From a virus, in IMG/VR virus record IMGVR_UViG_3300048837_000975, positions 1 to 64,000 of that record: a stretch of 64,000 nt of DNA; one strand, 5' to 3'. Of this stretch, positions 1 through 64,000 are shown in pieces. Position numbers and translations under genes: made by a program. Every line of letters begins with the position of its first letter. Position 1 is the stretch's first letter. The notes under the pieces are model-generated. The model was not told the DNA's origin. It searched no databases and worked only from the letters and a program-made list of their open reading frames with translations.

Positions 1-50
1 GCAAGGAGCGTGATCTCAACTTCATCGAGGCGCAGCTTCCTAACCGTCAT
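1..50 (-). CDS. hypothetical protein, 5' end only
   Basis: An ATG at 48-50 on the minus strand opens a frame reading MTVRKLRLDEVEITLL before the window ends. A purine-rich AAAGGAAAG stretch lies just upstream as a likely ribosome binding site. It is the first gene after the hammerhead ribozyme at 69-120, so its messenger would start with the ribozyme's 5'-hydroxyl product. Too little is present to suggest a function. Confidence 0.55.
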   Translation of the reverse strand, partial: MTVRKLRLDEVEITLL

Positions 51-68
51 GGTCGCTTTCCTTTCAAT

Positions 69-120
69 GGACTCATCAGCGCTGGCCTTACCAGCGGACC
101 GGGTTTCCCCGGTTTCGTCC
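69..120 (-). ncRNA. type II hammerhead ribozyme (copy 1)
   Basis: Read on the minus strand, the 52 nt contain the full hammerhead core. GGAC (stem II 5' strand) is followed by GAAA. A 5-bp stem III with a GAAA tetraloop then leads to the cleavage triplet GUC. A 6-bp stem I (CGCTGG/CCAGCG, loop TAAGG) leads to CUGAUGA and then GUCC, the stem II 3' strand. Stem II is the open helix, which defines type II. Predicted self-cleavage is between minus-strand bases 97 and 96. The first G is also the last base of the TAG stop of the gene at 120-314. Confidence 0.93.
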
Positions 121-314
121 TAACACGCTTCGATCGTGTGCCAGGTGACCTCACCCTTGCGAACCATCGACCATGCGATATCGTCCTTTTCGTCAAACAG
201 GGCGACCGATATCTCGGCGTGCTCAGGAGCGTTAACGAACAGCGGAAGGTCCACCACTAGGGCCGAGCATTCGAGCCCGCAGTATGTCCCGTGAAACAGG
301 TATGACTTTCTCAT
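120..314 (-). CDS. hypothetical small protein (64 aa)
   Basis: A 64-residue protein with no family I recognise. It has a Cys pair near residues 12-16 and a mixed acidic/hydrophobic composition (for example ISVALFDEKDD). Its ATG overlaps the TGA of the gene before it (ATGA at 311-314), indicating translational coupling. Its TAG stop overlaps the first base of hammerhead copy 1, so the messenger would end 24 nt after the stop once the ribozyme cuts. Confidence 0.7.
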   Translation of the reverse strand: MRKSYLFHGTYCGLECSALVVDLPLFVNAPEHAEISVALFDEKDDIAWSMVRKGEVTWHTIEAC

Positions 315-529
315 AGATCAACCCACTGTTGGCAGCTGTCGCACCACCTTGAGGTTCCAGGCGCATGGCACGGATCATCCGCTTCCGGATGATCGCACCG
401 GATCGCGTACGACCCGATAGGCTTCACCCGTCCGAACGCGTCAATCCGTTCGCGTTGCGGCTTGTTCCTGGCGACCGGGATTCCCTGCAACGTCTTTACG
501 GGACGGAGCCCGAGTTTCGTGGTTCTCAT
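311..529 (-). CDS. hypothetical small protein with C-terminal Cys/His cluster
   Basis: A 72-residue basic protein. The C-terminal third carries C-D-H, then P-C-H, then W-C-D-S-C (about residues 45-68), a spacing that could bind one zinc ion. The start overlaps the stop of the preceding gene (TAATG) and the stop overlaps the next start (ATGA), so it sits in a tightly coupled trio with no ribozyme between its members. Function unknown. Confidence 0.7.
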   Translation of the reverse strand: MRTTKLGLRPVKTLQGIPVARNKPQRERIDAFGRVKPIGSYAIRCDHPEADDPCHAPGTSRWCDSCQQWVDL

Positions 530-747
530 TATCCAACCAGCTTAAAAGCGATCGAAGCCATCCGGTAAACCGGCAGGGCTACGAACTTGATCTTATTCTC
601 GTCGCTCAGCTTCTCATACACGGCGAGAATCGCGCTCGCGCTGTAGGTGTCGAGGTTCACACCGTCGACTCGGCCGAGTGTCTTCTCACTTGCGATCTTT
701 CGGATCTTCGAGATCCGATCGATCGCGATCCTGTTCTTACTTGCCAT
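529..747 (-). CDS. hypothetical small protein (72 aa)
   Basis: A 72-residue protein beginning MASKNRIAIDRISKIRKIA, with a strongly basic N-terminus and a predicted helical C-terminus. The ATG at 745-747 is preceded by a GGGGG run as a plausible ribosome binding site, in the 13-nt gap after hammerhead copy 2. It would therefore be the first gene on the RNA released by cleavage of that ribozyme. No recognised domain. Confidence 0.7.
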   Translation of the reverse strand: MASKNRIAIDRISKIRKIASEKTLGRVDGVNLDTYSASAILAVYEKLSDENKIKFVALPVYRMASIAFKLVG

Positions 748-760
748 TCAAACCCCCGTT

Positions 761-812
761 GGACTCATCAGGCGGCGCGCTACGCCGCGACCCGCCGGAG
801 CGGGTTTCGTCC
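761..812 (-). ncRNA. type II hammerhead ribozyme (copy 2)
   Basis: The minus strand reads GGAC-GAAA, a 5-bp stem III (CCCGC/GCGGG with loop TCCG), the cleavage triplet GUC, a 6-bp stem I (GCGGCG/CGCCGC with loop TAGCG), CUGAUGA and GUCC. Every invariant core base matches the hammerhead consensus, and the helices differ in sequence from copies 1 and 3 while keeping their pairing, which is covariation inside one window. Cleavage is predicted between bases 789 and 788. The 5' G lies in the TAG stop of the gene at 812-1096. Confidence 0.93.
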
Positions 813-1096
813 TAGTCAGCATTCCTAACGTCGAGCGTTCCGTGCACGTAAAGGTTCCCGCGGTGGAACCGCCGGTGCGTTACTATGAACTTGTCTCGCT
901 CGCTGAACGTTTCAAACTCCTCGGCTGAGAAGTTTTCCTTCCAATCGCGAGGCTCATCTACGCTAATAAAGTCACCGTCGACCAGAACCACCGTCCAACG
1001 CTTGCGCGCGTCGGAGCTTGTAAACTGTCCGGTGCTTTTCAAAAACTTCCCGGTCAAGGCTACGACCGAGCCGACCGTGATATCTCGCTTTGCCAC
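812..1096 (-). CDS. hypothetical protein, possible small beta-barrel
   Basis: A 94-residue protein with a GTG start at 1094-1096, chosen because GGGAGG lies 7 nt upstream. The first half (ITVGSVVALTGKF, then RWTVVLVDGDFISVDEP) alternates hydrophobic and polar residues as in SH3-like or KOW-type small barrels, but no family motif is certain. It lies between hammerhead copies 3 and 2, so it is predicted to end up on its own excised messenger. Confidence 0.75.
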   Translation of the reverse strand: MAKRDITVGSVVALTGKFLKSTGQFTSSDARKRWTVVLVDGDFISVDEPRDWKENFSAEEFETFSERDKFIVTHRRFHRGNLYVHGTLDVRNAD

Positions 1097-1108
1097 TTCA
1101 ACCTCCCT

Positions 1109-1163
1109 GGACTCATCAGCGCACGCCTTACGTGCGGACCGCCCGAGCGGGGCGGTTTCGTCC
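1109..1163 (-). ncRNA. type II hammerhead ribozyme (copy 3)
   Basis: The minus strand reads GGAC-GAAA, a 6-bp stem III (CCGCCC/GGGCGG with loop CGCTC), the cleavage triplet GUC, a 6-bp stem I (CGCACG/CGTGCG with loop TAAGG), CUGAUGA and GUCC. It is 55 nt long, with cleavage predicted between bases 1137 and 1136. The stem I loop TAAGG is identical to copy 1, although the stems are not. The element starts inside the TAG of the gene at 1163-1438 and ends 6 nt before the ribosome binding site of the next gene. Confidence 0.93.
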
Positions 1164-1438
1164 TACTTGTTAACCTCGACCTCTAGTTGCGCCATGGTTG
1201 CGACCATCCGCTCCAGCGCGTCTGAATCGAGTTTTCCGCACCCTACCGGAGCGCCTACCGGAGACCGGAACCAAACACCGCCGCTGTAAACGTACACGGT
1301 TCCCAGAACCAAGGCGTAGGTCACTGGCTCCGGAAAGCGGGTCGGAACCGGATCCCATCGCGTATCTCGGACGCCGGCTTTCGGCTCGACCTTCACAACG
1401 CGGCCGAACTTGCCAACCCTGATCGTTAACTCACTCAT
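1163..1438 (-). CDS. hypothetical protein (91 aa)
   Basis: The frame is open to 1504, but the ATG at 1438 (MSELTIRVGKFG) is preferred because GGGAGG lies 9 nt upstream; the upstream part would run through the tRNA-like hairpin. The protein is beta-rich in its middle (TYALVLGTVYVYSGGVWFRSP) and ends in a helix. No family recognised. It is the promoter-proximal gene of the ribozyme-punctuated operon and is followed directly by hammerhead copy 3. Confidence 0.72.
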   Translation of the reverse strand: MSELTIRVGKFGRVVKVEPKAGVRDTRWDPVPTRFPEPVTYALVLGTVYVYSGGVWFRSPVGAPVGCGKLDSDALERMVATMAQLEVEVNK

Positions 1439-1473
1439 GCTTTCAAACCTCCCAGGCTCATCACTTGAGCCGG

Positions 1474-1520
1474 GTTCCGCGCGAGGTATCGAACCTCGTA
1501 ACATCTCATGACCGCGGAAC
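1474..1520 (-). ncRNA. tRNA-like mini-element (acceptor stem plus T-arm)
   Basis: A 47-nt minus-strand segment folds into a perfect 7-bp acceptor-like stem (GTTCCGC/GCGGAAC). This encloses a canonical T-arm: a 5-bp CGAGG/CCTCG stem closed by the 7-nt loop TTCGATA. Only 15 nt (with a possible CAT/ATG 3-bp hairpin) stand where D-arm and anticodon arm would be, and no CCA is encoded. It cannot be a normal tRNA. It could be a tRNA remnant, a processing signal or a mimic. It sits 35 nt upstream of the first gene of the ribozyme operon. Confidence 0.5.
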
Positions 1521-1890
1521 TTGTTTTCAACTAGGGCTTTGCTGCATTCAGACTAGGTCGACGATGCACTACCCACACCGTTTTCCGACCTACTGTAAGC
1601 TGGCGATCCCCTGCTTGTCCGGCTAAGGCCGGAGAGCAGGTTACCCTCTGCGCTTGTTTTCAAAGTTCAACCGGGGGCTCCCCGGAGCGTTTCGGTTTCC
1701 CGACCCGCTTGCCTCACTCACTCTAGCTTGTCTTACGTCGGGGGCTCGTACTTTCTTCCTGCCCCTTCACTTTTCTTCTCTTCTCTTCTCGCCCTCCCTT
1801 TCGGGAGTTTCTCGGGCGGGCCGTTTCGGCCCCCTTCTATTCTTACGCGCGTCCCCCGGGTTTTCTCCCCCGGGGTTCTGTCGCGTCTCA

Positions 1891-1904
1891 CAGGGTACTA
1901 TAGC
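1891..1904 (+). repeat. 14-mer shared with 44981-44994
   Basis: CAGGGTACTATAGC here and CAGGTTACTATAGC at 44981-44994 differ at one base. Both lie in the two large GC-rich non-coding regions. Neither has a TTG-type -35 at the right spacing, so the element does not look like the phage's usual promoter. Confidence 0.45.
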
Positions 1905-2080
1905 AGGGACCATGCCAGGCCCCGGCGTAACAGGCGGCCCACTGGCCAAGCGGAAAACAAGCCAGGTCCGGGGACCGGCGTTCCCCGCCAGGGGCCGCCA
2001 GGGGCCTGTTACGGCCCCTGTGACGCGTAACCCGTTACGGTGGCCTCTGTCGGCCCCTGTCGGCCGGGACCCGACAGGGG

Positions 2081-2180
2081 ACTACAGGGGCCTACACGTG
2101 CCTACATCTCCCCACCGGGGATTCCAGCCCCACTGGAACCGGGACCCGGGATGTAGGCAGATGTAGGCTCATGTAGTGCC
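2081..2180. repeat. helically phased inverted repeat array
   Basis: CTACA occurs three times at exact 10-bp spacing in 2081-2110, and its complement TGTAG occurs three times at exact 10-bp spacing in 2151-2180. The two arms are imperfect inverted repeats of about 30 bp around a GC-rich centre that itself contains TTCCAG/CTGGAA. One-turn spacing on both arms suggests cooperative protein binding on one DNA face, or a long RNA hairpin. Confidence 0.6.
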
Positions 2181-2237
2181 AGGGGGACCCAGGGTTCCAG
2201 CCGGAACGGAATTCAAGCCACGGCGGAACCCGGCCGG

Positions 2238-2516
2238 CTACCGCCCGCGGAACCCGGGGACTCGCGGGATCATCGCGTTCAGGGCCGCCTGCCGTTTCGC
2301 GCAGGGAGTGCAGCGCTTGAATCCTAGAGCGCTAGTGACGCGATGGATCGCGTCTCCTAAGCCAGCTCCGCTTGAAGATCGATCGGCGATAATCTGATGA
2401 GCCTGATCTTGCGTAAGACCTTCCCATCGCGCCCCGTCGCGCCTGTCCAACACAGCGAAACCATTAGCGTTTCTTCCTACCAGTAACCACGGCGTGTTAG
2501 GGTGATATGGTTTCAT
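2238..2516 (-). CDS. hypothetical protein with C-terminal CxxC and helix
   Basis: The ATG at 2514-2516 (MKPYHPNTPW) follows the TGA of the lipase-like gene by one base, so coupling is likely; a longer in-frame start at 2546 would overlap that gene. The 92-residue product ends with C-T-P-C-A-K-R-Q-A-A-L-N, a short CxxC plus helix seen at the end of many small phage proteins and possibly zinc-binding. Function unknown. Confidence 0.65.
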   Translation of the reverse strand: MKPYHPNTPWLLVGRNANGFAVLDRRDGARWEGLTQDQAHQIIADRSSSGAGLGDAIHRVTSALGFKRCTPCAKRQAALNAMIPRVPGFRGR

Positions 2517-2517
2517 C

Positions 2518-3135
2518 TCACTTACACCTGTCCGGAGAAACGGCAATACGCGTCAGCCAATTCCAAACGCCACCGGCCCATGCGCAATAATTGCGAGGCG
2601 TCAGGTGTCCAATCGAGTCGGCCAGCGGCAGCCCGAGCTGAGAGCTTTCAAACCAATGCGAGTCGTCGAACATTGTTCGCAGTCCAGCGAGCACACCGTT
2701 GCTCTTCTCGAACTTCTTCGCGGGCGAGATCCAGATCACCTCGGCGCCGGCAGCTTTCGCGGAATCGATCAGGCTCTTGGCGGCTGCCAGCTGGCGTCCG
2801 GCCATAGCGGAGTGCATGGCTTCGTCATTCGTTCCGAGAAGTATCAGAACATGAGTCGGTCTCAGGGAGGCGAGCTGCTGCTTTACGCAGGCTGCCTGAT
2901 CTCCTGTTCCAACGAACCGGTCGATCGTGTATCCGACCTTGCCGCAGTGAGCGAACGCGACGCCAGATTCCTTCGCCAGCATTCCTAGGGGAGTCTTGAG
3001 CCCGACCGATAGCGAATCTCCGATCAGAAGAATGCGAGACTTCCCTGGCGTCACGCGTGGGGCAGACGACTGCGCAGAAGCCAACCCGATTCCGGCGGCA
3101 ACCAGAAGACCAGCGTAGATCCAAGCGCGACTCAT
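2518..3135 (-). CDS. secreted SGNH/GDSL-type hydrolase
   Basis: A 205-residue protein with an N-terminal signal segment (about residues 5-21, ending ASA). The SGNH blocks follow: LLIGDSLS with the nucleophile Ser41, a block III-like LLGTNDE, and a block V-like DSIGH near the C-terminus. Family members cleave acyl or acetyl esters of lipids or polysaccharides. Next to a spike gene, the likely task is de-acetylation of a surface glycan, which is an inference. The start is fixed by a promoter whose predicted transcription start is the ATG itself. Confidence 0.85.
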   Translation of the reverse strand: MSRAWIYAGLLVAAGIGLASAQSSAPRVTPGKSRILLIGDSLSVGLKTPLGMLAKESGVAFAHCGKVGYTIDRFVGTGDQAACVKQQLASLRPTHVLILLGTNDEAMHSAMAGRQLAAAKSLIDSAKAAGAEVIWISPAKKFEKSNGVLAGLRTMFDDSHWFESSQLGLPLADSIGHLTPRNYCAWAGGVWNWLTRIAVSPDRCK

Positions 3136-3141
3136 TCTCTA

Positions 3142-3171
3142 CCTATATCACGAGATGGCTGGCCGCTGCAA
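3142..3171 (-). promoter_or_regulatory. leaderless-type promoter for SGNH hydrolase
   Basis: TTGCAG, an 18-bp spacer, TATAGG, then 6 nt to the ATG at 3135. Most of the element lies inside the 3' end of the spike gene. Confidence 0.6.
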
Positions 3172-5247
3172 TGACCAAGCGACCGTTACGGAATTCGACA
3201 CGCCCGGAGCAGCATCAAGGTTGATGACGAAGTCGGTGGCAGATCGACTCGTAACATAGGCGTTTGTAGATCCTGCAGCCGGCGTCCCGGTCGTAGCAAC
3301 GACAGAAACGAGAGGAAGGTAGTTCGCGTCGTGCTCCGGGGTTGGAATCGTAACCGTAGAAGTCGTGTTTGCGTTAGAGATGGTAACCGAACCGGACGGT
3401 GACGGCCAAGTGTTCACTCTGGCGTTCCCGCCGGTCCAGGTAACCGTCGGACGAGTTGCTAAACCGATCAGAAGAAGAGCGCTTCCGGTTGATGACCCGT
3501 TTGCTGCCGTTATTGAGTCTCCTGATGAAAATGTGACTGAGTCAAGGCGCGGAACGCAGTGCGTTGACTGTATGTTGATTCGCGGATTTGTGTGTCCGGC
3601 CGGCTGTGCACCAAACCTAGTGCCGTAGAAGTTTACCGTACACCTGGTTGTTTGCTTATCGAAGATATAGTTGTCCACTGTCTCGTACGTTCCAGCGGGA
3701 AACGTTGCGCTAACTCCGCTTCCTAGAGAAACCGTTGATGCGGTGAGTACGTTGGCGCTCCAAGCCGCAGGTACACCTCCGGTTATTGTTCTCCGTTGAA
3801 ACTCGGCAACGCCTATTGTTCCGCCAACGACAATCTGGACCTCGATCTGGTCCCACGTACCGAACGGACCTCCAACGATCCCAACGTTTGGAGAATCAAG
3901 CGTATACAGATTGTCTGAGTCATAGGTTCCGGCAGCAAAGTTTGCTACAGATCCCTCTTTTTCCAAAGCAACGGTGGCGCCAGTTGTTTTGGTGTCGCTC
4001 CAGTCTCCTCCGTTGAATCTGTACCTAAAGGTAGCGACTCCTCGGGATCCTCCAGTAAGAACATCTATCTCTAGAGAATCGAACCACCTCGGACCGGTGT
4101 ACGTAACATCAGGAGGAGTGGTTCCTGATCCAATCAGCGGAGACGTGACGTACCCAACTATTCCGCCGCCAAACTCAAATTCAGGAACGGTGTCGGTGTT
4201 GTCGTCGCTTACGTTGTTTTCTGTATGTCCGCTCACCATCACAAGAGCATGTCCGCCCTGGACGTCCATCGCTTGGCCTCGGTTGCCTTCGACTGTCATT
4301 CCGTAGAACGACATGTCCGGGCTTCCTGGTCCATAGTTCCTTAGAAAAATTCCACAGTTAACCGTGTTTGAGATTCTCAGCTTAAACCATCTGGTGTCCT
4401 GCAGCCCTGGGGAATACTCAGAGTAGACACCGTATCTTCCGCCAGAGAACGATATGTTGCTGAAACCACACCCAAGCATCGTTCCTAGGACAGTGAGCCC
4501 GCCGTAGGTTCCGGCTCTCCTCAGCGACACGTTCTGTATCGTGCTTACGTTTGAGACCTGCGCTCCGCTGTCGACGAACAACGCGGCTTCTCTAGTGTCT
4601 TGCGCATTGATCTGAAAATCAGACCAGATCAAGCTCACGGACCTACCGGTTACTCGCACCACACATTCTCCAGCCCCGGATGACTGTAGGATGGTTTGGT
4701 CTTGCGACTGACCCTGGATCCTGCACACGGCACTGTCGTAGCTAACGACAAGTTCACCGTCCAGCCTGATGGTATCCGCTGGTAGGAAAAGAACCTGACC
4801 CAGCGTCACGGACTCATCGAGCGCGTCCTGCAGAACCTGGGTACAGTCAACAGCGGACGGGTCCGAGATTCCGGCGTTCTCAAGATATTCTCTAAAATCA
4901 ACTCTTCCACTGTCAACGGACACATTGGATCCAGAACCTGTCACTAGCGCCCCAGAGAACTGGATATCGCGAGACGGGTACTCCGTTCCAAATCGATCCT
5001 CTACAGAGATCGAAGAGGACGCCTGAATCCACGAACCTCCGCCCGCTGCTGATATCGCGGAAGGGAAATCGTCGGGAACGGACGAGACACTGTACCGATA
5101 GATCGCTCCCTGACTCTGTACCCAGGCTAACGTTCCGTCCTTGAGCAGCCCTGACATCACGTTCTGAAGCGTGTCGCCGACAGGTCCGCCCTCTGTGTAT
5201 GCTAGGTACCCGAATTGTCGAAGCAGTCTAGAGTCCAGATCGGCCAT
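3148..5247 (-). CDS. tail spike, beta-helix type
   Basis: A 699-residue protein. Residues about 8-80 form an N-terminal module (EGGP..TLQN, WVQSQGAIY, FPSAISAAGGGSW) shared with the proteins at 15410-15925 and 26768-29086, presumably the virion attachment part. The remainder is Gly/Ser/Thr/Asn-rich, with many short hydrophobic strands typical of a right-handed parallel beta-helix (pectate-lyase-like) that binds or cleaves surface polysaccharide. The C-terminal 250 residues look like smaller beta-domains. Start ATG at 5247 agrees with the promoter. Receptor and enzymatic specificity cannot be read from the sequence. Confidence 0.8.
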   Translation of the reverse strand: MADLDSRLLRQFGYLAYTEGGPVGDTLQNVMSGLLKDGTLAWVQSQGAIYRYSVSSVPDDFPSAISAAGGGSWIQASSSISVEDRFGTEYPSRDIQFSGALVTGSGSNVSVDSGRVDFREYLENAGISDPSAVDCTQVLQDALDESVTLGQVLFLPADTIRLDGELVVSYDSAVCRIQGQSQDQTILQSSGAGECVVRVTGRSVSLIWSDFQINAQDTREAALFVDSGAQVSNVSTIQNVSLRRAGTYGGLTVLGTMLGCGFSNISFSGGRYGVYSEYSPGLQDTRWFKLRISNTVNCGIFLRNYGPGSPDMSFYGMTVEGNRGQAMDVQGGHALVMVSGHTENNVSDDNTDTVPEFEFGGGIVGYVTSPLIGSGTTPPDVTYTGPRWFDSLEIDVLTGGSRGVATFRYRFNGGDWSDTKTTGATVALEKEGSVANFAAGTYDSDNLYTLDSPNVGIVGGPFGTWDQIEVQIVVGGTIGVAEFQRRTITGGVPAAWSANVLTASTVSLGSGVSATFPAGTYETVDNYIFDKQTTRCTVNFYGTRFGAQPAGHTNPRINIQSTHCVPRLDSVTFSSGDSITAANGSSTGSALLLIGLATRPTVTWTGGNARVNTWPSPSGSVTISNANTTSTVTIPTPEHDANYLPLVSVVATTGTPAAGSTNAYVTSRSATDFVINLDAAPGVSNSVTVAWSLQRPAIS

Positions 5248-5256
5248 CGTTCACGA

Positions 5257-5285
5257 ACAATATCATGCGCTAGCTCTTCTTGCAA
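5257..5285 (-). promoter_or_regulatory. promoter for tail spike gene, near-leaderless
   Basis: TTGCAA, 17 bp, TATTGT, then 9 nt to the ATG at 5247. The predicted start site leaves a leader of about 3 nt. Confidence 0.65.
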
Positions 5286-6045
5286 GAAATCGAAGAGCAG
5301 CATAAGACGCTATCGCACCAACCGCGACCGACGTAAGAAGCGAGCCACCTGACTGCATCTTGCCAGCAAGCCATGGCGCAACGTACGCCTGCCAGACCGG
5401 CGCAGACAGATCATGATGTTGCTGGTGCGTGAAGTCATTGCCCTGCCCGACCGCGGATCCTGTAGCGGTGTAGTCGCCCCAGTAGAGCTGTCCGTCTCGC
5501 CACCATCCACCTGAAGCCTTTGGTGCAGGAGAGCGCGGCTCTACACGTCGGAAGCTAGCTCCGGCCTGCCGCGTGTCGCACAGAACGCTCTGGCGCCCCG
5601 TCAGGTGCGTTCCGTTCGTTGTATGAGCCGAAGCCAGGACCATCAACCGATCCCCCGCCATAGCGTCACGGGCGAAGCGGACGAAGCCGTTGTGGATGTT
5701 GCCACACGCTCCAGTAGAAGGGTCGCCCGCCATGAAGTTGCTGTCGGACAGACAGAGCGCCGTCACGCGCTTTCGATCTTCGTCAATTTCGGCGACCTGA
5801 TTCCAGAGTCCCCAGCCGGCGCTGTAGGACGCGAGAACGATCTTGTCCGGGTTCAGTCCCTTCGCGTATCTCGCCAGGACGCTGGGCAGTATGCGCCCAT
5901 CTTTTCTTAACGAGTTCGCTAGGTTAACGAAAGTAGAGCTGCCCTGACCTTCAATGGGCACGATGCGTACGTCGCGGCCGTACCAGTCGATCTTTCGGTG
6001 GGCTTCCTTCACTACCACCGGTCCGGCGAAAAGCACCAAGTCCAT
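5263..6045 (-). CDS. alpha/beta-hydrolase-like protein with C-terminal membrane segment
   Basis: A 260-residue protein. LASYSAGWG (about residues 72-80) matches the nucleophile elbow of alpha/beta hydrolases (G/S-x-S-x-G), preceded by a hydrophobic strand; a His-rich THQQHHDL segment near residue 205 may hold the catalytic His. The C-terminus has one hydrophobic segment (LLTSVAVGAIASYAALRFLA) followed by Arg residues, so the protein may be membrane-anchored. The first 95 nt overlap the glycosyltransferase-like gene in another frame. The substrate is unknown. Confidence 0.6.
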   Translation of the reverse strand: MDLVLFAGPVVVKEAHRKIDWYGRDVRIVPIEGQGSSTFVNLANSLRKDGRILPSVLARYAKGLNPDKIVLASYSAGWGLWNQVAEIDEDRKRVTALCLSDSNFMAGDPSTGACGNIHNGFVRFARDAMAGDRLMVLASAHTTNGTHLTGRQSVLCDTRQAGASFRRVEPRSPAPKASGGWWRDGQLYWGDYTATGSAVGQGNDFTHQQHHDLSAPVWQAYVAPWLAGKMQSGGSLLTSVAVGAIASYAALRFLARRASA

Positions 6046-6889
6046 CAGGGCTCAATCTTAGCGCATCCTCGCGACGAAGGAAAACTCGCGATCCTTTCAC
6101 AACCATTGGACCGGAATCTGAGCTCGCAACGAACGAACCTTCAGGAACCTGTCGCCCAATTCCGATTGGAATGATCTCGCTCTTCGCGTTCACGAACCAG
6201 GCGCCAAACATTCCATTTGTCTGGTGGTCGAACTTTGACGGTTCACGAATCCACTCAGGATCGAACGTTGATGACGTGTGATCCGCGCCGTGCTTGTGAC
6301 GAAGCTCGCTGCTCTTTGCAACGTCTGATTCGCGCACCAGATCAGGCGTGTGCACATAGGAGCGCAGTCCGGCCTCGAATACGGCAAACGAAATCCCAAC
6401 GTCCATCTCAGCTCCCGTCATAAGCGGAAGCTGATCGTAGATGCTCCAGTACGTCTCAGCGTCGTAGACAACCGCCTGAGCTCCGCAGATTCTGTCGTTC
6501 TCGAACCAGGCTGATCCGCTTACCTGATCGCGCCGGATCAGGTGCTTGAGTCGAGTGTCCTCTCGGTACATTCGGTGCAAGTAGAGCAGCCCGACTCCGA
6601 AGTCTGTCGCCTTTCCTAGCGCCGGCCAGTTGCATACGTTGTGCAGCAGATGAGGCGACACAACAACGTCGTCTTCTAGTCGGAGAACGAATCGCGTTTT
6701 CTTGCACAGTCTCTTTATCGTTTCTCGAGTCCAGCGCTCAACATTCTCGAGACCCTGCTCTTCGCAGGTTAGGATTTGGTAGCGCCCCTTGGCGTCACTG
6801 GCATCAAGTGACGCCACGATTTCACGAAGGCTTCCTAGTCGCTTGGGGCAGGTGTGAACCCATATTGTGATCTCGTCAGGTGAGATCAT
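5951..6889 (-). CDS. glycosyltransferase-like protein (GT-A type)
   Basis: A 312-residue protein. It begins with a beta strand and basic loop (ITIWVHTCPKRLGSL) as in GT2-like enzymes. It then has LRLEDDVVVSP near residues 69-79, an acidic DxD-like motif that would bind a nucleotide-sugar and metal, and later a GAEMDVG segment. Such enzymes transfer a sugar; in phages the target may be a virion protein, DNA or a host glycan, and nothing here decides. The 95-nt overlap with the next gene is unusually long for this genome. Confidence 0.6.
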   Translation of the reverse strand: MISPDEITIWVHTCPKRLGSLREIVASLDASDAKGRYQILTCEEQGLENVERWTRETIKRLCKKTRFVLRLEDDVVVSPHLLHNVCNWPALGKATDFGVGLLYLHRMYREDTRLKHLIRRDQVSGSAWFENDRICGAQAVVYDAETYWSIYDQLPLMTGAEMDVGISFAVFEAGLRSYVHTPDLVRESDVAKSSELRHKHGADHTSSTFDPEWIREPSKFDHQTNGMFGAWFVNAKSEIIPIGIGRQVPEGSFVASSDSGPMVVKGSRVFLRREDALRLSPDGLGAFRRTGGSEGSPPKDRLVRPRRTHRAH

Positions 6890-8309
6890 TGCTATCGGCC
6901 TCTAATTCGCTCTCCAGTGGACCTGAAAATTCTACGGACTCCTCGTCCTCTGTTTCGTCGTCAAAAGTTTCTCGAACGTACTTGCCGGTCAGCCCAACGG
7001 TCACGAATTTTGGATCAATCTTGTCCATCACAGCAAGAGACCTTATGCTTGAGTTCCAGGACGTTACGTAGTCAGGAAAGTCGGTATCAAGCGACCCGTA
7101 GTTCACCGACCCGTCGTAGTCATCCCGAAGCGCGTCTTCGTCTGCAAGCAGCTTCTTTCCCGTCAGCGCGCGCCCCTCTATTCGCAGCACCACAGAATCT
7201 TCTCCGTTGCGTACCGCTATAGTCTGCGCAATGGCAGCTGCATATGAAAGGCTGCTGGTGAGGTACACCGCCTCCTGAACCTCCCAGTTCCACGCGGGGG
7301 TCCAGCCTTCATTCCCGAACGGAATCAACCCTTTACGCTGAATAGACGGAAGGTTCTTCTTGAGCGTAGCGTGATACCACTCAACGTCCTCTGGATGCTT
7401 GAGCGCAAGGTACTCGTAGTCAGTGTCAAGTACTCTTGATCGGCTGGGCTTGTGCGGCATCGTTTCCTTGATGCTGCGCAGGCTTCCGACGTACTTCTTG
7501 AGGTTCATTCCGGAAGAGACGCCGATCCAGGCGCCGTCTCCGCGCAGGTATTGAAGCTCCTTCACCTCGAGATCATCCCACTCGGGAACGTTGTCGAAGA
7601 TCTGCTTCAGAGCGTGAGCGGTTGTCGGCGAGTCGTAGCTTCCGTGGATCCAGATCTCACCCTGCAGAGGCTTCACGGTAAGGAACGTCTTTCCTCTTCC
7701 CCACCACACGAGTTTTCCGTCGTACCAGGCAAGAGGAATGCCGTTTCCAAGCTGGAACAAGTCCTTTTTGCTTTGGCTCTCCACCATCTCTCGAAGCAGG
7801 TCAACGAACGGAGACCCGTCCGCCATGCCCCACTTGATCGGAAGCTTCGGATTCTTATTCAGATACTTTCCGGACCAGAACTCAGAGATGAACTTCTTGA
7901 GCTTCGCAGCTCCGCCTCGCTTGTACTCGAAGATCTCGGTTGCATTCTGTGAATCTGAGGTCTGCTCAACCTGAAGCTCGCCGCACACGCGAAGCATATC
8001 CAGAATGGCGTCCAGCTGCTCCTTGGTTGGTTTGAAGTAAATGTCGAATCCGCAATTTTCAGGCAGCCACCGAATCGACTTGGTGTCACGCATCCAGGCG
8101 ACGACGCTAGGCCATCTCGAACCAAGTCTGTCTTCGACTGGAATGATTCCAGAGACTCCGCGATGGTCGTCCGCTCGGTTTCCGTCGACACCCATCTTAA
8201 GCCAGCGTCCGTCATGCGTTAGGTACCCGGACTCCATCGGCTTGTTCGTGTAACGGGATCCGTACGCCTGCTCAAGGTACTCAGCGTACTCCTCAAAGTG
8301 CTTGTTCAC
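6876..8309 (-). CDS. ADP-ribosyltransferase-like domain protein
   Basis: A 477-residue protein. The C-terminal region from about residue 310 has WYHAT (His313), IQRKGLIP, then AVYLTSS (Tyr349), and VVLRIEGRALTGKKLLAD. This order matches the ART/KptA fold, in which His and Tyr contact NAD and a following acidic residue completes the site. The N-terminus has a separate motif, YLTHDGRWLKMG followed by DDHRGV (about residues 29-52). The last 40 residues are very acidic. It may modify a host or phage macromolecule. Its neighbours are similarly large multi-domain proteins, suggesting virion-carried effectors (inference). Confidence 0.6.
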   Translation of the reverse strand: MNKHFEEYAEYLEQAYGSRYTNKPMESGYLTHDGRWLKMGVDGNRADDHRGVSGIIPVEDRLGSRWPSVVAWMRDTKSIRWLPENCGFDIYFKPTKEQLDAILDMLRVCGELQVEQTSDSQNATEIFEYKRGGAAKLKKFISEFWSGKYLNKNPKLPIKWGMADGSPFVDLLREMVESQSKKDLFQLGNGIPLAWYDGKLVWWGRGKTFLTVKPLQGEIWIHGSYDSPTTAHALKQIFDNVPEWDDLEVKELQYLRGDGAWIGVSSGMNLKKYVGSLRSIKETMPHKPSRSRVLDTDYEYLALKHPEDVEWYHATLKKNLPSIQRKGLIPFGNEGWTPAWNWEVQEAVYLTSSLSYAAAIAQTIAVRNGEDSVVLRIEGRALTGKKLLADEDALRDDYDGSVNYGSLDTDFPDYVTSWNSSIRSLAVMDKIDPKFVTVGLTGKYVRETFDDETEDEESVEFSGPLESELEADSNDLT

Positions 8310-10108
8310 GAGTCTTCTCCAGCGAGGTAGAGGTATACGTCCTTGATTACTCTGCGCTTGTTAGCCTCTGTCATCTCACTATACGGCCACCGTGTAAGCG
8401 CGTCTTGAATCATCGCGTCTACCTCTCTTCTGCAAACAGCTGAGCTGATTGAGTTGCAGCCAACAGTAGGCATCTCTTCTCTAACCCAAACGGCTAGCTC
8501 GTTACCGAACGCCTTCACTTCAGCTGTGTCGTTTACGTAAGCCGCGTCAGTCGAGTCTTTGCTGTAGCTCGGCTTTAAGCCCTTCTGTACCTTCTTGTCC
8601 AGGATATGTGTCAGCTCATGGCGAAGAACTCGCTCGATTGCCCTGACGGCTAACCATGACTTGAAGTGAGAGATCCTGTGGTCTCCGTTCAGTTGAATCT
8701 CAACGTTCGCTCGCGACCCCGACCAATACGCTTCACCTTTTAGGCATGTACTAATAACCTTTCTTCCTGGATCAACAGCTTTTATTGTCACATTCACCCA
8801 TACTCCGGCGATACGGATCGCAACCACAAGAGAATTGCCTCCAAATGCCTCGTAGAGCGGAACCCCGCGTAGCGTTTCCAACTTTGAGTTGTCCGCTTCG
8901 ATCCAAACAGGATCGATAGACTCGAACATCCTTTCCAGGATCTTCTGCGCAGCCTTGTTGGCCTCCTCAAAGTTCAGCTGAATGCGCTTGTTTGGCTCGA
9001 GTTCCTTCTCGTCCTCTTCTTCTTCGTCCTCCTCTTTCTTGTTCTTGAACTCGCCATCCAGGGCTCGCTCAGCAAGCTCCACAGCCTCCTCTATGCTGTC
9101 GCATTCGGCGCCATCAAAGCCAATCAGCGAATCTGGGTCAAGCCAAACATTCCCGCCCCCAGACACGGAGCCAGTGAAAACACTGTACTCGGAACAGATC
9201 GGGAATATACACTGCCACTGGTTGTCCGTTACGTGAAACGACTTCACAGCGCAGTCTGTTTTGAACAAAACAAAGTTACGCCCATACTGAGAAGAGGCGC
9301 TCCTTATATCTCTCCAACTGTCGGATGCATCCATTGCGAACGCCCATATGACTTCGTATAACCCTATATTGTCGCTAACATTCTCCGGACAGGAAGCCTC
9401 TTGCTTGTTGAAATGAGTCGACATCGCCAGCGTTTCAAGCGTAGCTCCGTATTTGAACGACGAGAAGTTTTTGGACGTAAAGTGAATCAGCCAGGTTCCT
9501 TCTGGAAGAACCTCAGTATTCCCAAAGTAGCGATATGCCGGAGCTTCGAGCCCTAGATCATTTTGTTGTATATACTCGTCAACGTACTTCTCGAACTCTT
9601 TCTTTTTGTCCTCAGGAAGGTTTTCGTACCCCTCATCAAACTCACCATCTGACCATTCGTCAGTCAACCAACCATAGTCGTAGTAGTCGACATCTTGATC
9701 AAGATACTCTTTTAGCCACTTCGCTTGGCACCCGTAACCGTTCTTCCGGAACCCAGAAACTCTTCCCGACCACGCCAGCCCATCGCCGCTCATCATTCGC
9801 TTGTCAGGTAGCCGAATCTCAAAGTCCTTCGACGCTCGCTCATACAGCTTCGTCGCGATACCCTTCCTGCGCCACTCAGGAGACGTGTAGACGTTGGCGA
9901 TCACGGAGATGCCCGGAGATATCTCCACTACCTGAAGAACGCCTACGGCAGCGCCCTGCTTCGAGTACAGGTACCGGTTACTGCCGTGCGGGCTCTTGTA
10001 GACCGAGATTCCGTCTCGCACGGTCGTTCCGGTCTCCGCTCCGATTCCAGGAGCCTTTCCCTTGGGAGCCAGGTACGCGCTCAGGTCAACGTCTTCTCGA
10101 TTAGCCAT
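8306..10108 (-). CDS. GNAT-like acetyltransferase domain fused to HExxH peptidase-like domain
   Basis: A 600-residue protein. Residues about 35-110 resemble a GNAT fold: VIANVYTSPEWRRKGIATKLYE carries the R/Q-x-x-G-x-A acetyl-CoA loop. The middle (WLIHFTSKNFSSFKYG, near residue 210) is of unknown type. A Glu/Asp/Lys run near residues 365-380 is probably a linker. The C-terminal part has RHELTHILDKK with His497, Glu498 and His501, a zinc metallopeptidase signature. It overlaps the ART-like gene by 4 nt. Substrates are unknown; the domain mix resembles phage polyvalent proteins. Confidence 0.65.
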   Translation of the reverse strand: MANREDVDLSAYLAPKGKAPGIGAETGTTVRDGISVYKSPHGSNRYLYSKQGAAVGVLQVVEISPGISVIANVYTSPEWRRKGIATKLYERASKDFEIRLPDKRMMSGDGLAWSGRVSGFRKNGYGCQAKWLKEYLDQDVDYYDYGWLTDEWSDGEFDEGYENLPEDKKKEFEKYVDEYIQQNDLGLEAPAYRYFGNTEVLPEGTWLIHFTSKNFSSFKYGATLETLAMSTHFNKQEASCPENVSDNIGLYEVIWAFAMDASDSWRDIRSASSQYGRNFVLFKTDCAVKSFHVTDNQWQCIFPICSEYSVFTGSVSGGGNVWLDPDSLIGFDGAECDSIEEAVELAERALDGEFKNKKEEDEEEEDEKELEPNKRIQLNFEEANKAAQKILERMFESIDPVWIEADNSKLETLRGVPLYEAFGGNSLVVAIRIAGVWVNVTIKAVDPGRKVISTCLKGEAYWSGSRANVEIQLNGDHRISHFKSWLAVRAIERVLRHELTHILDKKVQKGLKPSYSKDSTDAAYVNDTAEVKAFGNELAVWVREEMPTVGCNSISSAVCRREVDAMIQDALTRWPYSEMTEANKRRVIKDVYLYLAGEDS

Positions 10109-10860
10109 GGTCGTCCGTCCACCGTAAACTCGATAACGCGCCTAGATATCTCCTCCGAGAACGACTGCACTCCAAAGTGCTGTCTACGAAGGTCCGGAGA
10201 AACGTTTCCGATACCGGAGTATACCTCTTCGACCCAGCTTTCACCAAGTTCGCGTTCATCAAGATCGCCGATGTCTTTGCGATCTAGAGTGCGCATCAGC
10301 TCGGAGCCGTACGACTCGTAATTGAAGTGGCGGATAAGCTCTTCCTCAGTCAGTTGACCCTCATCCAACAGTCGCTGAGCGAGGTCTAGCGCATTGCCCT
10401 GAAAGGCGCGAATTGCTCCGATCTCAATCATGCCCAAAGCAGTGATGAGAGAAGTTGCGATCTTCGGATTTAGCGCGCCGCAGCGGATGAGTCCGATCAG
10501 CGCCGCAGCTTGCGGTTCGGTCATCTTCTCGAGCTTTGTAAACCAAAGTTCGAGATGCTTGATGGTGATGCCGATCGTGTCGAACAGCTCCTTAAGGTGC
10601 TGTGGGCCATCGGAGAAGAACGCCCTCAGCCCAGGATCCCAGCAGAACGCAGCTTCGCTCGACGAGGAAACGTACCGACCCTTTCCGCCGTTGATCGGCT
10701 TCAGCAGGATCTCGGTTACGTATCCCTGTAGAGGTATTGCTTTTTCCGGCTCTTCGTCTTTACGGCGGCGACGCTTCTTCGGAACGTGCTTACCTTGATC
10801 CGGCAGCCGCGTGAGCAGGAGGTTATTCGGTCCTTCGACTTCTGTTGAGAGCTGATCCAT
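10081..10860 (-). CDS. hypothetical protein (259 aa)
   Basis: No family recognised. The N-terminus has a basic run (PKKRRRRKDEEPEK, about residues 26-40); the rest is predicted mostly helical with a Leu-rich central region (LFDTIGITIKHLELWF). The 3' end overlaps the next gene by 28 nt. It lies between the GHKL ATPase/peptidase gene and the GNAT/peptidase gene, so it may be a partner or virion component of the same set. No clear ribosome binding site precedes the chosen ATG, so the true start may differ. Confidence 0.6.
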   Translation of the reverse strand: MDQLSTEVEGPNNLLLTRLPDQGKHVPKKRRRRKDEEPEKAIPLQGYVTEILLKPINGGKGRYVSSSSEAAFCWDPGLRAFFSDGPQHLKELFDTIGITIKHLELWFTKLEKMTEPQAAALIGLIRCGALNPKIATSLITALGMIEIGAIRAFQGNALDLAQRLLDEGQLTEEELIRHFNYESYGSELMRTLDRKDIGDLDERELGESWVEEVYSGIGNVSPDLRRQHFGVQSFSEEISRRVIEFTVDGRPWLIEKTLT

Positions 10861-10917
10861 GTCGGTCTGGGTTTGGAAGTGTTCCTGCCGGACTCTGGCA
10901 TGTGATCCGCCTCCTCG

Positions 10918-13269
10918 TCAAGTGCCAAACGGAGTGTCTGAAATCATTCCTGATGTGTCGTATGGTCGCCACCGATCAAGCACGTCGCCCCAGCTCTGGT
11001 CGGTAGCGTAGGTAACCCCATCAAAGTCACCTGGATAGTTTCTGGCGAACGTTTCTCGGATCAGCTTACGCAACTTGCCCCAAGCGTCTTGCTCTCGGTA
11101 CTGTCCTGGATATTCCTGTTCAAGCACCAGAGACGCCTGACGATCGCTGATTCTCACGAAGGTTCCGCGACCGAGTCTAGCTGGGGACTGAGCAAAGAAC
11201 TCATAGTAGAGACCTTTTGGAGTCTCAATGGCAACGCCAGTCACACCCTCCCACTTGTCCGCGTCCCAGAGTTTCACCTCTGAGCCGGAAAGATCTGGCG
11301 CGAACCCAATGTCATCGATCTCGCCTCCAAGCTCCTCGCGCGGCTTAGCAACCCGCTTCTCCTTCGGATCCTTGCTTGCCTTCACCTCGGAGTAGACGGC
11401 TCGCTTCAGCTTGGGCATACCCTCGCGAAGTCGAGCGCACTTAGCAACGTTCATAGTGAACGCTGAGGAGAAGGATTCGTTATGGTACGAGATCCCGTTT
11501 GCCATGTGCGTACACTCGTGAATTGCCAGAGCAAGCAGTAGATCGAGGTCGTCTTTGCTGGTGACGCTGAGCAGCTCCGACATCGAAGCCCCATCTTTGA
11601 ACGGGTTCAGCAGAAGCCACGTCTCGTCTTCCTCGTCGGTTAGACACGAAGCAGCCTGAACATCGCCATAGGACTCGGCTCCGTTGTCGAACACGAAACC
11701 AATGCCGTACTCTTTTGTACACCCTAGGTTAGCTAACACCATCCTGCAGGTTTCAGCCCACATCTTAGCCAGCTTGCGCATCGGGTCGGACATGCCCTCT
11801 GGCTTGAACTTCTTCGGAATCGTGTAACCGGGAATCACCGAGTACAGGTAGAAGTCTGGTTGCCACACAAGCTGTCGAGCAATGGCTTCTACCTGAGATG
11901 GTCCGGCTACGCCAATCGCCGACAACACTGCTCCAGCTGTTTCGCTGGAAGATATTAGCGATAATGAGTCAGATCCGCCAGACGAAAACCTGCCAAGAAG
12001 AGACTCTAGGATCCTCAACGCTTGCGCCTGGTTCTTGGCTGATATCTCAACGGGCTTACCAGAGTAGTCGGCGTCAATGCATTCAGTAAGCGCAGCCGCA
12101 GCTCGCTGTTGAGCGCGCTTATCCTCGGCAGAGAACTTACCAGAACCTTGGTACTTGACGCGCTCAATCTTCTCTTTGCCTCGAAGAGCAGACTTCACGT
12201 CCACAGCAAGCTGGTTGCGGAACTTGCTGATTGCGTTCTCAAGCTCCCAGTCTCTCCATGATTGGCGATTGTCGTTCAGAAGCTCGATTGTTGGTCCAGT
12301 GATCTCGCAGATCAGCTGACCCTTCACGTCATCAGGGAGATGCTCGCTCCACATGAACAGCGACCCACGACCGTCAGCGCTCTTGGCTCGAATCAGCATT
12401 CGGTTTTCAAAACGCTGACTCTTCTCGAAACCCTTAGCGAAGCAGATTTCAGCCTTCCCGGCTACCTCCTTGATTGTTTCGCCGGGCGCGAGATTCGGTG
12501 AGCTGTCTTTGCTCACTGAAACTACACCGTCACTGTTCCTAAACGTGAAAGAGACTCCGGGCAGAAAGCACTTAGACACGAACGCGATAGCGCAGGAGAT
12601 ATCGGTCGAGTCGTCGCCTGGCATAATCACCGTCAGACGTGTGCCGCCGATGTCGGTGCCCTTTGAAACCTCATACGAAATGTTCTGTCCGGTAACGATC
12701 AGGTCTCGACTCTGAATCTCCCAGCCGAGCCACGGAAGAATCAGCAATTCCTTCGCTTTACCGAATCCGCCAGTTGATCCAGAACCGGTTTTCTTGGTTG
12801 TTCCGCCAAGCACCAAGAACTTATTCAGAAGAACGTCATCATTCATGCCTCCGCCGTTGTCGATGACAGACACGCGGACGTTTCCTCCGTCTATGCTCAC
12901 GCACTCACACTCGATGCGAGTCGCGCCAGCGTCAACGCTGTTCTGAATCGCTTCACGCCACCAGGCCTCTTTCCAACCACGGTACGTCTTTAATGCCGTA
13001 GAGAAGAATTGGGCGCCGATGCCGATCTGTGGGTTGCGATTCATTCCTGAAGAGACTAGCGAGCCTTCGTCAGCAACGCCAGACTTTCCGACCTGCACGG
13101 CGATGACACTAGTTCCGTCGTCCTCTCGACGCTCACCAAGCAGCTTCGCCTCACCAGCGACCACCATGGCATTCAAAACCTGATAAGCCTGGCTTCCACT
13201 GCGGGCGACGTAACGCCCGTTCGGAATCTCGTCTTCAGGAAGCGTGTCTACGAAGTCTGCGCGCAGCAT
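10918..13269 (-). CDS. GHKL (Hsp90/MutL-type) ATPase fused to HExxH peptidase-like domain
   Basis: A 783-residue protein. Residues about 85-230 carry a Bergerat ATP-binding fold: WREAIQNSVDAG (Asn110 in the N box), VIDNGGGM (Asp137, G1 box) and GSGSTGGFGKAKE (about 162-174, flexible ATP lid), as in Hsp90, MutL and histidine kinases. Near residue 584 is LAIHECTHMANG (His584, Glu585, His588), a zinc peptidase signature followed by a long tail. The N-terminal 80 residues look like a winged-helix or adaptor region. I know no characterised protein with this pairing; ATP-driven unfolding coupled to cleavage is one idea. Confidence 0.75.
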   Translation of the reverse strand: MLRADFVDTLPEDEIPNGRYVARSGSQAYQVLNAMVVAGEAKLLGERREDDGTSVIAVQVGKSGVADEGSLVSSGMNRNPQIGIGAQFFSTALKTYRGWKEAWWREAIQNSVDAGATRIECECVSIDGGNVRVSVIDNGGGMNDDVLLNKFLVLGGTTKKTGSGSTGGFGKAKELLILPWLGWEIQSRDLIVTGQNISYEVSKGTDIGGTRLTVIMPGDDSTDISCAIAFVSKCFLPGVSFTFRNSDGVVSVSKDSSPNLAPGETIKEVAGKAEICFAKGFEKSQRFENRMLIRAKSADGRGSLFMWSEHLPDDVKGQLICEITGPTIELLNDNRQSWRDWELENAISKFRNQLAVDVKSALRGKEKIERVKYQGSGKFSAEDKRAQQRAAAALTECIDADYSGKPVEISAKNQAQALRILESLLGRFSSGGSDSLSLISSSETAGAVLSAIGVAGPSQVEAIARQLVWQPDFYLYSVIPGYTIPKKFKPEGMSDPMRKLAKMWAETCRMVLANLGCTKEYGIGFVFDNGAESYGDVQAASCLTDEEDETWLLLNPFKDGASMSELLSVTSKDDLDLLLALAIHECTHMANGISYHNESFSSAFTMNVAKCARLREGMPKLKRAVYSEVKASKDPKEKRVAKPREELGGEIDDIGFAPDLSGSEVKLWDADKWEGVTGVAIETPKGLYYEFFAQSPARLGRGTFVRISDRQASLVLEQEYPGQYREQDAWGKLRKLIRETFARNYPGDFDGVTYATDQSWGDVLDRWRPYDTSGMISDTPFGT

Positions 13270-13276
13270 AGGGCTA

Positions 13277-13305
13277 AGAATAGCAGACTACCGTTTGCTC
13301 GGCAA
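13277..13305 (-). promoter_or_regulatory. near-leaderless promoter for GHKL/peptidase gene
   Basis: TTGCCG, 17 bp, TATTCT, then 7 nt to the ATG at 13269. The -35 lies in the last codons of the DUF5661-like gene. Confidence 0.65.
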
Positions 13306-14040
13306 GTAGACGCGAACCACATCGAAAGACCTTGATTCGGGATCCAATCCCTTGGACACGACTCGACCTCGCGCGCCGTGCTGAGCTCCGATCCTGGCGA
13401 AAGCCTCAGGCTTGTCCAGGGAGAACGGACCGTACGGGCCCTCTCCGATCACTGGCATACTCTTGCTGTCGACCACCCAGACGTAGTGGCCGAACGAATA
13501 CTCGTTCCAGCCATTCGGAGTCATCGCTTGCTCGGGCCCATGAATTGGGTAATCGGCCGTCATTGCCTGCTCAAGCGGAACGGTGCCGTAGTACCTCTCC
13601 TCGTGAGGCTCTGCGCTGTTTGTGTAGATTTCGATGCGATCGATTCCGATCACCGGAACGTCGATCAGCCGGTCAGCGATGATGCGCTGAGTTCGCTTGG
13701 TGAGCTTGTTGAGATTGAAGATGCCATCCCACTGAGTGATCGCTCCGTCGCGAAACAACGACGGCAAGCTTCTTCCGAGCTCGGCGGCGAAGTCCTCGTG
13801 GTACTGGTTCTTCTTGAGAGGAACCCACCGATCCTCCCAAAAGATCGCTCTGACGCCGTTCTCCTTCTGAGGAGCAAGCGTGGGATTGTGAAGCATCCCG
13901 CACTCAGCCAGATGCGAGTAGTATTTCGGATCCTCGTCTAAGTGGTCCTTCGCGATACGCCTTGCTATTGCTCGGTCCGAGGTGTGCTCAAGTTCAACCT
14001 CGGTACCGATCGCTAACTCCTTAGCCGAGTAACGCTTCAT
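13288..14040 (-). CDS. DUF5661-like N-terminal domain protein
   Basis: A 250-residue protein whose first 45 residues (IGTEVELEHTSD, then AIARRIAKDHLDEDPKYYSHL) match the short conserved DUF5661 pattern of phage and bacterial proteins, of unknown function. The remainder has no recognised motif. Its ATG overlaps the preceding stop (ATGA at 14037-14040). The region between tail proteins and large effector-like genes suggests a virion-associated product, but this is only context. Confidence 0.6.
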   Translation of the reverse strand: MKRYSAKELAIGTEVELEHTSDRAIARRIAKDHLDEDPKYYSHLAECGMLHNPTLAPQKENGVRAIFWEDRWVPLKKNQYHEDFAAELGRSLPSLFRDGAITQWDGIFNLNKLTKRTQRIIADRLIDVPVIGIDRIEIYTNSAEPHEERYYGTVPLEQAMTADYPIHGPEQAMTPNGWNEYSFGHYVWVVDSKSMPVIGEGPYGPFSLDKPEAFARIGAQHGARGRVVSKGLDPESRSFDVVRVYLPSKR

Positions 14041-15407
14041 GTTGGCTCCGTCCAGCGCAAGGACCCAAAGAACGTCTCGTTTTGTGCGGCGATATTTTGT
14101 GCAGCCAGAACCAAAACGTCACTAGTACCAGCAAAACTAGAGGCTAGTGTCAGAATCGATGCAAGAGAATTATCTGTCGAGTCCAGGTCTTCAGAAAAGT
14201 ATCCGCTCTGAAGAACAGTTCCACCGGTAACCACCCGAGAGCCTTGTGCAGTAAGGTTCACGTCGAACTCAATCGCAGAGTTTGCTACAGGGGTCCAGAC
14301 TGCGGCGCCGGACACGGTTGGGTTCAGAAGAATCGACCAATAAGCGTTTGCATTCGTGCTAGTTGTGATCGAGAAACCGCTCGGAATAACCGGAGCGCGA
14401 TTCAGTGAAGACTGAAGCCGAATAGCGATCACCTGCTCCAGCGAGGCGTTGCTTATGACCTTTCCGGTCACTCCCCTGTCGACGCTTCTTGTGAGACCAA
14501 GCACCTGTTGCCCGCCTTCGGATGCGACCGAGCAACAGATCGCCTCGATCGACGAGGCGGCTCCGTCTCCAACGATCTCCCATCGTACCGGAAGATTCGG
14601 AGAGCGCATATATACGATATCAAGAACGTTCGCGTTTCTAAACACGTGACACAGCACGAGCTTGCCGTCAATTACGAAGCCCATTCGCGCGATGCCAACC
14701 CCGAGCCACTCGAAGTCAATGAACAGAATCTGGCTCTTGGAGAAGTCAGCTGTGTACCCGCTTGGGCCTGTACCATCAAGCGGATCAACGTTCCATGCTG
14801 CCTGGTTTACAACGTTGTTTACCGGAACTCCAGACGTGTTTGTCCTGCGAACAAATTGTGCCGTTGTGCCGCTGAGCTGGAAGATTAGACCATTGTTGTC
14901 GTCGTAGTAACCTACTCGCTTGGTAGTGTTCGCGACACCACCGTTCGTAGCCACGAAGGTAACGAAGACCTGAAAGCTCTTCCCTGGTTGGTAATTGAAG
15001 TATCGTTTTGTCTGGCGAATCGCGGTGCTACCAACGGTAGAGGTGCAAGAAAGCAGTGTGCTTGAACGGCTGTTGTTGTATACGGATGTCCCGCCGGACG
15101 CAGTATTGCCGGTGTAATACAAGGCAGGATCAAAAAACACCTGCTTGCTATCAAAAATGGTTCCTGGCTCGCTTACCCGAAGTCGTCCGAACGCGTCCGT
15201 AGAAAGATCGATTCCCTGATTCTGAAAATCAGTCATCACGGAGCTGGTCAAAAGCCTTTCGCTTTCGACAACCATCGCATTTCCGGATCCGTCGCTGCAC
15301 CTGGCGTTCGTGTCCAGCCTGGAGGACGTTACGCTCAGCGCATTTCCGGCGCTGTCGTAGAGCACAGCAACCGGAGTGATCACGCCCGTGGTACCTGAAC
15401 CGGCCAT
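14037..15407 (-). CDS. virion structural / tail fibre-like protein
   Basis: A 456-residue protein, Ser/Thr/Asn/Gly-rich and predicted all-beta, with few charged residues. DAFGRLRVSEPGTIFDSKQ (about residues 70-90) is a phrase I associate with large phage structural or fibre proteins of unknown detail. The middle contains strands resembling a jelly-roll or lectin-like layer (ILFIDFEWLGVG, GFVIDGKLVLCHVF). It follows directly on the anchor-module protein at 15410-15925 (2-nt gap), so the two probably assemble together as one tail appendage. Confidence 0.6.
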   Translation of the reverse strand: MAGSGTTGVITPVAVLYDSAGNALSVTSSRLDTNARCSDGSGNAMVVESERLLTSSVMTDFQNQGIDLSTDAFGRLRVSEPGTIFDSKQVFFDPALYYTGNTASGGTSVYNNSRSSTLLSCTSTVGSTAIRQTKRYFNYQPGKSFQVFVTFVATNGGVANTTKRVGYYDDNNGLIFQLSGTTAQFVRRTNTSGVPVNNVVNQAAWNVDPLDGTGPSGYTADFSKSQILFIDFEWLGVGIARMGFVIDGKLVLCHVFRNANVLDIVYMRSPNLPVRWEIVGDGAASSIEAICCSVASEGGQQVLGLTRSVDRGVTGKVISNASLEQVIAIRLQSSLNRAPVIPSGFSITTSTNANAYWSILLNPTVSGAAVWTPVANSAIEFDVNLTAQGSRVVTGGTVLQSGYFSEDLDSTDNSLASILTLASSFAGTSDVLVLAAQNIAAQNETFFGSLRWTEPT

Positions 15408-15409
15408 TT

Positions 15410-15925
15410 TTAGACTACCGTTCTGTTCCTGGTTGACTCGACCAAGTTCGAGTATGTGATCGCGTCAATCACGGTAAGCACGAGAGTACCATAGATGTCA
15501 TAGTACAGGGTAGTAATCGTGCTCGGCAGACCCGTAGGATCCCTAACAACAATCTCCTCGAGAATCTTCTGAACCTTCGCAGGCGACGTGTACCACGTCG
15601 CTGATGCGTAGAACGGATCTCCTGTCGGAAGAACCTCACGGAACGCCCCGTTTACTAGAGTGTCCCCGGGCTCCAGAGAGTAGCTGATCTGAACCCAGCG
15701 ACCTCCTCCTCCGGCAGCTACGACTTCAGGGAACGCAACCGGGTTAGTGTTGTCCTTTTCAAACGCGTACAGCGCCTGCTGCGAAACAACCCAGCACATG
15801 CACCCGTCGGGCAGCGGAGTTGCGATGAGATTCTCTAGCGTGTTGCCGGGATGCCCACCCTCAGAGTTAGCAGCCCACCTTCGCGGGCTGATGAGTGCAG
15901 GAATACCCTGTGCTGAGTCGACCAT
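15410..15925 (-). CDS. tail appendage adaptor with shared anchor module
   Basis: A 171-residue protein. Residues about 8-80 (ANSEGGHPGNTLENL, CWVVSQQALYAF, FPEVVAAGGGGRW) match the N-terminal module of the two large spikes, but here it is followed by only 90 residues instead of a beta-helix. It could be a short adaptor that docks the protein encoded next to it (14037-15407). The ATG at 15925 is set by a leaderless-type promoter, and a perfect palindrome covers the -10 box. Confidence 0.7.
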   Translation of the reverse strand: MVDSAQGIPALISPRRWAANSEGGHPGNTLENLIATPLPDGCMCWVVSQQALYAFEKDNTNPVAFPEVVAAGGGGRWVQISYSLEPGDTLVNGAFREVLPTGDPFYASATWYTSPAKVQKILEEIVVRDPTGLPSTITTLYYDIYGTLVLTVIDAITYSNLVESTRNRTVV

Positions 15926-15942
15926 CGTGGCACTATGCCACG
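15926..15942. promoter_or_regulatory. palindrome over the -10 box, candidate operator
   Basis: CGTGGCACTATGCCACG has two 7-bp arms around CTA and overlaps both the -10 (15932-15937) and the predicted transcription start of the 15410-15925 gene. A bound regulator here would block RNA polymerase. Confidence 0.45.
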
Positions 15943-15960
15943 ACCGGCAAGTTTAATCAA
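15932..15960 (-). promoter_or_regulatory. leaderless-type promoter for tail adaptor
   Basis: TTGATT, 17 bp, CATAGT, then exactly 6 nt to the ATG at 15925. Confidence 0.6.
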
Positions 15961-16001
15961 CGGGTCATTGATCTTTGTGTCACGGAAACAGTGACGAAAC
16001 G

Positions 16002-16400
16002 TCATCGCGCACCGGGTCGAACCGTAACTCTGCCAGATATCTTGTGTTTTACAGATGAGGGCATATGACCCCATACCATGAGCGCCAGGAGCTTACGCGT
16101 GGGAGCACCATTCGAGTCGTACATCGCTCCCTGCATTCCGCTCATTCGGCGAATGAACGCGACCTGTCGTTGCGCCCAATCCCAGTCAGTTATTGTCCAC
16201 TCTTCAACCGGCTTGCGCTTCATCTTGATGATGCGACGAGCTGAGTCCTGGCCTGACCGGATTCCCTGCTTGCGCGCCTCCTCTCGGCTCAGACCAGCCA
16301 CCTGACCCTCGGGCTCGGCAAGAAATGCTTCGATCTCTTCGGCGCTCATATTCACGAGTCGCTTCCAGTTTGAATACAGCTCTCTCTGGGCAGCTTCCAT
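16002..16400 (-). CDS. conserved phage protein of unknown function
   Basis: A 132-residue protein with GLSREEARKQGIRSGQDSAR (about residues 36-55), then RKPVEEWTITDWDWAQRQVAFIRRM and GAPTRKLLALMVWGH. This pattern of a basic linker, W-rich helix and GxPTRKL..WGH is one I have seen in uncharacterised phage proteins, sometimes numbered as a DUF, but no role is known to me. GGAG lies upstream of the ATG. The 3' end is followed by a small hairpin (GTCAC/GTGAC at about 15975-15991). Confidence 0.6.
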   Translation of the reverse strand: MEAAQRELYSNWKRLVNMSAEEIEAFLAEPEGQVAGLSREEARKQGIRSGQDSARRIIKMKRKPVEEWTITDWDWAQRQVAFIRRMSGMQGAMYDSNGAPTRKLLALMVWGHMPSSVKHKISGRVTVRPGAR

Positions 16401-16412
16401 GGAGTTCTCCGA

Positions 16413-17189
16413 TCACTCAACGGTGATGCACTGCATGTCGAAACATAGCAGATCATCAGATCCCTTGCGCCACCCGATGTTCCCGGTGTGCAGATCTGAG
16501 ATGAATATATTCTCATCGGCGAAAGCTAGCAAGGTTTGCTTCAGCTCAGACGCGATGCCTTCCGGAAGCTCCTCAATGCAGCCCCGGTACGAGTACCCAA
16601 ACTCTTCCAGAAGAGAGTTCCTGGAAACTCCAAGATCGACGTGTTCCTCCATTGAGAACACGAGATCCTCAAGGTTCGACAGAGTCTCCAGAACAGACCT
16701 AAGCGTTCCGGTTTTCGCATCATCGCCACAGTTGCACAGCTGATCGAACAATGTCTCAGGGTATTCGTAGCCCCATGAGTCAATTTCAGCTTGAACATAC
16801 CTAGCCGTACGAGGAGATACCGTGTAGCGGCACGCGCTTTGCTGCATCACCAGCGGATCGATATCTTCTCGCAGCACACACGAGACGCCGTTCATGTCGC
16901 CAACCCAGAACACACGAGGTAGCCCTAGCGGGCGCTTCACCTTGCTGGCGGCGCGCCACACGGCAGCCTCAGACCGATCGTCGGTGAACTTCAGGATCCG
17001 GCCATCGTCGGTTCTCAGCGCACACCCTTGCATTCCACAACCGACGTACTCAGCGACGCGAACCTTCTCGCGCCCAGCCTTCAGAACGCCGTCCGATGCC
17101 AGAACCTTCTGAATCACGCGGAAACCAAAGTTTCCCCATTTCCTGCGAACAAACTCGGCTGTCTGCTGGTTGATAGGTAGTGTTGTCAT
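16413..17189 (-). CDS. protein-kinase-like protein A
   Basis: A 258-residue protein with the order of kinase motifs. VGCGMQGCALRTDDGRILKFTDD (about residues 49-71) resembles a Gly-rich loop followed by the ATP-anchoring Lys. Near the C-terminus are SDLHTGNIGW (Asp232, Asn237), like the catalytic loop of aminoglycoside-phosphotransferase-type kinases, and CFDMQ (Asp251), like the metal-binding DFG/DFD. It is shorter than typical kinases and has no C-lobe after the Asp. It is adjacent to and overlaps a second, divergent copy. Confidence 0.6.
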   Translation of the reverse strand: MTTLPINQQTAEFVRRKWGNFGFRVIQKVLASDGVLKAGREKVRVAEYVGCGMQGCALRTDDGRILKFTDDRSEAAVWRAASKVKRPLGLPRVFWVGDMNGVSCVLREDIDPLVMQQSACRYTVSPRTARYVQAEIDSWGYEYPETLFDQLCNCGDDAKTGTLRSVLETLSNLEDLVFSMEEHVDLGVSRNSLLEEFGYSYRGCIEELPEGIASELKQTLLAFADENIFISDLHTGNIGWRKGSDDLLCFDMQCITVE

Positions 17190-18082
17190 CCCTTAGGCAT
17201 CATCTTGCCTTGGAAATCATAGATGACAAGCGATTTCGGTGGGTCGTTCTCACATTTCTGACGCCACCCAAAGTTACCGGCGTGTAGGTCACCCACCCAC
17301 GGAACCTCATCGTGCTGCATGTAGGCGTACAGTCCACCACGAATCTCCCACAGCGGTCCAGGACGAATCTCAGCTAGCTTGTTTGAAAACTGATCAACCC
17401 AGTACTGCAAAGCCTTGTCTCGATCCTTGCCAGACTCCATGCACGCACGAAAAGCCTTGAAGCTCATCATCTCGACAGCATCCAGAACATCAAACCCGTG
17501 CTTCAGGTTGTTGATCCGCTCCACGGCCGCGTCATCGATCGAGAAGCCAAGTTCGATCATTGACTCCAGCGCATCGGAGAACGGGTTGTTGAAGTTCGAT
17601 CGCCACGAGACGCCTTCCATCCCTCCTATTCCAGTGATGTACTGGTTTGTCAGGTCCGACGCCCACAGTCCGCGTGAGCTCTGCTTATGGCTGAACAACG
17701 GCTTCGTGGATTCTCTCGTTATGACCCAGCACGGATCAGACCCGCGAGCTGTCACCTCTTCGATCGAGTGAACCTCAACGAAAGCTCTTTTTATATCAGA
17801 GTCAATCTTCTGCAGCCTGCGAACCGTTTCCCACGTTTGGACCTCGGTGTCGTCGCGCGTGATCTTTGCAACAAGAGTCGGATCCTCTAGAGCGATAGCG
17901 CAGCCCCACGAGCCGCACCCGTAGATTCCGATCGCCTTGTGAGCGTCACCGTCGCGATCAATCGCGCCAGAGATTCGAGCTCGCTCGAAGGCAAGCTTCA
18001 TAGACTTCGTCTCAAGCGCCTCAAGGGTTGCCTTAGTTATCGGAGCGTATTCTGATAGCTGGATGGGATCGCACCTATTCAT
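17186..18082 (-). CDS. protein-kinase-like protein B
   Basis: A 298-residue protein with the same layout as its neighbour: GIYGCGSWGCAIALEDP then LVAKITRDD (Gly-rich loop and Lys, about residues 52-77), WVGDLHAGNFGW (Asp265, Asn270) and VIYDFQG (Asp289). The two genes overlap by 4 nt and diverge strongly outside these motifs, consistent with an old duplication. Whether they phosphorylate proteins or small molecules is unknown. The start overlaps the endolysin stop by 8 nt. Confidence 0.6.
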   Translation of the reverse strand: MNRCDPIQLSEYAPITKATLEALETKSMKLAFERARISGAIDRDGDAHKAIGIYGCGSWGCAIALEDPTLVAKITRDDTEVQTWETVRRLQKIDSDIKRAFVEVHSIEEVTARGSDPCWVITRESTKPLFSHKQSSRGLWASDLTNQYITGIGGMEGVSWRSNFNNPFSDALESMIELGFSIDDAAVERINNLKHGFDVLDAVEMMSFKAFRACMESGKDRDKALQYWVDQFSNKLAEIRPGPLWEIRGGLYAYMQHDEVPWVGDLHAGNFGWRQKCENDPPKSLVIYDFQGKMMPKG

Positions 18083-19691
18083 CGTCGCTCTCTACAATCT
18101 TTGCTCTAGAAGCGCGGTACTCGTCCCAGTCAACATCAACCTGAGCCAGGGACGCCTTCACGGTCGTCTCTAGATCAAACGTCGGACTGGGCTTCACGTC
18201 AACGCTCGGAATGCGAGGAATCTCTCGAGCTCTGTTCCGGTCCAACGCACCAGCTCCGTCAAACTGAACGCCGGCCCTACCAACGCCCTTTGAAACACCG
18301 TACTGGTGAATCGCCCACTTCGCGCCCTCAGGAACAGCAGGATCGAGCGGCGGCCAGATCTGATCTCCAGGTCGCCTCCAATGAGGAACCCACAGATGAT
18401 ACCGGCATACCCACTTCGGACTTCCCAACAGCCCCCAGTCGCGCTTCGTGATGTAGATCAGCGCATCGCCCCATTGGCGAGCCATCGAAGCGGCCAGCGC
18501 TTCGCAGATTCCGCTCCAGGACGAGTTAGGATCCTGAGGGGTAGGCTTCGGATCTCGCTCGATGTCAAGCGCCGGCACGATGTCGCCTGGACCGATTCCG
18601 GCCGCCTCTGACACCTCAGAGAACACATTCAGCTGATCGATCCAATTCTGCGAAGGCCGGAAGAAGTGATACAGGCCAACGGAGAGCCCAGCGTCACGAG
18701 CCCGCTTAACATGCTCAGCCGTCTGGCGGTCCTTCATCGTTCCGTAGGTCGCGCGAACGATCACGAAATCAGCGATGCGACCCATCTCGCTCCAGTTTAC
18801 CGTTGCCGGATTCTGGTGATGAGACACGTCGTAACCGTACAGCGGAGACTCTCCGCCTCCAATCACAATACCAGGAATGGTCTTCTCGTCTCTTGAGTCA
18901 GTCATCTTGACCCCCGGAACTCGCTTGACGCGAAGTGGCCCTTCGTCACTGACAAGTTGCCACAGAACAGGATCGGAAGCAATATCAAGCACATTGCGCT
19001 CCGCGCCATCGACGATCATGGTCGCCTTGACCAGGCGAATCGTCTGAGAGTAGTCCGTATGGTGAAGGTCGTGAGCCGTTGCGGCAGGCTGCCACAGGCG
19101 ATGACCTAGACCTTTTCTGTAGGGCGCAGACGGAGAGAACCAGCCATAGTTGGCAGCCAGGTTCCCCGTCAGCTTGTTCGACAGGATCCAGTCCTTGCCG
19201 GCATTCGACACGACAATAGGCTGAACTCCAAGCTTCTTCAGACGCTCATCGATCGCGCGAGAATGCTGCACCATGGCAGCTGTGTCATTCATCAGCGGAG
19301 AGAAGCCCTTCCTTGTTCTGTCAGAAGGTACTGACGGCTGAATACAGGGCTCGATCGCTTGGCGGCGCGTCTTCGCAAGAGTGTAGATCAGATCGCAGAT
19401 CTTGCTGGTCGGAAGCACTGTGCCGCAGATGTCGGCGATCCGTTGCGCGGTCTCAGCTGACCCATTCACTCGAATGTAGTCGTCTGGCTCGCCAACCGAC
19501 AGAACGTCTCGGCTAACGAACACCGTTGCACGAACAAGACGCTCGTTCTCTCCGTCTTTGATCAGCGCGTTGACCGGAACCTCGACCCATTCAACGGGAA
19601 GGCAAAGGCCGACACGGACGGCGTTTATGACGGCATCTTCCCTAGCTCGGCCGGAGTTAGGGATCCCCTTTATCCATTCAGAGCCTCGCAT
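18075..19691 (-). CDS. endolysin, GH25 muramidase with extra N-terminal domain
   Basis: A 538-residue protein. The C-terminal half is a GH25 lysozyme: YDVSHHQN (Asp288), FVIVRATYGT, GLYHFFRP and PALDIERD (Asp376, Glu378), which hydrolyses MurNAc-GlcNAc bonds. The N-terminal half (about residues 125-260) has an unassigned domain with LAANYGWFSPSAPYRKGLGH and ATAHDLHHTDYSQ, whose His/Asp residues could bind metal; a peptidase is possible. There is no signal peptide, so release would need a holin. ATG at 19691 is preferred over TTG at 19694 because of the leaderless-type promoter. Confidence 0.85.
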   Translation of the reverse strand: MRGSEWIKGIPNSGRAREDAVINAVRVGLCLPVEWVEVPVNALIKDGENERLVRATVFVSRDVLSVGEPDDYIRVNGSAETAQRIADICGTVLPTSKICDLIYTLAKTRRQAIEPCIQPSVPSDRTRKGFSPLMNDTAAMVQHSRAIDERLKKLGVQPIVVSNAGKDWILSNKLTGNLAANYGWFSPSAPYRKGLGHRLWQPAATAHDLHHTDYSQTIRLVKATMIVDGAERNVLDIASDPVLWQLVSDEGPLRVKRVPGVKMTDSRDEKTIPGIVIGGGESPLYGYDVSHHQNPATVNWSEMGRIADFVIVRATYGTMKDRQTAEHVKRARDAGLSVGLYHFFRPSQNWIDQLNVFSEVSEAAGIGPGDIVPALDIERDPKPTPQDPNSSWSGICEALAASMARQWGDALIYITKRDWGLLGSPKWVCRYHLWVPHWRRPGDQIWPPLDPAVPEGAKWAIHQYGVSKGVGRAGVQFDGAGALDRNRAREIPRIPSVDVKPSPTFDLETTVKASLAQVDVDWDEYRASRAKIVESDDE

Positions 19692-19697
19692 CAAACG

Positions 19698-19726
19698 ATG
19701 CTATCACAGCTTTCAGGTGGAAACAA
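19698..19726 (-). promoter_or_regulatory. leaderless-type promoter for endolysin
   Basis: TTGTTT, 17 bp, TAGCAT, then exactly 6 nt to the ATG at 19691. The -35 overlaps the 3' end of the Ntn-hydrolase gene. Confidence 0.6.
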
Positions 19727-20219
19727 TTCTGAAAGGCGGGCGAACTCCATTTGTGTGGTATGCAGCCGCTTCGAGTGCGGTCAGAACCTTCTTGTGATCG
19801 GAACGATGTCTAGGATCGTATAGCGCTCCAAGGGCTATTTCTGCCCCGCTTCCAATAGCGAAGGACGCTCTAGAGATTCTTCTTCCAGATCGCCGATCCT
19901 GGCAAGACCAGAATGCCTTCTCTGTGCCGCACCAGAGCTTCGCCCCCTTGGCTATCAGATACTCATACGAGGCGTTCTTTGGAGCGTGTTCGTTGATCGC
20001 GTCAACGATCTCTTCGATCGAGGAGTACTCTGTCTTGCCGAGTTCACGGCGCTGAGAGACAATGCAATCCATATCGCCGCAGAACCCAACAGCAAAATCT
20101 CCGAGCCTCCACGCCTTCTGAGGGGAGTCTGTTACGATTACGTTGTTGTTGTCGGAGAACGCAGAGTCTGCGCCAATCAAGACCCGTCGACCGTTTGAGA
20201 TTCCTACCACGCAGGTCAT
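19713..20219 (-). CDS. proteasome/HslV-like Ntn hydrolase
   Basis: A 168-residue protein starting MTCVVGISNG, then VLIGADSAFSD. Removal of Met exposes Thr as N-terminal nucleophile, and the GxDS/A strand matches the proteasome beta/HslV family. FAVGFCGDMD and ASFAIGSGAEIALGAL (the family's G-S-G-x-x-x-A-x-G-A-L helix) follow. The upstream-extended frame is rejected because ATG 20219 overlaps the previous stop as ATGA and places Thr at position 2. No unfoldase partner gene is adjacent, so the role (own processing, host proteolysis) is open. Confidence 0.75.
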   Translation of the reverse strand: MTCVVGISNGRRVLIGADSAFSDNNNVIVTDSPQKAWRLGDFAVGFCGDMDCIVSQRRELGKTEYSSIEEIVDAINEHAPKNASYEYLIAKGAKLWCGTEKAFWSCQDRRSGRRISRASFAIGSGAEIALGALYDPRHRSDHKKVLTALEAAAYHTNGVRPPFRIVST

Positions 20220-21055
20220 TTTGACTTCCGTTTGCTTTCGAGTGAAGCTTTGAGCTCTAGCCAGTCGGCGCGCTCTTGATCGGTTGGAAAATTTAAGAAA
20301 CAACCGGGTCCTGAGTGTAAACGAGCGGCTACGTCATAGGCGCGAGCAGCGTCTTCTTCGGACGCAAAGCGTCCGCAACTAATCTTCTTTCCGTCTGCTC
20401 TCAGCCTAGCTTCCCACCGATTTCGCGACTTACAGAAGTGTACGCCTTTGTATCTTCCAGAGACCGGACCGGTGACCCTTTTGGTCTCAGATATTAGCGA
20501 TTTGTAAGCATCCGTATCCCACTTCTCTCTCATCATAGATGAAACAGCGTCACGATACTCAGGTCTCTTCCACGTCTCCTTTCTGCGATCAGAGATCGTT
20601 CGCCTGTGGTCGGCGCTCTGCCACAACTTTTTGAATTGGTCAGAAACTCTTTCTCTAACTTCACTTTTACCATTGATCGATCTTCGCATGGCTGACATTG
20701 CCTTGCGCTCATCGTCTGTGCACCTATATCCGCAAACTCCCCTTCCGCCTTCTAGCTTATTGAAGCCGAGTGGGCTCATCGTGGACTTCAAGAAAATCCA
20801 TGTATGCTCTGCGCGCTTTACCTCGTCACTGTGGACGTTCTCTTGCAAAACAAGCACGTCAAAAGATTCTCTGCCGTAACGGCGAATTGCTTCCTGCAGG
20901 CTTCCGGAGCTACCGTTGCCTCGCCTAGAATCCCTAATATGCTGTTCCCATCTGATTTTCAGAGTTTTGCATGTTACTCCAACATAACCCATTCCAGAGG
21001 TTCTCTCTAAAACCAGGTACACGATATACTTCGTATCATCAGACGCGCGCTTCAT
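20216..21055 (-). CDS. GIY-YIG homing endonuclease with AP2 DNA-binding domain
   Basis: A 279-residue protein. YIVYLVLERTSGMGYVGVT (about residues 10-28) is the GIY-YIG core, followed by the conserved Arg/Trp helix (LKIRWEQHI) and later E/N positions (GFNKLEGG). A Lys/Arg-rich central region may hold short DNA-binding motifs. Residues about 205-255 (YKGVHFCKSRNRWEARL, GRFASEEDAARAYDVAA) are an AP2 domain as in mobile phage endonucleases. Such genes cleave intron- or gene-less alleles and spread. ATG 21055 is chosen, next to the preceding stop. Confidence 0.88.
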   Translation of the reverse strand: MKRASDDTKYIVYLVLERTSGMGYVGVTCKTLKIRWEQHIRDSRRGNGSSGSLQEAIRRYGRESFDVLVLQENVHSDEVKRAEHTWIFLKSTMSPLGFNKLEGGRGVCGYRCTDDERKAMSAMRRSINGKSEVRERVSDQFKKLWQSADHRRTISDRRKETWKRPEYRDAVSSMMREKWDTDAYKSLISETKRVTGPVSGRYKGVHFCKSRNRWEARLRADGKKISCGRFASEEDAARAYDVAARLHSGPGCFLNFPTDQERADWLELKASLESKRKSK

Positions 21056-21056
21056 G

Positions 21057-22439
21057 TCACTTCTTCTTAGTAAGCTGCTCAATGCCCACGATATGGCGAT
21101 TTATGCGACCATGTTCCTTGTGCAGCACATCCATCTTCATGTCCTGCATAGACCTGTATCCGGCCCTCGTTGCGTACATATCGCGCGGCGCGAGGGTTCT
21201 GAATGATTCCACAACACAACCAGGAAACTCAGCGAGCGCATCTGAGTGGACGTGGCCAGTGTACCAATACCTGTACTTTGTTTGTCCCCAGTCCTCTGGC
21301 TTGTCAGATGCCATGATCCCAGGAAGCTGAGCCAACTTCGGTCCGTCACCGTGAGTAACACCGATCAAGCATTTGTCCCACCGATACCAGTGAAAAGGAG
21401 ACGGGGAGCAATCAATCGTTACGCGAGGTTCCTTATGGTAGAAGGCTGCGAGAGCTACACCAAGCATAATCGAGCTGTGGTCGTCATGGTTACCGATCTC
21501 GTTTATAACTGTGACGTGCTTGTGTTTCTCAAGAGCACGATCGATGCACCGCTGCATAGCGCGAATCCCAACTTGGAGCACGCGTCCCCATCGAGTGTCC
21601 ACATCGAGACTGTGCCCGCTCCGCATTGTTCGGTTCAAGACTGAATCGGAGTGGAAATAGTCACCCAGATTCAAGATCAGCGCTTCATCAGCCGGAGGAG
21701 CTAGCGCAACAAGGTGATCAACCGCATTTACAAGATTTCTTTCGGCAATGCTTACATCAAAATCCGATCCGGTTTCGGCGGCCCATGAGTACATACCAAC
21801 ATGCGGATCGCCCATGACATACAAACATAGCAGATCCTTCTCATTCTGCTTCGGCGCCTTAATCGGCTCCAAGCATCCCTTCCGCGGCTCGATAGCCTTC
21901 TCAAGAGCATCCAGAAGCATCTGGACCCGGTGCTCCTCGTCGACCTTGGATTTCACCCACTGTCCCTTGGGTCGTCCATCGGCGTCGTAGTACGTGCTCA
22001 CGCCCTTCACATGGAAGCCTTCGGGAACAGGCTTCACCATGTCATGCTCAGGAGACCACCCGGCGCGAGCAGCTCTGCGCTTCGCCTCGGACAGCCAGCG
22101 TCGCAGCTTTGTCGGCTCCGTCTTGAGCGCCTCGGCAGCGGCCGTGATGCTCCCGTGCTTGATCAGGCTGTCGATCGCGCGCTCTTGAGCAGGGGTACAC
22201 CACTTCTTCAGCTCCGGAAGACCATCCGCGCTCACAGCATCTGCTTTTGGGTGAGTCGCCGCTTTAGCGCTCACAGGAGCTACGTTAAGGTAGTTGATCG
22301 GAGATCGCAGTCCATGTCGCGCAAACGCGTTCTTCATGGCTTCACGCGATGGGAACCCAGCTTCCTTCACCACCTCGTTCACGGAGGAGAACTTACCGGA
22401 TTCAAGCAACTCAACAGCCTTAGCGATCTTCTTGTTCAT
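21057..22439 (-). CDS. calcineurin-like metallophosphoesterase with N-terminal HTH
   Basis: A 460-residue protein. The five metallophosphoesterase motifs occur in order: GDPHVG, NLGDYFHSD, GNHDDH, THGDG and TGHVHSD (about residues 205-395). These would bind two metal ions for phosphodiester or phosphomonoester hydrolysis, as in Mre11/SbcD or smaller phosphatases. The N-terminus has two helix-turn-helix-like segments (SVNEVVKEAGFPSREAMKNAF and GSITAAAEALKTEPTKLRRW), so it may act on DNA. ATG 22439 is preferred to a TTG at 22484. Confidence 0.85.
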   Translation of the reverse strand: MNKKIAKAVELLESGKFSSVNEVVKEAGFPSREAMKNAFARHGLRSPINYLNVAPVSAKAATHPKADAVSADGLPELKKWCTPAQERAIDSLIKHGSITAAAEALKTEPTKLRRWLSEAKRRAARAGWSPEHDMVKPVPEGFHVKGVSTYYDADGRPKGQWVKSKVDEEHRVQMLLDALEKAIEPRKGCLEPIKAPKQNEKDLLCLYVMGDPHVGMYSWAAETGSDFDVSIAERNLVNAVDHLVALAPPADEALILNLGDYFHSDSVLNRTMRSGHSLDVDTRWGRVLQVGIRAMQRCIDRALEKHKHVTVINEIGNHDDHSSIMLGVALAAFYHKEPRVTIDCSPSPFHWYRWDKCLIGVTHGDGPKLAQLPGIMASDKPEDWGQTKYRYWYTGHVHSDALAEFPGCVVESFRTLAPRDMYATRAGYRSMQDMKMDVLHKEHGRINRHIVGIEQLTKKK

Positions 22440-22451
22440 GCAGGTTCGCCT

Positions 22452-22480
22452 ATTCTGACTTCGGGTTGTTGTCGGGTCAA
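22452..22480 (-). promoter_or_regulatory. possible promoter for phosphoesterase gene
   Basis: TTGACC, 17 bp, CAGAAT, then 12 nt to the ATG at 22439, predicting a leader of about 6 nt. The -10 is weaker than in the other sites. Confidence 0.4.
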
Positions 22481-22485
22481 GCAAT

Positions 22486-23016
22486 TTATCGCAAACCGGT
22501 CGGCCTATCTTCTCCGGCCTCGAACGTCTGCAGCTGGCACGGTCCGGAGTAGCCGATGCTTAGACCGCTCACCATGTTCGCGATCGAGTCGGCTGTCCGC
22601 TCAACGGTGTCGTAGTCGCGCTCATCCCAGGCGCGCACGATCTTTCGCCACTCGTGGTCGCTGTAGCTCTCTCGTCGACGCAATGTGATGCCGTTGGCTC
22701 CAAAGTAGTGGTAGCCAGGCATAGATAGGTCGGCCGCGTGCCCAAGCTCGTGGAACATGATTCCGATCACAAAGTGCTCAGGAAGCTCAGCAAGCTCCGG
22801 TGCGCAGATGATTCGCGCACCATCTCCTGAGCAGGCAGCGAAGTGCCTCGGCGAGTCGTGCATCGCAGATGACACAGAGAAACGAACCTTCGCGCACTTG
22901 TCATAGCCAAAAGCCACGAACACCTCTTGGGCCGCAACGAAGTACGGTTCCAGAATGCTCGTGGCTTCTGCTCTGCTAAGGTCGGTCGTGGTGTCGGGAC
23001 ATCGCGATCCGGTCAT
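22486..23016 (-). CDS. HExxH zinc metallopeptidase-like protein
   Basis: A 176-residue protein with IGIMFHELGHAADLSMPG (His89, Glu90, His93), the zinc-binding core of many small metallopeptidases; the third ligand is not certain (Glu or Asp around residues 115-135). It contains six Cys and no signal peptide. Together with two other HExxH proteins and four further proteases it makes this genome unusually rich in peptidases. The target is unknown. Confidence 0.7.
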   Translation of the reverse strand: MTGSRCPDTTTDLSRAEATSILEPYFVAAQEVFVAFGYDKCAKVRFSVSSAMHDSPRHFAACSGDGARIICAPELAELPEHFVIGIMFHELGHAADLSMPGYHYFGANGITLRRRESYSDHEWRKIVRAWDERDYDTVERTADSIANMVSGLSIGYSGPCQLQTFEAGEDRPTGLR

Positions 23017-23034
23017 AGCGGTATGATGTCAGAT

Positions 23035-23469
23035 TCAGCGCTGGCGCGCCAGTTGCTGCGACACCTGCTGGACCCACTGAACGTTGACTTTTTGCGATTG
23101 GATTCCTTCGTGCACCCTTCGCTCAGCCTCGTCCGGGTAGAACAGAATCATCAGTGGTCGACGACAACCGCCGCAGCCAACCGGAGGACAGCAGCCGCCC
23201 TGATGGGCGTCGTAGCGCCACGGCTGACGGCTTCGTGGATCGATCGGCAGCTTCTTGTTCGCACACTGCACAAGCTCGAGCCAGGTGACACCGATGTTTA
23301 CGTTTCGTCCGCAGTTTTCGCACTGCACAGAGTAAATGAATCCGGTCCCACCAGGATCCATTCGGTGCTTCACCTTGTGAAGCTCACCGAGACCCTCGGA
23401 GCCGTCGAAGAGCCCTCCTAGGCCATTGAGAATTTCGGGAACATCATCAAAGTAGTCCTGCTGAGACAT
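23035..23469 (-). CDS. hypothetical zinc-ribbon-like protein
   Basis: A 144-residue protein with C-E-N-C-G (about residue 50), then C-C-P-P-V-G-C-G-G-C near residues 92-100, enough Cys pairs for one or two zinc sites. The C-terminus is a Gln-rich helix. ATG 23469 is chosen because GGAG lies 11 nt upstream; a GTG at 23478 overlapping the holin-like stop is the alternative. Function unknown. Confidence 0.6.
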   Translation of the reverse strand: MSQQDYFDDVPEILNGLGGLFDGSEGLGELHKVKHRMDPGGTGFIYSVQCENCGRNVNIGVTWLELVQCANKKLPIDPRSRQPWRYDAHQGGCCPPVGCGGCRRPLMILFYPDEAERRVHEGIQSQKVNVQWVQQVSQQLARQR

Positions 23470-23474
23470 TCGAT

Positions 23475-23816
23475 TCACTTCTCCAAGTTGTTAGGGGTGC
23501 CACCGTAAGGAAGGGCTGAGTCCTTCAGAGCACTATGCACACCCATCGCAGGAAGCGCAACGAAAATGATCGCGCTGATTCCGCGCAGGATCGCTACGGG
23601 CCACTCAACGCCAGCGGTGTACGCCTCGGTGAAGCCGGTTGCGAACGCAAGGGCGACCGGAACCGCCGACTTCGCGTTGTGCTGGTCCAGCCAGTCCCAG
23701 ATGACACGGCCAAACGGATTGGCCTTGAGAAGCGCCAGCAGCCCGAACATGAGCAGGGCCGCCACCGCATACCAGTTTTGCGTTTGAAACGCTTGGAAGA
23801 GTTCGATCTCGGGCAT
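23475..23816 (-). CDS. putative holin (small membrane protein)
   Basis: A 113-residue protein with hydrophobic segments at about residues 16-31, 48-66 and 72-93, a short charged loop in between and a polar C-terminal tail. This size and layout fit a holin, which would let the signal-less GH25 endolysin cross the membrane. No sequence motif proves it, and it lies 4 kb upstream of the endolysin. Its ATG is placed by a leaderless-type promoter flanked by an inverted repeat. Confidence 0.5.
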   Translation of the reverse strand: MPEIELFQAFQTQNWYAVAALLMFGLLALLKANPFGRVIWDWLDQHNAKSAVPVALAFATGFTEAYTAGVEWPVAILRGISAIIFVALPAMGVHSALKDSALPYGGTPNNLEK

Positions 23817-23836
23817 GACACTGTTCTATCATGCCC
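23811..23836. promoter_or_regulatory. inverted repeat flanking holin -10 box
   Basis: GGGCATGA (23811-23818) and TCATGCCC (23829-23836) are perfect 8-bp arms around the -10 of the holin-like gene, a candidate operator for timing lysis. Confidence 0.4.
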
Positions 23837-23851
23837 GAGGTTTGTTCGCAA
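23823..23851 (-). promoter_or_regulatory. leaderless-type promoter for putative holin
   Basis: TTGCGA, 17 bp, TAGAAC, then exactly 6 nt to the ATG at 23816. Confidence 0.6.
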
Positions 23852-23858
23852 GAGGAAT

Positions 23859-24149
23859 CTACCTAACCACAACCACCGACACCTTGTCGGCAGGAATCGC
23901 GATCAGGCGCCCCTTTGAACGGAAGGTCTGCCCGGCAGTCTCGTCCGGGTTATCGATCATGAAGATCTGCTCCCCGCTGGATCCGATTGCCTTCCTGATC
24001 GTAATGTTTGCCGGAACGTTCGTGATTCCAGCGGTATGAGAGTATGACGGGGCGCGCTCCCAGTATCGCTTTGCCGCTCTGGCATCGTAGTTGAGGATCT
24101 GCTGAGCATTCGTGTTGCCAGGAATCTCCGCCGAGACAGGTCTCCCCAA
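23859..24149 (-). CDS. hypothetical protein, 5' end uncertain
   Basis: A 96-residue reading from TTG 24149. The last two thirds look coding (NYDARAAKRYWERAPSYSH, then IFMIDNPDETAG and LIAIPADKVSVVVVR), but there is no ATG or GTG start downstream of an in-frame TAG at 24177-24179. Twelve codons further upstream is an in-frame ATG at 24215, directly after a promoter-like TTGATG-N17-TACTAA. Either a TTG start is used, the gene is broken, or the TAG is read through. Possibly a small virion or baseplate-related protein; no family is recognised. Confidence 0.5.
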   Translation of the reverse strand: MGRPVSAEIPGNTNAQQILNYDARAAKRYWERAPSYSHTAGITNVPANITIRKAIGSSGEQIFMIDNPDETAGQTFRSKGRLIAIPADKVSVVVVR

Positions 24150-24273
24150 TGCTGCAAACGTTGTCCTCGCACACTCCTACGGCGCTGCTCGGCTGGTAAG
24201 AAATGAAAAGCGCATATTAGTACCACAACCGATCTTAATCATCAACTTGTCACAGCAGCCAGTATTGTGTTAC

Positions 24274-26721
24274 TCAAATTAGACCAGATCTTCTCTTCTC
24301 TCCGGTCTCAAGCGCAACACGCTCAGTTGACGTAAGTTGCCTGTTTGAAAGTATTATCTCTCTGGTGGCCTGGGCTATAAATAGAGCTCCCCAGTTTGGT
24401 CCGGTAATCGTGCCTACGTCTATTGGTCCAGTACCAAGCTGGACACCATTCACGAACATTGTTCCGGTTGTTCCCGAGAACACCTCACTCAGCGTCTGCG
24501 TTCCAAGGGCAACGGCTCCGTAGTTTAGCGACACAGTAACCGCAGCATCATCCTTTCTGGTCGTTGTCCAGAGACCTCCTGAAGTGTTACGTCCCATCGC
24601 GTAATGAAACGCAGTCGTAGAGTTGTTGTGCCACCCTACTGGAGCACCAAGGGCAACGTTTGCCAAATCAATCCTTGATAGCGTAAGGGTTGAAATTGGT
24701 CGATCCGCACCATTGAATATGGCTCCCAGACCAAGTCCCGTGTTGTTTAGTGACTTCTGTAGGTTATTGATATATACCGACGGCAGAGAGTTTATTCGCT
24801 GACTCGGGTAGAACGTTGATGAGGCGAACATCGGCTGAGTTGAACTTGATGCCTGAGATATCAACCACCTGGCCAATGTCCTGTCGAACCAGCTTCCAAC
24901 CCTGTCCTGAACACTTCTTGTTACGTTTCTTATTTCAAGCGCAACGCCTGGAGCGAGCGACTGGTAGTTGAGCGCATTATTAACGTTGGTGGCGAAGATG
25001 TTAACGTTCGATCCGTTAATTGTGAACTCAATACTACACCTGTACCAGCCTCCGCCAAGATCAACAATCGTACCAGTACATGATACCTGGCTACCAACTA
25101 CACCAAGCTGAAGATCGAACCATGCTCTTGCATTTGTTCCGTCGCCAGTCAGCGAGATCCATCTTCTGGTCCCCATCTTGGCTTCAACGGTAAGCTTTCC
25201 TAAGCCGGCCACCGTTGACGTAGTAATGAACGTCAACTGATGAGCTACAGATCCTGCGTCCGCGGCCTCATTCATTGAATACACGCCACCAGACTGGGTC
25301 ACTGTAACGTTTGTCTTGGTCCAACCTGGCACAATTAGATCAGGATCAACCGTTCCCTGGGACAGGTTTATTCCAAAGTCAGCAGACCACCATCCCTGAA
25401 TACCAGGAACGTTCAGAGGACTCTCCAGGTCTGGCGTAGGAAGCCCCGCACGAGACAGCATCCCAGTCTGTATTCCGCTCAATTCAGCTGGTGATAGTGC
25501 TCGGCTATAGATTGCTCGCTCGCGCCAGTAGAACGAATCAAACGTAGTGACAAGAGACGTAAAAGTCGCCAATCCAACATCCATGGAGAACGTTGTGGAT
25601 GTTTTGAAGCCATCGACCCAAAGCTCACACGTAGTACCAGCGAATACTATTGCATACTGATGCCAGTTTCGATCTGCAGTGAAGTCCTCTGCGGAGAATA
25701 TCGGGGTCACGGTGGACGAAGCGTCATCTGTTCTGGATATAGACAACCTGCTGGTTGACGTGGTCGACAACACGTTATGAGACGCTGTTGCTCCAGCAAA
25801 ACGGAAGATGTTTCCAGCTCCAACCAGAGTAGTTCTTCCTACCCAGCAAAAAGTGAACGGCTTGTCTGTGCCTGATAACAACGCCGCGACAGCTGGATCG
25901 TCAGTTAGATTCTTTGTGATTGCCCTGGTGCAACCAACGGTATTCTTGAAGCCTAGAGATCCGTCAGAAATAAGAGTTGCTTGATTACCTGCTGTAGCCT
26001 GAACCGACGCTCCCAGAACACTTCCGTCCTTTGGGAGCCAAGAGGAAACAAGTCGCTGTCTGTGCCACTGATTGGATGAGTAAGCGAGAATGCCAGATGT
26101 GCCATCACCAGTGTACGAACCCACAGAGGTTGCACTGTTTGTTAAGTACACCGTTATAGCGCTTACGGCGGTGTTCGATATTAGCATCCTTAGTCGATAC
26201 CACCCACCGCCTGCGTCGGTAACAACTGCGTAAGCAGCCGGATTGGTGCCACCGCCAATGGGGGTGAACGTACCGTCAGACAAATTTACTAACGTAGCGT
26301 TTGTTGATGACGTTCCAACTGCTACGTTGCGTGTGCCGCTACTCCTTTTGAAGTATATGTCAACCTCTCCGTCGCCAGATTGTCGATTAACGTATCCTGC
26401 TGCTAGTAGTGAATGTGATCCGTTTATGCCGTTTTCGGTTATCAACCAAGCTCCGTTTCCTCCCACTGGATCAGCCTGCCCGCTTACCGGGGCAAGAAGA
26501 TTTGTTCTTGACCATGTAGTAAGATCGCTAGACGGAAAACTGGTAACTGTGGTAACACCCTCATCAGCGGTATGCCACATTACCAAGTCTTTGTAAGACG
26601 TTGGAAGCAGTGGATCCGCTGAGAATGACGGCATATTCGCGCGAATGGCGACCTGGCGCACCTGTCCGACCATAGCACGGATTGAACGCTCCCTGACGGC
26701 TGATGCGCGCAGAATTCCCAT
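24274..26721 (-). CDS. lectin-like tail fibre with two tandem modules
   Basis: An 815-residue, Ser/Thr/Gly-rich, all-beta protein. Two modules of about 390 residues repeat: each starts with a GW/MW..AD segment (DLVMWHTADEGV; IQGWWSADFGI), has a GGGWYR strand pair (DAGGGWYRLRML; DLGGGWYRCSIEF) and ends with a LamG-like strand before a Leu-rich tail. Concanavalin-A/LamG-like folds bind glycans, so a receptor-binding fibre is likely. ATG 26721 is selected by a promoter with 7-nt spacing; earlier TTG or ATG codons in frame lie inside that promoter. Confidence 0.65.
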   Translation of the reverse strand: MGILRASAVRERSIRAMVGQVRQVAIRANMPSFSADPLLPTSYKDLVMWHTADEGVTTVTSFPSSDLTTWSRTNLLAPVSGQADPVGGNGAWLITENGINGSHSLLAAGYVNRQSGDGEVDIYFKRSSGTRNVAVGTSSTNATLVNLSDGTFTPIGGGTNPAAYAVVTDAGGGWYRLRMLISNTAVSAITVYLTNSATSVGSYTGDGTSGILAYSSNQWHRQRLVSSWLPKDGSVLGASVQATAGNQATLISDGSLGFKNTVGCTRAITKNLTDDPAVAALLSGTDKPFTFCWVGRTTLVGAGNIFRFAGATASHNVLSTTSTSRLSISRTDDASSTVTPIFSAEDFTADRNWHQYAIVFAGTTCELWVDGFKTSTTFSMDVGLATFTSLVTTFDSFYWRERAIYSRALSPAELSGIQTGMLSRAGLPTPDLESPLNVPGIQGWWSADFGINLSQGTVDPDLIVPGWTKTNVTVTQSGGVYSMNEAADAGSVAHQLTFITTSTVAGLGKLTVEAKMGTRRWISLTGDGTNARAWFDLQLGVVGSQVSCTGTIVDLGGGWYRCSIEFTINGSNVNIFATNVNNALNYQSLAPGVALEIRNVTRSVQDRVGSWFDRTLARWLISQASSSTQPMFASSTFYPSQRINSLPSVYINNLQKSLNNTGLGLGAIFNGADRPISTLTLSRIDLANVALGAPVGWHNNSTTAFHYAMGRNTSGGLWTTTRKDDAAVTVSLNYGAVALGTQTLSEVFSGTTGTMFVNGVQLGTGPIDVGTITGPNWGALFIAQATREIILSNRQLTSTERVALETGEKRRSGLI

Positions 26722-26728
26722 AAGCTGC

Positions 26729-26757
26729 ACCATAGCACAACGATGAGAGTCGCGCAA
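26729..26757 (-). promoter_or_regulatory. near-leaderless promoter for lectin-like fibre
   Basis: TTGCGC, 17 bp, TATGGT, then 7 nt to the ATG at 26721. Confidence 0.65.
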
Positions 26758-26767
26758 CGCTTTTAGT

Positions 26768-29086
26768 CTACGTTCCGGTTAAAGTTCGCATCTCAGTCCA
26801 GGTTACGGAAGGAAGGGTCTGTGTGCAGATCCATCCAGTGATCACGTATTGGGATCCGGGAGCCCCGAGCACCGAGGGGGCGATGTTCGTGGCAACGTCT
26901 CCGATCTGCCAAGAGAACCCAGTTATCGGGTCGGTCAGCGCTGGCGCAGCGCTGGTCGTTGACTGAAGAACACCGTCGGGCGTAATCCTAACCGCGCCAT
27001 CAACACTCTCTCCAGCGCGGATATATTCACGCTCTCCAGCGAAGCCTACGAACAACTGACATTCTGAGATGTATATCTGAGAGGTATCGTTGTTTGGAAG
27101 GGTAAAGCTCAGAACAAGTCCGTTTGTGATCATGTTCTGTGACACTCGACCGAGGACGGTAGAGAATTTGAATCCGTTCTCACAGTCAATGCCAAATGTC
27201 CACAGGTCCCAAGCGATACCGCCAGAATCTGCTCCGTGGCCTAACCTAAATCCGGCAGACGTTGCGTCGCCAGCTAGTTTCACCTTTGCACTAAAGACAA
27301 TCGGCGCTCCTAGGTAGTACTGAGGTAACGAGACGTTCTGAGTCATCTCATTTCCGAATCCAGTCTGCCTCGTAACCTTAGCGCACCACCTGGCGTTTCT
27401 GGTTCTGGTTGTGTCCGCTAGACCAACCCCACACTTGGTAGCAACGTATCCTGATCTATATCCGCGCCAATTCCATATGTTCCTGTTCGGGAAAGCCGGA
27501 ATAAACCGCGCCATATCTCCGTTCAGGCACAGATTTACGGGATCCTTAAGATCAAATGCCGGCCTAACGGGCTGCCCTCCGTATGAGTATGGAACGCTCA
27601 GTCTCACCGTATGTATTTTTGATATTTGCTCAGTGGGACCAGAGCCTCCACCGAGAATGGCTGTCTCATACGAAGTGTCGTCTGGACGAGGTGAAATTGC
27701 TCCAGTTACGATAACGTTCGGAGAGTTTACGATGTCAGCTTTGCCGCGAACCCCGTGAACGAAAATAGAGTTACAATTCTCAATCAGAATATCGTTGGTT
27801 ACGTTGTTCTCGCAGTAAATATCCTCCAGGCGTGTGCTGTAGTTCGCCTTTAAGTGTATCCCGATCCCGCAGCCCTGTAAACAGGCTGATATTCCAGACG
27901 CACCAGCTCCGCCATATGAGCCCTCGGCGTAGATTCCTGCGACCGTTGCCCCAGACTGATCGATTCTCACATAGGATGCGTTGATCCACCCATAACTGTA
28001 CAGGTTATAGTCCGGAAAACCTTGGACGATTCCAGGAAACAACTCCTTCATAATCTCACCGTTGTCACCAACGATGCGGACGAAAGACTGCTCTATGCTT
28101 CCTGCTCCAGTAATGGTGTTGGTTGTCCCAGGCCCCGTTCTGGCAACGGACAGGAAAGCCTCAAACCCGCCGTGTGCCCACACATCAACCCTAGAGCGAG
28201 TCAGCCCTCCAGCCCGCAGAGCCCACTTGCCCGGATTGGGTCCTCCCTCAAGCGCAAGATTTTCGATCGCGACGGTGAAGGCGGTTCCGTAAGGAGGGTC
28301 AAAATTTCCAATCTGGATAACAGCATCAGTAGCAGGGACGGCGCCCCAGATGATCGAACGAGGACCGTCTCCAAACATACGGAACCCGTTTGGTGGCGTA
28401 ACAACAGTGCTCATGATCCTGTAAACACCGTTAGGTACGTACAGATCCTTCTTGTTTGCTTCGCAGTAGGTCATTGCCGCGGCGAACGCAGCGGTATCAT
28501 TGGATCCTGTGTTTGTTACCGGGTTGTAATCACCAATCGCCCCAAATTCCTTAACAGACACATATCCCGAGTCAATGACAGCTTGGCCTCCGCTGGTTGT
28601 CACACCTGGACCCAGGAACTTCCAGGCGGTCTCGTACACCGTAGCGTTTAGCCGATCAACCAGCGCCAGAGGAGAGGTCGTTCCACCCCCCAGCACCCAG
28701 TCGCCCGCGCCCGTTCCAGTCGTGACAGCCTTGTACCAAACGTCGTTGGTCGTATCTAGGTACTCCTGCCCCACATACGCAGCGTCGACCGTGGGCGCTC
28801 CGGCACCAAACTGGTAGAGCTCGGGCGCCACACGGCGCCAGCACCCAGCCGGAGAGGCGGCAACACCGAGCGGGAAAGCCGGAGCCGTCCCGGTCTGACT
28901 GTACACGTACAGCGCCTGCTGGGACTTCACCCAGACGACCTGTCCGTTCGTCAGAAGGTCGGATCGAATGCTCTGCAGCGTCTCGCTAGCAGGACCGCCC
29001 TCAGAGTTAGCGAGGTAGCCCTTAGGAGCTACGACCTTGTCGACCTTGCCAAAAACTGGCGCCTTGCGGGATCTTACCTTTTGCAC
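26768..29086 (-). CDS. tail spike with pectate-lyase-like beta-helix
   Basis: A 772-residue protein. Residues about 18-95 are the shared anchor module (LANSEGGPASETLQS, WVKSQQALYVY). A linker with YVGQEYLDTTNDVWYKA follows, then VSVKEFGAIGDYN and DLYVPNGVYRIMSTV, the hallmark start of a pectate-lyase-3 type beta-helix used by depolymerase spikes. The C-terminal 250 residues form a separate beta-domain (FSAKVKLAGDATSAGFRLG). GTG 29086 is chosen instead of GTG 29092 because the promoter's 6-nt spacing ends exactly there. Confidence 0.85.
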   Translation of the reverse strand: MQKVRSRKAPVFGKVDKVVAPKGYLANSEGGPASETLQSIRSDLLTNGQVVWVKSQQALYVYSQTGTAPAFPLGVAASPAGCWRRVAPELYQFGAGAPTVDAAYVGQEYLDTTNDVWYKAVTTGTGAGDWVLGGGTTSPLALVDRLNATVYETAWKFLGPGVTTSGGQAVIDSGYVSVKEFGAIGDYNPVTNTGSNDTAAFAAAMTYCEANKKDLYVPNGVYRIMSTVVTPPNGFRMFGDGPRSIIWGAVPATDAVIQIGNFDPPYGTAFTVAIENLALEGGPNPGKWALRAGGLTRSRVDVWAHGGFEAFLSVARTGPGTTNTITGAGSIEQSFVRIVGDNGEIMKELFPGIVQGFPDYNLYSYGWINASYVRIDQSGATVAGIYAEGSYGGAGASGISACLQGCGIGIHLKANYSTRLEDIYCENNVTNDILIENCNSIFVHGVRGKADIVNSPNVIVTGAISPRPDDTSYETAILGGGSGPTEQISKIHTVRLSVPYSYGGQPVRPAFDLKDPVNLCLNGDMARFIPAFPNRNIWNWRGYRSGYVATKCGVGLADTTRTRNARWCAKVTRQTGFGNEMTQNVSLPQYYLGAPIVFSAKVKLAGDATSAGFRLGHGADSGGIAWDLWTFGIDCENGFKFSTVLGRVSQNMITNGLVLSFTLPNNDTSQIYISECQLFVGFAGEREYIRAGESVDGAVRITPDGVLQSTTSAAPALTDPITGFSWQIGDVATNIAPSVLGAPGSQYVITGWICTQTLPSVTWTEMRTLTGT

Positions 29087-29092
29087 ACACAC

Positions 29093-29121
29093 AGTATGCA
29101 GCAGAAGCTCGTTCTAATCAA
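29093..29121 (-). promoter_or_regulatory. leaderless-type promoter for beta-helix spike
   Basis: TTGATT, 17 bp, CATACT, then exactly 6 nt to the GTG at 29086. Confidence 0.6.
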
Positions 29122-29675
29122 GATTCGCGCTCCGGAAACAAACTCTTCTCGTCCCCTTCAGTTGGCTCAGCCGGTCCACCCTTGTAGTACATCAAGGTTC
29201 CCTTTTCGCCGTGTTCGAGCCCAATCGCGTGACCAAACTCGTGAGCAACCGTCACCTGTAGCTTACTAGAAACGTCAGACCGGATTCCAATGTCGCACTT
29301 AGAGTGAAAGCCGATCACGGAATATGAAGCTTCCTTTTGAACTAACGCATCAATCTCCCCGCCTTTCTGGTATCGGTAAACTGCGCATACCCCATCAAAG
29401 AACGTGTCTCTGGAAATTGGAGCCGACGACTTACAGGCACCTTCGTAGTGGATGACAGCTGGAACGTTGTTCCTTGCTGCTACCTCGTTCCACGAAGCGG
29501 CCGCCTCCAAGATCGTCAGAACCTCTTCCTCCGACCAGTCCGACTCGTTGATGCAGAACGAGTAACGGGCGACAGGAGACGAGATCTCTGAGACAGAGAT
29601 GCTCTCTTCAACACCTTGCTCGACGGAGCAAGCGATACCGATCAGAGCTACTAGAACCAGTGAAAGCTTCAACAT
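29118..29675 (-). CDS. matrixin-like metalloprotease lipoprotein
   Basis: A 185-residue protein. The first 16 residues are a lipoprotein signal (VALIGIAC, lipid on Cys16). HEFGHAIGLEH (His145, Glu146, His149, His155) is the full HExxHxxGxxH metzincin zinc site, followed by the Met-turn at Met162 (GTLMYY), as in matrix metalloproteinases. The size matches a bare catalytic domain. After export it would act at the cell surface or periplasm, perhaps altering surface proteins or blocking other phages (inference). Transcription is separated from the upstream operon by a strong terminator. Confidence 0.85.
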   Translation of the reverse strand: MLKLSLVLVALIGIACSVEQGVEESISVSEISSPVARYSFCINESDWSEEEVLTILEAAASWNEVAARNNVPAVIHYEGACKSSAPISRDTFFDGVCAVYRYQKGGEIDALVQKEASYSVIGFHSKCDIGIRSDVSSKLQVTVAHEFGHAIGLEHGEKGTLMYYKGGPAEPTEGDEKSLFPERES

Positions 29676-29681
29676 GCCGTA

Positions 29682-29710
29682 AGACTAGCTTGCGGCAGTG
29701 CCCAGATCAA
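29682..29710 (-). promoter_or_regulatory. leaderless-type promoter for matrixin gene
   Basis: TTGATC, 17 bp, TAGTCT, then exactly 6 nt to the ATG at 29675. It starts just after the terminator's T-run. Confidence 0.65.
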
Positions 29711-29718
29711 GACCTGTC

Positions 29719-29772
29719 AAAAAAATAAGTGGGAGAGTGGCCTACACCACCACATGCAGGCCACTCTCCCAC
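29719..29772 (-). terminator. strong intrinsic terminator
   Basis: On the minus strand, perfect 15-bp arms (29758-29772 and 29729-29743) enclose a 14-nt loop and are followed by TTATTTTTTT. It ends the long minus-strand operon that runs from about 44 kb to 29.85 kb. Confidence 0.9.
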
Positions 29773-29851
29773 CCGACCAACACACGAAAGGAAACACACA
29801 ACCCACACGCTAGTCACCAAACACCACCCGTAGCCATCGGGCGAGATAGTA

Positions 29852-30367
29852 TTATGCTTCCACAGAATCAACGGTCATATAGATGTTACACGTTCCGGGA
29901 GTTCCGACGACACCTGCTTCAGCAACAAGAAGCCTAACAGCTCTGCAAGCCGCAGGAAGCCGCTCGTAGGTTAGACAGAACGTGATCGCGCTTCCAGACG
30001 CCGGAGCCGGACCGTTAACCTGCTCAAGGAACGCGTCTATGGTCGCATTCGGCGCAGCCGCGGTAATGCTGGTCGGATCAAGAATGATCTCACGAGCAAC
30101 ATCGTAGGTTCCTGCTGAAGCGTTAGCTATCTCGAACGGGGATGCGTTAGAGTATTCGTGACGGAACGTAGGGAAACCGCCAGCAGCTCCTCGTGTGTAC
30201 TTAACCCAATACGTCACACGTAGAGTACCCTTGTCGATCGCCTGGAACGCCTGGTCACTAAAAGCTCCAGCAGCCGGCAGAGACGACCCGGTAACGTAGT
30301 GAGGAATCCTTCCGAAGTATTCGCCGCCGGGTCCGTACCCACCACCAACACCTGTTCCGCCTGGCAT
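29852..30367 (-). CDS. probable virion structural protein
   Basis: A 171-residue protein with a Gly-rich N-terminus (MPGGTGVGGGYGPGGEYFG) and a beta-rich body (TLRVTYWVKYT, AITFCLTYERL, CNIYMTVDSV). No family is recognised. It is the last gene of the minus operon before the terminator, 79 nt downstream, and is separated from the preceding gene by one base. Composition and position next to another all-beta protein suggest a small capsid-decoration or tail component. Confidence 0.6.
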   Translation of the reverse strand: MPGGTGVGGGYGPGGEYFGRIPHYVTGSSLPAAGAFSDQAFQAIDKGTLRVTYWVKYTRGAAGGFPTFRHEYSNASPFEIANASAGTYDVAREIILDPTSITAAAPNATIDAFLEQVNGPAPASGSAITFCLTYERLPAACRAVRLLVAEAGVVGTPGTCNIYMTVDSVEA

Positions 30368-30368
30368 G

Positions 30369-31205
30369 TTACTGGTTCTCCGTGAATAGCAAAATACCGC
30401 CGAACGGTACGGTTACAAGCGAAGCGACAGGTGGAGCCGGATCGATGTTCGCTTCGTTGCCAAACCAGACACTGAACGGTTGGTCCGCCTGCTGAAAATC
30501 CCATGTTCCATCGGTTGCGCCGCCCTCAGCGCCGGAAGCGGCGGACACTCGCGTAGCCGTGATCAGGAGCTCGTCACCGAGAGCCTTGGTCGTGTACGGC
30601 TCAAAGAAGGTGTCTCCGTAGATTTGGTACGGATCAGTAATCGCCTCGCTTAGGCGGTATACTCCGTTGGACAGCCTCAGAAGCGCGTTTGTTGACGACA
30701 GGGGGGTAATGTCAGCGCCATCGAGGAACGGCACTACAGACTTGCCGCGAGCAGACGGAATGAACGTCTGAAGCACAGTACTGTCTACATCGGCGCCAAC
30801 CGGACCGACCGGAAGCAAACCAGGAATCGACCACGGACGACCATCAAACCTGTAATCACCAAGAGTACGAAGACGCCAGTGGAAGGTGTACTTGTATGCG
30901 GTCTCGACCCAGGTTGGGTTTGGATCCGTATCGACAAAGATACCAACCCTAGGGAACCAGATCGTTATGTTTGAACCGCGCGGCACCGAAACGTACCTGG
31001 CGGACGCTAGGGACAGATTTGGCCTTTTGCCTGAGTTGTTGTCGAATTCTATGTATTGATTGAGCTCATTAGGCCCAACGAACGGAACCTCGATCTCGAG
31101 ATCGACACCCTGGTAGGTCGCCTCGAACCCAGACCACGGGCGCAAGATCGTAACAATAGACCCCTGCGGGTCTTGCATAACAACTGTCGAAGCGCCATCA
31201 CCCAT
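30369..31205 (-). CDS. probable virion structural protein
   Basis: A 278-residue beta-rich protein, low in Lys, with segments such as VDLEIEVPFVGPNELNQY and GSNITIWFPRVGIFVDTD. No catalytic motif or known family is evident. It overlaps the start of its upstream membrane-type neighbour by 8 nt and is followed after one base by another probable structural gene. Confidence 0.58.
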   Translation of the reverse strand: MGDGASTVVMQDPQGSIVTILRPWSGFEATYQGVDLEIEVPFVGPNELNQYIEFDNNSGKRPNLSLASARYVSVPRGSNITIWFPRVGIFVDTDPNPTWVETAYKYTFHWRLRTLGDYRFDGRPWSIPGLLPVGPVGADVDSTVLQTFIPSARGKSVVPFLDGADITPLSSTNALLRLSNGVYRLSEAITDPYQIYGDTFFEPYTTKALGDELLITATRVSAASGAEGGATDGTWDFQQADQPFSVWFGNEANIDPAPPVASLVTVPFGGILLFTENQ

Positions 31206-31683
31206 GGTCGGAGTCCTTCTTATTCATAGCAGCAAAAGCCAACATGCCTGAGATGCCGGCTCCAAACAAAGCGACTGTAGCAGACTTCGTGGCCTCTTGT
31301 CTAGTGGTAGTGTCCGCACCGGACCAGCCTAGGTACGCGCGGTACCCGTTTCTGGCTGCGCCAACCAAAAGAGCGCCAGAAGCAGCACCCAGTGGTCCCA
31401 TGACAGCGGCTCCAGCGACAGCCCCAATACCAAGCCAGACCATCGAAACGCCAACGTCTGTCCGCGTTGATGACTTGGTCGCTTCAAACGCGACCTGGGC
31501 AGGACGAGGCGCCGGAGCAGCTCCAGGTCGGACAGGAGCATCGGTACTAGCCCGGCGCTCCTGCTCCTGGTACTCGTCCTGTTCCTCGTCTAGCTCCGCT
31601 TCCGCTGGAACGTCAAAGATTCCTAGGTCCACGCTAGGAATGTAACACATTCGCGGCAGTGGGCCAATTTCGGTGTCAATCAC
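31198..31683 (-). CDS. membrane protein with glycine-zipper segment
   Basis: A 161-residue protein. An acidic and Pro/Ala-rich N-terminal region (about 25-65) is followed by two hydrophobic segments (VSMVWLGIGAVAGAAVMGPLGA and ATVALFGAGISGMLAFAAM) rich in Gly and Ala, as in glycine-zipper membrane proteins. It could be a virion membrane-penetration or tail-associated protein. The start overlaps the preceding gene by 8 nt. Confidence 0.58.
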   Translation of the reverse strand: MIDTEIGPLPRMCYIPSVDLGIFDVPAEAELDEEQDEYQEQERRASTDAPVRPGAAPAPRPAQVAFEATKSSTRTDVGVSMVWLGIGAVAGAAVMGPLGAASGALLVGAARNGYRAYLGWSGADTTTRQEATKSATVALFGAGISGMLAFAAMNKKDSDHG

Positions 31684-32038
31684 TCACTGCGACACTGAAG
31701 GTCACGCCGTCGCCGGTCAGTCCAGCATAGTCAGTCGGCGGCTCGGTCTCAGGAATCGACATATCGATCTCGATCACTCCGGTAGCCTCTGGCGGAATGG
31801 TGTCGTTGATCACTTTGGCGGTCGCATTGGCGCCCAAGGTACCACCATCACAGAACTCATATGCAACGCCCTCAGCGGCCGGCGTATCAGCAAACAGCTC
31901 CAGCTGAGCGCGGTTGTCCTCGGCAACGCGCTTCGCAACTTCCTCCTGAACCAGCTCAACCATGAGAGGATACAGGTCGGCAACAAACTTGTTGGTGAGT
32001 TCCTTGGCTTGCTTCTTGAAATTGGTCTTACGTGCCAT
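31676..32038 (-). CDS. hypothetical protein (120 aa)
   Basis: The frame is open to 32074, but ATG 32038 (MARKTNFKKQ) follows the preceding stop by one base and is preferred. The basic helical N-terminal half (LTNKFVADLYPLMVELVQEEVAKR) is followed by an acidic beta-rich C-terminal half. No family recognised. Confidence 0.6.
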   Translation of the reverse strand: MARKTNFKKQAKELTNKFVADLYPLMVELVQEEVAKRVAEDNRAQLELFADTPAAEGVAYEFCDGGTLGANATAKVINDTIPPEATGVIEIDMSIPETEPPTDYAGLTGDGVTFSVAVSD

Positions 32039-32039
32039 G

Positions 32040-32348
32040 TTACTTTTGTTCCTCGCTGCCGCCCAAAGCGGCAATATTCTTGCTCAAGATTCGGATAGTT
32101 GTTTGAAGGTCTTTGTTCTCAGAATTCTTCTCGCCGAGCTCCAGCTTTACGTTCCATAGCTGCTTCTGAAGCTCGTCGTTTTCGTTCTTCAGTGAGGATA
32201 GCTTCCCACGAAGCCGTGCGCAAGCCTTTCTTGCGCCATTACGTCGTTTATCTGCAAGTCGCTTGAAGTGGAGCGCGGCGTCAATTTGTTCCGCTAGACC
32301 GGCGGCAACCGACACTAGCTTACCAAGATTAAGGTTCTTCAGCTCCAT
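32040..32348 (-). CDS. coiled-coil protein
   Basis: A 102-residue protein, nearly all helical. Residues about 45-95 show heptad spacing of Leu/Ile (LSSLKNENDELQKQLWNVKL), a short coiled coil; the region before it is strongly basic (RLADKRRNGARKACARLR). It may oligomerise or bind nucleic acid. Coupled to the DUF4406-like gene by a 10-nt overlap. Confidence 0.6.
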   Translation of the reverse strand: MELKNLNLGKLVSVAAGLAEQIDAALHFKRLADKRRNGARKACARLRGKLSSLKNENDELQKQLWNVKLELGEKNSENKDLQTTIRILSKNIAALGGSEEQK

Positions 32349-32749
32349 GACGCAGCTCCTCCAAGGAGTTCACGAAGAACCTCGCCACCCTCACATGAGA
32401 ACAAGTCCTCTGGGTCATCTGAGACCTTGGTGAGGAAGAAGGTCGGGATGCGCTCGGTTGAGGCGACCGCTACTTCGCCAAGTGTACCGGTGGATTTCTC
32501 GAAGTTCGGTAGCACTACAACCGCGTCGCATACCTCCATCATGTCAAGGTCGCCATCGAGCCAGACCTGATCCGGACAGGCCCCGCTTAGACCTCTACCC
32601 ATGGTGTGTGGGCAGCATGGGAATCCCCTGACGGTTCTCGCTACGGCGACGGCAACCGCTCGCGCTCGATCGCAATTCAGCTCAACCTCGTACGGCGTCT
32701 TCGCTCGAAAAGGTCCAGCAACGTAAACCAAAACTCGTCGTCGGCTCAT
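32339..32749 (-). CDS. DUF4406 / nucleoside deoxyribosyltransferase-like protein
   Basis: A 136-residue protein beginning with VLVYVAGPFRA, then VELNCDRARAVAVAVARTVRG and PHTMG, and near the end STGTLGEVAVAS. This matches DUF4406, a Rossmann-like relative of nucleoside 2-deoxyribosyltransferases. Those enzymes exchange bases on deoxyribose; members of this branch may act in nucleotide salvage or nucleotide sensing. The catalytic Glu is probably in GEVAVAS. Confidence 0.75.
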   Translation of the reverse strand: MSRRRVLVYVAGPFRAKTPYEVELNCDRARAVAVAVARTVRGFPCCPHTMGRGLSGACPDQVWLDGDLDMMEVCDAVVVLPNFEKSTGTLGEVAVASTERIPTFFLTKVSDDPEDLFSCEGGEVLRELLGGAASWS

Positions 32750-32988
32750 CGTTTGTCACCCAAGGAAAGAATCATGGTCCACTCCAAAACCACCGTGAGC
32801 AAGCTCGAAAGCGCTCCAGCCAGAAGGTATCCGCTGAAGTCTTCTGCGCCGAACGCCACGACCACAAGCGATGAAGCGAGGGCTACGCAGAAGATGATCA
32901 CGCCAGTGAGGACAAGCGCGAGCAGCAGACGGACGATGTGATCTGCGTCGATCACCGAAAGAACCTCGATCCGAGGATTGCGGCGCAT
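32746..32988 (-). CDS. small membrane protein, two TM segments
   Basis: An 80-residue protein with hydrophobic spans at about residues 20-46 (LLLALVLTGVIIFCVALASS) and 55-74 (LLAGALSSLLTVVLEWTMIL). No family recognised. It overlaps the tiny membrane gene upstream by 37 nt and the next gene by 4 nt. Confidence 0.65.
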   Translation of the reverse strand: MRRNPRIEVLSVIDADHIVRLLLALVLTGVIIFCVALASSLVVVAFGAEDFSGYLLAGALSSLLTVVLEWTMILSLGDKR

Positions 32989-33116
32989 AGCCCGGCAACC
33001 ACGAGAACAAACAGCGATCCTACCTCATCCTGATTCGCTTGGTGCCACATGGCTGCGCCAACGATGCCTGCGACAGCAACTAAAACGAGAACGAGGATCC
33101 GGGCCCAGTACGTCAC
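32952..33116 (-). CDS. tiny membrane protein (54 aa)
   Basis: A short frame with two hydrophobic spans, ILVLVLVAVAGIVGAAMW and VGSLFVLVVAGLCAAIL, around a polar turn. The GTG at 33116 overlaps the stop of the DUF3310 gene (GTGA), the coupling style used throughout this operon; an in-frame ATG at 33131 would give 59 residues. Together with the next gene it forms a pair of small membrane proteins of unknown function. Confidence 0.6.
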   Translation of the reverse strand: MTYWARILVLVLVAVAGIVGAAMWHQANQDEVGSLFVLVVAGLCAAILGSRFFR

Positions 33117-33529
33117 TTGGTCATACAGCATGTTGCCAACTCCGATTCCAAAAGGTCAATTGCTGAGGCTAGCAGCTTGATGCGCGCCTCTTCGTTGTCT
33201 GTGTTGTTTGCCATGAAGATGTTCGAGATCGCCATGCCGATGCGAATGTTCTCGGCGTAGCTGACCCGCACCACCTTCTCTGTGAGCTCGTCCGGATCAA
33301 CCTTCGGTTGGTTGATGCTGTAGTTGCAGTACCAGATCGCTTTTCGAAGATCCTGCTGGAGAGATCCCTTGTGGTTGCGGCGAAGAATGTACTTCGCCGC
33401 GTTCCCGAGAGGGAAACTCATGCTGCCGGTGATCTCGATAGCCTCAACGCCTGAAGGATGTGACGTATAGTGAGGTGGGTGTGCAACTGGATCCACCACT
33501 GTCTTCTTGTCACGCTCGTGCTTTTTCAT
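33113..33529 (-). CDS. DUF3310 protein
   Basis: A 138-residue protein with HPPHYTSHPSGVEAIEI and NAAKYILRRNHKGSLQQDL then KAIWYCNYSI, the complete DUF3310 signature found in many phages. The family is sometimes annotated as a nucleotide-kinase-like or SaV protein, but its biochemical role is not established. ATG 33529 overlaps the preceding TGA (ATGA), so the longer frame is rejected. Confidence 0.85.
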   Translation of the reverse strand: MKKHERDKKTVVDPVAHPPHYTSHPSGVEAIEITGSMSFPLGNAAKYILRRNHKGSLQQDLRKAIWYCNYSINQPKVDPDELTEKVVRVSYAENIRIGMAISNIFMANNTDNEEARIKLLASAIDLLESELATCCMTK

Positions 33530-33801
33530 GACTTGACACCCAGTAAACCGCACAGGATATCGAAAGCTTCTTGAGGAGTTCGCCCGCGGGAGCTGGCACG
33601 GAAGTAGCGACTGGCTTGCTGCCCACTGTCTGACTCAACTACAGCTATGTAATAGCTTTTGTCAGGAACGTCACAGACGCTTACGAGCACCGTAGCGCCG
33701 CGCCATTGGCCGCGTCCATACCACTCGTTATTTCCTGGAGGGCTTCCTGGCTCGTGAAACCTTTGAACTTGTATTCCCGCGAACTGAAAGTCGTCGTTCA
33801 T
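33526..33801 (-). CDS. hypothetical protein (91 aa)
   Basis: ATG 33801 (MNDDFQFAGI) is preferred to a TTG at 33822. The product is beta-rich (ATVLVSVCDVPDKSYYIAVV) with a C-terminal helix (TPQEAFDILCGLLG) and no recognised motif. It overlaps the preceding gene by 74 nt, a long overlap for this operon. Confidence 0.58.
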   Translation of the reverse strand: MNDDFQFAGIQVQRFHEPGSPPGNNEWYGRGQWRGATVLVSVCDVPDKSYYIAVVESDSGQQASRYFRASSRGRTPQEAFDILCGLLGVKS

Positions 33802-33994
33802 CTTCTTGAATCTTCGCTTCAAGCTCCTTAGCGAGCTCGGGTTCTAGAATCGAAACTTGAACATCCATGCCAAAGCGGCACTGGGCGGACTCCCGCGCGT
33901 CGAACCATGTGTGGTGCTGCTCAACCTTGCCGATGTCCCAGTCGGCTGCCTGAATCCGAAACCACGGATCGCCCTTTTGGACCTTGGCGGCCAT
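33728..33994 (-). CDS. hypothetical protein (88 aa)
   Basis: An 88-residue protein with a mixed N-terminal half (FRIQAADWDIGKVEQHHTWFDARE) and a charged helix followed by a very basic tail (SSKVSRARKPSRK). Its start overlaps the preceding stop by one base. No family recognised. Confidence 0.58.
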   Translation of the reverse strand: MAAKVQKGDPWFRIQAADWDIGKVEQHHTWFDARESAQCRFGMDVQVSILEPELAKELEAKIQEDERRLSVRGNTSSKVSRARKPSRK

Positions 33995-34275
33995 CAGGCC
34001 TCGTCCTCGTCGTCAAGGGCGGAGTTGAAGTTCTTGCGGTTCAGCTCGCCGACCTCTTTCAGGCCGTCGACTGACGCGTAAAACTCGGGCCAGCGAGATT
34101 TGGACCAGATGACAAGACGAAGCTTCGTTCCCTCGTCCTTGGCGGCCTGTACCAGATCCGTAGCTTCTTGTAAGGCTGCCTTCGTAGCCCACAAAAGTCT
34201 GTCGTTGAAGAAAACAAAATCGACAACGCGGTTTGAGCGATCAACAAGTGAAATGTAATTGGAAGTTGCACTCAT
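33994..34275 (-). CDS. hypothetical protein (93 aa)
   Basis: A 93-residue protein, alpha/beta in predicted pattern (VVDFVFFNDRLLWATKAALQEATDLV), ending in an acidic tail (ALDDEDEA). No known domain. Its ATG is placed by a leaderless-type promoter that starts a new transcript after the GIY-YIG gene. Confidence 0.62.
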   Translation of the reverse strand: MSATSNYISLVDRSNRVVDFVFFNDRLLWATKAALQEATDLVQAAKDEGTKLRLVIWSKSRWPEFYASVDGLKEVGELNRKNFNSALDDEDEA

Positions 34276-34281
34276 GTCTGT

Positions 34282-34310
34282 ACCATATCATCCGTACGCT
34301 TCGGTTTCAA
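34282..34310 (-). promoter_or_regulatory. leaderless-type promoter at 34.3 kb
   Basis: TTGAAA, 17 bp, TATGGT, then exactly 6 nt to the ATG at 34275. It lies in the gap behind the GIY-YIG gene, so the invader is followed by its own restart of transcription. Confidence 0.62.
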
Positions 34311-35431
34311 CCGGAATCTTTGTTCCGATGTCGATTTTTCAAAGGGGCTAGGAGCTTGGCTAGAGAGGAACCTCCAGGGAGACCGCGAGCGCCAGAGTAT
34401 AGTGCACTATGATAAGCTGCCCATGTGTCTCCAGGATGACCGTTCTCAACTTTTCCAGAATGAACAGAAGGCCACCTCCCTTTGGATCTGTTATGTTCTG
34501 CTGCTCGTTCGAGTATAAATTCTGTGTTTATCGGCCGTTTGTTGCTTATGTTCTGAACCCCAAATCTATCCTCGAACAGCTTAGCAAGAGAGCTTCCTCC
34601 AAGCAGCCCTCTGGCACCGGTCATTAGCGCCGTATTGTAACCACTCCACGTGTCAGTTTCGTATCCACCGTCAACGCGACCCGAGTACTGCGTTGGCCAG
34701 CTCCCGTGCCGCCAGAAGAATCCCAATGCCATGTCTGAGACAAAATCTTCTGTTAGCCTGGGAAGTGCCGCCTTATTTGGCACGCCAAACCTTTCACTAA
34801 GTAGTTTTGCTAACGATGAACCTCCCGGAAGACCCCTTAGTCCTTCGCGAAGCGCGTATTCGTACCTACCCCACGTGTCGCGAATATGTCCTCCGGGGAC
34901 CTGTTCCTCCGTCGTTGCTTTCGGCCAATTTCCCGTCAGTGCGCGATACTCAAGCGCTCTTTCTGCTATGAAGCTCTCGGTTACATGAAGACCCCTTCTT
35001 CCTTGACCACCGAGCGTGGCGTTGTAGCCAAAGGAAGGACACCAACCAATGAAAGAGCGAAACGCTTTAACGAACCTAGGCTCCATCTCGGCGAGCGACA
35101 GGTCCCTTTCGTCTGACGCAAAAAGTATCTCATGCAGAAATACGTCAGACCCATACTTTCTTATTGCTCTTTTGAATACGTAGTCATATCCGCACCTGTG
35201 CTTTTTGCAGCTCTCAGTTTTGTGAAACGACCATCTGCTTGTTGGATTCGCAGCAAATCCCACATACGAGAACTCCCGCTCAACCCCGTCCACGACCTTC
35301 ACATGGTAGTGCCGGTAGACGTAGTACAGTGGCGCGTTCGGATCCGAAATGACGTGCGAGTACAGCGGGCTCTTCGTCCACTGCACTCCCCGTCGATTCA
35401 ACCTCGAGATGGTATCAATCTCGTCGGACAT
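34307..35431 (-). CDS. GIY-YIG endonuclease with three C-terminal repeats
   Basis: A 374-residue protein. Residues about 35-115 are a variant GIY-YIG nuclease (LYYVYRHYH, FSYVGFAANPTSRW, YVFKRAIRKYGSDVF with the conserved Arg helix, and a later Glu). Residues about 150-365 hold three copies of a 65-residue unit, each ending in an almost identical G-x-RGL-x-GGSSLAKL. Earlier in each unit are a G-x-WP motif and a D-T-W-x-x-Y motif. The units are probably DNA-recognition modules specifying a homing site (inference). Confidence 0.8.
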   Translation of the reverse strand: MSDEIDTISRLNRRGVQWTKSPLYSHVISDPNAPLYYVYRHYHVKVVDGVEREFSYVGFAANPTSRWSFHKTESCKKHRCGYDYVFKRAIRKYGSDVFLHEILFASDERDLSLAEMEPRFVKAFRSFIGWCPSFGYNATLGGQGRRGLHVTESFIAERALEYRALTGNWPKATTEEQVPGGHIRDTWGRYEYALREGLRGLPGGSSLAKLLSERFGVPNKAALPRLTEDFVSDMALGFFWRHGSWPTQYSGRVDGGYETDTWSGYNTALMTGARGLLGGSSLAKLFEDRFGVQNISNKRPINTEFILERAAEHNRSKGRWPSVHSGKVENGHPGDTWAAYHSALYSGARGLPGGSSLAKLLAPLKNRHRNKDSG

Positions 35432-35753
35432 TCAAACTGACCGTCTCGTAGATCTGACTCGTTAGTCCGTAGACCCCGCGCTTCTTGATCTCTTCGTCGC
35501 TGCTGAATGTTTTGAACTCAACTTCGACCTTCACCGTTCGTGGGCCATCGATCACCTGGGCGTCTTGCCACTCATTATCGTAGAACACCTCGATGAATGT
35601 TCCGACGCGAAAAGCAGACACGGGAGACAGTTCCTTGACGACCCTGGCTGGCGTGTCGCCGCTAACCTGAACACGATTGGGCTCGTCGTCAAGGTTTTCT
35701 CCGCTAATCTCCAACCAAATCCTGTCATCGATCTTCATCGTCCGGCCATCCAT
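35415..35753 (-). CDS. hypothetical protein, possible small barrel
   Basis: A 112-residue protein with short strands and turns (IDDRIWLEISGE, VGTFIEVFYDNEWQDAQVI) that resemble Tudor/SH3-like barrels but without a decisive motif. A GAGAG stretch precedes the ATG at 35753. The 3' end overlaps the GIY-YIG gene by 17 nt, so the endonuclease start is embedded in it. Confidence 0.58.
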   Translation of the reverse strand: MDGRTMKIDDRIWLEISGENLDDEPNRVQVSGDTPARVVKELSPVSAFRVGTFIEVFYDNEWQDAQVIDGPRTVKVEVEFKTFSSDEEIKKRGVYGLTSQIYETVSLNVRRD

Positions 35754-35805
35754 TCGCTCTCAGTCGTCACGTCTGGATCTTTGAGGCGTCCAGCTGCCTT
35801 TGTAA

Positions 35806-36168
35806 TTATCGTCCGGCGATCCACTCGGTAATGTAGAACTTAGCATCCCCAAGCGAGTCGGCAACCGCAAAACGAACGCCCTCGGATTCCGCTCGCTTTG
35901 CCCACTCGACCTGGTTTTTATTTAGCTTTCCACCCTTCTTCTTACACTCCAGGAAGCACGGTTTACCTTTCACAACAAGGAAAATATCCGGAGTCCCAGG
36001 CGGAGACAGCTGGACCTTCGACCCACTCTCGGTCGTCACCAGCCCGGAGTTCATGCGCCACGCCCAGATATGCAGCGCGTCACAAAGCGCAAGCACCTTC
36101 TTGACCAGACCATCGTCAGCGCGGCGGCGCACGGAAGGGAACCTGCGAGACACCTTCGTGCTAGCCAC
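35806..36168 (-). CDS. VRR-NUC domain nuclease
   Basis: A 120-residue protein. GTPDIFLVVKGKPCFLECKKK (Asp and the E-x-K pair of the PD-(D/E)XK core), then LNKNQVEWAKRAESEGVRFAVADS, matches the stand-alone VRR-NUC domain of phages. Such domains cut branched or flap DNA and fit the nearby recombination genes. GTG 36168 is chosen because GAGGAGGACCA precedes it ideally, rather than an ATG at 36213 deep inside the previous gene. Confidence 0.88.
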   Translation of the reverse strand: MASTKVSRRFPSVRRRADDGLVKKVLALCDALHIWAWRMNSGLVTTESGSKVQLSPPGTPDIFLVVKGKPCFLECKKKGGKLNKNQVEWAKRAESEGVRFAVADSLGDAKFYITEWIAGR

Positions 36169-36439
36169 TGGTCCTCCTCGGGAATAGCCAAAGCCAGGAT
36201 ATTGCTCCAACAATCAGCAGATTGACAGAGTAATTCCCAACCAGCGCAAGATCCGACGGGTACTTCGCCAGCACGTAAGCAAGCATCGCCACTTCGCCGA
36301 CCATCCACAGCGCAACCGTACCCCCAGCCATGCCCCGAGACGTTCCAAGGCGAACAGACTGAATCGCCTGCGGAATGCCGGATAGCGCGAACGCCAGGGC
36401 GCCAACGAAACCAACGACCTCAACCACTGTGGCGAACAT
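36161..36439 (-). CDS. SemiSWEET / PQ-loop membrane protein
   Basis: A 92-residue protein with three hydrophobic spans (about residues 3-20, 40-58, 66-86). GIPQAIQSVRLGTSRGMAGG carries the Pro-Gln motif at the end of the first helix, as in bacterial SemiSWEET sugar transporters, which dimerise. A phage copy could move a sugar or small metabolite, or act in lysis. It overlaps the SLOG-like gene by 20 nt and the nuclease by 8 nt. Confidence 0.72.
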   Translation of the reverse strand: MFATVVEVVGFVGALAFALSGIPQAIQSVRLGTSRGMAGGTVALWMVGEVAMLAYVLAKYPSDLALVGNYSVNLLIVGAISWLWLFPRRTSG

Positions 36440-36794
36440 GAACCACCCAAACCGGAATACTGTGAGCCCTGCATCGCGTTACGCAATCAAAAGTTCCTCG
36501 AGAGTCTTCGAGATCATCCTTGTCGCATAGAGCCAGGCAATGCGTTGCGGCGGAGTGCCGAATCATTCGCTCGTTTCTCTCGGGTCCAGCACGCCTTCCT
36601 TTGGACCAGTCCGCCGTGTAGACATGAACAGGAACAGAGAACCGGCTGCCGACGTTGCCAGCAGCCTGATCTGGTCCTCGGCACCCTCCGTGCACGATCT
36701 TGCTAGGTTTCCCGTTCTGATTGATCCACTCAACGATCGCCTTCTCGGCATCGAACTCTGGAATCGTTCTAGAACCACATACCAGCAAGATCAT
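36420..36794 (-). CDS. SLOG-family (DUF2493/YspA-like) protein
   Basis: A 124-residue Rossmann-like protein: MILLVCGSRT, then IVHGGCRGPDQAAGNVGSR and GRRAGPERNERMI. This is the DUF2493/YspA-type SLOG pattern, related to DprA and LOG proteins that bind nucleotides or their derivatives. SLOG proteins have been linked to nucleotide-signal sensing in bacterial conflicts; here the role is unknown. GAGG precedes the ATG. Confidence 0.82.
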   Translation of the reverse strand: MILLVCGSRTIPEFDAEKAIVEWINQNGKPSKIVHGGCRGPDQAAGNVGSRFSVPVHVYTADWSKGRRAGPERNERMIRHSAATHCLALCDKDDLEDSRGTFDCVTRCRAHSIPVWVVHVRHSG

Positions 36795-36809
36795 AAAGCC
36801 TCACTTTAC

Positions 36810-37775
36810 CTATGCGCGGCGGCGCGTTCGCTTCTGCTGTTCAGGATCCGAGGCGTCGAGCCCTTCGGTGGCGGCAACGAATTCGCTCACCAGTGCGCTC
36901 CCGCCAACCGTGGGCGGCAGATCTGCTTCGGCAACCTCAACCGTTGGCGTCGAGCTTACGACCTCGGCGGCTACCGTCTGGACAGCTTCCTTGTCGGCTC
37001 GCTTCTCTTCCGCGGCTGCGATCGTGGCCCCGATGTCGAACCCTGCGTCGCTCTCGAGCACCTTCGCCAAAGCATCGTCCGGCGACAGGGCGACGTACTT
37101 GAGAACCTGCTTGATCGCAGTCTTTTTCCACATAGACGATTCCCATGCGTTCCATGGCGAACTCGGGTTGTTTGACGACTTCGATGCCTTCTTTACCTTG
37201 TCAATGTAGCGCTGGTTGATCACCTCGAACTCGGCGTCTCCGGACTTGAGAATAACAACTCCATACGCGTAGATCGGCCTGTCGATGTCCACTTCACCAT
37301 CAGACATCACATGAAGAGCTCCAAGAGCTTCTCGGTCTGACATCCCAGCCGGGACATGTTGCAGATCTCGGTGAAGGCCCAAGGTGTAACGGAATTCGTC
37401 ACCCGGGTATACGCAGTAAGCATAGATGCTCTTTACGTTACCAGACCGACGGGCCAGTTCACACAGACCCTTGTACCCGATCTGAAACTGGCACTCGCGC
37501 CCGTACGGAATCAGGTACGCCAGACCGAGAGCGCCATTCGGCTCAAGTCCCAAAGACGCAGACTGTCGAACCGAGTGAAAGAAGCTCTCTGGAGTGCAAT
37601 TCAGTAGTGCTGGATTTGTATGAATGGCATTGACGCAGACCTGCGCGAACCTCTTAAGATTCTGGTCTCCGCCCATTCCCTGAGGCAACGCCTGCGCCAG
37701 GGACTTCATGTTGTTGACCAAGATCTTGCGCAGCGCGGTAAAGCGCTCGTCGTCTGCTCGAATGATAGCCGTCAA
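36810..37775 (-). CDS. recT: RecT-family single-strand annealing protein
   Basis: A 321-residue protein with the RecT order: FAQVCVNAIHTNPALLNCTPESFFHSVRQSASLGLEPNGALG, then AYLIPYGRECQFQIGYKGLCELARRSGNVKSIYAYCVYPGDEF and WKKTAIKQVLKY. RecT coats single strands made by an exonuclease and anneals them to homologous DNA. The YqaJ-type exonuclease at 39609-40547 is the natural partner. The C-terminal 70 residues are Ala/Glu/Val-rich and end in a basic tail. Confidence 0.92.
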   Translation of the reverse strand: MTAIIRADDERFTALRKILVNNMKSLAQALPQGMGGDQNLKRFAQVCVNAIHTNPALLNCTPESFFHSVRQSASLGLEPNGALGLAYLIPYGRECQFQIGYKGLCELARRSGNVKSIYAYCVYPGDEFRYTLGLHRDLQHVPAGMSDREALGALHVMSDGEVDIDRPIYAYGVVILKSGDAEFEVINQRYIDKVKKASKSSNNPSSPWNAWESSMWKKTAIKQVLKYVALSPDDALAKVLESDAGFDIGATIAAAEEKRADKEAVQTVAAEVVSSTPTVEVAEADLPPTVGGSALVSEFVAATEGLDASDPEQQKRTRRRA

Positions 37776-38155
37776 TTTACTTTGCCTCCGGTTGCGCCCT
37801 TCTTGGGCGGTTGCGCCATCTTCAGAAGATCGCTGATCGTCTGAACGTCGTCACCCTGCGACTTGGACTTTATCTCATCCAACTGATCGATTATCGTCGA
37901 TAGCTTCAGAAGAATCGCGATGTGCTCAGACGTTGCAATGGACACCTGAATCATTGCGTGAGCATCTGCCCATCGACCTTGTTCGCTGAACTTCGCTGCC
38001 ACCCGAGGAGGAAGAAGCTGAAGCTTGTCAAAGATTCCTTGCAAGAATTCTTTGTCAGCGTAACGCTTGTCTGACCCTCCGGTGTACGCGTCATCCATCA
38101 GCTTAGCTGTCAGGTTCATAAGCGAGATAAGTTCAGTCTCAGGATCCGTTGTCAC
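37772..38155 (-). CDS. hypothetical helical protein between recT and clamp
   Basis: A 127-residue, predicted mostly helical protein (LISLMNLTAKLMDDAY, HIAILLKLSTIIDQLDEIKS) with a Lys/Gly tail. It overlaps recT and the sliding-clamp gene by 4 nt each, so it is tightly co-expressed with both. No family recognised; a small adaptor in replication or recombination is plausible. Confidence 0.62.
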   Translation of the reverse strand: MTTDPETELISLMNLTAKLMDDAYTGGSDKRYADKEFLQGIFDKLQLLPPRVAAKFSEQGRWADAHAMIQVSIATSEHIAILLKLSTIIDQLDEIKSKSQGDDVQTISDLLKMAQPPKKGATGGKVN

Positions 38156-39354
38156 TTCTTCGCGCCCTTCTTTGCAGGTTTCTCTTCGACCTTCTTTTCG
38201 GCCTCGGAAATCTTCGTTGGCTTCTGAACAAGCGCGACAAGCGCCTTGTAGTCGCCGCTTGTCACAGTAAGATGATTCGGCTCAGACAGCTTGATCGACA
38301 CAACATCGGTTGCCGCGGACTTGATGTTAGCCAGCAGGAGAGGTGCGCTGATGTAAAGCTCGGTGTCTCGTTCTACGGAGTCACACTCTACGATATCTAC
38401 GGCTCCAAGCTCAGCGTCCGCCGTAAAGTCGGTCACCATCTCGATCTTCACTCGCCCAGGCTTCGTTATGTCGCTGAGCTGCTTTGAAAACTTCAGAGAG
38501 ATCACCGAATCTGGCTTCACGCAGGTTACGCCTTTGATGGCCTGCGTAAGAGCTTCTGAGCTCACGGTCGCGATAGAGCGCGGCTCGATCATCTTGAGAA
38601 CATTGCGCCACGGGACGAATGGCTCCATCGGCGTCATGCACGCGATCATGCTCTCATCCGTCTCAACATAGATGTGGTTTTCGTCCTGGTTGATCTGGAG
38701 AGTTTGTGAGTCTTCGCAGATCTCCCCGAGCGCCCGGTGCATCAGGCTTGGGATCAGGCGCTCCCACTTCGTATCAGCTGCGCACCCGGACGCCGACTCA
38801 ACAGCGGCGAGCTGGTATCCGTTCGCTGCAGCGACCGCAATCACCTCTCCAGTGATTTCGACCATCACTCCGGACCTGCCGGTGTTAGGTGCCGGATCCG
38901 AAGCGTGACTCACACGATTCACGAGTCCGCGGAACACTGACGCCTGTACAGTGATCGCCCCGTCCTTAGGAGGAAGCGGAATCTTCGGCATCTCGTCGGC
39001 TGGGCGAGTCGGAAGCTTGTGCGTTCGCGCAGTGCCGACCCCCTTCACAATCAGTGAGCTGCCGTCGAGGGTCATTGAGACCTCTTCCGATGTAAGGGAC
39101 TTTACGATGCGAGACAGCGGCTTGACGGACACGAGCAGCTTTCCGGCATCAGTCACGTCCGCCGGGATCGTAGTTTCTAAAGCCATCTTGAGGTTCGTGC
39201 CGGCAAGCTGAAGAGTTGCTCCAGCTTCAGCGTCAGCGACGAAAGCCATAATGCGAACATAACCTAGGGTGCTGATCGTAGACTTGTCGTCTGTGACGCC
39301 CTCAACTTTTTCGAGAGCGCGCGTAAGCGATTGGCGGTTTACCGTTAACTTCAT
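38152..39354 (-). CDS. dnaN: DNA polymerase III beta sliding clamp
   Basis: A 400-residue protein beginning MKLTVNRQSLTRALEKVEGV with three repeats of the clamp fold (ISTLGYVRIMAF; ITVQASVFRGLVNRVSHA; SLKFSKQLSD), and ending in a basic Lys-rich tail in place of the usual C-terminal peptide. It would hold a polymerase on DNA as a ring dimer. The last domain is shorter and more divergent than bacterial DnaN. ATG 39354 has GGAG upstream and replaces a longer frame start at 39390. Confidence 0.85.
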   Translation of the reverse strand: MKLTVNRQSLTRALEKVEGVTDDKSTISTLGYVRIMAFVADAEAGATLQLAGTNLKMALETTIPADVTDAGKLLVSVKPLSRIVKSLTSEEVSMTLDGSSLIVKGVGTARTHKLPTRPADEMPKIPLPPKDGAITVQASVFRGLVNRVSHASDPAPNTGRSGVMVEITGEVIAVAAANGYQLAAVESASGCAADTKWERLIPSLMHRALGEICEDSQTLQINQDENHIYVETDESMIACMTPMEPFVPWRNVLKMIEPRSIATVSSEALTQAIKGVTCVKPDSVISLKFSKQLSDITKPGRVKIEMVTDFTADAELGAVDIVECDSVERDTELYISAPLLLANIKSAATDVVSIKLSEPNHLTVTSGDYKALVALVQKPTKISEAEKKVEEKPAKKGAKK

Positions 39355-39374
39355 AGCTATCTCCGGGTTAAAAT

Positions 39375-39403
39375 GTTGTAGCAGGCTCAACCTATACGCG
39401 CAA
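39375..39403 (-). promoter_or_regulatory. promoter with short leader upstream of clamp
   Basis: TTGCGC, 17 bp, TACAAC, then 20 nt to the ATG at 39354. Unlike the leaderless sites it leaves a leader of about 14 nt containing GGAG. Confidence 0.5.
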
Positions 39404-39406
39404 GCG

Positions 39407-39622
39407 CTATTTCTCTTCGGCCGCTAGGCAGGCTTCGCACCTGGCCGGAGAGCCAATCAATCCCTTGCGAATCGTTGTCCGGAAAAGCTTGCAAGCGTAC
39501 GAATCGGGCCCTCCTTGCATCGGAGCCGGAATGTACCTAACGGCCGGACACGGACCGCAGTGGATTCCGTCCTTCGCGACAGAGGTTAAGAGGCACAGGT
39601 GTACGGTTTTACTTTCTTCCAT
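39407..39622 (-). CDS. small Cys-rich protein
   Basis: A 71-residue protein with Cys at about positions 10, 22, 25, 44, 62 and 65 (HCGPCP; RCEACLAAEE), likely binding a zinc ion or an Fe-S cluster. It overlaps the end of the YqaJ gene by 14 nt. Function unknown. Confidence 0.6.
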   Translation of the reverse strand: MEESKTVHLCLLTSVAKDGIHCGPCPAVRYIPAPMQGGPDSYACKLFRTTIRKGLIGSPARCEACLAAEEK

Positions 39623-40547
39623 AGTTCTTCTTCAATTTCAGTTGTCGCACCTCGGTCTCCGCGACCGTGTAACTCTTGCGTTTGTACTTCGAGTAGTCCC
39701 AGGATCCGGACCCATCAGGAAGCAGCCCGCGCTCATGCTGCCCGATAGACTCCGCTAGCCTGTTCTCAAGCTCGTTTACTGTCTTCTTCAAGTCCGAGAT
39801 CTGATCCTTGGTCTCCTGAAGCTCCTTGGTCCAGATCACCGCCTCATCAGGTAGGGTCACTGCCGACCCAGCCATGATGTCCAAGGCATCGATCGCGTCC
39901 TTTGACGACGTGGTGTTGTCTGCCGGGAACTCGGGCATCTTGTCGCCAGCCAGAGAGTCATAAAACTCCTGGGTCTTGCGTACAATGAGAGCGCTCAGGC
40001 CCTTGTCTCTTCTGAAGTCGCCAAACCTATGATGAAAGAACGGAGCCCCGATCACGGCCGACAGTCCACCCCAGGAGGCGCCCGTGACGATCATCTGAGT
40101 CTGCAGCTGAATCTGGTACTTCAGGTGAGGTTCACCCTTCGCTGGCCAGTTCTCTCCATTACCGGTCGTCTTCAGCTCAAGAGGCGGAAGCGGTCCAACG
40201 ATCGGCCTTCCGTCAACATCCAGAATCTCGTAGTCCAGCGTTGCGCCGAGCCACGGGTACTGCTTTGACCTCATCAGGTACTGGCAACGTCGAACCTTGC
40301 GACCGGTCTTCTTGCTGTAGAGCTCCGCAACAAGCGGCTCCATTACGTGACCCATCTCGAGGTATCCTGGGTCTTCGAGCTCTTTGCGCTCGATCCATCG
40401 TTTCTTCTCAAGCCAGATCTTGGTCGCGCCAGGCACCACGCCTAGGATAGCTGGAACCTCGCTTGCGGTGATGAGTTTCCACCTGTGCTTTAGCCAGGCT
40501 TCACGGTCGTCGTCGCCGTTGCAAACGATGTCGTAAAACTCGCTCAT
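39609..40547 (-). CDS. YqaJ-family viral recombinase/exonuclease
   Basis: A 312-residue protein. ITASEVPAILGV, YLEMGHVMEPLVAELYSKKTG, WLGATLDYEI and LELKTTG, then KYQIQLQTQMIVTGASWG, form the PD-(D/E)XK core of the YqaJ family (acidic Glu/Asp, the E-x-K and the following Gln motif). It is expected to resect double-strand ends 5' to 3' to feed RecT. A C-terminal coiled-coil segment (LQETKDQISDLKKTVNELEN) precedes a basic tail. Confidence 0.9.
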   Translation of the reverse strand: MSEFYDIVCNGDDDREAWLKHRWKLITASEVPAILGVVPGATKIWLEKKRWIERKELEDPGYLEMGHVMEPLVAELYSKKTGRKVRRCQYLMRSKQYPWLGATLDYEILDVDGRPIVGPLPPLELKTTGNGENWPAKGEPHLKYQIQLQTQMIVTGASWGGLSAVIGAPFFHHRFGDFRRDKGLSALIVRKTQEFYDSLAGDKMPEFPADNTTSSKDAIDALDIMAGSAVTLPDEAVIWTKELQETKDQISDLKKTVNELENRLAESIGQHERGLLPDGSGSWDYSKYKRKSYTVAETEVRQLKLKKNYGRK

Positions 40548-40825
40548 TTTCTGCCGATACTACCGAAACAATCGATCACGATGTCTTGAATCCTATCGCA
40601 GTATCCGTGATCGTCGTCGCCCCATCCCATAGCCTCGCTGCATATGTCATCGATCTTAGATAGCGCTGAAACCGCTACGCGAAGGCTCCTCTTCGCAGAC
40701 TCAATGATCTCAATAGCCTCGGCCAGCTCAGCTTTCGTTTGTACCAGGTCGACACAAACCTTGGCGCGCTCCTCTATTCCAGCTGCGTCAAGGTCGTACG
40801 CGATGATTTTCTCCTGGTCGGTCAT
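40544..40825 (-). CDS. hypothetical helical protein (93 aa)
   Basis: A 93-residue, acidic and helical protein (TKAELAEAIEIIESAKRSLRVAV) with three Cys near the C-terminus. It overlaps both neighbours by 4 nt and is coupled to the YqaJ gene. No family recognised. Confidence 0.6.
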   Translation of the reverse strand: MTDQEKIIAYDLDAAGIEERAKVCVDLVQTKAELAEAIEIIESAKRSLRVAVSALSKIDDICSEAMGWGDDDHGYCDRIQDIVIDCFGSIGRK

Positions 40826-41061
40826 AAGTCGAACACTTTCCCGGTCCCTGCGCCATTGCAGCCAACCACGATCCGCATCCTGCCATCGTGCAGGTGGGTA
40901 CCGTCGTAGCGACCGATCTCCTTTGGGTCTGCTTTCTTCACATGTGCACAGTACGCCTTTGTGAGCTCACGCGCAAGCGAAAACGAGACGGTTGGTGTGG
41001 TCTTTCCTGTCCGATCGTACTGGCGGAAGGTGCGCGTCTTCGCGAGCAGATATCCGTTCAT
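40822..41061 (-). CDS. hypothetical protein (79 aa)
   Basis: A 79-residue basic protein (YLLAKTRTFRQYDRTGKTTP) with a beta-rich end (MRIVVGCNGAG). ATGA overlaps at both ends place it in the same coupled series as the YqaJ gene. No family recognised. Confidence 0.6.
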   Translation of the reverse strand: MNGYLLAKTRTFRQYDRTGKTTPTVSFSLARELTKAYCAHVKKADPKEIGRYDGTHLHDGRMRIVVGCNGAGTGKVFDL

Positions 41062-41333
41062 TCTTCTTGTTTCCGTTGCGCATCTCGCAGGTTTGCTGCG
41101 GCCTCAAAGAACGCCCGGTGCTGACTCGGGAAGTCGCCGAGGCGAGTACCGTCGGTACCGATGACGGTCCAGCGGTTCACTTGCCGAAGTTCATCAAAGC
41201 GCACATGTACAGTGTGTAGTTTGTTTGAAAACGTCCACCAGTACGGTTTCACCTCGATCCACTCAAACTCTCCCGAGTAGATCATTGGGCGGTCATCGAA
41301 TCCGATTTCCTTGCTTACGCACTTGTCACACAT
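41058..41333 (-). CDS. hypothetical protein with N-terminal CxxC
   Basis: A 91-residue protein starting MCDKCVSKEIG, rich in Trp and aromatic residues (FEWIEVKPYWWTFSNKLHTVHV), ending in a charged helix. ATG 41333 has AGGAG 6 nt upstream and is preferred over TTG 41348. Function unknown. Confidence 0.6.
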   Translation of the reverse strand: MCDKCVSKEIGFDDRPMIYSGEFEWIEVKPYWWTFSNKLHTVHVRFDELRQVNRWTVIGTDGTRLGDFPSQHRAFFEAAANLRDAQRKQEE

Positions 41334-41517
41334 TCTGTCTCCTAGCAAAAAATTTTTCGCACGAAAAGCTCTTCTCGGTTGTCTCTTCGCGATACCAGTT
41401 TACTCGTTCTGAGCAGCTTCCAAAGTCTCCTCCGACGTGAGCGCTCCAATGAACGCACGCTTCGCAGGTCTTCTTCCTGTTTTTACAGGAGCATCCTTTG
41501 CAGTTTTTGCAGGTCAT
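41326..41517 (-). CDS. small Cys-rich protein (63 aa)
   Basis: A 63-residue protein with eight Cys: MTCKNCKGCSCKNRKKTC and later C-V-H-W, G-S-C and F-S-C. The pattern suggests two metal sites. ATG 41517 overlaps the preceding stop as ATGA, so the longer frame is rejected. Function unknown. Confidence 0.62.
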   Translation of the reverse strand: MTCKNCKGCSCKNRKKTCEACVHWSAHVGGDFGSCSERVNWYREETTEKSFSCEKFFARRQNV

Positions 41518-41834
41518 CCCAGAACCCTGAGCGCCCACTGGATAGCGGCGGTTGACGTGGTCAGGTCGCTATTCTTAGCCATTATGGTCGGATTCGAGAC
41601 GCTAACGGACCAGCCCTTTACATCTTTCTGGCACAGTCGCACTCGAGCATTCCACATCTGACACGACCACTCTCCAATCACGTTTGTGCAGAACTCGTCA
41701 ACAGCTTCTGGCCTGAAGATGAACGTCCCGTACTTGAACTCTTTCCCTGGCTCCGGAACCTTCTCCTCGCGCTCTCTATTCTTGATGCTATCCATGTAGT
41801 TATTTACCCAGTGATCTCCGGTTACTCTCACCAT
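41514..41834 (-). CDS. hypothetical protein (106 aa)
   Basis: A 106-residue protein with a helical N-terminus (WVNNYMDSIKNREREEK) and a beta-rich remainder (KYGTFIFRPEAVDEF). ATG 41834 overlaps the preceding TAA by one base. No family recognised. Confidence 0.6.
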   Translation of the reverse strand: MVRVTGDHWVNNYMDSIKNREREEKVPEPGKEFKYGTFIFRPEAVDEFCTNVIGEWSCQMWNARVRLCQKDVKGWSVSVSNPTIMAKNSDLTTSTAAIQWALRVLG

Positions 41835-42043
41835 TAGCGAGCCACCCATCCCATGTTGTTAGGCTTGTCCTGAAAGGATATGCTGAACGACAGATACTGC
41901 TGACCCGGCCGAATCGTTGACCTGATCCAAAGCTGTTGGTCCTTCAGGTGGTACGGAACCACCACCTTGCTGCATCCAAGGTTGCTCACAGTGATCACGT
42001 ACCCGCCGCTGTCGATCCGATCATCAGTCCTCGTTGGCTTCAT
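41834..42043 (-). CDS. hypothetical protein (69 aa)
   Basis: A 69-residue beta-rich protein (GGYVITVSNLGCSKVVVPYHL, then YLSFSISFQDK). It overlaps the coiled-coil gene upstream by 20 nt and its neighbour downstream by one base. No family recognised. Confidence 0.6.
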   Translation of the reverse strand: MKPTRTDDRIDSGGYVITVSNLGCSKVVVPYHLKDQQLWIRSTIRPGQQYLSFSISFQDKPNNMGWVAR

Positions 42044-42686
42044 CGATCATCCTAACGATCTTGAGCATGTCTCCAGTGTGATCCTTGAAGCCGTCAATAA
42101 CGTCTACACAGAACCGCCGAACCTGCTGCAATTTGTCTCGAAACCTAAACTGAAGATCGTCGCACTGCTCCGCTTCACGAATCCAGTCGTTACGCTGCCA
42201 GCGCACATGCTTCGCGTAGCGCTTCCATGTATCAGCTCGCTCCTCTGCTAGGTCTCGTCGTCGGACAGCCTCGTCGCGCTCCTCCTTCATACCATCGAAG
42301 TTCAGTTGAGCTGCGTGACAGAGAACCTGTTCGGTCTCGAGCTTTTCTCGAAGCTCCTCGCGATCAGCAAATAGCTCATCACTGAGAGCGCCAAGGGTTC
42401 CAACAAGAGTGCGCAGGTGCTTGTTCTCTCGACTGAGGCGTGCCGCATCTTCGATTTTGTTCTGAAGAGCCTGAGACTTCTCAAGATCTCGAGAGTTGAG
42501 CCTATGAATCTCGCGTTCGTAAAGCTCGATCTTCCGCAGTTGAGCACACGTCTCCTTCTCAGCAAACTCCTGATGCATCTCAGCTTCTGAAGCTCGACTC
42601 TGAATAACGTTCACAGCCTTCAGGATCTCCTCCCGAGCCGAGTCGAGAGTGACGTATGTTTCAAGAAGTTGTTCGATTGTGTTCAT
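42024..42686 (-). CDS. coiled-coil protein (220 aa)
   Basis: A 220-residue protein that is helical almost throughout, with long heptad-like stretches rich in Glu, Arg and Leu (residues about 10-150) and a Trp-rich basic segment near residue 165 (WKRYAKHVRWQRNDW). It shares the overall style of the coiled-coil gene at 43349-43867 and may be related to it. No enzymatic motif. Confidence 0.65.
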   Translation of the reverse strand: MNTIEQLLETYVTLDSAREEILKAVNVIQSRASEAEMHQEFAEKETCAQLRKIELYEREIHRLNSRDLEKSQALQNKIEDAARLSRENKHLRTLVGTLGALSDELFADREELREKLETEQVLCHAAQLNFDGMKEERDEAVRRRDLAEERADTWKRYAKHVRWQRNDWIREAEQCDDLQFRFRDKLQQVRRFCVDVIDGFKDHTGDMLKIVRMIDEANED

Positions 42687-42889
42687 CGTTTGTTGCTCAT
42701 ATCCCTCAAACTTCTAGTCCAGAATACGTGGCTGTGCGCGCTATGGAGCGGGCACAACTTCAGAACATCGCCGATGCCAGCTCCATGGTCTCTTATCCAT
42801 CTACATCCGCAGGTATACTCGCTGTCACTTCCTTGTTTGTATACTCGGTTGTAGATGTCTCCGTTCGTTGGTTGCGAGTGTTTGCTCAT
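42683..42889 (-). CDS. small Cys/His protein (68 aa)
   Basis: A 68-residue protein with Y-T-C-G-C-R-W, then L-C-P-L-H-S-A-H-S-H, an arrangement able to bind zinc. ATGA overlaps occur at both ends. Function unknown. Confidence 0.58.
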   Translation of the reverse strand: MSKHSQPTNGDIYNRVYKQGSDSEYTCGCRWIRDHGAGIGDVLKLCPLHSAHSHVFWTRSLRDMSNKR

Positions 42890-43134
42890 TCTGCTCCAAG
42901 TCTCCTAAGAACAGCTTCCATTGCCTGGTTCCAGCCCCTCTTCCACATGTCTGTCTCATCGCGCGGCCACGGGTCTTTCGCCAAACGGATCAATCTGTCG
43001 ACTGAGTCCTTCAAAGCGTATTGTTCCTTGTGCACGCGGTTGACGTAACTTACGATTCTATCTCTAGCTTCGTCCTTTTCTTCAAGAGTCGCAGCGCAGT
43101 CGTAGTCATCAAGCAAGTCTTCTATGTGTGTCAC
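42886..43134 (-). CDS. hypothetical helical protein (82 aa)
   Basis: An 82-residue acidic/basic helical protein (IEDLLDDYDCAATLEEKDEARDR) ending in a Trp-containing amphipathic helix. Coupled by ATGA overlaps on both sides. No family recognised. Confidence 0.6.
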   Translation of the reverse strand: MTHIEDLLDDYDCAATLEEKDEARDRIVSYVNRVHKEQYALKDSVDRLIRLAKDPWPRDETDMWKRGWNQAMEAVLRRLGAE

Positions 43135-43352
43135 TGTAACCCCTCTCTGCAGGACGACGGCGCTCCGCAGTTTGAACAGGGACCAAGCCCAAAGTCGTAA
43201 CAGTAGCTGCAGCGCCTGGGCTCAGGCTCGGACAGAACCCGGTGCGGCATCTGTGGAGTTGGGTGCTTCGGAAACGGAGGACGGTGCTCATGCGGATCGC
43301 GCGAGCTCTGACCAGCAGTCCTGGAGCTCTGCTCTGCTGCTCGTCGCATCAT
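43131..43352 (-). CDS. small zinc-binding protein (73 aa)
   Basis: A 73-residue protein. A Pro/His-rich, probably disordered first half is followed by C-S-Y-C-x8-C-S-N-C-G (about residues 48-63), a DnaJ-like or rubredoxin-like zinc ribbon. The same style appears in the tiny frame at 44160-44255. Function unknown. Confidence 0.6.
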   Translation of the reverse strand: MMRRAAEQSSRTAGQSSRDPHEHRPPFPKHPTPQMPHRVLSEPEPRRCSYCYDFGLGPCSNCGAPSSCREGLQ

Positions 43353-43867
43353 GGATCACCTAGCACTTCACTAATTAGCTCACGAATCATCGCGTGCTTC
43401 GCCGGAACGCTGAGTAGCTCGTGGTCCAGAACAAGGGTGATCTCCGAAAGGATCTCCTCAGCCTTTTTTGCTCTCTCCTCCATTAGGGATCCGGCGACAT
43501 CAGACTCCCAGCACGCAGCTCTGTATGTGTTTAGGAGATATTCGGCCCTGTCAGCTCGCGCCACCTCAGCGAAGAATAGATTCCTCTCGGTTGATGCTGC
43601 AAGCTCTGCTTTTTCTGCGCGAACAAGAGCAGATACCAGACTCTCCTGAGTCTCATAAAGCTCACCAGATAGCTGTTGAACGCGTAGCTCTGCCTTCTCG
43701 GTTCGAGCGCTAAGATCTCCGAATAACTTCAAGATGGCGTCCTTGGAGTTATCAAACCACTCCTTAGCCTCGTCAATCTCTTCTTTCGATGCTGCGCTCT
43801 CCATGCAGCAAAACAGCTCATCTTGAGCCGTGTAGAGTTCTTTTAGAAGACGTTCTATCTTAGTCAT
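43349..43867 (-). CDS. coiled-coil protein (172 aa)
   Basis: A 172-residue, almost fully helical protein (MTKIERLLKELYTAQDEL) with heptads over about residues 30-120 and a short Leu/Val-rich end. ATG 43867 overlaps the preceding stop (ATGA); the longer frame is rejected. It resembles the 42024-42686 product in layout. Function unknown. Confidence 0.65.
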   Translation of the reverse strand: MTKIERLLKELYTAQDELFCCMESAASKEEIDEAKEWFDNSKDAILKLFGDLSARTEKAELRVQQLSGELYETQESLVSALVRAEKAELAASTERNLFFAEVARADRAEYLLNTYRAACWESDVAGSLMEERAKKAEEILSEITLVLDHELLSVPAKHAMIRELISEVLGDP

Positions 43868-44163
43868 TTGTTGTCCTGATGAAGCGGGCATGACGGATCG
43901 TGAGGATGCCTTTTCCTTCCCCGGTGAGACCCCCTGCCTTCCGTTCGGCACAATGTGCACCATGAGCGTTCCATGCAAACCTCTACCACAGCTAGCGCAA
44001 GAGCTTCATGCAGAATCTTGATCTTCGCTTCTGCCTTCTCAGCCCGATCCTTCATCCGCTTCCATCGGCGTCCCTCAATCTCGGCGACTCTTCCTGTATG
44101 GCCGTACCGGCGTGCGTCGTCTAGCTCGAGATCTTCGATGTCTTGTTCTGTAAGATCGCTCAT
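43864..44163 (-). CDS. hypothetical protein with C-terminal Cys/His motif
   Basis: A 99-residue protein with an acidic helical N-terminus (MSDLTEQDIEDLELDD), a coiled segment and a C-terminal C-T-L-C-R then H-P-H-D-P-S-C-P-L-H, which may bind zinc. Its ATG overlaps the TGA of a tiny upstream frame. It is one of the first genes of the long minus operon. Confidence 0.6.
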   Translation of the reverse strand: MSDLTEQDIEDLELDDARRYGHTGRVAEIEGRRWKRMKDRAEKAEAKIKILHEALALAVVEVCMERSWCTLCRTEGRGSHRGRKRHPHDPSCPLHQDNK

Positions 44164-44255
44164 TGTTGGTCACACGCGCACGGTATATATCCGCACGTCC
44201 CGCATTCTCCGGACGCCTTCTTACCACAGATGCCACGCACGAAAGGATCGGTCAA
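44160..44255 (-). CDS. possible 31-residue Cys-rich peptide
   Basis: A short frame that ends with TGA overlapping the next ATG (ATGA), the coupling style of this operon. It encodes two CxxC-type pairs (GECGTCGYIPCACDQQ at its end) plus an earlier Cys. The only plausible starts are TTG 44255 or GTG 44240, and no ribosome binding site is seen. It would be the first gene of the minus operon. Evidence is limited to the Cys pattern and overlap. Confidence 0.35.
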   Translation of the reverse strand: MTDPFVRGICGKKASGECGTCGYIPCACDQQ

Positions 44256-44268
44256 CCAAAATCGTGTG

Positions 44269-44298
44269 GCATAACCCAGGTCACACGTGACCCATCAA
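44269..44298 (-). promoter_or_regulatory. possible promoter of the minus operon
   Basis: TTGATG with an 18-bp spacer to TTATGC. The spacer is almost filled by the 14-bp palindrome GGTCACACGTGACC (44279-44292). The -10 is poor, so this call rests on position. Confidence 0.3.
44279..44292. promoter_or_regulatory. perfect palindrome, candidate operator
   Basis: GGTCAC and GTGACC surround a 2-bp centre. It lies just upstream of the first minus-strand gene and within a possible promoter spacer, as expected for an operator controlling the minus operon. Confidence 0.45.
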
Positions 44299-44503
44299 TG
44301 TTAAAACATACCCACCTAAGATGTTAGTTGAGCCTAAACTAAGCATCTGCCGAAGGTGGTATTCGTGGCCTCATCGCAAACTTTGCGTACCCTACCGAAC
44401 CATTTTGCGCATTCAGGAGGGACGCAACGGAGCAACTACCACCTATCCCACCTCAGCTAAGTACAGAAGAAAAGAAGAGAAAACCTGCCCTACACGATTT
44501 TTC

Positions 44504-44532
44504 TTGACATCGTATTTCGGACGTGGTAGACG
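44504..44532 (+). promoter_or_regulatory. plus-strand promoter without an adjacent gene
   Basis: TTGACA, a perfect -35, with 17 bp to TAGACG. No open frame with a credible start follows for over 500 bp, so it may drive a structured non-coding RNA across 44540-45000. Confidence 0.5.
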
Positions 44533-44980
44533 TTGTGTCTCGCGTGTGTTCGTTTTCTTTTGTTCGCTACCGCGGACAAGCCTTCAGGGTACGCAGCTAC
44601 CAGGTGTGAGTTCGGCATTGAAGCGCTAACCCTTACCACGTAGGATGCTTTCATGCAAGGGTTGGCGCTTCCGTTCCAACCCGCAAAGCACAACCGGTGG
44701 TTCGGCGCGGGGAGGAAGTGACGAAGCGTAGCGTAGTCGCTTCCGAGAGAAAAAAAGAAATCAGGGATGTTCGTCGGCGCTTCGGGGCCGAGACCCCGAG
44801 CAAGCGGGATGGAAGGGCGAAGGGCCCTTCCCGCAGTGCAGCGCTAGCCGCTGCCCATGAGCTCTGGTCTAAAGACGTTACCGGTTGGAACTTCCTGTCG
44901 CTCCCGCCTGGCCTGGCGTACCAAGTCGGGCACACGTTCCTTTTCTTTAGATCTCTTTTTCTGATCTCCTACCACCTTAC

Positions 44981-44994
44981 CAGGTTACTATAGC
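44981..44994 (+). repeat. 14-mer shared with 1891-1904
   Basis: CAGGTTACTATAGC, one mismatch from the copy at 1891-1904, placed 2 bp before a 22-bp CG palindrome. Confidence 0.45.
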
Positions 44995-44996
44995 TA

Positions 44997-45018
44997 CGCC
45001 CGCGCGCGCGCGCGGGCG
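44997..45018. repeat. 22-bp perfect GC palindrome
   Basis: A perfect palindrome made only of C and G, continuing into alternating purine-pyrimidine sequence to about 45050. Such tracts can extrude cruciforms or adopt Z-DNA; it lies between the divergent arms and 57 bp before the replication-operon promoter. Confidence 0.75.
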
Positions 45019-45074
45019 TGTGTGCGCGTATGTGCGAGCGCGAGCGCGCGAACAACAAAGAACCAAGAATCTGG

Positions 45075-45103
45075 TTGCGCCAGGTGCTTATCTGGTGTAG
45101 AGA
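45075..45103 (+). promoter_or_regulatory. promoter of the plus-strand replication operon
   Basis: TTGCGC, 17 bp, TAGAGA, then 10 nt to the ATG at 45114, predicting a leader of only about 4 nt. Confidence 0.62.
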
Positions 45104-45113
45104 GATCGGATCC

Positions 45114-46043
45114 ATGAGCGAAAACGAAACAGATCCGAGTGGTGGGTCAGAGAACACCGATCAGGCTGCCGGCCCGCTGGACCAACTTGCGATCGGATGG
45201 CAGCAGTCGCTGACCAAGATGCGAGCAGAGTTTGCTGAGCGACTTCGTGAGAAGGGTCCGATCGGGTGGCTCGAGGAGAACGCTCCTCGGTTGCTACCTC
45301 TCGTCGGACCGGACGTGACCGAGGAGGAGCTGCTTGCTTGCTCCAAGGAAGACCTCTCAGACGCGTCCGTGCGCATCGGGCACTGCGAGACCTGTCCGGA
45401 GACCGGAGGCGTCTGTGCGGGCGCGTACAGGGCCGGCGAGACGGTGTCCTGGGAGAAGGGGCAAGGGGTGGTCTACTCTCCGTGCTCCGAGAAGTGGAAA
45501 AAGCACATCATCACGGAAACTGTGCGACGATGCGGAGTCCCTCGCGGCATGGAGTGGGCGAAGCCTCACAAGGGCTGGGATCTTGTGACCATAGGTGCAT
45601 GGCTACGCGGGGTCATATCTGGTCAGTCGCAGAGCCTGCTCATCCTGAGCGCCCCCAGGCAGCCGCGCGTACTGGCTCCGGTATGTGCCGCCGTCGCGCG
45701 CAAGCTGACCGAGAACACGGGTTTGGGTGGCAGGTGGACTCCTGCGTGGGTCCGGAACGCCTACGCGCTGGAGGAGCCCGTTCTGCGCGCCCTGAAGGAT
45801 GATCTCGACCCACTCGACTGTGACACGACGCGCAACGCTCAGCTTGTCATCCTGTACGGGTGGGACGGAGAGATCGAACGCAAGGTCACCAGGAGTATTG
45901 ATAAGATGCTCTCGTTCAGGCTTCGAGGCCGGAGCCCTTACACAATCTTCGCCACCACTGAAAGTCCGCGTTTGATAGCAAACTGCTTCAAGCAGTGCGC
46001 GGATTTGCTAGATTGCGCAGAGGTGGTAGAGTTTAGAGGGTGA
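45114..46043 (+). CDS. degenerate AAA+ protein, probable helicase loader
   Basis: A 309-residue protein. Residues about 85-130 have C-E-T-C-x6-C and later S-P-C-S-E-K-W, a Cys cluster at the place where DnaI-type loaders bind zinc. The C-terminal part follows DnaC/DnaI: SLLILSAPRQPRVLAPV stands where the Walker A loop should be, AQLVILYGWDGE at Walker B and YTIFATTES at sensor 1. The P-loop Gly-Lys-Thr/Ser is absent, so ATP hydrolysis is unlikely. Position in the operon of DnaB and SSB supports a loader or adaptor. ATG 45114 fits the promoter. Confidence 0.6.
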   Translation: MSENETDPSGGSENTDQAAGPLDQLAIGWQQSLTKMRAEFAERLREKGPIGWLEENAPRLLPLVGPDVTEEELLACSKEDLSDASVRIGHCETCPETGGVCAGAYRAGETVSWEKGQGVVYSPCSEKWKKHIITETVRRCGVPRGMEWAKPHKGWDLVTIGAWLRGVISGQSQSLLILSAPRQPRVLAPVCAAVARKLTENTGLGGRWTPAWVRNAYALEEPVLRALKDDLDPLDCDTTRNAQLVILYGWDGEIERKVTRSIDKMLSFRLRGRSPYTIFATTESPRLIANCFKQCADLLDCAEVVEFRG

Positions 46044-46243
46044 AGTTGCTGTTCGTGCTCCTGATGTTAGCAAGCGCGTCTTGTCTTCGTGGCAAGTGCT
46101 ATGAGTCCGTGTCCGACAAGGACGAGGGCCTCTATTGCGACAACGGAGCTACGCTCGTGTATTGGAACGGTCGATGGGCCTGTGTTTGCGGTCCCGTTGA
46201 AAATCGCACTGTTGAGCAAAATTCGGTTGACCAGCAAGAGTAG
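46040..46243 (+). CDS. small secreted Cys-rich protein
   Basis: A 67-residue protein with an N-terminal signal (LLFVLLMLASASC), possibly a lipoprotein although the box is weak. It has five Cys in total (Y-C-D-N-G, then W-A-C-V-C-G), some probably forming disulfides after export. GTG 46040 overlaps the loader's stop (GTGA). Function unknown. Confidence 0.6.
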   Translation: MKLLFVLLMLASASCLRGKCYESVSDKDEGLYCDNGATLVYWNGRWACVCGPVENRTVEQNSVDQQE

Positions 46244-46255
46244 GCATGTAAGCAT
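46227..46255 (+). promoter_or_regulatory. leaderless-type promoter for trypsin-like gene
   Basis: TTGACC, 17 bp, AAGCAT, then exactly 6 nt to the ATG at 46262. The -10 is weak, but the spacing matches the others. Confidence 0.5.
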
Positions 46256-46261
46256 GGGTTC

Positions 46262-46813
46262 ATGCGCCTGGTATTCGCCTTCGCTGAACTTACCATCATA
46301 ACCGGCCTGCTGGCATCATGCTGCGGTGTAGCTCCTGAGGCGGAGGCTCCCGATCGTGTCTTTCTTCCTGTTCCAGCTTTCATAAGCGAATCTGTTACGG
46401 TGTTTCGTAGCGGAACATACAAGTGTGGCGCTTGGCTGTCTGGGCCTGCCGAGCTAACGACCGCGCTTCATTGTTACAACGGTGAGGACGCGAACGCTGA
46501 GCGAGTAGCGATTCGCTCGGTGCGCAGAATGGACATTCTTCGTGACACAGTGGTCTTTGATCTTGCGAACACGAATCCGACGTGGCTAGACCCTGGCAAG
46601 CCGTATGACAACGAGATCGTTGACGTTGTTTCTCCGATCTTCGGTGTCAGCATAACGCCTGTCACTGCTGTGAGTTCAAACTTTGTTAATCTAGAATGGA
46701 CGGCGAAACCAGGGTGGTCCGGAAGCCCAGCGATCGGACCCGACGGGACTGTTGCGTGCATGATTTCTGCGTACTACTACGCGGGAGGTACAAAATGTGT
46801 GAGAGTAAGATGA
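46262..46813 (+). CDS. trypsin-like serine protease lipoprotein
   Basis: A 183-residue protein with a lipoprotein-type signal (GLLASC, Cys20). The S1 triad is visible: TALHC (His70), VFDLA (Asp100) and GWSGSPAIG (Ser153), with a late TVACMISAYYYAGGTKC strand pair. The size equals a minimal chymotrypsin-fold domain. After export it would act in the envelope. A second protease of the same type is at 61560-62102. Confidence 0.8.
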   Translation: MRLVFAFAELTIITGLLASCCGVAPEAEAPDRVFLPVPAFISESVTVFRSGTYKCGAWLSGPAELTTALHCYNGEDANAERVAIRSVRRMDILRDTVVFDLANTNPTWLDPGKPYDNEIVDVVSPIFGVSITPVTAVSSNFVNLEWTAKPGWSGSPAIGPDGTVACMISAYYYAGGTKCVRVR

Positions 46814-47148
46814 GCAAAGAAGATCTGGAGCGCGCCATTAAGAACCACCTCGCGTGCGTGCACGGCGATGCAGGAGAGACCACGGATGAGCTCGGTCTGA
46901 AAAAAGCTATTGCAGAAGCAACGGCGAAATGGTACAAGGCTGTGGAGCGCCTAGATCGCAGCGCATGGATCCCTGTCGAGGTTGTGATGCCAGGGACTCC
47001 TATGAAGGTCGGCGTCTGGTCCAGCAGTACCGGACACGCTACTGCGTTCTATCACAACGGATTCTGGATCGAAACGTACTCTGAGCTTCCGCTGGTTGAC
47101 GTAACGCACTGGAAGCTGCTTTCGGAGCCGCCGAGGGACACAAAATGA
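46810..47148 (+). CDS. DUF551 protein
   Basis: A 112-residue protein. The C-terminal half, AWIPVEVVMPGTPMKVGVW then HATAFYHNGFWIET and VTHWKLLSEPP, is the DUF551 pattern common in phages, function unknown. The N-terminal half is an acidic helix. ATG 46810 overlaps the protease stop (ATGA); GAGAG lies just upstream. Confidence 0.8.
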   Translation: MSKEDLERAIKNHLACVHGDAGETTDELGLKKAIAEATAKWYKAVERLDRSAWIPVEVVMPGTPMKVGVWSSSTGHATAFYHNGFWIETYSELPLVDVTHWKLLSEPPRDTK

Positions 47149-47324
47149 GCAAAATGAATTGGATTGCTGAAGTCGAGCGACTTAACAAAAAGCAAGAAGA
47201 ATTCAACAAGTCTACCGAAGCGACGCGTAAGTTCATGATAGACGACATGCTTGAAGAGCTCGGGCTACTTCGAGGAATGCCTTACGAGGTCGCGCTGGCG
47301 ACGTTGCTTTCGCGAAAACAATGA
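47145..47324 (+). CDS. hypothetical helical protein (59 aa)
   Basis: A 59-residue frame, MSKMNWIAEVERLNKKQEEF onward, entirely helical and charged with a Leu-rich end. Both ends are ATGA overlaps (47145-47148 and 47321-47324), which strongly supports coding despite the small size. No family recognised. Confidence 0.7.
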   Translation: MSKMNWIAEVERLNKKQEEFNKSTEATRKFMIDDMLEELGLLRGMPYEVALATLLSRKQ

Positions 47325-47713
47325 ACTCTAAGCGCATACGCCACGAGATCGCCCGCGAACTAAAAGGCGGAGAAAAGTATGAGTTCAAAGTACTTGAAAA
47401 GGTTGCTGTCAGGCTCAACCTTGGCAAAGACGAAGTGCTCGACTGCATAAACAGAATGGTCTACTTGTACAGAGAGATCGACAGATCGTACAACTCGATA
47501 CATCTGGAAGAGCTTGCACTTACTGGCAAGTACGATCCTGCCAGGAAAGAAGAAATCAAATCGTACATGATTGAGCTCGGAACTATAAGGACTTACATCA
47601 ATGCCGAGAGCGAGAACCTTGCTAGGATCAAGGTGTCAAGAGCCATCTCTTGGCTAGCGAACAACCTGGATGACGTGGAAGCGGCAGTGTCCGCTGGAAA
47701 CATGGAGATTTGA
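47321..47713 (+). CDS. hypothetical helical protein (130 aa)
   Basis: A 130-residue helical protein (IRHEIARELKGGEKYEFKVL, LGKDEVLDCINRMVYLYREI), possibly with a winged-helix-like start. It overlaps its neighbours by ATGA and TGATG. Function unknown. Confidence 0.65.
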   Translation: MNSKRIRHEIARELKGGEKYEFKVLEKVAVRLNLGKDEVLDCINRMVYLYREIDRSYNSIHLEELALTGKYDPARKEEIKSYMIELGTIRTYINAESENLARIKVSRAISWLANNLDDVEAAVSAGNMEI

Positions 47714-48183
47714 TGGCAAAAGTTATCAACATGGATGCGTTGGACTTCTACGCGTACGAGTCTACGGTGCAGTCCCTTGAGCGTGACGCTCAGCAAGCTA
47801 GGATAGCGGCGAAGCAGTCAAGGTCAGAGTGGGTAGGTGACATCCTTCAGGCCGCGGGTCTGCCGCGAACGATCGCACTCGAGGAGGCCGTGTTCCTGCT
47901 CTCGAAGCGCAGCGTGGAGCTTTCGGTTCCTGACGATCACGAGCTTATCAGCACTGAAAAGCTTGAGATCCTGATGGCTCAGGCGGATGCGTACAAGGCC
48001 ATGTGCGAGGCTTCAAAGGTGTACGTGGATCCTCAGACGTTCAATGACGCCTGCAACACGTTCTACGATGCGAACGATGATGATGGCACGTTCTGTGTTC
48101 CTGTTTACGCATCGGCGAACAAGTCCGATCTGGACGAGATTCCACTGGTACAGTTTATCTGGGCTGACTACGACAATTCGTGA
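47713..48183 (+). CDS. hypothetical protein (156 aa)
   Basis: A 156-residue acidic protein (MAKVINMDALDFYAYEST), mostly helical over residues 10-100, with an acidic C-terminus (ANDDDGTFCVPVY). ATG 47713 shares bases with the preceding stop. No family recognised. Confidence 0.65.
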   Translation: MAKVINMDALDFYAYESTVQSLERDAQQARIAAKQSRSEWVGDILQAAGLPRTIALEEAVFLLSKRSVELSVPDDHELISTEKLEILMAQADAYKAMCEASKVYVDPQTFNDACNTFYDANDDDGTFCVPVYASANKSDLDEIPLVQFIWADYDNS

Positions 48184-48211
48184 TGCCACTACTTACAAGG
48201 GTTCAAACTTT

Positions 48212-48451
48212 ATGAACGAAACTGAAGAAGAGTCGTCCTCGCTTACCTGGAGTGAGGTTTTCTATCGACTTGGCGTGGTATTTGCTGTATACCTGGTGAT
48301 GTCGATCGGCGCGTTCCTTTCAGCCAATCTGCTGGGGGTCGCTGTTACGTACGCATCCGTGCTGTACGTCACTCTCTTCATCTTGGTAATGAGGCTCGCG
48401 TTCTCATTCCTCGCCGCGGCTCACCGACTATTCAACGAGAAGGACAACTGA
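48212..48451 (+). CDS. small membrane protein, two TM segments
   Basis: A 79-residue protein with an acidic N-terminus (NETEEESSS), then hydrophobic spans at about residues 18-40 (YRLGVVFAVYLVMSIGAFLS) and 43-66, and a polar tail. The longer frame starting at 47987 is rejected because it runs inside the preceding gene. Function unknown. Confidence 0.62.
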   Translation: MNETEEESSSLTWSEVFYRLGVVFAVYLVMSIGAFLSANLLGVAVTYASVLYVTLFILVMRLAFSFLAAAHRLFNEKDN

Positions 48452-48474
48452 CTCTCGCGCAACGAAAGTCTGCT

Positions 48475-49671
48475 ATGCTTCGCCATCGCGCCTACCGCTA
48501 CGAACTAGATCCCGGTCTAGAGACCGAGGAATTGTTGCGCAAGCATTGCGGCGCAGCTCGATGGGCGTGGAACTGGGCGCTTGCGGAACGGAAGAAGCGG
48601 TTCACTGAGAAAGAAGGAAAGGAACGCTTTACGAATGCGCAGACCCAGAACAAGGAGCTGGTTCTACTTAAGCACACTACGCATCCTTGGTTGTTCGATG
48701 TAAGCAAGTGTGCTCCCCAGCAGGCGCTTCGTAATCTAGATCGCGCATTCAAGAACATAAAGAAGACTGGTGCCGGGTTCCCAAAGTTCAAGAAGCGCGG
48801 AGCGTGTCGAGATAGCTTCTATCTTCAGCTAAACATAGCCATTTCCGGACGCTACGTCCGCCTTCCTCGCCTAGGCGCCATTCGGCTGAAGGAGCGCCCG
48901 AAGGTCTACGGTGAGATCAAGAGCGCTACGGTATCACGACAAGCAGATCGCTGGTTCGTATCGCTTCACGTTGTTGAGGAGGTTCCGCTTCCGGCTCCTC
49001 CGCCTCCAAATGGAGATGTCACCGGGGTAGACCTGGGCATCAGCACCTTCGCGACGCTGTCTGATGGGACGAAGATCGAGCATCCGAAGCCGCTGGCGCG
49101 CGACCTGGAGAAGCTGAAGCGAGCACAGCGAGCGCTGTCTAGAAAGCGCAAGGGATCCAAGAACCGCGAGAAGGCGGCGCTTCGGTTCGCCAAGATTCAC
49201 ATGCGCATCGGAAACGTGCGCAAAGACTTTTTGCACAAGATCACCACGATGCTTGCGAAAACCAAGCAGGCTATAGTCGTGGAGGATCTTAACGTCTCGG
49301 GCATGGTAAAGAACCGCCACCTGTCGCGCTCTATCATGGAGCAAGGCTGGGGCGAGTTTAGGCGTCAGCTCGAGTACAAGACGGAATGGTATGGTTCAAA
49401 GCTCATCGTAGCGGATCGCTTATTCGCATCATCGAAGAAATGTTTCGATTGCGGAGAGAAGAACGCCATGCTAAAACTGTCTGATAGGAAATGGACTTGT
49501 CGATGCGGAGCGCATCACGATCGTGATGTGAACGCAGCGAGAAACCTACGCCAGCTCGGCGTGGTCAAGCCTGTGGAGAGTCCTCTTGCGGCGGAACCGG
49601 AATCCTCCGGGTCTACGAGTAATGGCTCGATGAAACAGGAAGCAGGAATGGGAAATGTCAGAATTTTCTAG
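48475..49671 (+). CDS. tnpB: TnpB (IS605/IS1341-type RNA-guided nuclease)
   Basis: A 398-residue protein of standard TnpB length. The N-terminus (GAARWAWNWALAERKKRF) and the RuvC sites are intact: VTGVDLGIS (Asp186), VVEDLNVSG (Glu270) and HDRDVNAARN (Asp351), with the zinc finger KCFDCG and TCRCG between. Family members use a guide RNA transcribed from the 3' end of their own gene. No TnpA is present. The 3' end overlaps SSB by 17 nt, so the guide RNA, if any, would run into the ssb 5' region. Confidence 0.9.
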   Translation: MLRHRAYRYELDPGLETEELLRKHCGAARWAWNWALAERKKRFTEKEGKERFTNAQTQNKELVLLKHTTHPWLFDVSKCAPQQALRNLDRAFKNIKKTGAGFPKFKKRGACRDSFYLQLNIAISGRYVRLPRLGAIRLKERPKVYGEIKSATVSRQADRWFVSLHVVEEVPLPAPPPPNGDVTGVDLGISTFATLSDGTKIEHPKPLARDLEKLKRAQRALSRKRKGSKNREKAALRFAKIHMRIGNVRKDFLHKITTMLAKTKQAIVVEDLNVSGMVKNRHLSRSIMEQGWGEFRRQLEYKTEWYGSKLIVADRLFASSKKCFDCGEKNAMLKLSDRKWTCRCGAHHDRDVNAARNLRQLGVVKPVESPLAAEPESSGSTSNGSMKQEAGMGNVRIF

Positions 49672-50146
49672 GAACGCAGTGCGGAAAAGCATTAACCTGC
49701 ATACCATTAGCGGAAACATCGGGCGCGACCCGTACTACAAGCCGGGACACGGAAACGGAAGCTTCATCGCGTTCTCAGTCGCTACGTCTACGTCGTGGAA
49801 GGACAAGAACGACGAGTGGAAAGAGAAGACGCAGTGGCACAACGTGAAGGTGTTTGGAAAGCTCGCCGACAAGCTGTCGAGCGCCCTCTCTAAAGGTACT
49901 CCGGTGTTCGTCTCAGGGCGCCACGAGTACGAGAAGAAGACTGGGAAGGACGGCAAGGAACACAACGACTCCTACATCCTGGCAGACAACGTCTACGTAC
50001 TGGTCCGCGAGGAAGCCGACCCAGACCAGCGAAAGACGCAGCGACGAAAAGATCGGCAGGACAGCGCAGGTCCGATGGGCACCGCTGACGACCTGGATGA
50101 CGCGTACTACTCAGTTGGAGGTGGAGACGAAGACATTCCGTTCTGA
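49655..50146 (+). CDS. ssb: single-stranded DNA-binding protein
   Basis: A 163-residue protein with the OB-fold pattern: INLHTISGNIGRD, FIAFSVATSTSWKD, WHNVKVFGKLADKLSSALSKG and VFVSGRHEYEKKTGKDG. A disordered Arg/Asp-rich linker ends in DEDIPF, the acidic tip that binds partner proteins. It would protect single strands at the fork and fits DnaB next door. The first codons overlap the 3' end of tnpB, so the true N-terminus was probably reshaped by, or evolved with, that element. Confidence 0.93.
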   Translation: MSEFSRNAVRKSINLHTISGNIGRDPYYKPGHGNGSFIAFSVATSTSWKDKNDEWKEKTQWHNVKVFGKLADKLSSALSKGTPVFVSGRHEYEKKTGKDGKEHNDSYILADNVYVLVREEADPDQRKTQRRKDRQDSAGPMGTADDLDDAYYSVGGGDEDIPF

Positions 50147-50212
50147 TCAGAGTCTTCCTCTATGAGGGTCTGTTGAAAGGAGTCTTTTAAGTTCTGAGCG
50201 CGAAGCGACACT

Positions 50213-51838
50213 ATGAGCCAAGACTGGATCGACATTGCGCAAGGTAAGTTTCGTTCTGGGGCGTTCCCTGAGGACGTTACCGTAGTAGTGCCTGATCCAG
50301 GTAAGCCAACTACAACTCCGCTCAAAGACGACAAGACAAAGAACAAGACTCCGCCGTGTGCTCTTCGCTCGGAAGAGGTAGTGCTAGTCGGGTGTATGTC
50401 CATTCCTGAGAGCATGGACGAGCTTGATGACCTGCTGCCTCAGCACTTCTATGACGTACGGAACCAGATCATCTGGGAAACGATGCTGGATCTCAGATCC
50501 AAGGATCTGGTTCCAGATCATGTCCAGATAAAGGCGAAGATCGAGGAGAAGGGGAAGACCCCACTCGTCAAGGAGTCGTATCTCAGCTACCTCGATGAGA
50601 TTCCGATCAACGCAAAGGTCCGCGAACACGCTAATATCGTAATAGCTAGGTATCGTCAGCGCGAATTGGTGAACCTTGGCAGGAGCATCGCAAATAATGC
50701 GATGACCCCTGCCGAGGACGTTCAAATGATGATCGAGGAGGCCGAGCGACTGGTCTCCGAACTTGCTCATACCAACAAAAAGTCTACACTTATCAGTATC
50801 GGAGAAGTGTACGACGAAGAGCTGCGGACGATCACCAGAGCTCACCAAACTGGTGAGTCCGCTACAGGTGTGCCTAGCGGCTTCGATGGCATCGATCGTC
50901 TAACCGGAGGATGGCACGCTGGCGATCTGGTAGTGATCGCTGGCCGTCCAGGATCCGGAAAGACCAGCTTCGTAACGAACACGCTGCTGAACATCGTGTC
51001 GACGCGCCTGGATGACGATGGCACCAGGTTCGGTGCTGCGTTTTTCTCTCTGGAGATGCCTCGAGCACAGATCGCCGTGCGTCTTGCCTGCTCCAGAAGC
51101 GGTGTTGCAAGCGAGAAGGTGCGTTTCAACAAGCTCGACTCGAGGGAGCTGGCGCGCCTGGTCAACGAAACCGTCGCGATGAAGCAGTTTCCGCTGTGGA
51201 TCGACGACACTCCGGCCATTTCGCTGCTTGAGCTAAGATCCCGAATAAAGACGCTCAAGCGGCAGGTAGACGCCGGAACTTCACGGATCGCGTGTAAGAA
51301 ACTGAAGATCGTAGCGGTTGACTATATTCAGCTGATGAAGTCACACGCAAAGAAGAACGAGAACCGCGACCGAGAGATCGCGCTCATTACGTCTGGACTG
51401 AAAGAGATCGCTAAGACAGAAGAAGTTTGCATCATAGCGCTCAGCCAGATGAATCGATCCATCGAGAAGGACAAGAAGCGTCGCCCGTGCCTGTCTGACC
51501 TGCGAGAGTCAGGGTCTATCGAAGCAGACGCGGATGCTGTTATGTTCGTACACCGCCCGTACGTAGGCGTAGACGAGGACAGCGAGGCTCCTGTCGATCG
51601 GGTTGAGCTGGTGATCGCGAAGCAGCGAAACGGCCCAACTGAGTCGGTTGCGCTTCGCTGGGACGGCAAGACTACGACCTTCTCTGACGAGGATTCTCAG
51701 CCTGGAAGGTACGTCCATAAGAGCGACTCGTACGCTGGGACTGGAAATGGCTTTGAAAAGGTGAGGAATGGTGGTAAGGTAGACTATAGGAAGCAGGAAG
51801 ACTACGATGACTTCGACATTCCAGAAGGGCTTGCCTAA
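50213..51838 (+). CDS. dnaB: replicative DNA helicase (DnaB family)
   Basis: A 541-residue protein. The N-terminal helical domain (ALRSEEVVLVGCMSIPESM) leads to the RecA-like core: VPSGFDGIDRLTGGWHAGD, GRPGSGKTSF (Walker A), KIVAVDYIQLM (Walker B), IIALSQMNRSIEK then CLSDLRESGSIEADADAVMF, and VELVIAKQRNGPT. All DnaB motifs are intact. It unwinds DNA at the phage fork as a hexamer. An extra 50 residues at the N-terminus are Asp/Lys/Pro-rich. Confidence 0.95.
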   Translation: MSQDWIDIAQGKFRSGAFPEDVTVVVPDPGKPTTTPLKDDKTKNKTPPCALRSEEVVLVGCMSIPESMDELDDLLPQHFYDVRNQIIWETMLDLRSKDLVPDHVQIKAKIEEKGKTPLVKESYLSYLDEIPINAKVREHANIVIARYRQRELVNLGRSIANNAMTPAEDVQMMIEEAERLVSELAHTNKKSTLISIGEVYDEELRTITRAHQTGESATGVPSGFDGIDRLTGGWHAGDLVVIAGRPGSGKTSFVTNTLLNIVSTRLDDDGTRFGAAFFSLEMPRAQIAVRLACSRSGVASEKVRFNKLDSRELARLVNETVAMKQFPLWIDDTPAISLLELRSRIKTLKRQVDAGTSRIACKKLKIVAVDYIQLMKSHAKKNENRDREIALITSGLKEIAKTEEVCIIALSQMNRSIEKDKKRRPCLSDLRESGSIEADADAVMFVHRPYVGVDEDSEAPVDRVELVIAKQRNGPTESVALRWDGKTTTFSDEDSQPGRYVHKSDSYAGTGNGFEKVRNGGKVDYRKQEDYDDFDIPEGLA

Positions 51839-52049
51839 CAATCTGATTGCTATCACCAGGTGGCAGTCAGGAGCGTGGTACGGGAAGGTATTCTTTCCCG
51901 ACGGAACCACGCAGTGGTACAAGCTCTTCGAGGGATCTCAGTGCAAGACGAACTCAAGATGGGCCTGGCGGAGGGCCGGTCAGATGATTCGTACAGTGCA
52001 GCAGTACGGAATCTTACCGCCCAGCAAGAAAGCCGATACGAACAAATAA
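51807..52049 (+). CDS. hypothetical small protein (80 aa)
   Basis: An 80-residue basic protein with paired strands (NLIAITRWQSGAWYGKVFF, TTQWYKLFEG) and a helix, overlapping the end of dnaB by 32 nt. A different frame (51860-52093) is possible but less protein-like. No family recognised. Confidence 0.55.
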   Translation: MTSTFQKGLPNNLIAITRWQSGAWYGKVFFPDGTTQWYKLFEGSQCKTNSRWAWRRAGQMIRTVQQYGILPPSKKADTNK

Positions 52050-52053
52050 CGGC

Positions 52054-52082
52054 TTGCGGCTCGTTCGGACCTATGACAGCAT
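52054..52082 (+). promoter_or_regulatory. near-leaderless promoter for HTH gene
   Basis: TTGCGG, 17 bp, CAGCAT, then 7 nt to the ATG at 52090. The -10 is imperfect. Confidence 0.45.
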
Positions 52083-52089
52083 GGGTCCT

Positions 52090-52365
52090 ATGATCGACGG
52101 AAACTTCATTGCATTGAAAGAGGAAGCGATTCACCGGCTTAACCTGCCGTACGGAATCAACGGTAAGGACATCAAGTTCGCGCGTCTGGCGCTAGGCATG
52201 TCGCGCATCACCATCGCCTATGACCTTCGTATGAAGGTCGAGGAACTTAAGAACATAGAGATGTGTTTGGATCCCGTTCCGGACTATCTTCTTGATCACA
52301 TGAAGTTCCTGCTTGGAGTTCCGGAGCTTCAGGATCCCAGGGATGAGCTTGAGGAGGATATATGA
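52090..52365 (+). CDS. helix-turn-helix protein
   Basis: A 91-residue protein. KDIKFARLALGMSRITIAYD then LRMKVEELKNIE (about residues 22-55) resembles a Cro/cI or Xre-type helix-turn-helix. The C-terminus is acidic. It may regulate a nearby palindromic operator. ATG 52090 is supported by the promoter; ATG 52081 and a TTG at 52054 are alternatives. Confidence 0.6.
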   Translation: MIDGNFIALKEEAIHRLNLPYGINGKDIKFARLALGMSRITIAYDLRMKVEELKNIEMCLDPVPDYLLDHMKFLLGVPELQDPRDELEEDI

Positions 52366-52640
52366 AGACATCCAAGCGCTTTCGCAAGAAGCGGGAGAAA
52401 CGACGACACCTCAGCAGGTGGTTCTATGTGCGCGACGCAGGAAGTCACCAGCGGTGGATGGCAGCTGGTGTTATTCATAAGCTTGTTGATTCCGAAAACG
52501 GCTGGACATACTCTTGGTGCTTGCGCGAAGTTGCTGACATGCTTCACGGCATTGATCTGTACCAGCGCACCGGAGATCGTGCTAGAGGGAAAGTCCTGAA
52601 GCGTTACATGGATGGGTTCCTGAAAGGATTAATGCATTGA
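52362..52640 (+). CDS. hypothetical protein (92 aa)
   Basis: A 92-residue, strongly basic protein (TSKRFRKKREKRRHLSRWF) with aromatic residues and a helical C-terminus. Overlaps ATGA with the HTH gene and TTGA with the next. No family recognised. Confidence 0.6.
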   Translation: MKTSKRFRKKREKRRHLSRWFYVRDAGSHQRWMAAGVIHKLVDSENGWTYSWCLREVADMLHGIDLYQRTGDRARGKVLKRYMDGFLKGLMH

Positions 52641-53107
52641 ATGTGTTCGCTGTAAATCTCGATCCAGTGCTCGCTGCTCGCGATTTGGCTAACCAGCATG
52701 TCGTGAAAATGCCGTTGGAAACCGCGCAGATGCTGTGCAGCGTGTCTGCACGCCACGGAAAGCCGGGTCCGTACAAGGCCGCCTACACGAAGCACCCGTG
52801 TACGCTGTGGGCTGGCGATAGTTACGAAAACTGGTACTGGCTAGTTCTTCACGGAATCGGCCTCTGCGAGGAGTACACCGCTCGCTACGGCAAGAGACAC
52901 GCTTCTCACGATGTGATCGAGTGGTGCCTAAGTGACGGGAGAATGCCAACCGATCACGGATTTACTCCATTCGCCCAGGCGATGCCTGATCAGTACAAGC
53001 GCACTGATGCAGTAGAGGCTTACCGCGCCTATTACATCGGCGAGAAGCTGAAGTTCGCCAAGTGGGAACCTCGCGCTAAGCGTCCCGACTGGGCAAATGG
53101 ATCCTAG
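52637..53107 (+). CDS. conserved phage protein, pyrimidine-dimer-glycosylase-like annotation
   Basis: A 156-residue protein: MNVFAVNLDPVLAARDLANQ, HVVKMPLETAQML, HPCTLWAGDSYENWYWL, LCEEYTARYGKRHAS, TPFAQAMPDQYK, AYRAYYIGEKLKFAKW. The pattern is widespread in phages and bacteria and often labelled as pyrimidine dimer DNA glycosylase, but its activity is not established to my knowledge. The TTG start at 52637 is needed to keep the conserved N-terminus. Confidence 0.78.
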   Translation: MNVFAVNLDPVLAARDLANQHVVKMPLETAQMLCSVSARHGKPGPYKAAYTKHPCTLWAGDSYENWYWLVLHGIGLCEEYTARYGKRHASHDVIEWCLSDGRMPTDHGFTPFAQAMPDQYKRTDAVEAYRAYYIGEKLKFAKWEPRAKRPDWANGS

Positions 53108-53336
53108 ACCACAGAAGCCGCGCAAGTACGTGGTTGTCTTTGACCATATATCAACGGTCAAGGCCGGGGACATGGTTGTGTGCCCGTCAAGTGGCTGCTG
53201 GATCGGTGTCGAAAAGGTCACAACCGACAGCGAAGGCAATATTGAGCTGACCTGGGTGGAAAGTCGCCCACCAGGATGCGACGGCTTCGTGGGAAGCCCG
53301 AATCTAGAGCTGGCTGTCCGAAGACAGGCCCGATGA
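53097..53336 (+). CDS. hypothetical small protein (79 aa)
   Basis: A 79-residue, beta-rich protein (YVVVFDHISTVKAGDMVVC, CWIGVEKV) with four Cys. The 3' end overlaps the 3' end of a minus-strand gene by 33 nt (convergent). No family recognised. Confidence 0.55.
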   Translation: MDPRPQKPRKYVVVFDHISTVKAGDMVVCPSSGCWIGVEKVTTDSEGNIELTWVESRPPGCDGFVGSPNLELAVRRQAR

Positions 53337-53540
53337 GGCGTCGGATACGCCCTGAGCGTACGCGTCCCCGATCGAGTCCTCTACCACTCTAGCCAAAGTT
53401 ACACGAAGACCTGCCATGATCTTGTTGATCTGGTCAGTCGTGTTCTGATCTGCCTTAGCAACAGCGTATCCCTGGCGCTGAGCTGCCTTGATCAGACTAG
53501 TTAAAAGCGAGTTGAACTTCTCTTCTTGCTCGTTAGACAT
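53304..53540 (-). CDS. isolated minus-strand helical protein (78 aa)
   Basis: A 78-residue helical protein (EEKFNSLLTSLIKAAQRQGY, INKIMAGLRVTLARVVED) with a Ser-rich tail, coded against the plus-strand arm. AGGAAG lies upstream of its ATG. A 16-codon frame (MAKKVNPYNKGSPDNV, 53533-53583) ends inside its start region and could act as a leader peptide. It is the only minus gene of the right arm, flanked by divergent promoters, the layout of a small regulatory switch. Confidence 0.68.
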   Translation of the reverse strand: MSNEQEEKFNSLLTSLIKAAQRQGYAVAKADQNTTDQINKIMAGLRVTLARVVEDSIGDAYAQGVSDASSGLSSDSQL

Positions 53541-53641
53541 TGTCCGGGCTTCCTTTGTTGTAGGGGTTGACTTTCTTAGCCATCAGCAGTATCCAGTATC
53601 CATTGCGCTCCGAGGAGCGACTAGGGCACCATATGTCAATG

Positions 53642-53670
53642 ACCATACACTACAACATGTGCGGTGTCAA
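53642..53670 (-). promoter_or_regulatory. minus-strand promoter for the isolated gene
   Basis: TTGACA, 17 bp, TATGGT on the minus strand, about 100 nt upstream of the 53540 start, so it makes a leadered transcript. Confidence 0.5.
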
Positions 53671-53679
53671 TAAATTCTG

Positions 53680-53708
53680 TTGACTGTGTGTCAAGAACTT
53701 GGTACAAG
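53680..53708 (+). promoter_or_regulatory. leaderless-type promoter for lipoprotein gene
   Basis: TTGACT, 17 bp, TACAAG, then exactly 6 nt to the ATG at 53715. It diverges from the minus promoter at 53642-53670, 9 bp away. Confidence 0.62.
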
Positions 53709-53714
53709 TAGGCG

Positions 53715-54158
53715 ATGCGCGCTATCCGCCTGGTCCTCGGTCTGGCTCTAATTTCGCCGTTCGCTCTCGGTTGCTCCCTGCTAGGAGGGGTCGGCCCTGC
53801 TATTCCGACCATCGTTTCTGTTGTAAACGACGCGATGCTCATTCTGAAAACGATTGACGCGGCCGCTCAGGAGTACTTTCGCTCTCGAGAGGTGCCGGAA
53901 GATGTGCGAAAAGAGTACGTGCGAGCATACACGGCTGCTGTGGCAGCCCTGAACGCAGCAAATCACACCTTGCGAGGCGTCAAAAACATCGATCAGAAGG
54001 AGTACGACCGGGCTATTCAGGAGTTCCGTAGCGCATACGGTGGCCTTCGTGATTTCCTTGAGCAGTATGGTGTCATGCGCGACGACAAGATGTCTATCGG
54101 TGGAGACGAGGTGACTGTTCCTGTTCCCGAAGCCATCGAGTTCCGATTCGATGACTGA
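53715..54158 (+). CDS. lipoprotein (147 aa)
   Basis: Signal and lipobox are clear (LGLALISPFALGC, lipid on Cys20). The mature part is largely helical (IPTIVSVVNDAMLILKTID, YVRAYTAAVAALNAANHTL) and ends in an acidic stretch. It could be an envelope anchor, a spanin-like or an exclusion protein. Two tiny membrane genes follow directly. No family recognised. Confidence 0.72.
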   Translation: MRAIRLVLGLALISPFALGCSLLGGVGPAIPTIVSVVNDAMLILKTIDAAAQEYFRSREVPEDVRKEYVRAYTAAVAALNAANHTLRGVKNIDQKEYDRAIQEFRSAYGGLRDFLEQYGVMRDDKMSIGGDEVTVPVPEAIEFRFDD

Positions 54159-54240
54159 TCCAATAGCCATCGCGGCAGGGTACGTCGCTGTAGCCGTCCT
54201 GCTGTCGTTAGTTGGTCGAATCTTTGAGCTTTTCCACTAG
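54151..54240 (+). CDS. tiny single-span membrane peptide (29 aa)
   Basis: The frame starts inside the last codons of the lipoprotein gene (ATG 54151) and encodes 29 residues: a short polar start, one hydrophobic helix (AIAAGYVAVAVLLSLVG) and a short end. The -35 of the next promoter overlaps its 3' end. It is too short for certainty; the hydrophobic pattern and tight overlap support it. Confidence 0.45.
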   Translation: MTDPIAIAAGYVAVAVLLSLVGRIFELFH

Positions 54241-54252
54241 GTATGGTAGTCT
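54224..54252 (+). promoter_or_regulatory. leaderless-type promoter for 54259 gene
   Basis: TTGAGC, 17 bp, TAGTCT, then exactly 6 nt to the ATG at 54259. Confidence 0.62.
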
Positions 54253-54258
54253 CATGGA

Positions 54259-54531
54259 ATGGGATCCATAGACCCGAGGCATGTTCCGTATCTAGCAGCC
54301 GCAATCGGAGCCACAGCTGCGATGCTCACTGGACGTGAGCGCACCAGAATCGACAATCTGTTGATTGGTGGTCTGTTCGCCGGATTCGCAGCGTACCGCG
54401 ATCCGCGAGCGACCCCAGGTTCAACGCTCGCCGTTGCCGCGATCGAGGGAATCATCTGGGGGGTAACCGACCGGATGGTTCCTGTGATTAAGGAAAAGAT
54501 CATGCCGAGCCACCCGCAGGTCTCTGCATGA
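54259..54531 (+). CDS. small membrane-type protein (90 aa)
   Basis: A 90-residue protein with weakly hydrophobic spans (VPYLAAAIGATAAML, LLIGGLFAGFAAY, LAVAAIEGIIWGV) separated by charged loops. No family recognised. Overlaps the next gene by 4 nt. Confidence 0.6.
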   Translation: MGSIDPRHVPYLAAAIGATAAMLTGRERTRIDNLLIGGLFAGFAAYRDPRATPGSTLAVAAIEGIIWGVTDRMVPVIKEKIMPSHPQVSA

Positions 54532-54923
54532 CAGCCAAAATGACCCCAGGTCACGGGACGTGCGTTCGTCTCGAAGATCCGGAGTCTGGGTTGGACTTCT
54601 CCTGGACTGGAAAGTGTCCGATCCTTGGCGTTGGTGTGTTCGGTGACAGCTTCATCTATCTTCGGTGCGAATCTCACCGTGCGATCGTGGTGTTTAGGGA
54701 CAAGAACGACGCTCGGTGGACATACGAGGAGCACGTTTCCGGGGCCGGGCTCATGCCGTGTTACGAGGTGCGCTTTCTGATTGAAAGAGCAACAGAGCGC
54801 TTCCTGGAAACTAGACCGGCTCTTGACCTGGATCAGGGAGAGCATTCTGCCGAAACGGAATGTCACCGTCTCACAAGCGAGTCTGGCGACAGAACAAGGC
54901 TAACGTACCGCCCAGCGGGGTAA
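54528..54923 (+). CDS. hypothetical protein (131 aa)
   Basis: A 131-residue protein with a beta-rich N-terminal half (GKCPILGVGVFGDSFIYLRC) and a charged C-terminal part. Cys pairs may coordinate metal. Coupled to both neighbours (ATGA, 3-nt gap). No family recognised. Confidence 0.6.
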   Translation: MTAKMTPGHGTCVRLEDPESGLDFSWTGKCPILGVGVFGDSFIYLRCESHRAIVVFRDKNDARWTYEEHVSGAGLMPCYEVRFLIERATERFLETRPALDLDQGEHSAETECHRLTSESGDRTRLTYRPAG

Positions 54924-54926
54924 AAA

Positions 54927-55682
54927 ATGACACGAGAAAACGGCTGGTTACCTGATTTTGCTGACCGCCGAGACAAGCCACTGGCGGCCACCATCGAGAC
55001 CGAAGAGGAGTTCCCGGAGAGCTGCTCGCTGTCCATGCACGTTCCGTTCGTTCTGGACCAGGGCGGGCTCGGATCCTGCGTCGCTCACGCCGTTCTGTAC
55101 GCCACGATGGTAAACGATGCTGCGAACGGACGCCGAATCATGCCGTTCTCGAGGCTGTTCGCCTACTGGCACTCTCGGAACCAGCACGGAGACGCCAGCA
55201 AGAACACGGGGACCTATATCCGTACTCTGATCAAGGTACTGAATACGCTTGGGCGTCCGCCCGAGTCTGAGTGGACCTACGAAGGCGACCCAAAGAACGA
55301 CAAATTCACCAAGAAGCCACCGCTCACTGTGATGCTTTCGGCTTTCGACAGGAGAAAGGCAGACTACAGCCGAATTGATGCAGACGGAGAGGAGCGGATT
55401 CGCCAGATCAAAGCGTCAATCTGCAACAAGCGCCCGGTTGTGTTCGGAACTGGCATATCGTCTGAGTTCGCCGAGGGTAACACGCCGCCCGGAGGAGTCT
55501 GGCGCCTTCCGTCCTCTACCATTGGCGGGCACGCAATGTGCGCAGTCGGGTACAAGAAGACAGGTTTGGTGATTGTGAATTCATGGGGCCTGCTTTGGGG
55601 CGACAACATGGGGTACGCGACGCTCGACTGGGAATGGATCGCCGACCCGTCGACGCGCGACCTGTGGTCTATATCACTGTAA
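54927..55682 (+). CDS. papain-like (C1A) cysteine protease
   Basis: A 251-residue protein: DQGGLGSCVAHA (Gln, Cys51), GGHAMCAVGY (His202) and VNSWGLLWGDNMGY (Asn218) give the complete papain-type catalytic set. No signal peptide or propeptide is seen, so it probably acts in the cytoplasm or is virion-borne. Phage C1A proteases are known in large phages, but their targets are unclear. The insertion between Cys and His is shorter than in classic papains. Confidence 0.88.
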   Translation: MTRENGWLPDFADRRDKPLAATIETEEEFPESCSLSMHVPFVLDQGGLGSCVAHAVLYATMVNDAANGRRIMPFSRLFAYWHSRNQHGDASKNTGTYIRTLIKVLNTLGRPPESEWTYEGDPKNDKFTKKPPLTVMLSAFDRRKADYSRIDADGEERIRQIKASICNKRPVVFGTGISSEFAEGNTPPGGVWRLPSSTIGGHAMCAVGYKKTGLVIVNSWGLLWGDNMGYATLDWEWIADPSTRDLWSISL

Positions 55683-55692
55683 AATTATTCAG

Positions 55693-55721
55693 TTGACGCC
55701 AGGTTACAATCAGGGTATAAA
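55693..55721 (+). promoter_or_regulatory. strong promoter for lipoprotein gene, near-leaderless
   Basis: TTGACG, 17 bp, TATAAA, then 8 nt to the ATG at 55730. It is the closest match to the sigma-70 consensus in the window. Confidence 0.75.
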
Positions 55722-55729
55722 CGGTACTC

Positions 55730-56068
55730 ATGTGGTCCCGGTTTGTCCTGCTTTCCGCGCTAGCCGTTCCTTCTATCATAACGTGTCATCACGTGACGGT
55801 TGATCCGGATACGGTCGAGCCGAATCAGGTGGTTCCGGCGCCCCCATCTTCCGTAGCAACGGATCCGTGTTCACTAGCGTGCCGCAGACTGTATGACTTG
55901 AAGTGCCCAGAGTGGAAAGGATCGCCCGGGGGCGCATCCTGCTGGGATGTTTGCTTTTATACGGAGTCTAGCGGCATAGCGCATTTCTGCCCTGACGCTG
56001 TTGCGAAGATCAAGACCTGTGCCGAGCTTGATGAGGCTTTCTTGTCGTGCGAAAACACGGTGAAATAA
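55730..56068 (+). CDS. Cys-rich exported protein, possible lipoprotein
   Basis: A 112-residue protein with a signal-like start (FVLLSALAVPSIITC, possible lipid Cys19). Nine Cys occur in the full sequence (C-S-L-A-C, L-K-C, S-C-W-D-V-C, F-C and others), a pattern that suggests disulfides in the envelope. No family recognised. Confidence 0.65.
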   Translation: MWSRFVLLSALAVPSIITCHHVTVDPDTVEPNQVVPAPPSSVATDPCSLACRRLYDLKCPEWKGSPGGASCWDVCFYTESSGIAHFCPDAVAKIKTCAELDEAFLSCENTVK

Positions 56069-56577
56069 CAGTCCTGGGCGTATGCCCGGGAATGAAGTCG
56101 CTCTCGTACTGCTGCGTCACGTGGGAACTCGGTGTTCCCGAGGGCGAGCTGATCGATTATGACGTTCTAAGGGGCTCGAAATGCTCACCTGACGATGATG
56201 AGGAGAGAATCCTGCGTCGAGCAAGGGCGCACATGCTTATTTTGTCTGTTGTTATTGAAAGACACGAGCCGGACCTGATTGCCATAGCCCCAGTTTCCAT
56301 CAAGGAGCCGCCGGAACGGACCGAGGCCGTAGCCTTCGAGCTGGGAAAGACCGCCGCGGACTACAAAGTGCCCGTTCTGGTCTGGTCGGACAAGCGCGAT
56401 CTCTTCGGATCGTTCCCTGTGGGCGCCGACTCGAAGGGAATTATTTTGCAACGTATTGAAAATGGCGTTCCCGGGTCACGGAACAGGGCGCTGGCGTGGT
56501 CGGCGATAGCGTCAATCGCCGGATTTGAACGCCTGGCAATGGCTAGCGGCGCCGCTGGTCTATTTGTGCAAGAATAG
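56047..56577 (+). CDS. possible RuvC/RNase H-fold protein
   Basis: A 176-residue protein from GTG 56047. The start, ITVLGVCPGMKSLSYCCVTW, has the strand and Gly turn of a RuvC-like fold (usual GIDPG), but the acidic residue is replaced by Cys. LIAIAPVSIKEPPERTEAVA is where RuvC has its Glu helix. A degenerate resolvase-like protein is one possibility, no more. It overlaps the lipoprotein gene by 22 nt. Confidence 0.5.
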   Translation: MRKHGEITVLGVCPGMKSLSYCCVTWELGVPEGELIDYDVLRGSKCSPDDDEERILRRARAHMLILSVVIERHEPDLIAIAPVSIKEPPERTEAVAFELGKTAADYKVPVLVWSDKRDLFGSFPVGADSKGIILQRIENGVPGSRNRALAWSAIASIAGFERLAMASGAAGLFVQE

Positions 56578-56580
56578 CGC

Positions 56581-56609
56581 TTGCGCCAACAGATCTATGG
56601 TGCTAGTTT
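56581..56609 (+). promoter_or_regulatory. near-leaderless promoter for 56617 gene
   Basis: TTGCGC, 17 bp, TAGTTT, then 7 nt to the ATG at 56617. Confidence 0.6.
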
Positions 56610-56616
56610 CGTTTGA

Positions 56617-56832
56617 ATGAGCAAGTGTGGCCCGTGTTCGTCGGTTGGTTCCTTCTATTCGCGGTATGAGAACGAGAGAGATCTCGGTCCGGTCTTTATT
56701 CGTGAAACCTGCGGAAGATTTCACGTACTAAAGCAACTATCCGACAATCCCGGATTGTTCGAGATCGTTGCGGACACTGGGACGAACCGCGAACTGGCCG
56801 AGGTGTTGGTCGATTACTTGACAGTTGCGTGA
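56617..56832 (+). CDS. hypothetical small protein (71 aa)
   Basis: A 71-residue protein with CGPCSS near the start and a predicted alpha/beta body (LGPVFIRETCGRFHVLKQL). The start is supported by the promoter. No family recognised. Confidence 0.58.
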   Translation: MSKCGPCSSVGSFYSRYENERDLGPVFIRETCGRFHVLKQLSDNPGLFEIVADTGTNRELAEVLVDYLTVA

Positions 56833-56842
56833 AAGATTTCGC

Positions 56843-56871
56843 TTGCCAACCGGTCTTGGTTGGTGTAGGTT
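56843..56871 (+). promoter_or_regulatory. near-leaderless promoter for membrane-anchored gene
   Basis: TTGCCA, 17 bp, TAGGTT, then 8 nt to the ATG at 56880. Confidence 0.58.
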
Positions 56872-56879
56872 CGCTTACC

Positions 56880-57335
56880 ATGGTCGAAATTGTTTTTACG
56901 GTCATGCTCCTACTTTTGGGTGGAGCTGTTGGGTACGGAGCATACCAGCGACGGTCGAATTTGACCCTGTCGTCTGCCCTGAACGACGTGATGGACCGGT
57001 CGATTGGCCAGTCCATGCGCTACGAGGAGCAGGTTGCCAGCCTCAAGGCACAGGTATCCAACGAGATCCGGAAGCGAGAAGAGCTCTTCAAGTCGGTAGA
57101 CGACGCGGTCAACGAGACCCGCAGGTGGAGGGACCTCTATTTCGTGGAGGCCATGGAACACGGGAACGCCCAGGTGGCAATGATGAACGAAATCGCCCGC
57201 CTGTCGAAGCTGCTGTCTGCCAAGGGTGTCAACGTGAAGCTGAACCGTGGCATCGAAGCGGCGCTCAACGAGTTTCGTGAGCACCATCCTGTTACCCAGG
57301 AACAATACGCAGAAGCGAAGAAGAGCATAAAGTAA
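56880..57335 (+). CDS. membrane-anchored coiled-coil protein
   Basis: A 151-residue protein starting with a single hydrophobic anchor (MVEIVFTVMLLLLGGAVGYG), then a charged helical body with coiled-coil character (about residues 40-130). The architecture resembles an i-spanin, but no spanin partner is identified, so this is a guess. The longer frame from 56829 is rejected because it runs through the promoter. Confidence 0.58.
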   Translation: MVEIVFTVMLLLLGGAVGYGAYQRRSNLTLSSALNDVMDRSIGQSMRYEEQVASLKAQVSNEIRKREELFKSVDDAVNETRRWRDLYFVEAMEHGNAQVAMMNEIARLSKLLSAKGVNVKLNRGIEAALNEFREHHPVTQEQYAEAKKSIK

Positions 57336-57336
57336 C

Positions 57337-57558
57337 ATGGACCTGTTGAACTTCCTTACCATATCTTCCTCCATGCTTTTTGGAGGCGTTCTTGGGTACC
57401 ATATGTGCCATCGTCGCTACGAGAAGCAGGATTATGCTGATTTTCTGACAGCGAGAGAGTCTGAGCGCAAAAGAGCTATGCGCGAGGCTAGGGCTGTGGC
57501 CGACGGAAAACTGGTTCTTTTGAGCGCAAGAAAGGCTGCGAAGTGCCGACAATTCTAG
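57337..57558 (+). CDS. small membrane-anchored protein (73 aa)
   Basis: A 73-residue protein with a hydrophobic start (LLNFLTISSSMLFGGVLGYH) and a basic helical remainder. It has the same anchor-plus-helix layout as the preceding gene. Overlaps the next gene by 16 nt. Function unknown. Confidence 0.55.
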   Translation: MDLLNFLTISSSMLFGGVLGYHMCHRRYEKQDYADFLTARESERKRAMREARAVADGKLVLLSARKAAKCRQF

Positions 57559-58262
57559 GTAGAAATGACGATGAGGAGGTCACGCTAGATGGAGCCCTGG
57601 ACGGCTCCAGGGCTGGTCTCGATCGTCACAAGGTTTCAGACTCTATTTATCAACAAATGCAAGAGGAGCGGCTGGATTTCGGGCTCGCTCCCGACGGACT
57701 ACCGAGGCCAATCGTGAAATCAAACGGACTACCATTAGCTCCAGTACTTGATCCTAAAACTTTTGTTTGCATGGCGGACACGTCTGAATTCGTGATCCGA
57801 GATCGATGGGGCGAGGTGATTCTTCGCTTCACTCCGGATCAGGTTGAAAGGACCGAAGGGGGAGCTTACAGGGTCCTGCGCTCCGGTGTGGTCAAGCTAC
57901 TGCCGAGCCTCAACGACCGTGGTGCAGACATCGGAAACGACGATAAGTACCTCAAGGTAGAGCCGCTGCGTCCCCAGTGTCGCCACTACGCGCGTCAGAT
58001 GACCGACTTCGCGGACAACCCCGGCGCCCGCTTCGTGGAACGCGTGTGTACGGCTCGACGAGACTCCGGAGGAGAGTTCTTGTCCCTGCGAGATTCGTGC
58101 ATGTATGCTTGCGAACTTCGCACTCCGCGTCACTCAGTTTCAGAGAAAACCCTTGACGCCTTCGATGAGGAGAAGGTAAGGTTGGGTCGCGAGCGAGTTG
58201 AGGCAGAGGAACCTTTTGATGTTGATGCGGCTCTGACCGCTATCACCGAGGAGATCAAGTAA
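57543..58262 (+). CDS. conserved hypothetical protein with Cys motif
   Basis: A 239-residue protein from GTG 57543. The centre has C-R-H-Y-A-R-Q-M (about residue 152) and the segment ERVCTARRDSGGEFLSLRDS then C-M-Y-A-C-E-L-R, which could hold zinc or an Fe-S cluster. The N-terminal third includes beta-strands (EFVIRDRWGEVILRF). It is coupled to the acidic protein that follows. No function recognised. Confidence 0.6.
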   Translation: MPTILGRNDDEEVTLDGALDGSRAGLDRHKVSDSIYQQMQEERLDFGLAPDGLPRPIVKSNGLPLAPVLDPKTFVCMADTSEFVIRDRWGEVILRFTPDQVERTEGGAYRVLRSGVVKLLPSLNDRGADIGNDDKYLKVEPLRPQCRHYARQMTDFADNPGARFVERVCTARRDSGGEFLSLRDSCMYACELRTPRHSVSEKTLDAFDEEKVRLGRERVEAEEPFDVDAALTAITEEIK

Positions 58263-58828
58263 TGTCCGAAGTTGAGTCAAATCCGTATGAGGCGATTGCT
58301 GAAGATGCAAAGAAAAACCTTCAGCGCGTCAAGGTGCTTGTTTCGTCTCTGACGGACAAGGCAAAGAACGGCGACCAGGCGGCGCTTCAGGAGGTGGTAG
58401 CCACTCTGCTGAAGGAGCAACTCACGGTCTACTCACTTCTGACCGATGTTGCTGGTCTCACGAAGGATCTAGACGAGGGCCTCACTGGCGTTGAGGAGTC
58501 GATTGATGCCATTGCAGAAGCTGGCGACGAGGAAGACGAAGAAGACGGCGAAGAAACTGACGAGGAAGAAGGAGACGAGGAAATGGTCGACGATGAAACT
58601 GGTGAGTCGCAGCTTGAGCCCCATCACGCAGAACCTCTGAAGTATCTGATTCAGGCGTTCATCACGTCACTGAATGCTGCGCTTGCTCAGCCCGGACTCG
58701 ATCCTCAGCAGAAGTCTTCCGTGGAAGAGCTTGTTCGCCTATGCGATGAGCAGGTGAAGTTCATTGATAACATCACCCTCGTTGATGACGACGAGGAAGA
58801 GGGCGAAGAAGAAGACGAAGAGGACTGA
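58262..58828 (+). CDS. acidic protein (188 aa)
   Basis: A 188-residue protein with helical ends and two long runs of Asp/Glu (about residues 90-116 and at the C-terminus). Such acidic tracts can mimic DNA or shield basic proteins; the Lys-rich, AT-hook protein that follows immediately is an obvious partner (inference). ATG 58262 overlaps the preceding stop (TAATG). Confidence 0.68.
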   Translation: MSEVESNPYEAIAEDAKKNLQRVKVLVSSLTDKAKNGDQAALQEVVATLLKEQLTVYSLLTDVAGLTKDLDEGLTGVEESIDAIAEAGDEEDEEDGEETDEEEGDEEMVDDETGESQLEPHHAEPLKYLIQAFITSLNAALAQPGLDPQQKSSVEELVRLCDEQVKFIDNITLVDDDEEEGEEEDEED

Positions 58829-58830
58829 AA

Positions 58831-61452
58831 GTGGCTTCCGCACTAACAGACCAGCCGGATGTCCATCCTATTGACGAGCCCGTTGAACAGGATGGCGTCC
58901 GGCTCCGCAAGTGGGAACGAAAGATCCGAAAGGACGGAGCCGCGATCGTGGAAATAGAAGACAAAACCGAAGAGGAAAAGCCGCAAAAGCGCGGTCGCGG
59001 CCGTCCGCGCAAGAATCCAGATCAGAAGGCTGCGAAGCCGTCTAAACCGGCAAAGAAGGCTACGAAGCCAGCAAAAAACGCGATCAAGAAGATCGTGAAA
59101 CAGCCGGAACCGGAACCGAGCGATGAAGAAGAGGTAGAGGAAGAAAGCGAAGACGAGGAAGAGGAGTTTGACGCAGATGAGCAAGCGGAAAAGCTGCTTG
59201 ATCTTGTCGACTCTGTAACAAGCGGAGTGTCGCTTGTCCCAGGTCTTTCTGACGCTCCGGTTCAGCGCCAATCTGTTCCCACCATCGGCGGCGACTTTCG
59301 TGTTCTGGACGAAGAGGAGGCTCCAGATCTTTCCGACGGAAAGCCAAAGACGCTCGAGGATCTTGTTGCTAAGTTCCCGATCGGGGACGGGCAGCACTTC
59401 ATTCGCGTAAACCGCCGCAAGCCGCAGTCGTGGCACGGATACTCGTGTCACGGAATTCAGCGACCAATGCGAGATCCGCTATCCTACGAGCAATTCGTAG
59501 AGGAATACGGAGGCGGTGAGTACGCTCTTACGGTCATGGGTCCGCCTCGAAAAGGCGGAATCTACGATCCGTCCACCGGAAAGCTGCGTCCCAAGACGCT
59601 TACCGGCGAGATTGTCTTCACTGTCCCTTGGGATAGCGCCGGGTATGGCGGATACGCGCCGAATCCGGAATCTGCTTTGGTTGACGTAGAAACAGAAGAG
59701 GATACCGAAATGCGATTTTCAGGCGCACCTGCTGCGCGCGGGCCAGTGACGCCTGCTACCGCGGCTATGTTCAAGACACAGGTAGAAGCAGACGAGCGCC
59801 GCGAGGAGCGCCAAGAGCGTAGGGAGCGCGAGCGTAGCGCTGCCGAGGCTGCCGCAGTCTCTCCGGCGATCGAATCGCTTCGGGAGATGGGAAAGACAGC
59901 GATCGACGTTGCTCAGTCTCAGGCTGAACAGACCCGTCGAGAGGCTCAAGAGTCGATTCGGCGCGCACAAGAGCGCCAGGAAAAGCTAGAGGAACAGCTG
60001 CGCGAGACTCAGCGTGAATCTCGCGAACGTGAAGAAAGGCTTCGGGAGGAGATGCTAGGCAACAACAAGCTCGATTTTGGCGGTTTGGCATCCCTGATGG
60101 CGTCTATGCGCCCGAAGGAAGACAACACCGCAGTCCTGGCAGCGCTCGAATCTGCTCGCGCAGACGTTCAGCGCGTTCAAGATGCCGCACAACGCGAAAT
60201 GGACCGCGTTCTCCGTGCGCATACCGACGAGCGGCGCCTCTGGGACGATCGCGTCAAGGAGGAGCGAGAGCGAGCGGATCGACGACTTCGAGAGATCGAG
60301 GAGCTGGCTGACAAGCGCGTGGCCGAAGCCGAGCGCAGAGCCGAGCGCATGATCAAGGAGGTCCGAGAGGACGCAGATCGGCAGCTTCGCGCTACCGAGA
60401 CGATGTACAAGATTCAGCTCGACAACGCGGCGCAGAACCGCGATCGGGACCACCAGACTACGACCACGGCCTTCGAGTCTCGAATGCTGGCCGAGAAGGC
60501 TGCTCTTGAGGCACGAATCTCGATGCTCGAGATGGAAACGAAGCGCCAAACGAACGAGGCCGAGAAGTGGCGTCAAGAAGCCGAGAACAACAAGGATATT
60601 GTCAAGAAGATCCAGGAGTTTACCGGCGTTGCGGAGGCGCTTGGATTCCAGAAGGACGCTGGCGGATCTGGCGAGGACGATGACGACGAGGAGAAGCCGT
60701 TCAACTGGAGGGCGATTCTTGGTCAAGCGCTGATGCAGGGCGTTACCACTCTTCCTAGCATCATCTCGAATGCTGGAGAGGCAGCTGCCCGGCTGAAGGG
60801 CGCGCAATCGAGCCAGAGCCAGATGATGCAGCTCGCTCCTCCCTCCATGAGCCCCGCATCCCTCGCTTCGATGCCCACGATGCGAGCTATTCCCGGCGGA
60901 GACCTGCCCTTCGGAACCGAAGACGGCGGACCGATCGGAATGCCGTTCGATCATAGCATGGCGGTCCCGCTTCCTCCGCCTCCTCAGGTTCCGCGAGTCA
61001 GCCGACCGGTGCAGCACGTTCAGCAGATGGCACCCGCTCCGGTTCAGCAGACACAGGCGATCGTCCCGGTTCAGCAGTCTCAGGCGCCAATCCAGCAGGC
61101 AGCACCTGTGGCTCCTCAACCGTCACGAACGTCAAAACGACACCAGAAATCACAGCGAGCAAGTGAGCAGGTTCAGGAAGCCTCAGGTGGTGATGACATG
61201 ATCGGTGATGAGCAGATTCTCATGTTCCGTGGAGCCCTGGAAATGTCGATCTCTAACGGAGAAACTCCGGAACAGGTCGCCGAGGGACTGAAGAAGGAAT
61301 ACGGCCCGATGGTAGTCTCCATGGTCGCAGGATCCCTGACACCTGCCAGGGTGGCGAAGGCCGTCATGTCGGCTCCTGACGGTGCGTCAAGCGTGCTTGT
61401 TCAACCGGAAGGTCAAGCCTGGTTGACTAAGCTGCAGTCGCTTCTCTCCTGA
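58831..61452 (+). CDS. large coiled-coil protein with AT-hook-like N-terminus
   Basis: An 873-residue protein from GTG 58831. RGRGRPRKNP (about residues 53-62) is an AT-hook-like DNA-binding motif within a Lys/Ala/Pro-rich arm; an acidic stretch follows (about 90-125). A globular segment (about 150-300) leads to a coiled coil of about 280 residues rich in Arg/Glu/Gln (EERQERRERERSAAEAAA). The end is Gln/Pro-rich, then a short helical domain. A nucleoid-like, packaging or scaffold protein is possible. Confidence 0.65.
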   Translation: MASALTDQPDVHPIDEPVEQDGVRLRKWERKIRKDGAAIVEIEDKTEEEKPQKRGRGRPRKNPDQKAAKPSKPAKKATKPAKNAIKKIVKQPEPEPSDEEEVEEESEDEEEEFDADEQAEKLLDLVDSVTSGVSLVPGLSDAPVQRQSVPTIGGDFRVLDEEEAPDLSDGKPKTLEDLVAKFPIGDGQHFIRVNRRKPQSWHGYSCHGIQRPMRDPLSYEQFVEEYGGGEYALTVMGPPRKGGIYDPSTGKLRPKTLTGEIVFTVPWDSAGYGGYAPNPESALVDVETEEDTEMRFSGAPAARGPVTPATAAMFKTQVEADERREERQERRERERSAAEAAAVSPAIESLREMGKTAIDVAQSQAEQTRREAQESIRRAQERQEKLEEQLRETQRESREREERLREEMLGNNKLDFGGLASLMASMRPKEDNTAVLAALESARADVQRVQDAAQREMDRVLRAHTDERRLWDDRVKEERERADRRLREIEELADKRVAEAERRAERMIKEVREDADRQLRATETMYKIQLDNAAQNRDRDHQTTTTAFESRMLAEKAALEARISMLEMETKRQTNEAEKWRQEAENNKDIVKKIQEFTGVAEALGFQKDAGGSGEDDDDEEKPFNWRAILGQALMQGVTTLPSIISNAGEAAARLKGAQSSQSQMMQLAPPSMSPASLASMPTMRAIPGGDLPFGTEDGGPIGMPFDHSMAVPLPPPPQVPRVSRPVQHVQQMAPAPVQQTQAIVPVQQSQAPIQQAAPVAPQPSRTSKRHQKSQRASEQVQEASGGDDMIGDEQILMFRGALEMSISNGETPEQVAEGLKKEYGPMVVSMVAGSLTPARVAKAVMSAPDGASSVLVQPEGQAWLTKLQSLLS

Positions 61453-61559
61453 TACAAATTGTCTGCACATAGACAAGAAGTGTAGGCAGTTTGTAACAAT
61501 CGCCCGGCGCCTCTAAAAAGGGGTTGCCGGGCGAACCTGTTTGAGGTAGACCGTTGGGT
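61453..61559 (+). terminator. hairpins, likely weak terminator
   Basis: CGCCCGGC (61501-61508) and GCCGGGCG (61526-61533) form a GC-rich hairpin after the coiled-coil gene, preceded by a smaller one (TTGTCT/AGACAA). No long T-run follows, so termination may be partial. One arm also carries the -35 of the next promoter. Confidence 0.45.
61524..61552 (+). promoter_or_regulatory. near-leaderless promoter for trypsin-like gene
   Basis: TTGCCG, 17 bp, TAGACC, then 7 nt to the ATG at 61560. The -35 lies in the terminator-like hairpin. Confidence 0.55.
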
Positions 61560-62102
61560 ATGAAGAGACTGCTGATCCTGCTCCTGGCTTTGTTCGCATG
61601 TACGCCTCAGACTCCTCCGTCGGTTCCCAATACGGAGCCGCCGAGCTTCCCCAGTGTGGCTGTGCGCGCCAGCAACGGGCAAGGTTTCTGTGGAGGTGTC
61701 TGGATCGCCAACGACCGGATTCTGACCGCCGCGCATTGCGCGAATGACCATATGTTAGCTGTGTATGAGAAGCAGCAGATTCTGGGTCGTGAGGTCTGGC
61801 GTGACGATATGTTTCTGGACCTGGCGGAGTACGCCACGGACAAGGCTAGCAGCCACTACGCGAAGGTTGGTGACGTTCCGAGTGTAGACAACAAGCTCAC
61901 GATCGTGATGGCGGACGGCGGAAGAATCGTCACATGGGTTGTCGGAATCGACTTGACCTGGAAGACTGCTCAGCTAAAGTGGATAGCACCGCGAGGCGCA
62001 AGCGGAAGCCCTGCATTCCACGAAGACGGAACTCTTGCTTGCATAATCACTAAGCAGCTGCCCAATAGGGGGTCGCTGTGTGACTTGTACCAGTTGAGGT
62101 AA
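61560..62102 (+). CDS. trypsin-like serine protease lipoprotein
   Basis: A 180-residue protein with a clear lipobox (LLALFAC, Cys14) and Pro-rich linker. CGGVWIANDRILTAAHC (His59), MFLDLAEY (Asp87) and PRGASGSPAF (Ser148) give the S1 triad; TLACIITKQ follows as in the family. It is the second enzyme of this type in the window. Export to the envelope implies action on surface or periplasmic proteins. ATG 61560 is chosen over TTG 61554 because of the promoter spacing. Confidence 0.85.
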   Translation: MKRLLILLLALFACTPQTPPSVPNTEPPSFPSVAVRASNGQGFCGGVWIANDRILTAAHCANDHMLAVYEKQQILGREVWRDDMFLDLAEYATDKASSHYAKVGDVPSVDNKLTIVMADGGRIVTWVVGIDLTWKTAQLKWIAPRGASGSPAFHEDGTLACIITKQLPNRGSLCDLYQLR

Positions 62103-62105
62103 CCT

Positions 62106-62366
62106 ATGCTAGATATTCGAGTCGAGTGTCCAGAATGTTTTCAGAGCTTCGATGTTATCGAAGAGGACCCTGACAACGCGACATATGTTAACGAGTTCCT
62201 TCAGTCCGAAAGAGGTACTGGTTGCGCTCGAGAAATCGAGCAGGAGTTTCGAGATCTTGCGGAGCTTGCGTACGCTCAAGATCCGAAGCATACAGAGTAC
62301 CTGCTGACAAAACTCGGACTGCGAAAGATTCTGCGGTCTGTTGAGTTTATGTCGAGGAACCGATGA
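62106..62366 (+). CDS. hypothetical protein with N-terminal CxxC (86 aa)
   Basis: An 86-residue acidic protein: VECPECFQSF (single CxxC, about residues 7-10) followed by helices (REIEQEFRDLAELAYAQD). GAGG lies 7 nt upstream of the ATG. Overlaps the next tiny gene as ATGA. No family recognised. Confidence 0.62.
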   Translation: MLDIRVECPECFQSFDVIEEDPDNATYVNEFLQSERGTGCAREIEQEFRDLAELAYAQDPKHTEYLLTKLGLRKILRSVEFMSRNR

Positions 62367-62524
62367 AGGAACAATGGGCTGTAGCTGTCGACATCATGTG
62401 TGTTCCTGCCTCAATGAAGCTAGCAAGCACGAACCTGGATAGCGGCAACTACGTTTTTGCATTCTTGCTTGTTGCGCTTTGCGTTTGGACATCGTATAGA
62501 TTGGCTGGACTCATCATTAAGTAA
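62363..62524 (+). CDS. tiny membrane protein (53 aa)
   Basis: A 53-residue frame with a polar N-terminus, one strong hydrophobic span (VFAFLLVALCVWTSYRL, about residues 31-48) and a short tail. ATGA overlap with the preceding gene and a 2-nt gap to the next support coding. Function unknown. Confidence 0.6.
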   Translation: MKEQWAVAVDIMCVPASMKLASTNLDSGNYVFAFLLVALCVWTSYRLAGLIIK

Positions 62525-62526
62525 AC

Positions 62527-63732
62527 GTGCCGTTCATCAAGAAAAAACTAGGCGTCAACGTGCTCGAGGCGGCTAAGTCTCGGATCTCTGAAGTCTTCGA
62601 CAACTTCGAGCACATCTACGTGTCGTTCAGCGGAGGCAAGGACAGCAGCGTCATGCTGCACCTTGTTATGGCCGAAGCAAAGAAGCGCAACCGCAAGATC
62701 GGTGTGCTGTTCGTCGATCTGGAGGCGCAGTACGCTCTGACCATTGAGCACATTCGCGAGTGCTACGACGAGTACGCAGCCAACATCGATCCGTACTGGG
62801 TTGCGCTTCCGATCGCCCTCAGGAACGCTGTCAGCAACTACCAGCCACAGTGGTTGTGCTGGGATCCTGACGCCAAGGACATGTGGGTGCGCGAACGCGA
62901 TCCGATGTCGATTGCGGACGAGAGCTTCTTCCCGTTCTTCGAGCGCGGAATGGAGTTCGAGGACTTCATCGAGGTATTTGGTGAGTGGTACGGCAAAGGC
63001 GAGCCAACGGCGTGTTTCGTCGGCATCCGATGCGATGAGAGCCTGAACCGGTGGCGCACACTGACCGGTGACAAGGCAATGTGGGGCGGCCGGAAGTGGA
63101 GTACCCAGGTCACGGAAAATGTGACGAACATATATCCAATCTACGATTGGAAAACTGCTGACCTGTGGGTTTTTTCCAGCAAAACCGGACTAAAGTACAA
63201 CAAGCTGTACGACCGGATGCACCAGGCCGGTTTGACCATACATGCGATGCGGATCTGCCAGCCGTACGGAGACGACCAGCGGAAGGGTCTCTGGCTGTAC
63301 CAGGTGATTGAGCCTCAGACGTGGGGAAAGGTAGTAGCGCGTGTCAACGGTGCAAACTTTGGGAGTCTTTACGCCCAGGAGTCCGGCAACGTCCTGGGGC
63401 GCCTCAAGATCGCGAAACCGAATGGGCACACCTGGAAAAGCTTCGCGAAGCTGCTATTGGATACCTTGCCGCCTGCGGCACGAGAACACTACACAAACAA
63501 GATTATAGTGTTCCTGAAGTGGTACTCTGAACGCGGGTATCCAGATGACATTCCAGACGACGGGCCGGTCAACACAAGGGATACACCGAGCTGGGCAAGG
63601 GTGTGCAAGATGCTGCTCAAGAATGATTATTGGGGAAAAACGCTCGGTTTCAGTCAGCACAAGACTGGCGCCTACCAGAAGTATCTCGAGTTGATGCGCC
63701 GTCGCAAGGAAGCCTGGGGAATCAAAGTATGA
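62527..63732 (+). CDS. IbrA-like phosphoadenosine phosphosulfate reductase family protein
   Basis: A 401-residue protein from GTG 62527. VSFSGGKDSSVMLHL (about residues 32-46) is the PP-loop that binds ATP or APS-like nucleotides in PAPS reductase and adenylylating sulfurtransferase families; VLFVDLEAQYALTIEH and VGIRCDESLNRWR follow as in IbrA-type (DUF3440) proteins. In E. coli, IbrA acts with the ParB-like IbrB; the next gene here is of that type. The product could modify DNA or control gene expression; unproven. Overlaps the partner by 4 nt. Confidence 0.85.
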   Translation: MPFIKKKLGVNVLEAAKSRISEVFDNFEHIYVSFSGGKDSSVMLHLVMAEAKKRNRKIGVLFVDLEAQYALTIEHIRECYDEYAANIDPYWVALPIALRNAVSNYQPQWLCWDPDAKDMWVRERDPMSIADESFFPFFERGMEFEDFIEVFGEWYGKGEPTACFVGIRCDESLNRWRTLTGDKAMWGGRKWSTQVTENVTNIYPIYDWKTADLWVFSSKTGLKYNKLYDRMHQAGLTIHAMRICQPYGDDQRKGLWLYQVIEPQTWGKVVARVNGANFGSLYAQESGNVLGRLKIAKPNGHTWKSFAKLLLDTLPPAAREHYTNKIIVFLKWYSERGYPDDIPDDGPVNTRDTPSWARVCKMLLKNDYWGKTLGFSQHKTGAYQKYLELMRRRKEAWGIKV

Positions 63733-64000
63733 ATGGGCTAATCGAAAAACTGGTTGCCGAGCTTGGTGCGCTGGACCTGGACGCGCGTGTTGAGGCGCTG
63801 AACAAGATTCGTGAGGCGCTTCACGATGTGAGCCCGTTCAAGGAGGAACCGGTCGACTTCGTTCGATGGGTTAAGTCCGATACAGTTTCCGCGAACGCGT
63901 GGAATCCAAATCACGTCGCTCCGCCTGAGATGAAGCTGTTGGAGCTGTCGATTGTCGCTGATGGGTACACTCAACCAGTGGTAGGGTACGCCATTGAATC
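63729..64000 (+). CDS. IbrB-like ParB/sulfiredoxin-fold protein, 3' end outside
   Basis: The first 90 residues are present: an N-terminal helical part, then VRWVKSDTVSANAWNPNHV and PPEMKLLELSIVADGYTQPVVG. The NPN..PPEM..L..SI..DGYTQP stretch is typical of the ParB-like IbrB family. ATG 63729 overlaps the IbrA-like stop (ATGA), so the two are translated together. The nuclease or NTP-binding residues would lie beyond the window. Confidence 0.78.
   Translation, partial: MNGLIEKLVAELGALDLDARVEALNKIREALHDVSPFKEEPVDFVRWVKSDTVSANAWNPNHVAPPEMKLLELSIVADGYTQPVVGYAIE

Follow-up and report, generated by a model that had tools for sequence, protein, structure and literature searches.

Nine type II hammerhead ribozymes at the gene junctions of a phage genome

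What do self-cleaving ribozymes do in phage genomes? The role of phage hammerheads has been a standing question since their discovery in 2011, and the locus presented above raises it again: an initial annotation described three hammerheads there, each placed between the stop codon of one gene and the ribosome-binding site of the next, and took them to cut a polycistronic message into units. Here, we analysed the whole stretch of DNA (referred to below as the window), which comprises bases 1-64000 of a virus record of 125,690 bases, together with the record itself.

All three elements are type II hammerheads lying on the minus strand at the coordinates first given for them (E1-E3 in Table 1). 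Each contains the GAAA, the GUC cleavage triplet and the CUGAUGA of the core together with three helices, in the order GGAC-GAAA-stem III-UC-stem I-CUGAUGA-GUCC, the permutation of type II. Loops close stems I and III, and stem II is open, as described before. Stem III is capped by a UCCG tetraloop in E2 and by GAAA in E3. Since C17 occupies the first position of each predicted cut in Table 1, the new 5' ends are predicted at 1136, 788 and 96, the same positions as those proposed initially. Two further points were noted correctly, the overlap with the upstream TAG, on whose G each element begins, and the ribosome-binding site that follows; the start codons at 1096, 747 and 50 lie 12, 13 and 18 nt past E1, E2 and E3. 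In a search with the Rfam model RF02276 (Hammerhead_II), E1 and E2 scored below the curated cut-off of 37 bits, which is a detection threshold and not a structural definition, and the elements do have the defining structure; E3 was absent from the matches up to E 10. The elements share permutation, core and helices with this family and align over the full model, but have a shorter stem I and loop and a 4-bp GGAC/GUCC stem II.

The number of elements, three in the initial annotation, rises to nine in the whole record. The covariance model used (R1) was built from 36 elements with the nine of this phage included, and the scores of these nine are therefore partly a matter of construction; it finds exactly nine elements in the 125,690 bases, all on the minus strand, with E-values between 7e-21 and 1.7e-18, and no further element at E up to 1. 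As a chance control, the strict pattern was read backwards and gave 0 matches in the record, and a chance origin of E1-E3 is excluded. The full core (GAAA, a U-H cleavage site and CUGANGA) and the three helices are present in all nine. The array spans 5.6 kb, from 1163 down across the joined ends of the record and then from 125603 to 121263. A 45-aa open reading frame crosses these joined ends, which makes a circular or circularly permuted record the most likely case; no terminal repeat was found in it.

The idea that every gene junction might be occupied comes close to the truth. In the run of 12 genes (g1-g12), an element is found at all nine junctions with a positive gap, whereas the two junctions at which genes overlap (g3/g4 and g4/g5) have none, nor is there one upstream of g1 or after g12. 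Occupancy was counted in this record; in foreign contigs the simple gene caller mis-called open reading frames over elements. The upstream stop codon ends at +1 of stem II in E1-E4 and at 0 in E9, and it lies 1 nt ahead of stem II in E5 and E6, 8 nt ahead in E7 and 31 nt ahead in E8, so that in seven of the nine it overlaps stem II or is within 1 nt of it. The downstream start codon follows 12-27 nt past the element throughout the array.

Table 1. Ribozyme elements, genes and leader of the array, numbered as in the virus record
Feature	Position	Strand	Remarks
E1, type II hammerhead, g1/g2 junction	1109..1163	-	predicted cut 1137/1136; g1 TAG 1165-1163 gives G to stem II; RF02276 34.0 bits
E2, type II hammerhead, g2/g3 junction	761..812	-	predicted cut 789/788; g2 TAG 814-812 gives G to stem II; RF02276 24.2 bits
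E3, type II hammerhead, g5/g6 junction	69..120	-	predicted cut 97/96; g5 TAG 122-120 gives G to stem II
E4	125603-125551	-	outside window
E5	125231-125180	-	outside window
E6	124945-124894	-	outside window; one stem II mismatch
E7	123704-123653	-	outside window
E8	122272-122221	-	outside window
E9	121314-121263	-	outside window
g1, 91 aa, first array gene	1163..1438	-	no family match; ends in TAG fused to E1
g2, 94 aa, GTG start	812..1096	-	no family match; ends in TAG fused to E2
g3, 72 aa	529..747	-	one-base overlap with g4; junction without ribozyme
g4, 72 aa	311..529	-	four-base overlap with g5; junction without ribozyme
g5, 64 aa	120..314	-	ends in TAG fused to E3
g6, 45 aa, 5' part	1..50, on across joined ends to 125603	-	starts after E3; TAG fused to E4
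Leader upstream of g1, noncoding, strongly folded	1439..1900	-	-186 kcal/mol, z -5.4 versus shuffles

Across the nine elements 99.3% of pair cells are standard pairs. The covariation seen initially in three elements is borne out by all nine, with 26 double-changed cells in comparison to 8.5 in shuffles and at most 7 in slid controls. It is located in stems I and III and confined to them in the array, since stem II is invariant within this phage save for E6; variation of stem II is found in the wider sets described below. Stem III and stem I each occur in two types, and all four combinations are found (E2, E3/E7, E5 and E6). This pattern suggests that elements have recombined or undergone gene conversion with one another, the conserved core being the place of exchange. 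The 3' half and the tail are common to E3, E6 and E7.

We also assessed the predicted folding. An element together with its downstream tail folds into the hammerhead structure in seven of nine cases; in E6, which has the mismatch, stem II is not predicted to form. When flanks or upstream context were added, stem II competed with other folds in several elements, and uniform activity can therefore not be assumed. Folding with flanking sequence, which could have shown the ribozyme to be masked by the coding sequence upstream, was mixed and gave no consistent picture. In the IMG/VR set described below, the base ahead of stem II is mostly an A and loop I mostly opens with a U, which is consistent with a contact between loop I and stem II. 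Such a contact is known for hammerheads. Contacts of the loop I to stem II type were shown by Perreault et al. 2011 (PMC3088659); the pseudoknot between loop I and the 3' tail, common in the elements of that study, is not evident by eye in those of this phage.

Counterparts of the array occur in other phages. A pattern scan of IMG/VR returned at least 119 stretches, and at least 169 distinct elements in at least 109 loci pass the stem tests, their pairing being partly by construction. Among the matches listed, the upstream stop lies at -1 to +3 of stem II in 77 of 165 (36 at +1 and 26 at 0), in comparison to 0-2 of about 160 in controls with shifted anchors, and a start codon is found within 60 nt downstream in 158 of 169. 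The A before stem II (148/168) and the U opening loop I (147/168), again among the matches listed, were not fixed by the search. For the same listed matches, the stem III tetraloop is UNCG in 35 and GNRA in 30, together 65 of 78, and the G+C content of stem III is 27 points above that of its own contig. Counted over whole records, there are 12 elements in G028, eight in G007 and in G017, and seven in G030 and in G044.

The last of these array records is related to Streptomyces phages, and six cultured ones (L222-L227: Dryad, Wentworth, ShakeNBake, Gibson, Yara and phiRKBJ001) carry 42 type II hammerheads, 6-8 each, on the gene strand and unannotated in their records. At corresponding junctions the stem sequences have been replaced, yet the core and the pairing persist, with covariation over the 42 elements. 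The annotated start lies 11-17 nt past the end of the element in 39 of the 42. Stops are found mostly 3-14 nt upstream (3 to 777 nt overall, with some elements more than 600 nt from the annotated stop); fusion with the stop codon is thus common but not universal. One Yara element (L226:13915-13982) lies inside an annotated gene, and the gene call may therefore be wrong.

The nearest relative found, a distant one of matching genome size (G057, 125,036 bases), encodes a MoxR-like protein 49% identical to that of our phage, a VWA protein (41%) and a virion protein (41%). It has homologous genes and no element, and the array is therefore dispensable and has been gained or lost in the course of phage evolution. 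Close relatives sought by the MoxR-like and VWA proteins were not found, and blastn of the array neighbourhood against phages gave no match. The virion protein search yielded 47 distant loci with no element in their records by the R1 model, a run without its own positive control; the model had found all nine elements of our phage and matches in 49 of 50 other records. In bacteria and archaea the strict TAG-fused pattern is rare, with five stretches in 84,980 genomes. Two loci, in assemblies of Phycicoccus jejuensis and Streptomyces iakyrus (L229 and L230), have three equally spaced elements each; this likeness reflects either the same phage in both or cross-contamination. A candidate that we rejected is L127:2014-2076, from the sole contig returned by a scan for the exact stem III pattern: by eye it is a type I hammerhead with open stem I, from an unrelated phage, it has only stem III and its GAAA loop in common with E3, and its record gave no R1 match.

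The explanation that we favour, and hold to be probable, is an intercistronic array of type II hammerheads by which one transcript cleaves itself at gene junctions into short mRNAs with protected ends. The anatomy agrees with the cutting of a polycistronic message proposed initially, and we infer the cleavage itself. No convincing same-strand promoter or terminator was found within the array, which hints at a single transcript. One long minus-strand phage transcript would thus cleave itself at up to nine gene junctions, constitutively or nearly so, with each cut falling between stem III and stem I. The upstream mRNA would end just past its stop codon in the stable hairpin of stem III, bearing a 2',3'-cyclic phosphate, and the downstream mRNA would open with a 5'-hydroxyl on the stem I hairpin, shortly before its start codon. 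The products would be one- to three-gene mRNAs, expressed and decaying independently. Cleavage by a hammerhead leaves a 2',3'-cyclic phosphate and a 5'-hydroxyl, groups that are unfavourable to 3' exonucleases and to the 5'-monophosphate-dependent RNase E/J. The main routes of mRNA decay in bacteria would act poorly on mRNAs with such ends, and a hairpin lying flush with each end should protect them further. However, the stable tetraloops may serve ribozyme folding only and have no role in decay, which would count against this explanation. The stem II mismatch of E6, the competing folds of stem II, the element-free G057 and the consensus hammerheads that did not cleave in PMC3088659 (four of 18) speak against it as well.

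Alternatively, cleavage would not be constitutive but would require that the gene upstream is translated, so that cutting times or senses translation. As some bases of the stop codon are also those of stem II and the flanking A, a ribosome at the stop would cover the 5' part of the ribozyme. That stops in unrelated phages peak sharply at 0 and +1 of stem II speaks for such gating, as does the position of the stop within 1 nt in seven of our nine elements. The stop can also supply a conserved base, since UAG, UAA and UGA can all provide the A that precedes stem II so frequently; the U opening loop I is about as frequent. Compact genomes alone, however, favour abutting stops, and a conserved A beside a G easily makes UAG; moreover, the stops of the Streptomyces phages lie mostly some distance upstream, and folding with upstream sequence was inconsistent. 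We therefore regard gating by ribosomes as unlikely. The same doubtful standing is given to its more specific form, in which the stop would be an integral part of the ribozyme (the conserved flanking A being supplied by UAG, or by UAA or UGA as their last base, and the G of UAG opening stem II) and terminating ribosomes would switch cleavage on or off, coupling cutting to translation of each gene in many unrelated phages.

It is slightly less likely still that the elements control the downstream gene only, by giving its mRNA a fixed 5' end with the stem I hairpin and leaving the ribosome-binding site free, in which case the end of the upstream mRNA would be incidental. The narrow distance from element to start in the Streptomyces phages, as against the broad distances to the stop, fits this, and so does the halovirus element 13 nt before a helicase start, where the mapped 5' end of the transcript is at most 3 nt from the cut (PMC3088659). 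Yet in our phage and in many IMG/VR contigs the element is placed more tightly relative to the upstream stop than to the start, and the extra-stable tetraloops cap stem III, the hairpin that the upstream mRNA would retain. The mixed stem types and the shared 3' halves and tails would also suit recombination linkers or selfish repeats, i.e., boundary DNA that shuffles gene cassettes or spreads, with RNA cutting secondary. This we consider improbable: diverged phages change the sequence at corresponding junctions and keep core and pairing, a mark of selection on the RNA fold and not on DNA homology, and no element lies away from gene junctions in the record. That the elements are non-functional look-alikes, as the damaged stem II of E6 and the element-free relative G057 could suggest, is hardly credible given nine complete cores on one strand, strong covariation and none elsewhere in the record.

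The self-cleaving array that we favour has a precedent. The initial annotation presented the placement at successive stop codons as an undescribed regulatory design, and this does not stand, since the clusters, the proposed role and native-array cleavage are all in Perreault et al. 2011 (PMC3088659). That work described natural type II hammerheads and clusters flanking single genes or short blocks in (pro)phages, proposed the cutting of long transcripts into single-gene or operon-length mRNAs, and showed that native tandem (pro)phage arrays cleave in vitro and in E. coli; four of 18 consensus hammerheads tested did not cleave. Our array resembles those clusters in having several elements on one strand around single genes or short blocks of a phage genome. 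It differs in that nine elements of one type are packed into 5.6 kb and occupy all positive-gap junctions in a run of 12 genes, and in the overlap or near-contact of stop codon and stem II at seven of them. The main text of PMC3088659 does not mention stop codons, and a search of the open-access literature gave no later paper that deals with type II arrays of phages. What we have not found reported, therefore, is an array of this length and occupancy and the systematic use of stop-codon bases as part of the ribozyme. The hammerhead of haloviruses HF1/HF2 (PMC3088659) likewise lies shortly before a start codon in a virus and heads a polycistronic unit, but it is a single element with a variant core. 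The HDV-like theta ribozymes of gut phages (PMC10879173), likewise small and self-cleaving, also occur in phage transcripts and are proposed to act in RNA processing, but have a different fold and are tied to suppressor tRNAs; by ARAGORN, no tRNA was found in the window or in record positions 105000-121500 (L168), and the adjacent tRNA of the theta type is thus not seen here. The array makes strict predictions, namely nine cut sites, hairpins at both new ends and fused stop codons, and the cultured Streptomyces phages, which can be grown on laboratory strains and have comparable and naturally differing arrays, make the role of the ribozymes in gene expression directly testable. Should cutting prove ribosome-dependent, it would represent a new way of coupling RNA processing to translation.

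Of the genes in the array, g9 encodes a MoxR-like AAA ATPase, g10 a DUF2201 metallopeptidase/VWA-like protein and g11 a protein with a DUF6744 match; searches with the small array genes gave no family match. Recoding of UAG was considered and dropped: the genes use all three stops and the long ones read normally in the standard code. The leader upstream of g1, for which no Rfam match was found, is possibly the 5' part of the array transcript, as we infer. Its 3' end (about 1523-1472) resembles a tRNA acceptor stem and T arm without D and anticodon arms; ARAGORN found no tRNA there, and a 24-nt probe found no host tRNA and was absent from bacterial genomes. The structure may be a processed RNA or an attachment site. 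This noncoding region also holds G+C-rich direct and inverted repeats, at positions 1984-2180 of the window. Farther away, positions 34307-35431 of the window carry a probable homing endonuclease gene on the minus strand (PHROG matches, E 2e-14).
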